38,228 nucleotides of DNA. It comes from Acidobacteriota bacterium. Lineage in GTDB: Bacteria; Acidobacteriota; Terriglobia; Terriglobales; Acidobacteriaceae. Made by a program: the position numbers and the translations under genes. Every line of letters starts with the position of its first letter. Within the stretch, counting starts at the first letter, position 1. The notes beneath the pieces are model-generated. The model had not been told where the DNA came from. It searched no databases and saw nothing but the letters and a program-made list of their open reading frames with translations. Shown in pieces: positions 1 through 38,228 of the stretch. The stretch covers positions 1-38,228 of the forward strand of contig JAGWRX010000103.1 of assembly GCA_028876395.1 (NCBI GenBank), read 5' to 3'.

Positions 1-862
1 AACCTTTCGCCGGGTCACCGGGCGCGCCGCACCCAATGCCATACACCCGCGCACAGTTGCCGCCCAGCACGCCTTCGCGCTGCTCCGCCGGCAGTTGCGC
101 CGCGTAACCCATCACGATGCCCATCACCGCCGCGTACTCCCCGGAAAGCGTACACACCGGCCAGTCCGATCCGATCATCAGCCGCTCCGCGCCAAAGGCC
201 TCAAACACCACGTCAAGGTAGGGTCGAAAATCGTCCGCCTGCCATTGCTTCCACTTCGCCTCCGTCACCATCCCGGAGAGCTTGCACGTCACATTGGGAA
301 GCTTCGCCAGTTCGCGCAGTTGCGTCGCCCACGGCTCCAGCAGCCCCTCGGCAATCGCCGGCTTGGCAATGTGGTCCAGCACAAACCGCTGATCGGGAAA
401 CTCACGCACCAGCTTCATCGCCGCATGCAGTTGTCGTGGATAAACCAGCAGATCGTAAATCAGGCCGTTCTCCGCAAGCCGCGCAATGCCGCGCCGGAAC
501 TCAGGCCGCAGCATGAACGCATCGTCGGGCTCGTCCTGCACCACATGCCGCACGCCCACCAGGCGCGCGCTCCCCTCCAGCCGATCCAGTTCCTTCGGCA
601 GCTCCGGCGAACACAGGTCCACCCAGCCAACAACACCCTGGATGAATGCGTGCTCCTCGGCAAGCGACAGCAGCCACCGGGTTTCTTCCAGGCTCTGCCG
701 CGCCTGCACCGCGATGCAGCCTTCAAAGCCGCTCGCCGCCAGCAGCGGCTCCAGGTCCTGTGGCATAAAGTCGCGCTTCAACGCGGCCATCGCGTCCGTC
801 ATCCACACGTGCTCGGCCGGATTGTATTGCCAGAAATGCTGGTGAGCATCGAGTCGCATCAT
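1..862 (-). CDS. Amidohydrolase family protein (amidohydrolase 2 / fuconolactonase-like), 3' end cut by window edge
   Basis: Reverse-strand reading from ATG at 862: M(M)RLDAHQHFWQYNP...VGWVDLCSP...RFVLDHIAKP...RLMIGSDWPV; DAHQHFW and GSDWPV are typical of this family. Confidence 0.85.
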   Translation of the reverse strand, partial: MMRLDAHQHFWQYNPAEHVWMTDAMAALKRDFMPQDLEPLLAASGFEGCIAVQARQSLEETRWLLSLAEEHAFIQGVVGWVDLCSPELPKELDRLEGSARLVGVRHVVQDEPDDAFMLRPEFRRGIARLAENGLIYDLLVYPRQLHAAMKLVREFPDQRFVLDHIAKPAIAEGLLEPWATQLRELAKLPNVTCKLSGMVTEAKWKQWQADDFRPYLDVVFEAFGAERLMIGSDWPVCTLSGEYAAVMGIVMGYAAQLPAEQREGVLGGNCARVYGIGCGAPGDPAKG

Positions 863-1017
863 TCTGCAATCGATTCTCGCAGGGCTGTGCCGGTCTCGAC
901 ATCTGCGCCGGCGAAAAAATCGCTCCGCCTCCCGCCACACCCCGGCCTGCCAGGTTGCCGCAATGGTCCGGCTCTCTTTCCACTTTTCGAGCTGTCAAGC
1001 GCAGGTATAGTTCTGAT

Positions 1018-3132
1018 ATGCGATCGAACATTGTCTGGCCCGCGCTGGCCCTTTCCCTGTGTCTTCATCCGTCGGCCTCCCCGGCCCAGTCCGCCAGGCC
1101 AACCATCTCGCTTGATGAGTACATGAACGCGACGGCCATTACCGCGGCCCGCCTTTCGCCCGACGGTTCGGCAGCCGTCATCGCAACGGAAGCTCCCAAT
1201 TGGAAGGCCAACGTCTTCCAGCATGACCTCTGGCTCTGGACCGCAAGCGCTGGCCTGCGCCCGCTCACGCACAGCGGCAGTGAGCAGAGTCCCCAGTGGA
1301 GCCCCGACGGCAAATGGGTTGCCTTCGTCTCCGATCGCGCCCTGCCTGGCCAGCCCGCCACCGACGACGGCGCCCCAGCCAGCGATGCAGACAAGGCCGA
1401 CCGCCTCTGGCTCATCTCCGTATCCGGCGGCGAGGCTCTTCCGCTCTACACTGAGAAGCTGAGCGTGCATGCATTCGCCTGGTCCGCTGATGGCGCGGCC
1501 CTCTACTTTTCAGCCACCCGGCCGCTCACTCCGGAGCAGAAAGAGACGCAAAAGAATCAATGGAAGGACGTCATCCGCTACCGCGAGCAGAATCGCGGCG
1601 ATCTTCTCCTCAAGCTGCCCGTCGAGCCTGCCCTCGCCCGCGCCACCCGCGTGCCTCTTCCCCTCCATCCTGAAACCGGCAAGGCTGTAGCCAGTCCTGA
1701 ACTGCTGCCTCCCGGCGCGCAGACCCTTGCCTCCAGTTCGCTCTCCATCACCCAGATCGCGCCCTCGCCAGACCGCCAGCAGCTCGCGTTCGTCACCGGC
1801 CCCGTCCATGAGCGCGTGGAGAATCCCTCCGACTTTGAGATCTTTTTCGTCCCTGCCAACGGAGGCGAGGCCCGTCAAGTCACGCACAATCATGGCATCG
1901 AATCCCATCTCGTCTGGTCGCATGACGCCCGCTGGCTCCACTTCCAGGTTGGCCCCGCTGCAGGCTTCATCGAGGGGCCCTACAAGGACGTCCAGGGCCG
2001 CCTCTACCGCATGGACCCCGCCACCGGCAAAATCCAGCGGCTCGGTGCTGACTTCAAAGGCTCCTTTGACAAGTTCACGCTCCTGCCCGACGGCCGCGAG
2101 CTTGCCACCGGCCTAACCGGCATGGAGACCCAGGTCTACCTCGTCGAGGACGACCATGCGAAGAAGCTCCCCGGCCTCGCCGGCAGCTACACCGGCCTCG
2201 CCTCCGCCCGCGCCTCCAGCGCCATTCTGTTTTTGCACTCCACCATCAATGACCCCACGCAGGTCTATCTCGCCTCTGACCCGCTCCACCCAGATCGCCT
2301 GACCGCCCTCACCGCCTTCAATCCCATCTTTGCCCAGCGCGCCCAGCCCGAGTGGCAGCCCTACACCTGGAAGTCCGACGACGGCCGCGCCATCGAAGGC
2401 GTCCTTATCTTCCCGCCCGGAAAGAAAAGCGCCCGCCACCTTCGTATGCTCACGCTCATCCACGGCGGCCCCGACGACGCCGACGGTAACCGCTTCGGCG
2501 CCGACTGGTACGACTGGGCCACCTTCGCCGCCGACAACGGCTGGCTCGTCTTCCGCCCCAACTACCGCGGCTCCTCCGGCTATGGCGATGACTTCATGCT
2601 TGAAATCGCGCCTCATCTCGTCTCCAAGCCCGGCCGCGACATCCTCACCGGCGTCGACGCCCTCGTCAAGGACGGCTACGCCGACCCAAACCATCTCGCC
2701 ATCGGCGGCTACAGCTACGGCGGCTACATGACCAACTGGCTCATCACCCAGACCACCCGCTTCAAGTCCGCCGTCACCGGCGCTGGCGCCGTGGAGCACG
2801 CCGCCAACTGGGGCAATGACGACCTCACCTTCGACGACGCATGGTTCCTCGGCGGCCGCCCATGGGAGGACCCCGGCCTCTACCAGAGTGAAGCAGCCCT
2901 CTTCCAGTTCAATAAGGTCAAGACGCCCACCCACCTCGTCCAGGGCGGCGCCGACGTCCGCGTTAGCTATCTCGAAGGCGTCACCATGGAGCGGGCGCTC
3001 CAGTCCCTCGGCATCCCCCACACCTTCCTCGTCTTCCCCGGCGAGGGACACGGACTCCCCGTGAATCCCTGGCATGGATATATCAAGGTGCGCGAGGAAC
3101 TCAAGTGGCTCGACAAATATGATGGAAAGTAG
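1018..3132 (+). CDS. S9 family peptidase (prolyl oligopeptidase / dipeptidyl aminopeptidase type) with signal peptide
   Basis: ORF 955..3132; internal ATG at 1018 precedes a signal-like sequence. WD40-like TolB repeats, then GGYSYGGYMTNW nucleophile motif and GEGHG histidine. Confidence 0.93.
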   Translation: MRSNIVWPALALSLCLHPSASPAQSARPTISLDEYMNATAITAARLSPDGSAAVIATEAPNWKANVFQHDLWLWTASAGLRPLTHSGSEQSPQWSPDGKWVAFVSDRALPGQPATDDGAPASDADKADRLWLISVSGGEALPLYTEKLSVHAFAWSADGAALYFSATRPLTPEQKETQKNQWKDVIRYREQNRGDLLLKLPVEPALARATRVPLPLHPETGKAVASPELLPPGAQTLASSSLSITQIAPSPDRQQLAFVTGPVHERVENPSDFEIFFVPANGGEARQVTHNHGIESHLVWSHDARWLHFQVGPAAGFIEGPYKDVQGRLYRMDPATGKIQRLGADFKGSFDKFTLLPDGRELATGLTGMETQVYLVEDDHAKKLPGLAGSYTGLASARASSAILFLHSTINDPTQVYLASDPLHPDRLTALTAFNPIFAQRAQPEWQPYTWKSDDGRAIEGVLIFPPGKKSARHLRMLTLIHGGPDDADGNRFGADWYDWATFAADNGWLVFRPNYRGSSGYGDDFMLEIAPHLVSKPGRDILTGVDALVKDGYADPNHLAIGGYSYGGYMTNWLITQTTRFKSAVTGAGAVEHAANWGNDDLTFDDAWFLGGRPWEDPGLYQSEAALFQFNKVKTPTHLVQGGADVRVSYLEGVTMERALQSLGIPHTFLVFPGEGHGLPVNPWHGYIKVREELKWLDKYDGK

Positions 3133-3234
3133 CCAACAGCAATCCGCGGCCGGTTGCGAACCTGCACCTGGCTGCGTCTCATCATTCTGGAAGCCTCAGC
3201 CCGCTTTGGCGCATCTTGTTCTATGTAGGATTCA

Positions 3235-4509
3235 ATGATTCAGACAGAAGAAGCCCGCCGGCACGCCTTCGAGCAGACTCTGCTCAGCGCGCGTCGCACC
3301 ATGCTCCTGAGCGAAACGCTCAAGCTGGCCATCGACAGCTTTCGCGCCAGCAAGCTCCGCTTCGCGCTCACCGCGCTCGGCATGGTCATCGGCACCGCCT
3401 CGGTCATCCTCGTCGTCACCATCGGCCTGACTGGCAAGCGATTCATTCTGGAGGAAATCCAGAAGATAGGCACCAACTCGGTCGAGCTGGAATACTCAGG
3501 CGGCGGCGCCACCGGCACTGAAAATGTCCTCTACAACGACTACCTCACCCGCGAAGATGAAAAGGCAGTCGTAGCTCAGGTCCCCGGCGTCATCTATTCT
3601 TCGCCCGTGCTCGAGATGCACGACCGCATCAGCTTCGGCGGCGGCGTCGTCAAAGACACCCTCGTCCTCGGCGTCAGCCCCCAATATCGCTACATCCGCA
3701 ACCTGCTCATTCCGGTCGGCCGCTTCCTCGACGAAACCGACGACTCGGCCCACATCAAGTGCGCAGTCGTCACGGAGGCGTTCGCCCATGAGCGCTACGG
3801 CAGCCCCGATGCCGCCCTCGGTAAGGAATTTGAGATTAGCGGCATTCCCTTCACCATCATCGGCGTTTTCCGCCAGAGCGTGGACGATATGGGCCAGTCG
3901 GAGATAGCCGAACAGACCATCCTGATTCCCTATTCAGTCGCCCGTTACTTCACCGGAACCGAGAATGTGAAGCAGATTTACTTTTCCATGCGCACCATGG
4001 AAGAGGTCCCTGACGCCAGCCGCGAGATCGTCCGCATCGTCAGCGCCCGCCACAGGACAAACTCCGTCTACAAGGCACAGAATCTGAAAGAGTTGTTGAA
4101 CACGGCTGCCACCATCTCCGATGCCCTCACCGCCATCCTCGTCCTGGTCGCCGCCGTTACCCTAGCCGTCGGAGGCGTGGGCATTATGAACATCATGCTG
4201 GCCACCGTGCGCTCCCGTATCCGCGAAATCGGCATCCGCAAGGCCATGGGCGCCACCTACCGCGAAATCAAGCTCCAGTTCCTTGCCGAGGCGGTGATTA
4301 TCTCCTTGGCTGGCGGAGTGGCGGGCACCCTTGTTGGAATGGCCGTGCCGCTGTCCATCCGGCTCTTCACCAACTACCCCCTGCCCATCTCGGGTCTCTC
4401 GGTCTTGGTCGCTCTGGCCGCCGCCACCATCGTCGGGGTCATCTTCGGTACTGTCCCGGCCACCCGCGCCGCTCAGATGGACCCGGTGGAGTCTCTCAAA
4501 TATGAGTAA
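3235..4509 (+). CDS. ABC transporter permease, MacB/FtsX type
   Basis: N-terminal TM + MacB periplasmic-like domain + GGVGIMNIMLATVRSRIREIGIRKAMGA FtsX motif. Confidence 0.92.
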   Translation: MIQTEEARRHAFEQTLLSARRTMLLSETLKLAIDSFRASKLRFALTALGMVIGTASVILVVTIGLTGKRFILEEIQKIGTNSVELEYSGGGATGTENVLYNDYLTREDEKAVVAQVPGVIYSSPVLEMHDRISFGGGVVKDTLVLGVSPQYRYIRNLLIPVGRFLDETDDSAHIKCAVVTEAFAHERYGSPDAALGKEFEISGIPFTIIGVFRQSVDDMGQSEIAEQTILIPYSVARYFTGTENVKQIYFSMRTMEEVPDASREIVRIVSARHRTNSVYKAQNLKELLNTAATISDALTAILVLVAAVTLAVGGVGIMNIMLATVRSRIREIGIRKAMGATYREIKLQFLAEAVIISLAGGVAGTLVGMAVPLSIRLFTNYPLPISGLSVLVALAAATIVGVIFGTVPATRAAQMDPVESLKYE

Positions 4510-4669
4510 TCCGCAGCAGCCGCCCGCAAACAAGTCCGATAGCGGTGACGATGACGGCCCCAATCAGGGCCCGAATCTTGTTCTGCTGTACAGCATCATC
4601 GCCATCGCCATGGCCGCCGCCATCGGCTTCGCCCTGCTGATCGTGCTCCCCTTCTATCACCGGCGCTAG
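4502..4669 (+). CDS. Small single-TM protein, unknown (55 aa)
   Basis: ATG at 4502 overlaps the permease stop by 8 nt; MSNPQQPPANKSDSGDDDGPNQGPNLVLLYSIIAIAMAAAIGFALLIVLPFYHRR. Confidence 0.55.
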   Translation: MSNPQQPPANKSDSGDDDGPNQGPNLVLLYSIIAIAMAAAIGFALLIVLPFYHRR

Positions 4670-4860
4670 AGAATGCGGCCTTCCCGCTCCGCGCGCTCCA
4701 CAATCAGCACAGGAATCCCATCCACCACCGGGTAGGCGCGACCGCAGCCCGCGCAGACCATCCTGCCCGCTTCCGGACGCAAGGCCTCCAGGCAGGCCGG
4801 GCAGGCCAGTCGCCTGGTCCACTCTTCAAATGCAGGAAATTTGGCTGGCTCGGCAGGCAT
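4666..4860 (-). CDS. Trm112-like small zinc-ribbon protein
   Basis: 64 aa, LACPACLEAL...CAGCGRAYPVVDGIPVLI, classic Trm112/UPF0434 pattern. Confidence 0.85.
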   Translation of the reverse strand: MPAEPAKFPAFEEWTRRLACPACLEALRPEAGRMVCAGCGRAYPVVDGIPVLIVERAEREGRIL

Positions 4861-4871
4861 GAGGGCGTGCG

Positions 4872-5921
4872 CTATTGCACCGTGGTGCCCGGCTTGGCCG
4901 CCGGAGCCGAAGCACGATCCGGACGGCTGGCAAACTCAGCCTCGATGCGCTCGTTCGTGCCCGCCTTGGCAAACTCGTGCGCCACGCGGATACCGTTGAA
5001 AATCGCATTGTCGTTGGACGACCCGTGCCCGATAATGCACACCCCGCGCACGCCCAGCAGCGGCGCGCCGCCGTATTCGGTGTAATCCAGCCGGCGGCGA
5101 AAATCGTTGAAGGCCCGCCGCGAAAGCAGCGCGCCCACCTGCGCCGTCACCGTCCGCGTCAGCGACTCGCGCAGCACATCGCGCACAAAGCGCCCGATGC
5201 CTTCGCTCGTCTTCAGCGCCACATTCCCCACAAAGCCATCACACACAATCACGTCCGCGTGGCCGTTGAAGATGTCGCGCCCCTCCACGTTGCCGATAAA
5301 CTTGATCGGCAGCGCCTTCAGCAGCGGAAACGCCTCGCGCGTCAGATCGTTGCCCTTGGTCTCTTCCTCGCCAATCGAGAGCAATCCCACGCGCGGCTCG
5401 CGAATCTTGAGCACGCTCCGCGCATACATCTCGCCCATCACCGCAAACTGCTCCAGGTTGTGCGCCTTGCAGTCCACGTTCGCGCCCACATCCAGCAGCA
5501 CGCACGGATTCCCTTTGGACGTAGGCATCGGCGTCGCCAGCGCAGGACGGTCTACGCCGGGCAGAGCGCCCAGCACCATCTTCGCCGTCGCCATGGCCGC
5601 GCCCGTGTTGCCCGCCGTCACAAAACCGGCGCACTTGCGCTCACGCACCAGCTTCAGACCCACGCGCATCGAGCTGTCGCGCTTGGTCCGCACCGCGTGC
5701 GCCGCCTTCTCGTCCATCCCGATGCGCTCAGACGCATGGTGGATGACAATCGGCAGATCCTCGTTTTCCAGGTGCTCGTCCAGCAGATCGCGCAGCTCCG
5801 GCTCAGGCCCGATCAGATGAACCCGCACAGGCAAAGTCCGGCAGGCAAGAATCGCCCCCCGGATCTCCGGCTCTGGCGCCTTATCGGAGCCAACAGCGTC
5901 AAGCGCAATATCGATGAGCAT
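4872..5921 (-). CDS. plsX: Phosphate acyltransferase PlsX
   Basis: [23 protein letters not shown]...GNTGAAMA...[24 protein letters not shown]; located after rpmF. Confidence 0.95.
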
Positions 5922-6041
5922 ATCGCATTACCAGGGATGGACCAGTCACGAAGCCACAGCACTCGAGTCGACGCGACCACCAGGGAGCGGCTACCCCGCC
6001 AACGAGGGCACAGTACTCCTGGTCATGCCGCGGCGCCCTGT

Positions 6042-6230
6042 CTACTTGGCTGATTCCTTGGTTTCAACAACCGCGCGGCCCTTGTACTCGCCGCACTTGG
6101 CGCAAGCACGATGGGGCAGCTTCTTCTCGTGGCAGTTGGGGCACTCTGAGAGGCCCACGGCCGTCAGAAAGTCGTGAGAGCGGCGTAGTGCGGTCCGGCG
6201 CGTTGAGTGGCGCCTTTTCGGATTCGGCAT
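6042..6230 (-). CDS. rpmF: 50S ribosomal protein L32 (Cys4 zinc version)
   Basis: MPNPKRRHSTRRTALRRSHDFL...CPNCHEKKLPHRACAKCGEYKGR. Confidence 0.97.
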   Translation of the reverse strand: MPNPKRRHSTRRTALRRSHDFLTAVGLSECPNCHEKKLPHRACAKCGEYKGRAVVETKESAK

Positions 6231-6346
6231 GATGCAATTCCTTTCGTGTCCCCGCCCGCTTCAGTGCCGTCCGGCTTCAGGCCACACTCGGCCCGCACTG
6301 CCATGCGGCGCGTGCTGGACACCCTGAATCTCTCGGGGTCGTTTCT

Positions 6347-6898
6347 TCAGGACTTTATCCGGCCACGGAGCCCTGCCAGCGCTTCCCAGCGGGGGTCCGA
6401 CGGACCCTCTTCGCAGGAGCACGCCTGCAGGTTGCGGTTCTGGCCGCAGCGCGGGCAAAGTCCTTTGCAGTCAGGCTTGCACAGCGTCCTGACCGGCAGG
6501 GACAAAAGCACCTGCTCGCGCAGCACATCCTCAAGCAAAAGACTGTCCTTTTGATAATAACCGATTTCCGTCTCCTGCGCCGAGATGGCCCGCTCCGCCC
6601 CGCCCGCATCCGCGCCTACCGGCCGGAAAATCAGGTCAAACTCCGCCGCCAGAGGAATCTCCACCGGCTCCACACAGCGCGCGCACGGAACCTCAAACCT
6701 GCCCTTGAACTCCCCCCGCAGCCGGATATCGGCCACAATGTCCTTGGGACCCCGGTGCTCGTGAATCACCTCGGCCCGCCCTGAAGTGGCCAGCTCGCCC
6801 TTCTGCTCGGCCTCTTCGCCGAAATCCACCGCCCCCGGAGCCAGTTCCAGGTCAAACTCAATCGGCTCCCGCTCCAGTTCGCTTACCTTGAATTCCAT
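6347..6898 (-). CDS. YceD/DUF177 family protein
   Basis: C-terminal CKPDCKGLCPRCGQNRN...C motif; immediately upstream of rpmF as in many bacteria. Confidence 0.9.
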   Translation of the reverse strand: MEFKVSELEREPIEFDLELAPGAVDFGEEAEQKGELATSGRAEVIHEHRGPKDIVADIRLRGEFKGRFEVPCARCVEPVEIPLAAEFDLIFRPVGADAGGAERAISAQETEIGYYQKDSLLLEDVLREQVLLSLPVRTLCKPDCKGLCPRCGQNRNLQACSCEEGPSDPRWEALAGLRGRIKS

Positions 6899-6979
6899 GC
6901 TATGAGCCTACGGCTACCCCACCCCGCCGTCAATCCACACCCGCCCGGGCGCTTGCCTCACATCGCAACCAATCAATGC

Positions 6980-7264
6980 AAAATAGGTGCCCCACATCTC
7001 GCTTTTGAGTGTGGGATTCCACGACCTCAAACCTCTACGGTCACCCACCTTCGTCCTTCGCGCCAGCGAACGGAAGGGTGGGAGGCCGGGTTGCCGGGTT
7101 GCCCCATCCTCGTCGTTCGCGCCAGCGAACGACAGGGTGGGATACCTCGACTCCCACCCAGCCGCCCCACCCAAAATCCTCCGCCCGCTTTGGCGGTGGC
7201 CTAGGTCCAACCCACCGCGAAAATAGGTGCCCCAGGTCTCGCTTTTGAGACCTGGGAATCCACG
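6980..7264. repeat. Cluster of hairpin repeat modules: 2x 'aaaataggtgcccca..ctcgcttttgag..tggga.tccacg' (6980-7023, 7220-7264) and 2x 'ttcgc-gcca-gcgaa' palindromes (7044-7082, 7102-7141)
   Basis: Direct inspection; each module forms a stem-loop. Confidence 0.85.
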
Positions 7265-7293
7265 CTTCTTCACCGGCAAAAAACTTCCCAACC

Positions 7294-7475
7294 TTGCATA
7301 TAATTTCCCCTCAATCCCGCACAATGGAATTGCAGCAGGTGGAACCACACCTCCGCTCCCGCTCCGTACCGGATTCCATCCAGTCATCACCTTTGGCCAG
7401 GAGCTAGAGGCTGGAAGCCGAAAGCTAAAGGGCGGCACCCCCCTACCCCCCCTTTTTTATTTGCAGTTTTCCACA
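7294..7475 (+). repeat. Dispersed ~180-bp repeat, copy A
   Basis: From ttgcatataatttccc to ttttccaca; roughly 90% identical over its core to the reverse complement of 16292-16467. Confidence 0.92.
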
Positions 7476-7594
7476 GATGGCTTGCAGAGAATTACGCAGC
7501 CAAACCCGGACCGGATCGGTCCCCCGGCCGCAGATGGCTCGCGCCGACACGTCGATTGATCTCTCGAATGACTCCCTGTCAGGGCCTGCACACA

Positions 7595-8527
7595 CTACAC
7601 GGCAGCAGCCAGTGTCTTCAGAACGCCGCCCCGCTCGGAATCTTCCCAGACAAACGCCATGCCCACGCCATCCGGTCCCCAGCGGACGACCTTTGTCTTC
7701 GAAGCGACTGCGACTTCCGGATCGCCGCCGAAACCGTCTGCCCGTTGCAGCGTAATCTCCATCGTGGTCTCAAGCGGGATGCGTTCTTGCGTGAGCAGGA
7801 ACAGGCCAGTGTTGCTGATATTCCCAATCGGGTAGACCTTGCGCGCATCGCTGCTCTGATCCACGGCCACCAGCCCGGCCATGCGATACCGCTTTTCTCT
7901 CCGGCGATCATGCACATCATGCATGAACCAGCCCAGGAACCGGCGCTTCAGCAGATCCTTCCTGATTTCCCCGGCTGTCGCCCAGCCACCGTCCTCCGCA
8001 TGGCTGCCCGCGGATCCGTTCTGCGCGGAGTAATTGCCCATCTGAAACATCGGGGCAGGATTCTCTTCCCGCCGCTCTGCGCCAGGCAAGCCCATGCTCT
8101 CCGCGTCTGATCGCGAGATCGTTACAGCGGAGTGATGCCGTTCGCCGTTCTCCCCTGGCGGGAGAAACGCCAATTTATGCCCCGTCTTAATCTGCGACGC
8201 AAAAATCGTGTGCTTCGGCAAGACCAGCGCGCTTGCAGGCTGAGCCCTTTTGAAGGGCGTGACCTCGTGGCACGGAAACTGCTCGAGATCACGAACAACA
8301 CAGTGGTTCTCATCCAGAAAAACCAGATCGCGCTTGGGCAGTCCCGGCATCCAGGGAATGCCCCGGTATGGATTCAGCCAGAGGCCCAGGTTGTCCTGGT
8401 TGATGATGGCTTCAAGCAGCATTTTCAGCGGGATGGTAACGGAGTCGACAGAAGCAACATCGAGAGGAAGAAGGCCTTCCTGCGCTGGGTTGAATACACG
8501 GAACTTCTCGAAATCCATGTCAGTCAT
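7595..8527 (-). CDS. DUF192-like N-terminal region + C-terminal PilZ domain protein
   Basis: ORF 7595..8653, likely start MTDMDFEK at 8527. C-terminus DRRREKRYRMAGLVAV...GNISNTGLFLLTQERIPLETTMEITL is PilZ-like; N-terminal part LGLWLNPYRGIP...RDLVFLDENHCVV...ASALVLPKHTI resembles DUF192. Confidence 0.75.
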   Translation of the reverse strand: MTDMDFEKFRVFNPAQEGLLPLDVASVDSVTIPLKMLLEAIINQDNLGLWLNPYRGIPWMPGLPKRDLVFLDENHCVVRDLEQFPCHEVTPFKRAQPASALVLPKHTIFASQIKTGHKLAFLPPGENGERHHSAVTISRSDAESMGLPGAERREENPAPMFQMGNYSAQNGSAGSHAEDGGWATAGEIRKDLLKRRFLGWFMHDVHDRRREKRYRMAGLVAVDQSSDARKVYPIGNISNTGLFLLTQERIPLETTMEITLQRADGFGGDPEVAVASKTKVVRWGPDGVGMAFVWEDSERGGVLKTLAAAV

Positions 8528-8799
8528 CCAAGTGAAGATTGCAGATCCAATCTGCCAACTTAGGACGCTATGATGCTTCTCGACTTGTGGCCAATATATC
8601 GAAGAACCAAATGCGCAACGGCGCGAACTTCGCGCCCATGCAGGCGATGACACTCATTAGTTAACAGGCTGCCGCATCGCCGGCCGGCCGGGCGGACCGC
8701 GCCGCCGCCTCTTCCAGTACAACCCGTCTGATATCCTGAAAGACGGTTGGCCTCTCGTTTCCCCACACCAAGCAAACACCCTGGAGGATAAGGACTAGC

Positions 8800-9567
8800 A
8801 TGATCGATTTGGCGGGCAAGACGGCCGTGGTATTCGGGTTGGCCAACAAGCGTTCCATCGCCTGGGGCATTGCCCAGAAGCTGCACGCGGCCGGCGCCAC
8901 CCTGGCCATCTGTTACCAGAACGAGCGCATGAAGCTCGAGGCCGAGGGCCTGATCGCCGAACTGCCCGGCGCCAGCGGCTTCCAGTGCGACGTCTCCGTC
9001 GACCAGGAGATCGACACGCTCTTTGCCGCTCTCAAGGAGAAGTACGGCAAGCTCGACATCCTTGTGCACGCCGTGGCCTTTGCGCCTGCCGCCGACCTGC
9101 GAGGCGAGTTCATCAACACCACCCGCGAGGGCTTCCGCACCGCGATGGACGTGAGCGTCTACTCGCTGATTGCCGTGACGCGCGGGGCCGCGCCGCTGAT
9201 GACCGACGGCGGCAGCGTGATGACGCTCAGCTACTACGCCGCAGAGAAGGTCGTACCCAACTACAACGTGATGGCCGTGGCCAAGGCCGGGCTCGAATCC
9301 AGTGTGCGCTACCTCGCCTGGAACCTCGGCACGAAAAACATTCGCGTGAACGCCATCTCCGCCGGACCCATCAAGACGCTGGCAGCGCGCGGCGTGGGCG
9401 ACCTGAGCGAGATGATGAAGTCCCACGCCGACCGCGCCCCGCTGCACCGCAACGTGGATCAGCTTGAAGTGGGCGGCGCGGCTCTGTTCCTGGCCAGCGA
9501 CCTTTCCAGCGCCATCACCGGCGAAGTCATGTACGTCGATTGCGGCTACAACGTGATGGGGTTCTGA
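8800..9567 (+). CDS. fabI: Enoyl-[acyl-carrier-protein] reductase (NADH)
   Basis: GLANKRSIAWGIA, SYYAAEKVVPNYNVMAVAKAGLE, SAGPIKTLAARG; ATG preceded by GGAGGATAAGGACTAGC. Confidence 0.97.
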   Translation: MIDLAGKTAVVFGLANKRSIAWGIAQKLHAAGATLAICYQNERMKLEAEGLIAELPGASGFQCDVSVDQEIDTLFAALKEKYGKLDILVHAVAFAPAADLRGEFINTTREGFRTAMDVSVYSLIAVTRGAAPLMTDGGSVMTLSYYAAEKVVPNYNVMAVAKAGLESSVRYLAWNLGTKNIRVNAISAGPIKTLAARGVGDLSEMMKSHADRAPLHRNVDQLEVGGAALFLASDLSSAITGEVMYVDCGYNVMGF

Positions 9568-9589
9568 GGGAGCCGGACTCCGGCTTCCC

Positions 9590-10243
9590 TCACCCGCAGC
9601 ACCCGCATCCCTCGCCGCGCCAGGCGCGTCTGCCTTCCACAACCAGAATCGGCACAGCCGCCAGCGCCGCCAGCGTATCCACCCACGACACGCGCCACAC
9701 CGCATAGATCACAAGCCCCGCCAGCGTCACCGCCGCCAGATACGCGCAGGTGGCCGACTGCGTTGCATCCGCGGCCAGTGCGCGATTGTTCAGCAGGCGC
9801 GCCTGTCTGCGCTTCAGTGCAGCCAGCGCCGGCATGGCCACTAGCGCCAGCGCTGTGATGGCGATGCCCAGCGGGCTGGTCTCCAGCGGCGCGCCGTACG
9901 AAAGCGCGGCAATCGCAACCACCACCGCCGCCAGCGCAAACAGCAGAATCGCAGCCGCCCGCTCCGCGTGCGCTTTTTTCAACGGGAAGCGCGGCAGGAA
10001 CTGCAACAGCACAACTGCAGCCGAAAGAAACTCCACCAGACTGTCTGACCCGAAGGCGAGCAGCGCCACGCTGTGCGCCCGGGCAGCGGCAAAGAGAGAC
10101 GCACCGCACTCCAGCGCCATCCACACGAGCGTGATCCACTGCAGCCACGCTACCTGACGCGGAAGCTCGGGATGCGGCAGCGCGGCGCTCGCGGAGCAGG
10201 AGCCGCAGCAGCTTGAATCGTCGGCATGCAATGGAGCACTCAT
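9590..10243 (-). CDS. CDF-like (cation efflux) multi-TM protein with Cys-rich termini
   Basis: About 6 hydrophobic segments; FGSDSLVEFLSAAVVL resembles CDF TM2; N-term SSCCGSC, C-term GCGCCG. Confidence 0.7.
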   Translation of the reverse strand: MSAPLHADDSSCCGSCSASAALPHPELPRQVAWLQWITLVWMALECGASLFAAARAHSVALLAFGSDSLVEFLSAAVVLLQFLPRFPLKKAHAERAAAILLFALAAVVVAIAALSYGAPLETSPLGIAITALALVAMPALAALKRRQARLLNNRALAADATQSATCAYLAAVTLAGLVIYAVWRVSWVDTLAALAAVPILVVEGRRAWRGEGCGCCG

Positions 10244-10288
10244 CGCTGGTCCTATTGTGCCACCGGGCTCACCGCGAAAACCACAAAA

Positions 10289-11320
10289 CTACATGGCGAG
10301 AATCTGCTGCCAGACCGCAGGGTCCACGGGCAGGCCGAGTTTGCGATTCTCCGCGCGCACCTGCAATGTCTTTTCGCCGGGGTAGCGGACCTTGCTTCCC
10401 TCTTTCGCAGGACGGCAGTGATGCACCGACGCGACAATCTCGTCTGCGAGGCGCTCGGCCTCAGCCGCTGCACCAAATGCCGCCGGATTCATCGTCAGAA
10501 ACACCTGCGAAATGCCCGCCTCGCGGAGTGGGTCCGCTGGAAGCTGATGCGTGGCGTTGCCCAGCGACAGCATGGCGCCCATCATGTCCAGCACAACAGA
10601 AAGTCCCGAGCCCTTCCAGTAGCCGGTGGGCAGCGGGCGCTGCGATTGCTCAATCGCTGCGGGGTCGCGGGTGAGATTGCCCTCGGCGTCAAAGCCCCCT
10701 TCAACGGGCAGCAACTCGCCGCGCTGTCGGTAGCTTTCGAGCGCGCCATAGGAAAACTGCGACATCGCCATGTCGAGCACAACGGGCCCGCTGGCGCGCG
10801 GCACGGCAATCACCAGCGGGTTGTTGCCGATGCACGGCTGCACGCCGCCCCACGGCGGCAGGTTGGGCATCGTGTTCGTCCAGCAGATGCCGATGAGCCC
10901 CGCCGCGGCGGCCTGCCAGCCATAGGTGCCGCCGCGCATCCAGTGGTTCGTGTTGCCCAGGCTCACGCATCCCACGCCATGCTCGCGGCCCAAGGCCATG
11001 GCGCGCTCCATCGCGGCCAGCGCATTCAGATTGCCGGGGCCGCGACGCCCGTCCCAGCGCTCGACGGCGCCGAAGCGCGTGATCGCAACAGGCTCCGCGG
11101 CCACGTCGATGCTGCCGTTGCGCACCATCGCGACGAAGCGCGGAAAGCGCGCGACGCCATGCGTGTAGACGCCGTCGCAGGTTGTCTCGGCAAAGAGGCG
11201 CGCACACGTCTGCGCGCGCCCGGCAGAAAAGCCGAGCCTTTGCAGAACCTGCGCAAGCGTTTCGTGGAGTTGGTCGAAGGGGATTCGCAGCATGGCCTGT
11301 GTCGAGAGTTTGAAGTGCAA
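10289..11320 (-). CDS. Ldh2-family oxidoreductase (malate/L-lactate dehydrogenase type; 2,3-diketogulonate reductase-like)
   Basis: DGVYTHGVARFPRFV, NTNHWMRGGTYGW, GNNPLVIAVPR, GYWKGSGLSVVLDMMGAMLS. Confidence 0.92.
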   Translation of the reverse strand: MHFKLSTQAMLRIPFDQLHETLAQVLQRLGFSAGRAQTCARLFAETTCDGVYTHGVARFPRFVAMVRNGSIDVAAEPVAITRFGAVERWDGRRGPGNLNALAAMERAMALGREHGVGCVSLGNTNHWMRGGTYGWQAAAAGLIGICWTNTMPNLPPWGGVQPCIGNNPLVIAVPRASGPVVLDMAMSQFSYGALESYRQRGELLPVEGGFDAEGNLTRDPAAIEQSQRPLPTGYWKGSGLSVVLDMMGAMLSLGNATHQLPADPLREAGISQVFLTMNPAAFGAAAEAERLADEIVASVHHCRPAKEGSKVRYPGEKTLQVRAENRKLGLPVDPAVWQQILAM

Positions 11321-11353
11321 ATGTGAGAATGAAGACGCTTTGCGCAGCAGGCG

Positions 11354-11827
11354 CTATTCCTTCAGCGTCACCGTAATCTTTCGCGCGTCGCCGCCCTCCG
11401 CGGTAATGACGATTTCGCCTGTGGCGCGCTTGCGGATACTCTTGAATTTCTCGCCCCACTCGACGAGCACCAGCGCGTCGGGCGTCAGCAGTTCGTCGAG
11501 GCCCAGCGTCTCCAGTTGCCGCTCGCCCTCCAGGCGGTAGACATCCAGATGAAAGAGCTTCACCGGCTTGCCGGCCTGCGTGCCGTCGTACTCGTGCAGC
11601 AGAGTAAACGTCGGGCTGGTGACTTCGTCGGCGTCGGCAGCGTCCAGCTCCTGGGCAATGCCCTTCACCAGCGTGGTCTTGCCGGTGCCCAGGTCCCCGC
11701 GCAGCAGCAGCAGTTGCGGCGGCTTGAGCAGGCGGGCCAGCTTGCGTCCCACGTCGATCGTGTCCGCGCCGCTCTGCGTGATGAACTCGTGGATCCTGCC
11801 TTCGGCCGGGGGTGCGGCGTTGCTCAT
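11354..11827 (-). CDS. tsaE: tRNA threonylcarbamoyladenosine biosynthesis ATPase TsaE
   Basis: LRGDLGTGKTTLVKGIAQEL (P-loop), SPTFTLLHEYDG, HLDVYRLEG, LVEWGEKF. Start MSNAAPP at 11827. Confidence 0.94.
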   Translation of the reverse strand: MSNAAPPAEGRIHEFITQSGADTIDVGRKLARLLKPPQLLLLRGDLGTGKTTLVKGIAQELDAADADEVTSPTFTLLHEYDGTQAGKPVKLFHLDVYRLEGERQLETLGLDELLTPDALVLVEWGEKFKSIRKRATGEIVITAEGGDARKITVTLKE

Positions 11828-13476
11828 GGCGCTGCCTCGCGGTGGGCCGCGGCCGGCGAAGACTCCGCCGGCAGGCCCTGCAACCAAACATACCCGTTCC
11901 GCCCGCGCGATTCAAAGCGAAAAGCCCGCGCAAGATGCTGAAGACTCTCCGTCGCCAGCAGCGTGTGTTCATCGCCGGCGCGCACAGCCAGGTCCGCGGC
12001 AAGCCCGTGCAGATATACTGCCGCCTCCACCGCGCGCGCGGGTTCGCCTGGATGCTGTGCCAGCAGCCCCGCCACGAGGCCGGTCAGCACGTCGCCGCTG
12101 CCTCCCTTGGCCATGCCGGGATTGCCTGTGGTATTCACGGCCACACGCCCATCGGGATGCGCAATGAGCGTCCGCGCACCTTTCAGCACCACCGTGACTC
12201 CGTTGCGCTGGGCGAAGCTGCGCGCAACCTGAAGCCGGTCAGCCTGCACCGCAGCCACCGTGAGCCCCGCCAGCCGCGCCATCTCGCCGGGATGCGGCGT
12301 GAGCACCAGCGTGCGTCCCTTGGCCAGTTTCGCCAGCAGCACGGGTTTTGCAGCCAGAATATTGAGCGCGTCCGCGTCGATCACCGCCGGAATCTTTGTG
12401 GCGGCCAACAGCCCTGTGGCGAACTTGATGGTCGCCGGGCTTTGCCCGAGGCCCGGCCCGATTGCCAGCACGGTCTTTCCGGCAATGAGCGCTGTCACCT
12501 GCTCCAGCGCAAGGTTCTCTGCCGCAATGTGCCCCTCTGCGGTCGCCGCGAGCGGCCAGGTCATCAGCTCCGGCGCAACGGCCGCCACCAGCGGCAGAGC
12601 GGGAGCGGGCACCGCTGCCGTCACCAGCCCTGCGCCAGCGCGCAACGCCGCCAACGCGGCCATCGCCGGCGCGCCGGACTTGCCGCCCGCCGGACCAAAC
12701 GTGCCGCCCACAACGAGCACATGACCAAAGCTGCCCTTGTTGGCCACCGCGGCGCGCGGAGTCTGCACCAGCGCCAGAGACGCGCCGGCCCACTCCACGC
12801 CGAGCGTTGAAACGATGGCCTCCTCCGGCGAGCCGATGGGCACAACAACCACCGGCTGATCCCAGCGCCGCGTAAGCTCCCCAAAGACATGCGCGGGCTT
12901 GGGCGCGGTAAAGGTGATGACAGCATCGGCGGGAAACACCGGAACGCTTACATTGGCGGCGGTCTCGTCCGCCGGCCAGCCCGAGGGCAGATCGACGGCC
13001 AGCACAGGAGCGGTGCTCGCCTTCATCCACTCCAGCGCGGCCAGCACCAGCCCCTTCAGCGGCGGCTTGAAACCGGTGCCCAGGACCGCGTCCACAATCA
13101 GATCCGATTCCAGCGCATCCTTGTGCCGGTTGAGTTCCTCCGCCGTGTGGATGACGTGAATGAGCCCATGCGCCGGACTTGTGAGTTCGCGCCAGGCTTC
13201 GGCGGCGTCGCCCTTTAAGGTGTCGGGCGCGCCCAGCAGCAGCGTCGTCACCTCAAGCCCAGCGGAAGCCAGCCGCCGCGCAGCCATCATGCCGTCGCCG
13301 CCGTTGTTGCCGCGCCCGCAGAGCACCGTCACACGCCGCGCATGCGGGAACTGCGCGCGCGCAAAAGCCGTCACGGCAGCAGATGCCGTGCGCATCAGCT
13401 TGAGCGACGGCACGCCGAACCGCTCGCTGGTGGCGCGGTCGCAGGCCTGCATCTCGGCAGCGGAAAGAATCTGCAT
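11824..13476 (-). CDS. Bifunctional NAD(P)H-hydrate epimerase / ADP-dependent NAD(P)H-hydrate dehydratase
   Basis: N-term epimerase (CGRGNNGGDGMMAARRL); C-term kinase-fold (LTPHPGEMARL, NTTGNPGMAKGGSGDVLTG); 4-nt overlap with tsaE. Confidence 0.95.
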   Translation of the reverse strand: MQILSAAEMQACDRATSERFGVPSLKLMRTASAAVTAFARAQFPHARRVTVLCGRGNNGGDGMMAARRLASAGLEVTTLLLGAPDTLKGDAAEAWRELTSPAHGLIHVIHTAEELNRHKDALESDLIVDAVLGTGFKPPLKGLVLAALEWMKASTAPVLAVDLPSGWPADETAANVSVPVFPADAVITFTAPKPAHVFGELTRRWDQPVVVVPIGSPEEAIVSTLGVEWAGASLALVQTPRAAVANKGSFGHVLVVGGTFGPAGGKSGAPAMAALAALRAGAGLVTAAVPAPALPLVAAVAPELMTWPLAATAEGHIAAENLALEQVTALIAGKTVLAIGPGLGQSPATIKFATGLLAATKIPAVIDADALNILAAKPVLLAKLAKGRTLVLTPHPGEMARLAGLTVAAVQADRLQVARSFAQRNGVTVVLKGARTLIAHPDGRVAVNTTGNPGMAKGGSGDVLTGLVAGLLAQHPGEPARAVEAAVYLHGLAADLAVRAGDEHTLLATESLQHLARAFRFESRGRNGYVWLQGLPAESSPAAAHREAAP

Positions 13477-13587
13477 GGCACCTATGGTAGCGGGTTTCGA
13501 TGGCTGCCATCAGATTCATGCGAACGCGCGCAGGTTTCGCGTCTTGCGCGACAATAGGAATGCGCGAAACCGAGGAAGGACGAATCC

Positions 13588-14022
13588 ATGAACCATAGCA
13601 ACCAGAGCGGCGCTACAGGCGCGGCATCAACCTTTGATCTTGAGGTCCTTGCCGCCAGATTTCCATCGTCCGCCGAGACCATGCTGCTGGACATGCGGCT
13701 CACCGACGAGCCGGCAGCGAGCTCGCGCCTGTTTCGCATCTACCGGCCCGTTCCGGCGCACTATCACAAGACCTGCGACGAATACCTGCTGGTGATTTCA
13801 GGGCGCGGCAGGTTTGTGGTCGACGGCAGAAATCCAATCGAACTTGGGCCCGGACAGCTGCTCTTCTTCCGGCGCAACACCATCCACAGCATCCCAGAGG
13901 TGATCGAGGGGCCGCTGGTCGTGTTCTCAGTGGATACGCCGCGGCGCGACCCAGCCGACGTGACCTTTGTGGATCCCGGCACTGGGACTGCGGCGACTTT
14001 CATTCGAACGATTCAGTACTAA
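13588..14022 (+). CDS. Cupin domain protein
   Basis: PAHYHKTCDEYLLVISGRGRFVVDG...LGPGQLLFFRRNTIHSI. Confidence 0.88.
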   Translation: MNHSNQSGATGAASTFDLEVLAARFPSSAETMLLDMRLTDEPAASSRLFRIYRPVPAHYHKTCDEYLLVISGRGRFVVDGRNPIELGPGQLLFFRRNTIHSIPEVIEGPLVVFSVDTPRRDPADVTFVDPGTGTAATFIRTIQY

Positions 14023-14068
14023 CTCACCGGCATCGGGAGTAAATCCGCTACTCGTTCCATTGCGGCTG

Positions 14069-15445
14069 TCACATCCCCAGCGCCGTCTGGACCAGCAGCC
14101 AGCCGTTGAGCACCGCAATCAGCACGGCCACAAGCCAGGCCAGCGCCTGCAGGCCACGACTGTTCACGAACTCGCCCATGCGCCTGCGGCTGCCTGTGAA
14201 GTGAACCAGCGGAATGACGGCAAAGCTGAGCTGCATCGAGAGAATCACCTGGCTCAGAATCAGCAGCTTTTCCGTTCCCCGCTCTCCCGTAACGGCCACC
14301 ACGATGATGGTGGGAATGATGGCCAGGCTGCGCGTGATGAGGCGGCGCAACCACGGCGAGAGCCTGAGATGGATGAAGCCCTCCATCACGATCTGGCCGG
14401 CCAGCGTGCCGGTGATGGAAGAGTTCTGTCCTGAGGCGAGAAGCGCAACAGCAAACAGCGTGCTGGCTCCGGCCGCGCCCACCAGCGGGCTCAGCAGCTT
14501 GTAGGCGTCCTGAATGGCCGCCACGTCAAAGTGTCCGCTGCGATGGAAGACCGCCGCCGCCACAATCAGAATGGCCGCATTCACAAACAGGGCCATCGTC
14601 AGCGCCAGCGCGGAGTCCACGCCGGCCATGTGAATTGCCTCGCGCTTGCCCTCGGCCGTGCGCTTGTACTGCCGGCTCTGCACGATGGACGAGTGCAGGT
14701 AAAGATTGTGGGGCATCACCGTTGCGCCCAGCATGCCGATGGCGATGTACAACATGCCGTGATTGGTGAGGATGCCGGCCGATGGAACGACAAGGCTGTG
14801 CAGCGCCAGCCCATACTCCGGGCGCGACAGCACGATCTGTATGCCGAAGAGCACAATGATCGTCCCGATGAGGGCAATGACCAGCGCCTCAATATAGCGG
14901 AAACCCCAGCGCTGCAAGAGCAGGATCAACAGCACATCCAGCCCGGTAATCAGCACGCCGTAAAAAAGCGGGATATGAAAGAGCAGTTCCAGCGCGATGG
15001 CCGAGCCGATGACCTCGGCCAGGTCGCAGGCGGCAATGGCGATCTCGGCAAAGATCCAAAGCGCAAAACTCACCCTGGGACCGTAGTTCTCATGGCAGAG
15101 CTGTGCCAGGTCGCGCTCGGTGGCCACGCCCAGCTTGAGTGACAGGTTCTGCAGCAGAATGGCCATCAGGTTCGAGGCCATGATGACGAAGAGCAGGGTG
15201 TAGCCGAAGCGCGAGCCTCCGGCAATGTCTGTGGCCCAGTTGCCGGGGTCCATATAGCCGACGGAAATCAGAAATCCCGGCCCAATGAAGCCCAGCAGGC
15301 GCCGCCAGTAGTACGGCGAGCGCGAAATGCTCACACTGGCGTTCACCTCAGGTAACGAGGGCTCGGCGGGGGCGATGAAGGACGTGAATTCAGTGGCCAT
15401 GGGCTGCAAAGGACGAACCGGGAGTTCGTTGTCCCAGTATGCCAC
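14069..15445 (-). CDS. mntH: Nramp family Mn2+/divalent metal transporter
   Basis: GPGFLISVGYMDPGNWATDIAGGS and MPHNLYLHSSIVQSR signature motifs. Confidence 0.95.
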   Translation of the reverse strand: MAYWDNELPVRPLQPMATEFTSFIAPAEPSLPEVNASVSISRSPYYWRRLLGFIGPGFLISVGYMDPGNWATDIAGGSRFGYTLLFVIMASNLMAILLQNLSLKLGVATERDLAQLCHENYGPRVSFALWIFAEIAIAACDLAEVIGSAIALELLFHIPLFYGVLITGLDVLLILLLQRWGFRYIEALVIALIGTIIVLFGIQIVLSRPEYGLALHSLVVPSAGILTNHGMLYIAIGMLGATVMPHNLYLHSSIVQSRQYKRTAEGKREAIHMAGVDSALALTMALFVNAAILIVAAAVFHRSGHFDVAAIQDAYKLLSPLVGAAGASTLFAVALLASGQNSSITGTLAGQIVMEGFIHLRLSPWLRRLITRSLAIIPTIIVVAVTGERGTEKLLILSQVILSMQLSFAVIPLVHFTGSRRRMGEFVNSRGLQALAWLVAVLIAVLNGWLLVQTALGM

Positions 15446-15479
15446 AGGTGGTTAATCGTAGTTAATGAATTTTATTACA

Positions 15480-15495
15480 TTTAATTATCATTAAA
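15480..15495. promoter_or_regulatory. AT-rich palindrome TTTAATTATCATTAAA between mntR and mntH, candidate regulator box
   Basis: 6-bp arms around 4-nt centre in an AT-rich 45-bp gap of an otherwise GC-rich locus. Confidence 0.35.
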
Positions 15496-16156
15496 TTTCC
15501 GGGCGGAGCCAGATGGCTTCGGCGGCCGGTCTTCCCAGAATCGAAACGCCTGTAGGTAATTCAATTGAAACGGTTTGGTCGTAGTTCTGGCTGACGACGC
15601 GCAGGTTGCGGCTGGGACCGATGCCCATGCGATGCAGAAACAGCAGCAGCTTTGGGTCGCGCTCGTGCAGGCTGGCAACCGTGTACCGGCGGCCTTCGGC
15701 GGCCTCAGAGAGGGGCAGCTCGCCGCGCTGCTTGCGTTGTGCCGGTGTTTCAGGCAGCACGAAGTTGCCGTGCGGACAGGCGCCGCCCTCGCCGAGTTTT
15801 TCCTTGAGGCGCGCCTCGAAGGCCGGGGAAACAGCGTGCTCCAGCCGCTCGGCCTCCTCGTGAATCTCGTACCACTCCATGCCGAAGACTTCGCTGAGCA
15901 TGCGCTCGATGAGGTGATGGCGCAGGGCGGTGCGGTAGGCAGTCTCGCGGCCGGTATCGGTGAGGCGCACGATGCCGTCCGCGCCCACCTCGACGTAGCC
16001 GTCGCGCTTGAGACGCTTGAGCGCCATGGTCACCGCGGGGGCGGAGACCTCAAGCCAGTGCGCGAGGGTGGCCGGGAAAACCTGGTGGCCCTCCGCCTCG
16101 GCCTCAAGAATGGCCTTGAGGTAGTTCTCCTTCGATACGTGGATGGCGTCTTTCAT
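15491..16156 (-). CDS. mntR: MntR/DtxR family metal-dependent transcriptional regulator with C-terminal FeoA-like domain
   Basis: YLKAILEAEAEGHQVFPATLAHWLEVSAPAVTMALKRLKRDGYVEV wHTH; HHLIERMLSEVFGMEWYEIHEEAERLEHAVS; adjacent to mntH. Confidence 0.9.
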   Translation of the reverse strand: MKDAIHVSKENYLKAILEAEAEGHQVFPATLAHWLEVSAPAVTMALKRLKRDGYVEVGADGIVRLTDTGRETAYRTALRHHLIERMLSEVFGMEWYEIHEEAERLEHAVSPAFEARLKEKLGEGGACPHGNFVLPETPAQRKQRGELPLSEAAEGRRYTVASLHERDPKLLLFLHRMGIGPSRNLRVVSQNYDQTVSIELPTGVSILGRPAAEAIWLRPEI

Positions 16157-16291
16157 GGCTGTGCTGGAATCAGTCTAATCCGTCGAGCAGAGCGTGCCCC
16201 TCAAACGGATGTTCGCTGGAGGCTGTATGCAGGAAAGGCGCGCTGATGCAGAGCGTGCTTCACAGTCCCTCGAAATCATCTGCAAACTTTT

Positions 16292-16467
16292 TGTGGAAAA
16301 CAAAAATAAATAAGGGGGGTAGGGGGTGTCCTTTAGCTTTCAGCTTCTAGCCTCTAGCTCCTGGCCAAAGGTGATGACTGGACGGAATCCGGTACGGAGC
16401 GAGAGCGGAGGTGTGGTTTCTACTGCTGCAATTCCATTGTGCAGGATTGCCGGGAAATTATATGCAA
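16292..16467 (-). repeat. Dispersed ~180-bp repeat, copy B (inverted relative to copy A)
   Basis: Reverse complement matches 7294-7475, including cagtcatcacctttggccaggagctagaggct and ccacacctccgct.cgctccgtaccggattcc. Confidence 0.92.
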
Positions 16468-16516
16468 ATTTGGGCGGGGAAAATTTTTGAGTGTGGCGGG
16501 ATGAGGGTAGTGGTTT

Positions 16517-16619
16517 CCCACCCATGTCGACCGCCTGCGGCGGACGCCATGGATGGGGCACCCGGCGGGTTTGTGGTCACCCACCCTGTTGTTCGCTGGC
16601 GCGAACGACAAGGGTGGGG
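16517..16619 (-). repeat. Two hairpin modules adjoining copy B (16517-16557; 16579-16619)
   Basis: cccacccatg...catggatggg with inner ccgcc-tgc-ggcgg; and ccaccctgttgttcgc-tggc-gcgaacgacaagggtggg, the inverse of the 7044/7102 modules. Confidence 0.8.
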
Positions 16620-16736
16620 CAACCACGCGTAGGCGCGCGGGGTGGCGCTGTGGCCAAACAGTTGTATGTCCGTACCACGATTGAGCGATGCCAATCGGTC
16701 GGCGGGTCGGCCTACAATCATGAGGCTGGAGTATGT

Positions 16737-16991
16737 ATGGAAAGCAATAGAGGACAAAATCCCAACCGCGCCGCATCCGACCAGACTTCGCGGGAGCTGC
16801 GCAGGATGCTCATTGAGTATGAGGCGCTGCGCGCTCGCCAGGAGCGTGCGGAGAAGCTCGCGCAGCAACAGAGTCCGGCCCCCGAGGCGGATCCGCAGGT
16901 TGTGTGGGATCCTGTTGAGCACCTGAGCAGCGTGGAAGGGCTCACCGTGATTACCCGGCTGGGCGTGGTGCTGGCGGACCGGAGCAGGTAG
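16737..16991 (+). CDS. Small hypothetical protein (84 aa, charged N-terminal helix)
   Basis: ATG at 16737: MESNRGQNPNRAASDQTSRELRRMLIEYEALRARQERAEKLAQQ...; weak RBS ggagtatgt. Confidence 0.5.
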   Translation: MESNRGQNPNRAASDQTSRELRRMLIEYEALRARQERAEKLAQQQSPAPEADPQVVWDPVEHLSSVEGLTVITRLGVVLADRSR

Positions 16992-17014
16992 CGCCCGCGC
17001 GGCCCGCCGCTTGC

Positions 17015-18244
17015 TTACTTGACGCGCACCCTGGGCTCGACGGAGAGGCCTGGACGCAGCAGGTGCCTGGAGTCTTCGTCCTTCAAATCAGAGAAATCAA
17101 TGCGCACGGGAACGCGCTGGACCACCTTGACGTAGTTGCCCGTTGCGTTTTCCGGCGGGAAGAGCGAGAGGACGGAGCCGGTGGCGCCGCCAATCTGCGT
17201 AACCGTGCCCTTGTAGTCCTTGCCGGTTGCGTCCACGTGAATTGTGACGGGCTGGCCGGCGGCCATGTGGCGCAACTGCGTCTCCTTGAAGTTCGCGGTG
17301 ACCCAGAGCCCCTCGAGCGAAACCAGCGTCAGCAGGTTCTGGCCCACGGAGACGTTCTGGTGGATCTCAACGCTTTTGCGGGTGATGATGCCGTCCGTGG
17401 GGGCAACGATTTTTGTATAGCTCAGGTTGAGTTTTGCCTGGTCGAGCTGCGCCCTGGCCTGCTGCACCTGGGCCATTGCCTGCTTGGCGCGTGCGCTTTG
17501 CGCGGCCACCTGCTGCGGGCCGGTCTGGGCGTATTTCAACATGGCCTGGGACGACTTTTCGCGTTCGAGGGCCACGCGCACGCCGTCGGCGGCGGCCTGC
17601 TGGCTGGCGCGGGCGTCGGCCAGGGCAGCCTTGGCGGCATCGGCAGCGGCCACGGCGGCGTCAAACTGCTGCTTGCTGATGACGTCCTTCTCGACGAGCG
17701 GCTTGTAGCGCGCAAGGTCGGCCTGCGCCTTGGTGTCGTTGGCCTGGGCCTGGGCAACGCGGGCGCGGGTGGCGTCAAGCTGCTGCTCGGCCTGCGAGAT
17801 GGAGGCCTGCGCGCCGGTCACGTCCGCGGTGGCGGAATGCAGGTTGGCTCCGGTGTTGACGGTGGTGAGGGGCACGTTGACCTGCACGGCCGCCGCATTG
17901 GCCTCAGCGCTGGCCAGCGCGGCCTGTGCATTCTCCACCGCGACCTGGTAGTCCCGGGGGTCCAGCTCGGCGATTTCGTCGCCGGCCTTCACCACCTGGT
18001 TCTCGTCGACGAAGACCTTGCTCACCTGGCCTGCGATGCGCGGGCTGATCTGGATCAGGTGGCCGTTGATCTGCGCGTCGTCTGTGTCCTCGGTGAAGGT
18101 GGACCGCCACCAGAGCCCCGCGGCAATCACGATGAGGACTGCGACAATCACCACCACGATGCCTCTGCGGCGGGACCGCGGCTGCATGATTTCGGTGCTC
18201 TCGTCCGTCTCGGATAGGGCTGGTGCTGGAGTTGTATCCGCCAC
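17015..18244 (-). CDS. HlyD/EmrA family membrane fusion protein
   Basis: N-term TM, STFTEDTDDAQINGHLIQISPRIAGQVSKVFVDENQVVKAGDEIAELDPRDY, long Ala/Gln coiled coil, APTDGIITRKSVEIHQNVSVGQNLLTLV. Confidence 0.94.
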   Translation of the reverse strand: MADTTPAPALSETDESTEIMQPRSRRRGIVVVIVAVLIVIAAGLWWRSTFTEDTDDAQINGHLIQISPRIAGQVSKVFVDENQVVKAGDEIAELDPRDYQVAVENAQAALASAEANAAAVQVNVPLTTVNTGANLHSATADVTGAQASISQAEQQLDATRARVAQAQANDTKAQADLARYKPLVEKDVISKQQFDAAVAAADAAKAALADARASQQAAADGVRVALEREKSSQAMLKYAQTGPQQVAAQSARAKQAMAQVQQARAQLDQAKLNLSYTKIVAPTDGIITRKSVEIHQNVSVGQNLLTLVSLEGLWVTANFKETQLRHMAAGQPVTIHVDATGKDYKGTVTQIGGATGSVLSLFPPENATGNYVKVVQRVPVRIDFSDLKDEDSRHLLRPGLSVEPRVRVK

Positions 18245-18246
18245 GT

Positions 18247-19680
18247 CTACTTTCCTCCCAAATAGTTCTTGTAATTCTGCGCCGCGCCCAGCGCGCGCGC
18301 CAGACTGAGTTTGGCCACATTGTGCCGGTACAGGCTGGCTACATATTGATCGTTGGCCTGGGCTACGGACTGTTCGGCCTGGCTGACGGCCAGGTTATCG
18401 CTGACGCCGCTGGCGTAGCGCTGCTGCGCCTCGCTCAGCGCCTCATTGGCCAGCTCGACGCTGGAGCGCGCGACCTCGACCTGCTTCTGGGCCGAGGCGA
18501 TGTCGAGCAGTGCGTCGCGCACATCGGCGTCCACCTGCGCGTTCATGTCGCTCAACTGCGCGCGCTGGGTGTCCAGTTGCGACTGGGCCACCTGGGCCTC
18601 GCCGCGCAAGCCGTACTCCTTGAAGAGCGGCACGCTGAGTGTGCCGGAGGCGTCGCCGGTGCCATGCGAATGGCGCACGTTCACGCCGATGTCGCCGTAG
18701 TCGCCGTTGAACTTGACCGTGGGCAGGCGGTCAGCTGTGGCTGCCTTGCGCTGCTCCTCGACGGCCTTGGTCTGCTCGACCATTGCGGCCAGGTCCTTGC
18801 GGTTGGCGTGGGCCTGCTGGATGGCTGCGTTCACGTCAATCTGGTCAAAGACCGCGTAGGGCGCCTTGTCGGTGAGATTGAAGCTCTGCGCCAGAGGCAG
18901 CCCGATGGTGCGGGCCAGGGCGAGCTTGTCCTTTTCTAGGCCGTTGCGGGCCACGATCAACTGCTGCTCCAGCGACTGGTAGTCCACGCGGGCGCGCAGC
19001 TCGTCGAGCTTGGGTGCCGTGCCGGCCTCGTGGCTGGCTATCGCCTGGTCGAGAGAAATCTTCGCCGTGGCCACCTGCGCTTCCACGCTGGACACGCGCG
19101 TTTCATCGGCCAGAACCAGCAGGTAGGCGTTGCCGACGGTGAGGACCACGAGGTCGCGCGCATCCTGCTCGGAAAGCTGGGCTGCCGCAAAATTGTGGCG
19201 CGCGGCCAGATACTCGCGCAGGGACTTCACGTCCACCAGCGACCAGCTGAGAGAAGCGCGCAGGTCTGTATATCCAAACGGCCCGATGATGGTGGGAAAT
19301 CCGGGAATGCGCAGTCCCTGCGCCGCGAGATCGGTCTGCATCACGGCTTCCTGCGCTTTGAAGTCCACCTCAGGCAGCAGGGCCTGCAACTGGCTGAGCC
19401 GCTGGCCGCGCGCGGAAGAGGTCTGCGTGCCGCTCAGGATGGCGCCCAGGTTGCTCCTGAGCCCGCGCTGGATCGCGTCGTCGAGCGAGAGATTGATGAT
19501 CTGGGGCGCAACCTCGCCGCTGGAGACGCTGCCCTGAAAGCTGGCCGCGGTCGGCGCAGACGACTGCACATTGGGCGACTGGGCCGCCATGCGCAGAGGC
19601 ACGGCCGCCACACCCAGAGTCAACAGGGCGCAGGCACAGAAATAGAACGGATTGCTCCTTGAATCGCTTGAGAACATCAA
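18247..19680 (-). CDS. TolC family outer-membrane efflux protein
   Basis: Signal peptide, two OEP-type repeats (LSLDDAIQRGLRSNLGAIL, SSVELANEALSEAQQRYASGVSDNLAVSQAEQSVAQA). Confidence 0.93.
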   Translation of the reverse strand: MMFSSDSRSNPFYFCACALLTLGVAAVPLRMAAQSPNVQSSAPTAASFQGSVSSGEVAPQIINLSLDDAIQRGLRSNLGAILSGTQTSSARGQRLSQLQALLPEVDFKAQEAVMQTDLAAQGLRIPGFPTIIGPFGYTDLRASLSWSLVDVKSLREYLAARHNFAAAQLSEQDARDLVVLTVGNAYLLVLADETRVSSVEAQVATAKISLDQAIASHEAGTAPKLDELRARVDYQSLEQQLIVARNGLEKDKLALARTIGLPLAQSFNLTDKAPYAVFDQIDVNAAIQQAHANRKDLAAMVEQTKAVEEQRKAATADRLPTVKFNGDYGDIGVNVRHSHGTGDASGTLSVPLFKEYGLRGEAQVAQSQLDTQRAQLSDMNAQVDADVRDALLDIASAQKQVEVARSSVELANEALSEAQQRYASGVSDNLAVSQAEQSVAQANDQYVASLYRHNVAKLSLARALGAAQNYKNYLGGK

Positions 19681-19816
19681 TGATCGTCTTCGAGTGGCGG
19701 CAGAGGTTTTCTACCCAAAAGTTGTTTGCACTCCAATGGATGCCCCAGATGAGCCGCCAGCTTCTTTAATGTAGTGTACCGAAGAAACGGCAAAAGACGA
19801 TGCGGGCCGGGCGCGG

Positions 19817-20512
19817 CTAACGGGCCGTAGTGGCATGAATCAGTTGGGAAGCCAGCGAGCAGAGCGCCTGGCGGAAGACTTCGCGCACCGCGTCGGCAGT
19901 CCATCCGGCGGCGCTGGGGCCGCCGTTCGCGACCAGCATCGCGGCCGTTTCAGCGGAGGTGAGTCCCGCCACCGCACGCAGCACAAAGACGACGCGCTGC
20001 TCCGCGGGCAGGCTTTCGAGCCAGGCGCGCACACGATCCTTGCCGGACCCCGCCATCATTTTCTCCAGCTCTTCGCCATAGGAGCTTGCGGCGTCCAGGT
20101 CGTCATCCTCGATGCAGGTGCTGGCCTGCTCCGATGCCTGCGGGGCGGCAAGGCTGCCGGGGCTTCGCCGTTCCAGGATCCCGATGGCCTCGGCGCATAG
20201 CGCCCGTCTGCCGCCGCGACGCGCCTGGGCGGCGTCATCGCAGGTGGAGACCTCGGCCTTCGTCACGGCTGTTTCCACCAGGCGGATGCTTTCTTCGCCC
20301 TCGCCGACCAGCATGGAAGCAATGTGGTACAGACCGGCGGCGATGAGGTCGAACACGCTGTCGAGCCCTTCAAAGGCCTTTTCCACCATTGCGTGGTCCT
20401 TGGGCTTGCCGTCCAGCATGTCGTGCATCCGCTCGGAGAAGACGCGAGCCTCGGCGGGAATCGGCTGCGGAGGGATCAGACTGTCCTTGGCGGCGTTGGG
20501 TTCCTCGGGCAT
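19817..20512 (-). CDS. Divergent RNA polymerase sigma-70/ECF-like protein
   Basis: C-terminal WLESLPAEQRVVFVLRAVAGLTSAETAAMLVANG...DAVREVFRQALCSLASQL reads as sigma region 4; N-term YHIASMLVGEGEESIRLVETAVTKAE vaguely region 2. Likely start MPEEPNAAK at 20512. Confidence 0.7.
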   Translation of the reverse strand: MPEEPNAAKDSLIPPQPIPAEARVFSERMHDMLDGKPKDHAMVEKAFEGLDSVFDLIAAGLYHIASMLVGEGEESIRLVETAVTKAEVSTCDDAAQARRGGRRALCAEAIGILERRSPGSLAAPQASEQASTCIEDDDLDAASSYGEELEKMMAGSGKDRVRAWLESLPAEQRVVFVLRAVAGLTSAETAAMLVANGGPSAAGWTADAVREVFRQALCSLASQLIHATTAR

Positions 20513-20689
20513 GCGGAGAACTCCTCTCAAGGGGATAAAGCAAGCTGACCCAGCTTCTATCCTCAACCCGGCGGGCTGGGCGGGTCAATGCGTTCCAGCT
20601 TCGGGCCCGCCATTTCCGAGCCGAGGGCAAACGGGCGAGTCCGCTTGATCGCGCAGGCCCGCCCCGTGCTCGCTGCCCGGGCTTACCCG

Positions 20690-21193
20690 TCAGCCTTCCA
20701 CAAACGCAGCCAGTTTGCCGAGCGAGCCGTTCCAGCCCATGGCGTGCTGGGCCGCTGTCTCCGGCTTGAGGAAGGTTTCCTGCAACAATTCCACCAGCGT
20801 CCCGCCCTCCACGCTGGTCAGGCGAATCGTCACTACGGTGTCGTCGCCCGGCGCCCAGTCCGCACGCCAGGAGTAGCGGATCAGCTCGGGCGGAACAACC
20901 TCAAGGTACTTGCCTCTGCTTGCGCCGCTGACCTCCTTTGGCATTTCGCCGGGCGCAGGGGGCGGCGTGCCGCGATAGACGATCCGGTAGCTGCCGCCAA
21001 CGCGCACATCGGCCTCCAGCTCCGGCACTTGCCAACCCACTGGTCCCATCCACTGCTTCATCTGTTCGGGTTGCGTCCACGCATCGAAGATGCGCTCGCG
21101 CGAGGCGCGGACGACACGGCTGACGTGAACCTTCAATGGATCGCTTGCGGCGCCGGTCGCGGCTGCCGCCGAGGGGAAGACTGCCTGGCTCAT
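20690..21193 (-). CDS. SRPBCC/AHSA1 domain protein
   Basis: VSRVVRASRERIFDAWTQPEQMKQWMGP...VTIRLTSVEGGTLVELLQETF; 4-nt overlap with the ArsR gene. Confidence 0.92.
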   Translation of the reverse strand: MSQAVFPSAAAATGAASDPLKVHVSRVVRASRERIFDAWTQPEQMKQWMGPVGWQVPELEADVRVGGSYRIVYRGTPPPAPGEMPKEVSGASRGKYLEVVPPELIRYSWRADWAPGDDTVVTIRLTSVEGGTLVELLQETFLKPETAAQHAMGWNGSLGKLAAFVEG

Positions 21194-21522
21194 GATTTTT
21201 CTCCTTCAAGGTACTTCTCAAGGTTGTCGAGCTGTTGGTTCCAGAAGCGGGAGTAGAACGCTATCCATTCTTCCGCCGGCTTGAGCGATTGGGCCTGCAG
21301 CCGCACGATGCGGAAGCTGCCGCGCCGCTCCCGCGCGATGAGTTCCGCGCTCTCCAGCACCTTGATGTGCTTGGAGACCGCGGCGAGCGACATCTTGTGC
21401 GGGGTGGCGATTTCACCCACCGTCCGTTCACCCGTCGCCAGTTCGCGCAGGATCTGGCGGCGGGTGGGATCGGCCAGCGCATGGAACACGGAATCGAGAC
21501 GAGCTGCCGATGACTTAACCAT
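21190..21522 (-). CDS. ArsR family transcriptional regulator
   Basis: VFHALADPTRRQILRELATGERTVGEIATPHKMSLAAVSKHIKVLESAELI. Confidence 0.95.
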   Translation of the reverse strand: MVKSSAARLDSVFHALADPTRRQILRELATGERTVGEIATPHKMSLAAVSKHIKVLESAELIARERRGSFRIVRLQAQSLKPAEEWIAFYSRFWNQQLDNLEKYLEGEKS

Positions 21523-21572
21523 ATGGTTGAATGATGCACCGAATGAATCTGGCTGTCAACCAAATAGTTGAA
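21515..21572 (-). promoter_or_regulatory. Twin near-palindromic operator candidates: 21515-21531 (ttaaccatatggttgaa) and 21556-21572 (tcaaccaaatagttgaa)
   Basis: 14/17 identical, 41 bp apart start-to-start, first overlaps the arsR start codon. Confidence 0.7.
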
Positions 21573-21691
21573 TGTTTTCCTGGAAAATTTACCCGGCGCG
21601 GCGATGTTCCGTTTCCAGTGGGGGCCGCGGAGCCCGTGCGGCTCCCCGACGAAACGCGATAGACTGGCCAACACAGCACTGGACGGACGGA

Positions 21692-23842
21692 ATGCCCAGA
21701 ACGACACAGAAACAGAAGCTGTTCAATGGCCGCGACCACTCCTGGATGCAGTTCAACCGGCGTGTGCTCGAGGAGGCCGAGGACGCTTCCAATCCGCTGC
21801 TGGAGCGGGTGAAGTTTCTGGCCATCACGGGCTCCAACCTCGACGAGTACGTGGAGATCCGGCAGGCGGGGCTGATGCAGCGCATCGAGGACGGCTACCG
21901 CGAGCAGGGGTACGACGGCCTGCGGCCCGAGGAGTCGCTGGCCATTCTCACCGCTGAAATTCACAGCTTTGTGGAGGCCCAGTACCGCTGCTGGAATGAC
22001 GGACTGATTCCCGATCTGCGCAAACAGGGCATCCGGCTGCTGGAGTGGGAGGAGATGAACGAAGAGGCGCGCGCCTTCGCCCAGGGCTACTTTCAGCGCG
22101 AAGTTGACCCGCTGCTGACGCCGATCGCCATTGACCCATCGCATCCCTTCCCGCGCGTTCTGAACAAGGCTCTGTGCCTGGCGCTGCTGCTCAGGCGCAA
22201 GCGGCGCGCCTCCGGCCCGCTGGTGCTGGGCGTGGTGACGGTGCCGCGCGCACTGCCGCGCTTTGTGCGCCTGCCGGCGAAAGAGGGCATGCACGACTAC
22301 ATGCTGCTGCAGGACCTGATCTCGCGGCAGCTGGCTGGCATGTACCGCGGGTATGAGGTGATGGCGCGCGCGGCCTTCCGCGTAACCCGCAACTCCAACC
22401 TCTACATCGAGGAGGAAGAGGCGCGCTCTCTGCTGGAGACCATCCGCGTGGAGCTGCATAACCGGCGCAAGGGCGACGCCGTGCGGCTGGAGATTGAAAC
22501 CGGCGCGGACCCGGAGATAGTCGAACGGCTGCGCGTGAACTTTGAGTTGGACGAGGACCAGGTCTTTCACGGCAGCGGCCTCGTCAACCTTTCGCGGCTC
22601 ATCTTCTTTTATGGCGACATCGAGCGGCCGGACCTCAAGTTTCCTTCCTTCACGCCCAGGCCGCTGCACCTGAGCCGCAAGGCCGAGGACATCTTCGACG
22701 AGCTGCGCCTGCACGACATCCTGCTTCATCATCCCTACGACTCCTACGACCCGGTGGTGGACTTCATCCAGCACGGCGCCGAAGATCCGGCCGTGGTGAG
22801 CATGAAGCAGACGCTCTATCGCACCAGCCACGACTCGCCGGTCTTCTCCGCGCTGACCGAGGCCGCGGCCAGCAAGGAGGCCACGCTGGTGGTGGAGCTG
22901 ATGGCGCGCTTCGACGAGGCCTCGAACATCCGCTGGGCGCGAAGCATGGAGGACGCGGGCGTACAGGTCTTTCACGGGCTGGTGGGGCTGAAGACGCACT
23001 GCAAGCTGGCGCTGCTGGTGCGGCGCGACAAGGACGGCGTGACGCGGCGCTACTGCCACCTGGGCACGGGCAACTACAACCCCGTGACGGCGCGCTTTTA
23101 TACCGACCTGAGTCTGCTGACCTGCGACCCGCAGATTACCGAGCGGGTACACCTGGTCTTCAACTACCTCACGGCGCACGCTGAAATCGATGATTACCGC
23201 CCGCTTCTGGTGGCTCCGCTGACCATGGCGGAGAGCTTTCTGGGGCTGATTCGCCGCGAGGCGGAGCATGCCCGCGCCGGCCGGCCCGCGCACATTGTGG
23301 CCAAGATGAATGCGCTGCTGGAGCCCAGCGTCATCGAGGCGCTTTATCAGGCTTCCCAGGCCGGCGTTGAGATTGACCTGATCGTGCGGGGGCTCTGCAT
23401 CCTGCGGCCTGGCGTGAAAGGCCTTTCGCAGAGAATCCGCGTTCGCTCCATCGTGGGCCGGTTCCTGGAGCACTCGCGCATCTTCCACTTTGCCAACGGC
23501 GGCAACGACGAAATCTATCTGGGCTCAGCCGACTGGATGCCGCGCAATCTCTTCGAGCGCTGCGAGGTGGTCTTCCCCGTACGCGACCTGGCCGCCAAGG
23601 CGCGCATCAACGACGAGATTCTGCCCGCGCTGATGGCCGACACGGTGAAGGCCCGGCTGCAGCAGCCCGACGGCACCTATCTGCGCGCCTCGCAAGTCTA
23701 TAAGGACGCACCGGCTTTCTCCTGCCAGGACTTTCTGATTCAACTGGCCGAGGGCAAGACCGACCTCAACGCCATCCCGGTTCCCCGCGCCGCCCAACCG
23801 CCCGCGAGGGTTCACGCCAGAAAGGCCGACGCGGCCGACTGA
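21692..23842 (+). CDS. ppk1: Polyphosphate kinase 1
   Basis: FNGRDHSWMQFNRRVLEEAED...PLLERVKFLAITGSNLDEY; HHPYDSYDPVVDFIQHGAEDPAVVSMKQTLYRTS; ARFDEASNIRWARSMEDAGVQVFHG; HLGTGNYNP. Likely start 21692. Confidence 0.96.
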   Translation: MPRTTQKQKLFNGRDHSWMQFNRRVLEEAEDASNPLLERVKFLAITGSNLDEYVEIRQAGLMQRIEDGYREQGYDGLRPEESLAILTAEIHSFVEAQYRCWNDGLIPDLRKQGIRLLEWEEMNEEARAFAQGYFQREVDPLLTPIAIDPSHPFPRVLNKALCLALLLRRKRRASGPLVLGVVTVPRALPRFVRLPAKEGMHDYMLLQDLISRQLAGMYRGYEVMARAAFRVTRNSNLYIEEEEARSLLETIRVELHNRRKGDAVRLEIETGADPEIVERLRVNFELDEDQVFHGSGLVNLSRLIFFYGDIERPDLKFPSFTPRPLHLSRKAEDIFDELRLHDILLHHPYDSYDPVVDFIQHGAEDPAVVSMKQTLYRTSHDSPVFSALTEAAASKEATLVVELMARFDEASNIRWARSMEDAGVQVFHGLVGLKTHCKLALLVRRDKDGVTRRYCHLGTGNYNPVTARFYTDLSLLTCDPQITERVHLVFNYLTAHAEIDDYRPLLVAPLTMAESFLGLIRREAEHARAGRPAHIVAKMNALLEPSVIEALYQASQAGVEIDLIVRGLCILRPGVKGLSQRIRVRSIVGRFLEHSRIFHFANGGNDEIYLGSADWMPRNLFERCEVVFPVRDLAAKARINDEILPALMADTVKARLQQPDGTYLRASQVYKDAPAFSCQDFLIQLAEGKTDLNAIPVPRAAQPPARVHARKADAAD

Positions 23843-23934
23843 GCCGCCTGCCGGCCGAAAACTTTCCGCGCGCGGGTTTGCAGAGAATTACCTCTCCTCC
23901 TGCTAGAGTCAAAACCATCGGAACAGGATCAGTG

Positions 23935-23988
23935 GCACAAGGCACCGGGCCCGGCAAGGGTCTCGCGGCCTTGTGCGCCCGCGCACAA
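23935..23988 (+). promoter_or_regulatory. Candidate structured 5' leader with two competing hairpins
   Basis: gcacaagg (23935-23942) pairs with ccttgtgc (23969-23976); overlapping ttgtgcg (23971-23977) pairs with cgcacaa (23982-23988). Confidence 0.5.
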
Positions 23989-24011
23989 CCTACTGCACAG
24001 AGGAGACGAAC

Positions 24012-24269
24012 GTGACCCAGAGCGCACCCCAGACGTTTGCAGGCATTGAGCCCGAGCAATACGCAAAGCTGATGGAAAAAGCCCGAGACGCGGGCATTGA
24101 ACTCACGGGCAACAGCGGCACTGCGTCGAAGCACGGCGTTGAAGTTGCGTGGAACTATTCGCCGGAAAGCCGCGAGCTGTCGATTCAGTGTGTCAAGGCT
24201 CCGTTCTTTATGAGCGCTGCTGACATTGACGCCAGAATCCGCTCGCTGGTTGAGAAGGCGAAGGCCTGA
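24012..24269 (+). CDS. Small conserved-looking protein (85 aa), GTG start
   Basis: Strong RBS cagaggagacgaac before GTG; MTQSAPQTFAGIEPEQYAKLMEKARDAGIELTGNSGTASKHGVEVAWNYSPESRELSIQCVKAPFFMSAADIDARIRSLVEKAKA. Confidence 0.75.
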   Translation: MTQSAPQTFAGIEPEQYAKLMEKARDAGIELTGNSGTASKHGVEVAWNYSPESRELSIQCVKAPFFMSAADIDARIRSLVEKAKA

Positions 24270-24305
24270 TGGCCCATCTGCCTGTCTCGTCCTACAATCG
24301 AAGCA

Positions 24306-25196
24306 GTGGCGTCTTCTCTGCTCAAGCCGGTTCCCCTGCGGGCCTGGGCTCGCCTCTGCCCTCTGGACGCGCCTGCTTCTCTGCGCCTGTGGCACCTGGC
24401 CAGCCTTGACGCACCCACCGTTGCGGTGGCGTGGGCGCTGGCGTTTGCGTGGGCGGCCGGTGTCCGGCTGCCGGCGTGGGTGCCGGTGCTGCTGGCGCTG
24501 GGAACCTGGACTGTGTACATCAGCGACCGGCTGCTGGATGCCCGCAGCAGCCTGCGCTCCGGCGCGCTTCATCGGCTGCGCGAGCGCCATTTCTTCCATT
24601 GGCGCCATCGCCGGGTTCTGCTTCCCGTGGCGGTCATTGCGGGCGCGGCAGCTGCGGCGATCATCTTTATCCTGATGCCTGTGGTCATACGCGAGCGCAA
24701 CTCCGTGCTGGGCGTGGCGGCGCTGGCTTATTTCTCCGGCGTGCACTCGCGCCGACGCGCGCCATCGTGGCTCGGGCCGGCGCTCTCAAAGGAATTCCTC
24801 GTGGGCGTACTTTTCACCGCGGGGTGCGCCCTGCCAACGTTGACGCGCATGCGGCTTGCTTCCGCGCCCGGCGCCGCGATCTGGCTGATGCTGGCGCCCG
24901 TCGCTTTTTTTGCCGCGCTGGCCTGGCTCAACTGCCATGCCATTGAGCGATGGGAATCCGGCCGCCACGCGGCGCGCATCTTCACCGCCGCGGGCCTGCT
25001 GGCCTGCATCGGGCTGCTGCTGGCCACTGTGTTCGCATCCATCGAGCCGCGCGCCGCCGCGCTGCTTGCCGCTGGAGCAGCGAGCGCCCTGCTGCTGGCG
25101 CTGCTGGATCGCGCGCGCGACCGCCTGACGCCGCTGGCGCTGCGGGCCGCTGCCGACCTGGTTCTGCTTACGCCGTTCGTGCTGGTTCTGCGATGA
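24306..25196 (+). CDS. Polytopic membrane protein, possibly UbiA-prenyltransferase-like
   Basis: Multiple TM segments; WTVYISDRLLDAR recalls the first Asp-rich UbiA motif; GTG start; 4-nt overlap with next gene. Confidence 0.6.
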   Translation: MASSLLKPVPLRAWARLCPLDAPASLRLWHLASLDAPTVAVAWALAFAWAAGVRLPAWVPVLLALGTWTVYISDRLLDARSSLRSGALHRLRERHFFHWRHRRVLLPVAVIAGAAAAAIIFILMPVVIRERNSVLGVAALAYFSGVHSRRRAPSWLGPALSKEFLVGVLFTAGCALPTLTRMRLASAPGAAIWLMLAPVAFFAALAWLNCHAIERWESGRHAARIFTAAGLLACIGLLLATVFASIEPRAAALLAAGAASALLLALLDRARDRLTPLALRAAADLVLLTPFVLVLR

Positions 25197-25855
25197 GGAA
25201 AGCGCCCAACTTCGACGGCCTCGCCGGCGTGTATCGCTGGATGGAGATGGCCAGCTTCGGCCCGCTTCTCTCGCGCTGCCGCTTCGCATTTCTCGATGAA
25301 CTGCGCGCCAGCCGCAATGCGCTGATTCTCGGCGATGGGGACGGGCGCTTCACCGCACGGCTGCTGAAGGAGAATCCCGTGGTCCTCGTCGACGCGCTGG
25401 ATGCGAGCCCGGCGATGCTGCGGGCGCTGGTGGACAACGCCGGAATCCGCTCCTCGCGCATCCGCGTCCACGTGGCCGACGCGCGGCTGTGGGAGCCGCT
25501 GGTTCCGACGCTCGACCTGATCGTGACGCACTTCTTTCTCGATTGCCTGACGACCAGGGAAGTCGCGTCGCTGGCGAAGCGGCTGCGTGTCTCGGCGCGT
25601 CCCGACGCCAAGTGGGTGGTCTCGGAGTTCGCTATTCCCAAGGGCTGGTTCGGATGGCTGGTGGCGCGCCCGCTGATTACCGCGCTCTATCTTCTCTTCT
25701 GGGTGCTCACCGGCCTCTCGGTCTTTCGCCTGCCGAATCATCGCAAGGCGCTGGACGAAGCAGGATTCACGCTGTCGCAGCAGCGCAGGCGGCTGGGCGG
25801 CCTGCTGGTGAGCGAGCTGTGGACGGTGCGGCCGGCCGCTGACACGCAACTTTGA
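25193..25855 (+). CDS. Class I SAM-dependent methyltransferase
   Basis: NALILGDGDGRFTARLL (motif I), LDASPAMLRAL, DLIVTHFFLDCL, LPNHRKALDEAGF; ATGA overlap with upstream gene. Confidence 0.85.
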   Translation: MRKAPNFDGLAGVYRWMEMASFGPLLSRCRFAFLDELRASRNALILGDGDGRFTARLLKENPVVLVDALDASPAMLRALVDNAGIRSSRIRVHVADARLWEPLVPTLDLIVTHFFLDCLTTREVASLAKRLRVSARPDAKWVVSEFAIPKGWFGWLVARPLITALYLLFWVLTGLSVFRLPNHRKALDEAGFTLSQQRRRLGGLLVSELWTVRPAADTQL

Positions 25856-26059
25856 CGAACAGCTTGCCGTATTGCGTCCTGCCATACGATCGTTGCGCGC
25901 TATCGAAAAATATTCGGATCCCCTCCCATCCAATCCACCAGCTCCCTCGTTCTGCTCCCAGTAGGCAACCAGGCCGGTATCGGCTTTGGCCTGCCGTCAA
26001 TGCAACGTACGTCCCCCGCGGCAACGCAGTTCGCAACAGCTCACAGGAGGTGAGGTCAG

Positions 26060-26977
26060 ATGACAATCATGGAGCAGTTCCGTTCGTTCGACTCGATCCA
26101 GCAGGCACGTCTGGGAAGGCGCAGGTTTCTCAGCCAGGCTGGGCTGCTGAGCCTTGGCGCAGCAGCAACCACTCTTGCCTTCGGCGGCAGTCAGCGGGCA
26201 TACGCCGGGCAGGATTCCACGGCCGAGCAGTCGCAGGAGACGGCTCAGTCCACCGACACAGTCAAGGAAATCTTTACGGCCGCCTTGATCGCCGAGGATT
26301 TGGCCACCACCTTCTACTACAACGGCCTGGTGGGCACAGTGATTCAGGATGTAAACCTCGCAGGCCCCGGCGGAAGCGCGACCAGCGTCACCTCGCAGGG
26401 CAATGCCGGCAACGTGAACTATCTTCAGGCGGCACTGAGCGAAGAGATCAGCCACGCCAACCTCTTTCGTTCTCTTCTCGGCATCGGGAGCGCAAGCCAG
26501 GATCCTGTGCAGACGTTCTACTTCCCCGCAGGAAGCTTCGATTCGCTCAAAGCATTCACCGGACTGCTGGACGCCCTGGAGAATGCATTCATTGGTGCGT
26601 ACCTGAATGCCATTCAGGAGTTCGCGGCCAAGTCCGCCAACCGGCAGGGCAGCAATGGCGGAGCGCTCAACAGTGACGATGCCATGTACACTGCCGAGCA
26701 GTTGGATTATTTCGCAAAGGTTGCCGCATCCATCATGGGCATTGAGGCCGAGCACCGTGTTCTGGGACGCGTCATCAGCAATACCAATCCGGCCAATAAC
26801 CTTGCCTACGAGCAGACCGACGGCCTGAATGCGGTCTACAACGGACCCCACTCCGCCGTTGCCGCTCTCACTCCGTTTCTCAGCTCCAGCACCGGCCCTG
26901 GATTCTCTTTATCCACGGCGCTGGCCAAACAGGGATCTGTCTCTCTGCCCATCACGGGAAATCCGCCCGCGTTCTAA
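26060..26977 (+). CDS. Tat-exported ferritin-like domain protein
   Basis: ARLGRRRFLSQAGLLSLGAAATTLAFG Tat signal; ferritin-like helices with AEDLATTFYYNGL, LSEEISHANLF, IMGIEAEHRVLGR; RBS cacaggaggtgag. Confidence 0.9.
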   Translation: MTIMEQFRSFDSIQQARLGRRRFLSQAGLLSLGAAATTLAFGGSQRAYAGQDSTAEQSQETAQSTDTVKEIFTAALIAEDLATTFYYNGLVGTVIQDVNLAGPGGSATSVTSQGNAGNVNYLQAALSEEISHANLFRSLLGIGSASQDPVQTFYFPAGSFDSLKAFTGLLDALENAFIGAYLNAIQEFAAKSANRQGSNGGALNSDDAMYTAEQLDYFAKVAASIMGIEAEHRVLGRVISNTNPANNLAYEQTDGLNAVYNGPHSAVAALTPFLSSSTGPGFSLSTALAKQGSVSLPITGNPPAF

Positions 26978-26997
26978 ATGGCGAAGAGGAAAAATCA

Positions 26998-27033
26998 GCC
27001 CCGGCAACCTTGTTCCGCGAAGGTTTCCGGGGC
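26998..27033 (+). terminator. Strong hairpin (13 bp plus one mismatch) downstream of the ferritin-like gene
   Basis: gccccggcaacctt-gttccgcg-aaggtttccggggc; no clear U-tract. Confidence 0.6.
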
Positions 27034-27175
27034 TTCCCCGCAGTCCCGGCACACCGCGTCCGGTTTCCAACGCTTCCTGGGAGAGGTTTCCTGAAGAGCG
27101 CCGCACACAGCCGGAGTGTTAGAATCAGCGCTCAGGGAGCAGGCAGAGGCTCCTCCTCGCCGGCCAGGCCGCCCG

Positions 27176-27703
27176 ATGAATCTATACCTCATGCGCCATG
27201 CCAATGCCGGCATCCGGCGCGAAAACGCAGCTCTCGACGCCAAGCGCGCCCTCGTCAAAGAGGGGAAGGACCAGTGCATCCTGATGGCGCGCATGCTGAG
27301 CGCTCTGAAGGTGCAGGCGGATGTCATCGTGAGCAGCCCGCTGAAGCGTGCGTTGCAGACCGCGCAATTTGTGGGCACGGAACTGGGCTACGAGGCTAAG
27401 GTCGAAGTGAGTCCCGCGCTGGCGCCCGATGCCGACTACGCCGCTTTCCTGCAGCTGGTGGAGAAGTACTCCGACCGGGAAGACGTGTTGATGGTGGGGC
27501 ACAATCCCAATCTCTTCAAGTTCCTCGGACAGCTCATCACGGGCAACGGCGGGGCCGGCGTGCGCATGCGCAAAGGCTCGGTGGCGCGCATCGCCATGGA
27601 CAAGCATCCGCCGCTGCTGCAGTGGCTGATCGACCCGCGCATGGCGCGGTCCTTCTACGCCAGCGTGGCAAAGAGTTCGCGCCCGAAGACCTCGCGGAAG
27701 TAA
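27176..27703 (+). CDS. sixA: SixA-type histidine phosphatase
   Basis: MNLYLMRHANAGIRR (RHG-type), SSPLKRALQTAQ, VLMVGHNPNLFKF. Confidence 0.9.
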   Translation: MNLYLMRHANAGIRRENAALDAKRALVKEGKDQCILMARMLSALKVQADVIVSSPLKRALQTAQFVGTELGYEAKVEVSPALAPDADYAAFLQLVEKYSDREDVLMVGHNPNLFKFLGQLITGNGGAGVRMRKGSVARIAMDKHPPLLQWLIDPRMARSFYASVAKSSRPKTSRK

Positions 27704-29244
27704 CCCGCCTCCTTGCGCAGCGACCACAGTTCCAGCTCCGCGCCGGTGCGGCCCGGCTGCACCTCAAGATACACCCGCCTGGGATAGACTTTTGCAGCCA
27801 CGCGCAGCACGTCGCTGGCGCGGTCCTGGTTGAGCGCCACCGCCAGCCGCAGCAGCAGCACGGCGCGGTGCACATGCTTGTGCTCCTCGGTGGGAATGTT
27901 GCGCAGGGCGCGGTCGCCGGGCTGCGGGCGGCTCTTGCCCATGTAGCGCGCAATGGCTGAAACCACCGTGCGCTGCACGGGCGTGTAGCCGTAAATCTCA
28001 GAGCTGGAAACGATGTACTGCGTGTGCCGGTGGTGGCCCTGGTGGTTGAGGAACTTGCCGGTATCGCGCAGGATGGCTGCAGCGGCCAGCCAGTTTTCAT
28101 ACTCAGGCGGAAGCTGGTGGAGCGATTTCAACTCGCGGAAGAGCTGCACGGCGTGCGCGCGCACCGGCTCGGCCTGGCGCAGATCGACGCCGTACCGCCG
28201 GGCGGTGGCCAGCACGCTCTCCCAGCGCTCATGCTCGAATTCCTCGTGCCCGGCGGCGCGGGCGTCCTGCTCGGCCAGCATCTGCGCGAGGATGCCGTCG
28301 CGCAGGCCGAGCGGCGAGTAGCGAAAGCCGGACAGGTCGAAGGTCTCCATCAACTCGGCGAAGACCTGCGCCCCGGCCACAATAATCTCGGCGCGGCGCG
28401 GACCGATGCCCGGCACGGCCTCGCGCTCAGGCAGCGTCATTCTGGCTACCTTGGCGGCCAGCTTGCGCACTCCGGCCGCGGGCGCAAGCCCGGCCATGCC
28501 TGCCGCAAGCGCGCGCCCGGCCTTCGACGAAGACTTCCGGGCTGTCTTTCCACGGGCAGCAGACCTGGCCGCCTTGCCCACCGTGCCGCACGCCTCAGCC
28601 AGCGCTGCCGCCGTGCCGGAGGTGGCGATGACCATCGATACGCTTTGCGGCTGTATCCTGCGATGCGCCCGGCGCAGCTCGCGGGTAATCAGCTTGCGCA
28701 TCTGCGCGAGGCTCTCGGCGGGCGGCGGGTCGGCGGAGAGAAACTCCTCGGTGAGCCGGACGGCGCCCAGCGGCAGGCTGACGGTCTCCTTGATGCGGCG
28801 ATGCTCAGAGAGCGTGATTTCGCAGCTTCCGCCGCCCAAGTCGACCAGCAGCACGCGGCCGCCTGCGCCCGGCTCGGCATTCATCAGGCCGCGATGAATG
28901 AGGCGGCCCTCTTCGAGGCCGGAGATGATTTCAATGTTCCAGCCTGTCTCTGCCTTTACCCATGCCTGAAAAGCCGGAGCATTGCGGGCGTCGCGCATGG
29001 CCGAGGTGGCCACCACGCGAATGCGGTCCGCGCCGTGCAACTGCACCGCGCGCTGGAAGCGCTTGAGAGCGCGCAGGGTGGCCGCCATGGCGTCCGGCGA
29101 GACAAGGCCCGAATCAAAAACACTGGAGCCCAGCCGCGTGACCTCGCGATCCTCGTGCAGCGTCTTTAATTGGTGCGCCACGACGCGGGCAATCTTCAGC
29201 CGGCAGGAGTTGGAACCGATATCGATGGCGGCAAAGGTAGGCAT
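27655..29244 (-). CDS. ppx: Ppx/GppA family exopolyphosphatase/phosphatase
   Basis: FAAIDIGSNSCRLKIARV, SGLEEGRLIHRGL, VLLVDLGGGSCEITL, C-term HD-type region with HHRHTQYIV. Confidence 0.93.
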   Translation of the reverse strand: MPTFAAIDIGSNSCRLKIARVVAHQLKTLHEDREVTRLGSSVFDSGLVSPDAMAATLRALKRFQRAVQLHGADRIRVVATSAMRDARNAPAFQAWVKAETGWNIEIISGLEEGRLIHRGLMNAEPGAGGRVLLVDLGGGSCEITLSEHRRIKETVSLPLGAVRLTEEFLSADPPPAESLAQMRKLITRELRRAHRRIQPQSVSMVIATSGTAAALAEACGTVGKAARSAARGKTARKSSSKAGRALAAGMAGLAPAAGVRKLAAKVARMTLPEREAVPGIGPRRAEIIVAGAQVFAELMETFDLSGFRYSPLGLRDGILAQMLAEQDARAAGHEEFEHERWESVLATARRYGVDLRQAEPVRAHAVQLFRELKSLHQLPPEYENWLAAAAILRDTGKFLNHQGHHRHTQYIVSSSEIYGYTPVQRTVVSAIARYMGKSRPQPGDRALRNIPTEEHKHVHRAVLLLRLAVALNQDRASDVLRVAAKVYPRRVYLEVQPGRTGAELELWSLRKEAGYFREVFGRELFATLA

Positions 29245-29363
29245 AGAGGCGACACGGACTCCCCGCTGGAACGGAATCAGGCTCTTGGGCCAAGATACAC
29301 GACGGCGGTGGAGTGGCGCGCGCGAGGACGCCCATCCGTTGGGGGTGGGCTGAGTGCCGGAGC

Positions 29364-29945
29364 TTACGGCACGGTGACGTTGATGGTGGTGGTCACTTGC
29401 TGACCAAGCGGCGTGGTCGAGCCTGATTCGTTACTCGCCGAAATTGTGTAGGGATATGTCCCTGGCGTCATGCCATTACTGCTGCCGCCACAGGCGGTCA
29501 TCCCCGCCAGAAAGGCCACGCACAGCACCACCAGCGCAAGCCAATTCCAGCCCCTGCGCCGAAAACCGAGGCCGAGCAGCAACACACCGGCCAGCGCCGC
29601 CCCCGCCACGGGAGCCGCTGCGGGAATCGGGCCACCTGGCGGATAGAAGGCGATGACGCCCTGAACGGTTCCGCCCGCGTTCACCTGATACGGCGCACGC
29701 GGCGGCGTCATGGGACAAATGGGCGCTTTCGACGCCATGCTTGCAGCCCCCGCGAATGCGCACGCGACGGTCAATGTGCCGGTCATGGGAATGCCCGTGA
29801 CGGTGAACTGGCTGACCGGATTACTGCCTGGGCTCATGGTGACGTTGGTGGCCGTGATGGCAAAGGGCGTGGTCGCCGCCCACATGGGCACGCCGGTCAC
29901 GAGGACCAGCCCGAGCCCGCAGAGGATACTCCAACCGGATTTCAT
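29364..29945 (-). CDS. Exported/membrane hypothetical protein with C-terminal Gly-Thr-rich Ig-like tail
   Basis: Signal peptide MKSGWSILCGLGLVLVTGVPMWA; TM + GFRRRGWNWLALVVLCVAFLAGMTACGGSS then TPGTYPYTISASN...STTPLGQQVTTTINVTV. Confidence 0.7.
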   Translation of the reverse strand: MKSGWSILCGLGLVLVTGVPMWAATTPFAITATNVTMSPGSNPVSQFTVTGIPMTGTLTVACAFAGAASMASKAPICPMTPPRAPYQVNAGGTVQGVIAFYPPGGPIPAAAPVAGAALAGVLLLGLGFRRRGWNWLALVVLCVAFLAGMTACGGSSNGMTPGTYPYTISASNESGSTTPLGQQVTTTINVTVP

Positions 29946-30024
29946 GGCACCCCCTCGGCAAGCGGGGAATGGCCTGCTATTCCATTAGATGCCCGCCGCC
30001 CCCGCGCGCCTACCTGCGAAAGCT

Positions 30025-31002
30025 TCAAGCACGGATTTTTTTAGCAGAGGCAGCTTCCGGCTCTATGCGCCGGGGCGGGAACTTGAGCACCGCCGGCCTG
30101 CGCGCCGGTCTCTGGGCTGGCACCGGCCTGAGCAATTGCGCCATCGTGCGGCGGCAGAGCGCCAGCGCCCTCTCCAGGGACTCGGCGGCCAGCTCTTCCA
30201 GCAACGCGACGAGGCCGCCTCTTTCGTCGTGATCGCCCAGCTCGTGGGCGGCCTTCTTTGCCAGCATTTTCAGGTCGTGCCACTCTCCGGCGGCCACCTG
30301 CATGCGGCCCATCGCGGCGGCCTGCCGTGCGGCGCGGGCATCGGTCGCCGCGGAGAGATCCGCCAGGTAGCGCACGCCCTTGATGCGCATGCGGAACTCG
30401 TGGAGATTGTCTTCGTTGAGTTCGGGAAACTCCGCGGCAAGCGCGGCGAGTTGCTCGCGAATTGTGGCGAAAGAAGCGGTTGCGGCATGCAGTTGCAGCG
30501 GAGCAAGGCCCATCTCCAGCGCGAGGCTGGTGCGCCGGAGACGCCGGCGGCGTTCCGCCATTTCGACAACCAGCTCCTTTTGCGCGGCGCGGCGCTGCTG
30601 CCGGAAGCGGCGTTCGAGCTGATCAATCTGGCGCAGGCAGAGGCGGCTGGAATGGAGTTTTCCCCCATCCGGCCCGGCGAGGGTGTCGCGGAGCCGGCCG
30701 AGCCTTCCCAGGTCCACGTCAACAGCGCGCACCGGCCCGAGCGCCCGGCGCAGCTTTTCCGCCTGCCGGTTCCAGCGCTTCGCGGCGCGCGCGCACCTGT
30801 CGCCCTGCCCGCACCCGGCGAGCCAGTGGGGAATGTCCGCCTGCAGGCGCAGCGTGGCCACGCGCAGGGCATGAACGCGGCCCCGCGTGGGCTTGCGCGG
30901 GCACTCCTCAACAAGCTCGCGCCACGCCTCGATCTGCCGCCGCCATTCCGGTTCGGCGGAGTCTCCGTAGGCCATGCCATGCGGAAGAGAAGCGGATTTC
31001 AT
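30025..31002 (-). CDS. CHAD domain protein
   Basis: RVHALRVATLRLQADI, VRAVDVDLGRLGRLRD, LHEFRMRIKGVRYLAD, GEWHDLKMLAKKA: conserved-His alpha-helical domain. Start at 31002 after aggaaggtgaaagcccg. Confidence 0.85.
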   Translation of the reverse strand: MKSASLPHGMAYGDSAEPEWRRQIEAWRELVEECPRKPTRGRVHALRVATLRLQADIPHWLAGCGQGDRCARAAKRWNRQAEKLRRALGPVRAVDVDLGRLGRLRDTLAGPDGGKLHSSRLCLRQIDQLERRFRQQRRAAQKELVVEMAERRRRLRRTSLALEMGLAPLQLHAATASFATIREQLAALAAEFPELNEDNLHEFRMRIKGVRYLADLSAATDARAARQAAAMGRMQVAAGEWHDLKMLAKKAAHELGDHDERGGLVALLEELAAESLERALALCRRTMAQLLRPVPAQRPARRPAVLKFPPRRIEPEAASAKKIRA

Positions 31003-31318
31003 CGGGCTTTCACCTTCCTGCTCCCTATTCTGCACCCATTTGCCGATTCCGCGCCGCGGGGGCTGCGCGCGGCGTCTTGCACAATGCAACGCGACGTTTC
31101 CCATGCTGGTATTCTTTTCCTGTCTGCGCGGTTCCATCGTGCGCGGGCGGCGAGTGGTCGGCTCCCCGGCGGACCGTCACCGCATTCCATACGAATGAAC
31201 CAAGCATCCTGCCGGGGTTCACCGCATTCATCCCGCCCAGGGAAACGCCGATGCCATCCCTGCGCAACGATTCTGATTTCATCCATCGCATCCTATCCGG
31301 CATCGGGAATTCGGCACG

Positions 31319-33307
31319 ATGATGACCACTGAAGCCAGATCCGCATCCCGCCCGGGCCAGACGCCTTCTACGCTGGCCGTGTGGCTGCTGCTGGCGGCGA
31401 TTTTTACCGCCGTGCAGCTTGCCTCGCTCTTCTCCCCTCCGCTGCTGGACGACGTGGACGCCAGCCACGCGCAGGCCGCACAGCACATGGTGGAAAGCGG
31501 CGACTGGGTCACGCTGAAGATTGACGGCATCCGCTATCTTGAAAAGCCGCCGCTGCCCTACTGGTTTGAGGCTGCGCTGTTTCGCGTCTTTGGGGACAAC
31601 GTGTTTGCCACGCACCTGCCCAACGCGCTGGCTCTGCTGGGCTGCGCGTGGCTGTCATGGCTGTGGGCGCGCCGCGCATGGGACGAACGCGCGGGCTTCT
31701 ACGCCGCGCTCGGCGTGCTCACGTCTGTCGGGCCGTTTCTGTTTACCCGCTTTTCCATTCCTGAGGCGCTGCTGAGCTTTCTGTTTCTGCTGGCGCTCTA
31801 CTGCTTCCTCACGGGCATGGAGTCGCGCCGGCCCGCGCGCCTCTACGTGATGTGGGCGGCGCTGGCGCTGGCCACCCTGACCAAGGGGCTGATTGCGCCG
31901 GTGTTCTTTCTGGGAGCAGCCATTCCCCTGCTGCTGTTGAGCGGCCAGTGGCGGCGCTGGAAGGAGTTCAAGCCCTTCACCGGGCTGCTGCTGTATCTGG
32001 CGATTGCCGCGCCGTGGCACATTCTGGCCGGCCTGGCCAACCCCGACCAGGGACACCCGGTCGGCAACCATCCCACGATGGGCAACGTCCACGGCTTCTG
32101 GTACTTCTACTTCATCAACGAGCACTTCCTGCGCTTCCTGGGCCAGCGCTTTCCGCACGACTACAACCGGTTGCCCTTTGCGGCGTACTGGCTGCTGCAT
32201 CTGGTCTGGCTCTTTCCCTGGAGCCTCTTCCTGCCCGCCGTGCTGGTAGTCGCATGGAGGACCCGCCACACATGGCTCCAGCACCTGCGCCGCGAGGCCG
32301 GCCAGACGGTCGATTTCTACCTGGACTACGCCGCCCGCGAAGATGTGGCCAGCTTCGTCTCCCGCCTCAAGTTCCGCGTGCGGACCATCTGGCTGCTGGG
32401 CCTGTTTGTGGCCTTCACGCTGCTGTTCTTTTCCATCTCAACCAATCAGGAGTACTACACCTTCCCGGCGTGGCCGCCGCTGCTGATTCTGACCGCGGGC
32501 GTGCTGGCGGGTATTGAGGAAGGCTACGCCGAAGGCGGCAGGCCGATGCTCTCCACCGCATGGCTCACCGGCGCGCAGGCGGTCTTTGCCGTCGTAGGCG
32601 TGCTGGCCGCTCTGACTCTCGGCTGGGGTCTGTGGGAGTCGCGCCATCTGCCCTTCGTCGCCGACATTGGAACCCTGCTGGCGCACCGCGACGTGGGCGG
32701 CTATACGCTCTCCATGTCCCACTTCTTTGACCTGACCGGGCCGTCGTTTGCCGCGTTGCGTCTGCCCGCTGCGCTGGCGACTGTCACGCTGCTGATTGGC
32801 CCCGCCGTGGGCTGGCTGCTGCGGCTCAAGGGCAAACACATCGCCGCCACCGTGAGCATGGCGCTCACCACAGCAGTCTTTCTGGTGGCCGCGCACATCG
32901 CCTTCGCGCGCTTCGAGCCCATGCTCAGCTCAAAGCAACTGGCCGATACGATTGTGAAGGACGGCTCGCCATCGGACAGCTTTATCATCTACGGCGATCA
33001 GTCCGACGCCTCGTCGGTCGTCTTCTACACGCACAACTTTCTGCACAAGCCCGCGTATATCGTCGTCGAACCCTGCTCGCCGCATGGCGCGGGCTCGTCG
33101 CTTCTGTGGGGCTCCTGCTACCCGGACGCGCCGAAGATTTTCCTCAGTGAAGATCAGCTCTCGAAGACGTGGGGAACGGGTAATCGCAAATGGCTCTTCG
33201 CGCAGGACACCAACCAGCCCAAGGTGGAGCAACTGCTCGCAGGACGGCTGTATCCCGTGCAATCCATTGCCGACAAGGCACTGTGGACCGATAGGCCGCT
33301 GAAGTAA
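31319..33307 (+). CDS. GT39/ArnT-like membrane glycosyltransferase
   Basis: DDVDASHAQAAQHMVESGDWVTLKIDGIRYLEKPPLPYWFEAALFRVFG...KGLIAPVFF; many TM segments. Confidence 0.9.
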   Translation: MMTTEARSASRPGQTPSTLAVWLLLAAIFTAVQLASLFSPPLLDDVDASHAQAAQHMVESGDWVTLKIDGIRYLEKPPLPYWFEAALFRVFGDNVFATHLPNALALLGCAWLSWLWARRAWDERAGFYAALGVLTSVGPFLFTRFSIPEALLSFLFLLALYCFLTGMESRRPARLYVMWAALALATLTKGLIAPVFFLGAAIPLLLLSGQWRRWKEFKPFTGLLLYLAIAAPWHILAGLANPDQGHPVGNHPTMGNVHGFWYFYFINEHFLRFLGQRFPHDYNRLPFAAYWLLHLVWLFPWSLFLPAVLVVAWRTRHTWLQHLRREAGQTVDFYLDYAAREDVASFVSRLKFRVRTIWLLGLFVAFTLLFFSISTNQEYYTFPAWPPLLILTAGVLAGIEEGYAEGGRPMLSTAWLTGAQAVFAVVGVLAALTLGWGLWESRHLPFVADIGTLLAHRDVGGYTLSMSHFFDLTGPSFAALRLPAALATVTLLIGPAVGWLLRLKGKHIAATVSMALTTAVFLVAAHIAFARFEPMLSSKQLADTIVKDGSPSDSFIIYGDQSDASSVVFYTHNFLHKPAYIVVEPCSPHGAGSSLLWGSCYPDAPKIFLSEDQLSKTWGTGNRKWLFAQDTNQPKVEQLLAGRLYPVQSIADKALWTDRPLK

Positions 33308-33329
33308 GAACTCCGGAGGCAGTGCGGGC

Positions 33330-34505
33330 CTACTTCACCGCGCTCATCTTGCCGCCGGGCAGCAGTTGGAAAACGCGCCCGCGCCAGAGAATGTGGCTGG
33401 ACGTATAGCTTGCCGCCCAGAAGCAGAAGCCCATGAAATCGCGGATGGGATAGAGGACGAGCAGACCGAACCAGCTTGTGTCGCGCACTACCATGCGGCC
33501 AACCGCGATTGACAGCGCCAGTCGCGTGGCCACGGCCCAGCCCAGCGCGGCCAGCCCCCAGCAGGGATGCCCCAGCGCCCACGCCGCCGCGAGTCCAAGC
33601 AACCCAAACGGCAGGCTGAAGGTGAGCGACGTGCCGAAATGTCCCTTGGGCCGCGAGAAGCGCGTGGACTTCATCCAGCGCACCTGGTGCGCCATGGACG
33701 CCGCAAAGCTGGAGTTGATGACCATGTGGTCGATGGCGTGATGGCTCAGGACGACGGTCTGGCCCAGCTTGTACGTCTCGTTGCCCAGCACAAAGTCGTC
33801 GGCGCAGTAGTCCGCCGTGACCTTGAAGCCGCCCATCCTGCGGATCGCCTCGCGCCTGAAAGCCATGGTCGGCCCCAGCGTGAACTGCATGCCCTCCATC
33901 ATCCGCGCCACCAGCACGCCCGCGGTCATTTCAACAGACATGCCCACGGCCTCAAGCCGCGCCCACAGGCCGCCCTCGGCCGCCACGCCGCGATAGGGGC
34001 AGGTCATCCCGCCCACGCGCTCGTCGGCAAAAGGCAGCGCCACGGCGCGCAGGTAGTCCGGCGTCACGCGCACGTCGCTGTCGCTGATGACAAGGATGTC
34101 GTAGCGGGCCGATGCCTCCATCAACTCCATTGACGCGGCCTTGGCGTTGATGTAAGACGGCTCGCCCGTAGTGAAGAAGTGTGCCGCAATCTGCGGATAC
34201 CGCGCAGCGACGCGGCGCGCCGTCTCAAGGCCAGCGTCGTTGTCTGTCCGCGCGCAGAAGAGGATCTCGTACTCGGGATAATCCTGCTCGAAAAAACTGG
34301 CGAGATGCGCGTCGAGGTCGGGCTCGCTGCCATGCAATGGCTTGACCAGCGTGAGCGGAGGCGTAAAGCCCGGGCGCGCCTGAAGCTGCGCCAGCGCCGC
34401 GCGACGCTCGCGCAGGTAGCCGGGCACGGCCCACAGGACCATCCCGGCAAAGACCGTGGATGTGACGAGGCCGAAGCCGGCCAGTGAAAGCAGAACGTAC
34501 AACAT
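33330..34505 (-). CDS. Ceramide glucosyltransferase/HpnI-like GT2/GT21 glycosyltransferase
   Basis: LTLVKPLHGSEPDLDAHLASFFEQDYPEYEILFC...DILVISDSDVRV...DDFVLG...QVRWMKSTRFSRP. Confidence 0.9.
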   Translation of the reverse strand: MLYVLLSLAGFGLVTSTVFAGMVLWAVPGYLRERRAALAQLQARPGFTPPLTLVKPLHGSEPDLDAHLASFFEQDYPEYEILFCARTDNDAGLETARRVAARYPQIAAHFFTTGEPSYINAKAASMELMEASARYDILVISDSDVRVTPDYLRAVALPFADERVGGMTCPYRGVAAEGGLWARLEAVGMSVEMTAGVLVARMMEGMQFTLGPTMAFRREAIRRMGGFKVTADYCADDFVLGNETYKLGQTVVLSHHAIDHMVINSSFAASMAHQVRWMKSTRFSRPKGHFGTSLTFSLPFGLLGLAAAWALGHPCWGLAALGWAVATRLALSIAVGRMVVRDTSWFGLLVLYPIRDFMGFCFWAASYTSSHILWRGRVFQLLPGGKMSAVK

Positions 34506-34560
34506 GCCGGTCTAAGAATACCTGTACGCGCGAGGAAGCGCGATGGCGATTGCAGCGGGA

Positions 34561-34965
34561 CTACGGCTTGCGCGGCTGCAGCGGCTTGTTCACCACCACC
34601 GGCTTGCGCAGCGGCACAATGGCTCCCGCCGAGCCGGGCGCGGCCTGGTGGAAGCGCGAAAGCATCTCAGAGCGCACGTACTCCACAAAGCTCTGCATCT
34701 GCCGGTTCATCTCTTCCATGCGCTCGCGCATCTGCAGGATGATGGCGATGCCGGCGATGTTCACGCCCAGGTCGCGGGCCAGGTTGAGGATGAACTCCAG
34801 CCGCTCCAGATCCTCGTCGGTGTAGAGGCGCGTGTTGCCCTCGGTGCGCGACGGCTTCAGCAGGCCCTCGCGCTCATACAGGCGCAGCGTCTGCGGGTGA
34901 ATCTCGTACATCTCGGCCACCGCCGAGATCATGTACGCGCCTTTGGACTTGCGTTTTGCGGCCAT
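34561..34965 (-). CDS. hspR: MerR-family heat shock regulator HspR
   Basis: YMISAVAEMYEIHPQTLRLYEREGLLKPSRTEGNTRLYTDEDLERLEFI; follows dnaJ. Confidence 0.93.
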   Translation of the reverse strand: MAAKRKSKGAYMISAVAEMYEIHPQTLRLYEREGLLKPSRTEGNTRLYTDEDLERLEFILNLARDLGVNIAGIAIILQMRERMEEMNRQMQSFVEYVRSEMLSRFHQAAPGSAGAIVPLRKPVVVNKPLQPRKP

Positions 34966-34998
34966 AGGTTTCTCGCCACCAGATTACCGTAATGCGCC

Positions 34999-36174
34999 TT
35001 ACAGCTTGTCAAACAACGCCACGCGCGGGTCTTGCGGATTGAGCTTCGCCAGCTCGCGCATGATTTCGCGACTGCGCTCGTCCTGCAGCGCGGGCACCGT
35101 CACCTCGACGGTCACAATCTGGTCGCCGCGCTGGCCGGGACGCTGCGCGTTCTCCACGCCGCGCTCGCGCATGCGCAACTTTTGGCCGCTCTGCGTGCCC
35201 GGTGGAATCTTCAACTGCGCGCGGCCATCGATGGTGGGCACGTCCACCTTGGCACCCAGCGAGGCCTCGGGCACCGTCACCGGCACCGTCACGTGAATGT
35301 CGTCGCCGAGGCGCGTGAACACCGGATGCGAGCCGGTGCGCACAATCACGAACAGGTCGCCGGGCGCGCCGCCGTTCAAGCCCGCGTTGCCCTTGCCCTG
35401 GAGGCGGATACGCTGTCCGTCGCGCGTGCCGGCCTTGATGCGAAACTCCACTGTCTCCGTGCGGCTGACCAGCCCTTCGCCGTGGCATGTGCCGCAGGCG
35501 TTCGAGGTGCGGCCGGTGCCGTTGCAGCGCGGGCAGGGGATGTTGAACTTCATGCGCCCGCCCATCTGCGTCACCTGGCCGGTGCCGTTGCACTCCGGGC
35601 ACGACATGGGCCCGCCGGTCTGCGCGTGGCCGTGGCAGGTTGGGCAGGTCTCCTGGCGATGCACCTGCATGCGCGCCTGACCGCCGCGAATCGCGGTCCA
35701 GAAATCGACGGTGGCCTGGTATTCGAGATCCGTGCCGGGCTGCGGACCGCGCGGGCGGTGCGGCTGCTGCGCGCCGGAGAAGATGCCGGAGAAGATGTCT
35801 TTGAAGCTGCCCCAGCCCGCCGAACCCGCGCCCGCCTGCGGCGCACCGCCCTGAAAGCCGGAGAAGTCGAAGCCGCCAAAGTCCACCGGCGGCTGCCCGC
35901 CCTGCTGCCGCGCATAAGCCTCGGCCTGCGCCGGATCAATCTGGTCGGAGTAGAAGCCGAGCTGGTCATAGACCTTGCGCTTCTTCTCGTCGCTTAAAAC
36001 GTCGTTGGCCTCGGAGATCTCCTTGAACTTCTCCTCGGCGCGCTTGTCACCGGGATTCACGTCAGGGTGATATTTGCGCGCAGCCTTGCGGAAGGCCTTG
36101 CGAATCTCCTCCGGCGTGGCCGTCTTCTTCACGCCAAGCGTCGCGTAATAGTCCTTGTTCTGGGTCGTGGCCAT
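34999..36174 (-). CDS. dnaJ: Chaperone protein DnaJ
   Basis: J domain with [24 protein letters not shown], four CxxCxG zinc repeats, C-terminal domain. Confidence 0.96.
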
Positions 36175-36198
36175 GTTCAGTGCGAACTCGTTTCTTTC

Positions 36199-36654
36199 CT
36201 ACTTGCTGGCGGGAACTCTCAACCCGCCCGTCTTTCGATTCGTTGGATGCATGGGTACTTCCCTGCGAATCCTCGGCCAGTCCCGCATCGCCGTTTCAAG
36301 TTCATAGCCCTTCTGCAAATTCATCCAAAACTGCGGTGACATGCGGAAGTACCGCGCCAGCCGCAAGCACAAATCGGCGTCGAGGCTGCGTTGTTCCTTT
36401 ACGATAGCAACCACGCGCCGCTCCGGCACCTTGATTTCATCGGCGAGCATCCGCGGTGTCATCTGAAGCGGGATAAGGAAATCCTCGCGGAGGAATTCGC
36501 CGGGGTGGAACCCTGCGGCTTGCCGATTTGCACTGCGCGAATTTGAGGCGAAAAGAGGCGTATTCTTCGTCTTCTGCGCAATATGGACGGCATCTCTCAA
36601 TCCTCGCTGGATACTCTCCGCGAGACTCCCTTTCGGTTTGTTTCGACTTCTCAT
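36199..36654 (-). CDS. HigA-like XRE antitoxin-family protein with ~48-aa N-terminal extension
   Basis: FHPGEFLREDFLIPLQMTPRMLADEIKVPERRVVAIVKEQRSLDADLCLRLARYFRMSPQFWMNLQKGYELETA. Confidence 0.88.
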   Translation of the reverse strand: MRSRNKPKGSLAESIQRGLRDAVHIAQKTKNTPLFASNSRSANRQAAGFHPGEFLREDFLIPLQMTPRMLADEIKVPERRVVAIVKEQRSLDADLCLRLARYFRMSPQFWMNLQKGYELETAMRDWPRIRREVPMHPTNRKTGGLRVPASK

Positions 36655-36668
36655 TTAGTTCACCGCCT

Positions 36669-37445
36669 CTAAAACTTGATTCGCTCGTAAAATGCCTTTC
36701 CGTCGGCCAGCAGGGCGAACGGCTCTCTGCCCGGCGAATTCGTAGTATCTGCTGGCGGAACGGCAATTATGAAGCCAAAGGCAGCGAGCCTTGATAGCGA
36801 ACCCTTCAGCCTTACAAAATCTGACCTTGTCTGCTGCATGGCAATACCTTCCTCAAACCCAGATCGCTGCCAATCTCGTCTGACATTGTCAAACCATTGC
36901 GTAGGCCATTGCTCCGCATCTGAGAGAAACTCCGATTGGCGTGAGTATATGAAAGCCAGCGCCTTAATATCTCTCTCCTTCAGTTCAACCGCCGCCCGCA
37001 TCATGTCGTCGAGGCTCTCTGGCTCAAGGTCGCCTTCCTTAACACCGTTCGCGATGATGTGCGCGAGTCTCTTCAGTCGGCTATCCACATTAGTCCGCGT
37101 AATGTGTAACGTGGCGTTTGCGACAGCTGCGCTGAACTCCGGCGATTCGATGCGTTGATCTAACCGCCCTTTCAGCTCTTCATAAAGTCGATAGAGGCGC
37201 CGAATGTCATCGAGCAGGGCGTCCCCGAAGTAGATGAGATTACCTTCATCCTTGTTGACGGCGAGGTTCTTGAGTGCGCAGAGAAATCCAATTCCGTTCG
37301 AAGCTCCAGTAAACCCAACCGCTTCTAGAACCATTCCGCCAAGGTTCGCGACTTTATCTACGACGCCATCAACCGGGGACGACGAAGTGCTCTCGCTCTT
37401 GAGGCGTGCAAGTGCTGCTTCGGTTGGCGAATCGATCTCTCCCAT
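36669..37445 (-). CDS. Hypothetical accessory protein (~259 aa), possibly Abi/DUF4393-like; alternative GTG start at 37460
   Basis: MGEIDSPTEAALARLKSESTSS...SRLKRLAHIIANGVKEGDLEPESLDDMMRAAVELKERDIKALAFIY; 14-nt gap to HigA-like gene. Confidence 0.75.
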   Translation of the reverse strand: MGEIDSPTEAALARLKSESTSSSPVDGVVDKVANLGGMVLEAVGFTGASNGIGFLCALKNLAVNKDEGNLIYFGDALLDDIRRLYRLYEELKGRLDQRIESPEFSAAVANATLHITRTNVDSRLKRLAHIIANGVKEGDLEPESLDDMMRAAVELKERDIKALAFIYSRQSEFLSDAEQWPTQWFDNVRRDWQRSGFEEGIAMQQTRSDFVRLKGSLSRLAAFGFIIAVPPADTTNSPGREPFALLADGKAFYERIKF

Positions 37446-37478
37446 CTTCGCCCTTTCCACCTCTGTCTTTCAGCAACT

Positions 37479-37522
37479 ACAACTCGGGGTGGACAACGAA
37501 CCGTCGCCCACCCCCGAGTTGT
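37479..37522 (-). terminator. Strong hairpin after dnaK, followed by a second small hairpin (37524-37537)
   Basis: acaactcggggtgg / ccacccccgagttgt, 14 pairs with one bulge; ccgcc-gcaa-ggcgg. Confidence 0.6.
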
Positions 37523-37557
37523 CCCGCCGCAAGGCGGTATTGCCTGGACGGCCAGTC

Positions 37558-38228
37558 CTATTTCTTTTCGTCCACGTCCACGTATTCGGCGTCGATCACG
37601 CCTTCGTCCTTCTTGGCTTCGGTGGTCGGGCCGGCCTGTCCAGTTCCGGTGCCCTCATCCGAAGGTCCGCCCTGCGCAGCAGCGTTGGCCTTGTAGAGCA
37701 CCTCGGCCAGCTTGTGGCTGGCGTGGGTCAGCTTCTCGTGCGCGGCCTTCAAGTCGGCGGAGGAGGGCGAGCCTTCCAGCGTCTTCTTTGCGTCGGCCAG
37801 CGCGGCTTCCACCTCGGTCTTGTCCGCGGCCTGCACCTTTTCGCCGGACTCCTTCAGCATCTTGTCGATGTTGTAGACCAGCGAGTCGAGCGAGTTGCGG
37901 GCCTCGACTTCCTCGCGCTTTTCCTTGTCCTCGGCGGCGTGCGACTCGGCGTCCTTGGCCATGCGCTCCACCTCTTCCTTGCTCAGGCCCGAGCTGGAGG
38001 TGATGGTGATGCGCGTGTCCTTGCCGGTGGCGTTGTCCTTGGCCGTTACGTTGAGGATGCCGTTGGCGTCGATGTCAAAGGTCACCTCAATCTGCGGCAC
38101 GCCGCGCGGCGCCGGAGGAATCCCGGCCAGCTTGAACTTGCCCAGCGTGCGGTTCTGCGCCGCCATGGGCCGCTCGCCCTGCAGAACATGGACCTCTACC
38201 TCTGTCTGCGAATCGGCCGCAGTCGAAA
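37558..38228 (-). CDS. dnaK: DnaK C-terminal part (5' end outside window)
   Basis: [62 protein letters not shown]...[14 protein letters not shown]; open to window edge. Confidence 0.97.

Follow-up and report, generated by a model that had tools for sequence, protein, structure and literature searches.

The window analysed here, a 38,228-nucleotide stretch of DNA from a member of the Acidobacteriaceae, raises the question of what two small genes are doing inside a chaperone operon. The original prediction, made from the sequence itself, read them as an accessory cassette in which a protein of about 259 residues would be neutralised by a HigA-like antitoxin. Its account of the layout held up under ORF calling and Pfam/TIGRFAM-type matches: dnaK, the unknown ORF (hereafter ORF1), the HigA-like gene, dnaJ and hspR follow one another in that order, all on the minus strand; the two middle genes are 14 nt apart; no HigB is present in the gap; and the insert is lower in GC than its surroundings, at 53-56% against 63-70% (as fractions, 0.526-0.556 for the insert, 0.63-0.70 for dnaJ and downstream, 0.65 for dnaK). 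The unknown ORF is likewise present, with a corrected start: its homologues, which open with MGxFD or MGITGNE, most likely place it at ATG 37445 and not at GTG 37460, which gives ORF1 (MGEIDSPTEAAL...) 258 residues.

Features of the locus

34561-34965, minus strand: hspR-like gene for a MerR-type regulator (MerR_1, E=3.9e-20)
34999-36174, minus strand: dnaJ (Pfam DnaJ, and DnaJ_C with E=4e-47), the hotspot's downstream core flank
36199-36654, minus strand: HigA-like gene of type A, 151 aa (TIGR02607, E=7.5e-25), made up of an extra N-terminal stretch (residues 1-48), the HigA core and a conserved tail (residues 124-151, at 36202-36285)
36669-37445, minus strand: ORF1, 258 aa, a modular protein of an undescribed family with homologues in the genus and in other genera
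36672-36965, minus strand: C-terminal module of ORF1, residues 161-258, winged-helix-like and exchanged between lineages (identities, AU tests, AF2)
36966-37112, minus strand: conserved hinge of ORF1, residues 112-160 (RLKRLAHIIANGVKEGDLEPESLDDMMRAAVEL), the family's most conserved part, with high-confidence AF2 helices
37113-37445, minus strand: N-terminal module of ORF1, residues 1-111, a weakly hydrophobic segment and then helices
37479-37522, minus strand: strong RNA hairpin separating dnaK from the cargo, with a stem of 20 pairs, a 3-nt loop and no T run
37558-38228, minus strand: 3' end of dnaK, encoding a 222-aa DnaK C-terminus and running off the window; the hotspot's upstream core flank

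An hspR-like gene also follows dnaJ at two other loci (L017 and L019). The window has no flanking repeats of note, and an Rfam scan of it returned no known RNA element. The 115-nt interval between dnaK and ORF1 folds with an MFE z-score of -4.3, and a hairpin of exactly this pattern occurs in 21 of the 44 gaps, also where the gap is compact, so that it belongs to dnaK and not to the cargo. Roughly half of the genomes in the genus (L051, L063, L077, L085, L093, L096, L104 and others) have this hairpin (GGGTGGGC...GCCCACCC) behind dnaK, and its stem ends vary yet stay complementary (GGGCGAC/GTCGCCC versus GGGCAAC/GTTGTCC). It is possible that the hairpin is an attenuator or stabilises the 3' end of the mRNA, and it may set the ratio of dnaK to dnaJ expression. 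With so strong a hairpin between dnaK and the cargo, the tie to heat-shock control that the original prediction drew from the cassette's position is no more than possible. A consensus scan, which is a weak test in this phylum, found no sigma-70-like promoter between dnaK and ORF1.

A hotspot between dnaK and dnaJ

The survey covered the DNA that precedes dnaJ in 58 genomes of the genus and in two further family members. In genomes that have dnaK and dnaJ together, the gap between them spans 98-3725 bp; among the 41 genomes in a tree of the dnaK and dnaJ flank DNA, 15 have compact gaps (<480 bp), ORF1 is present in 10 and the remaining 16 hold different cargo, which leaves 26 of 41 loaded. Recurrent cargo falls into HigA-like (24), HigB-like (13) and RelE-like (3) clusters and a DUF433-like/DUF5615-like pair (5 each), names that, HigA excepted, rest on clustering and inspection of the sequences. 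On the flank tree, cargo state changes 18 times and the presence of ORF1 9 times, neither of them any better than shuffled labels. The nearest relative (L051) is 92% identical to the window up to the dnaK stop codon and again from dnaJ, with HigBA in between instead. Such variable cargo between conserved flanks, including different cargo between near-identical flanks, marks the dnaK-dnaJ gap of this genus as a hotspot where small accessory genes, chiefly toxin-antitoxin modules, turn over rapidly, and in the window's genome ORF1 and the HigA-like gene are its low-GC accessory cargo.

No integrase or tRNA site was seen at the gap, and cargo is probably swapped without one, through recombination in the conserved dnaK and dnaJ sequences on either side. 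The post-dnaK hairpin was considered as a dispersed repeat that might provide an insertion target, and was rejected with only two matches to its pattern in its own genome. The literature searched contained no miniature, integrase-free hotspot inside a dnaK-dnaJ operon. Outside the genus, about 20 dnaK-dnaJ gaps held no toxin-antitoxin cargo recognisable by inspection, and one gap outside the genus (L209) holds a small heat-shock protein. In five genomes of the genus (L052, L053, L055, L056 and L059) dnaK and dnaJ are on opposite strands and the operon is broken; the 3' end of dnaK faces away from dnaJ at a distance of about 4-5 kb.

ORF1 is a mosaic protein

Besides the window's genome, ORF1 is present in 14 others of the same genus, as a search across 149 related genomes showed. 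Searching the full set of 80 genus genomes with a profile returned the same 15 carriers and two distant relatives at 17% identity, and three full-length homologues were found outside the genus, in other genera of the family. No match above threshold was obtained in Pfam, NCBIfam, PADLOC or PHROG, and no homologues in plasmids or viral contigs. The 15 open homologues in the genus, together with third codon positions that diverge 2-5 times more than second positions, establish ORF1 as a real coding sequence; in close pairs 43-67% of third and 9-28% of second positions differ, indicative of purifying selection. The gene upstream is dnaK in all 13 genomes with a long enough contig, the window included. 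Downstream, dnaJ follows in 12 genomes, directly or past further cargo; in G078 it lies further along the contig on the opposite strand, in G035 other genes come after ORF1, and the G030 contig stops just past it.

A distant ORF1-like family (MMMQIDDPGSALAALNDSEDR..., 17% identity) occurs at L125 (G044), L126 (G056) and L200 (G730), the last copy being frameshifted. Near-identical copies stand at unrelated loci in different genomes, and so this family has recently been mobile; one distant relative is near ERF- and SSB-like genes, as named by inspection.

Structure prediction, proposed as a check alongside the original prediction, yielded a confident AF2 model of ORF1 (pTM 0.73), with a confident helical core and low confidence at residues 1-48, and no significant match in searches of solved structures and folds, where the best viral model reached E=0.1 (prob 0.98). 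The C-terminal module is modelled as helix-strand-strand-helix, a winged-helix topology. By hydropathy, the N-terminal module of the window's protein has no clear transmembrane segment, and peak values among the homologues are modest, mostly 1.4-1.9. The undescribed ORF1 family is therefore built of three parts: an N-terminal module that is partly hydrophobic, a helical hinge that is conserved, and a C-terminal module that is winged-helix-like and can be swapped.

The swapping is evident when the parts are compared separately. Across 105 pairs, identities in the N-terminal part and the hinge agree (Spearman 0.67), whereas those in the N- and C-terminal parts are uncorrelated (Spearman -0.06). 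Individual pairs diverge in either direction: L004 and L009 share 26% of the N part and 61% of the C part, L011 and L013 share 45% and 78%, and L012 and L013 share 76% and 32%. The window's own protein has its nearest N-terminal half in another genus (L198, 50%, against at most 32% within its own genus) and its nearest C-terminal half within the genus (L002, 64%, with an N module only 26% identical). AU tests on the N-terminal data reject the C-type groups (p=1e-35 for type iii, 2e-5 for one pair) and tests on the C-terminal data reject the N-type groups (p=2e-4 and 3e-8), p-values that are optimistic because the groups were defined after viewing the alignment and some rows are long-branched. 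The mosaic is nevertheless plain from the identity tables alone, without the AU p-values. On these comparisons, the two halves of ORF1 on either side of the conserved hinge are exchanged independently of each other, and recurrent exchange of the C module around a fixed hinge fits specificity modules under diversifying selection.

Defence neighbours of ORF1 relatives

The three full-length relatives outside the genus provide a view of the family away from the chaperone operon. In G424 the homologue lies upstream of genes for SIR2 and HerA, and a TrwC relaxase is encoded close by. In G696 it opens a tight run of three genes, of which the last encodes a HamB-like (Hachiman-like) helicase and the middle one, at the HamA position, has no recognised domain; GajA and GajB (Gabija) are on the other side. 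The G661 homologue (L198) is flanked by a cupin/JmjC-type gene and an unrelated gene, with no known defence system adjoining. Two of the three therefore reside in defence loci, and judging from such neighbourhoods the ORF1 family is probably involved in defence. Counted against this are the small number of full-length relatives outside the genus (three, one of them away from any recognised defence system), the lack of a significant structural match, the modest hydropathy, and the position of ORF1 within the genus, behind a chaperone gene and not in a classical defence island. Established defence systems were seen only beside the relatives in other genera, while the cargo of the gap consists of HigBA, DUF433/DUF5615-like pairs and other small genes.

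That position could also mean that ORF1 is a co-chaperone or heat-shock accessory of the DnaK system, as it lies behind dnaK in the genus wherever the upstream gene is visible, and DnaK is known to bind the HigB-family toxin GraT and to promote its toxicity (PMC7918210). However, an accessory of this kind would have to be reconciled with a gene present in only 15 of 80 genomes that evolves fast and as a mosaic, with relatives in other genera that sit beside defence genes and away from dnaK, and with unrelated cargo that occupies the same gap; we regard it as very unlikely.

The original prediction had also seen a likeness to Abi-alpha/DUF4393 proteins in the second half of ORF1. Abi-alpha (DUF4393, PF14337) is an abortive-infection protein of Enterococcus faecalis prophage 6 that causes premature lysis of phage-infected E. 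faecalis (PMC6356687). The two profiles are collinear by hhalign, with E=0.052 at first and 0.015 once sequences had been added (reported probability 1-3%), and the likeness stays marginal: none of the 15 ORF1 members reaches the PF14337 cut-off, the best of them giving E=0.058 and the window's protein no match. The two proteins are of similar length (272 versus 258 aa) and share, besides the weak collinear match of their second halves, a similar helical stretch as well as an 'LGLI ... G..F' end at the C-terminus; in contrast, Abi-alpha has no counterpart to the DDMMR hinge of ORF1 and is a prophage gene, whereas the ORF1 family is seen in a chaperone operon and in defence loci. We take the link as suggestive and marginal and do not class ORF1 as an Abi-alpha member, although its mode of action may be similar. 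PF14337-like matches are common in the genus, at L139 (G000:C54:69633-70202) and about 50 other places, and many of them lie in the C-terminal half of longer proteins (350-400 aa) that look like PilZ in their N-terminal part.

The HigA-like partner

The HigA-like protein scores above the TIGR02607 cut-off (86.6 bits versus 47.7) and below that of Pfam HTH_3 (19.7 versus 23); its AF2 model is of low confidence (pTM 0.29). HigA genes of the gap form three classes, and that of the window belongs to type A, which stands apart from every other HigA gene, the score falling from 220 to 116 bits. Type A occurs 8 times in the 80 genomes, always in the dnaK-dnaJ gap, with a conserved 28-residue tail in 8/8 and the N-terminal extension in half. 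The short N-terminal stretch MSKxGxxIIRGLxxAxAxAxGTxDxxxYVVH heads varied antitoxin-like genes of the gap (L057, L008, L089, L004 and L014): type A HigA, a TIGR02574-like protein and a fragment of an XRE gene. It looks as though antitoxin genes had been pieced together.

Recurrence of the pair, on which the original prediction hung, is borne out within the genus. Seven of the eight type A genes come after ORF1, in seven genomes and always between dnaK and dnaJ (Fisher p=1.5e-5, a statistic that ignores phylogeny), and none has a HigB beside it; the pair is thus real as a recurrent arrangement. The one type A gene without ORF1, in L079, has no degraded copy of it in front. Tight spacing in toxin-antitoxin order, as in higBA, invites the view that ORF1 is a non-canonical toxin that the HigA-like protein neutralises, and the recurrence and the missing HigB neighbour accord with it. 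The comparison does not support an obligate antitoxin. Eight of the 15 ORF1 genes are without type A HigA, at least one of them standing alone before dnaJ (L003) and others preceding HigBA or DUF433/DUF5615-like modules; the relatives in other genera have no adjoining HigA; and the similarity of the HigA proteins is uncorrelated with that of either ORF1 half (7 pairs, low power). A strict toxin-antitoxin pair is therefore not supported, and a two-component system is possible, not favoured by the evidence at hand and, in our estimate, distinctly unlikely.

At the other extreme, the two genes might be unrelated passengers, the HigA-like gene an orphan antitoxin of a decayed module and ORF1 an independent arrival, with only the insertion site in common. 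The combinatorial cargo of the gap, in which HigBA, lone HigA, DUF433/DUF5615-like and RelE-like genes appear in many orders, is what one would expect, and the N-terminal extension of the HigA resembles the start of other antitoxin-like gap genes (L004, L014), consistent with assembly from fragments. Yet type A HigA is kept in eight genomes with its tail and invariant residues intact, and it follows ORF1 more often than a common location alone would suggest. We consider passengers somewhat unlikely, and a regulator or loosely coupled antitoxin to suit the HigA-like protein better than a tightly co-adapted antitoxin.

A working model

The explanation we prefer, in which we place about as much belief as doubt, is that ORF1 is a putative rapidly diversifying defence-type protein that often travels with a HigA-like regulator or antitoxin as cargo of the hotspot. 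ORF1 would be an abortive-infection-like protein, its exchanged C-terminal module sensing a phage- or host-derived trigger and its N-terminal half acting, possibly at the membrane. The HigA-like protein would be its partner often, though not irreplaceably; most likely it binds DNA as an autorepressor and so silences the cassette, and possibly it is an antitoxin as well. That many of the surveyed genomes are metagenome bins counts against this explanation. Compared with the cassette as originally conceived, accessory cargo and recurrence stand and the obligate antitoxin is not supported, while the turnover of the hotspot and the mosaic of ORF1 lay beyond its view.

Comparison with known systems

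Known kinds already include defence hotspots, toxin-antitoxin islands and immune proteins that swap domains. The window resembles HigBA/GraTA in having a HigA-family protein downstream of another small gene, and canonical HigBA occupies the same gap in sister species. It differs in that a RelE-fold HigB, which would define HigBA, is not found in the gap, the partner being a 258-aa modular protein, and in the conserved tail and extra N-terminal stretch of its HigA.

A second comparison is with TAC systems and their SecB-like chaperone (PMC5105189, PMC6377645), which share with the window a C-terminally extended antitoxin beside a chaperone gene, except that here the chaperones are the housekeeping DnaK and DnaJ, with neither SecB nor HigB. 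The C-terminal extension of TAC antitoxins makes them dependent on SecB (PMC5105189), and by analogy we hypothesize that the HigA tail might confer dependence on DnaK/DnaJ. One can go further and imagine a chaperone-coupled cassette, a modular abortive-infection protein with a swapped C-terminal sensor, restrained by a tailed, DnaK/DnaJ-dependent HigA, such that titration of the chaperones by phage infection or heat shock would free the effector. We rate this as highly unlikely; if true, it would be a DnaK/DnaJ counterpart of SecB-dependent TAC without a RelE-fold toxin. Should the HigA-like gene depend on DnaK/DnaJ, chaperone addiction would extend from SecB to the main Hsp70 system, and the DnaK-promoted toxicity of GraT (PMC7918210) already hints at a link between Hsp70 and such modules.

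A third comparison, for the locus as a whole, is with defence-system hotspots flanked by core genes (PMC10121019, PMC10250203), with which it shares fixed core flanks, variable small cargo and rapid turnover. It differs from them in being very small (0.1-3.7 kb), toxin-antitoxin-rich and situated in a chaperone operon. ORF1 can serve as the marker of a new family, and its mosaic C-termini suggest specificity determinants that are swappable.
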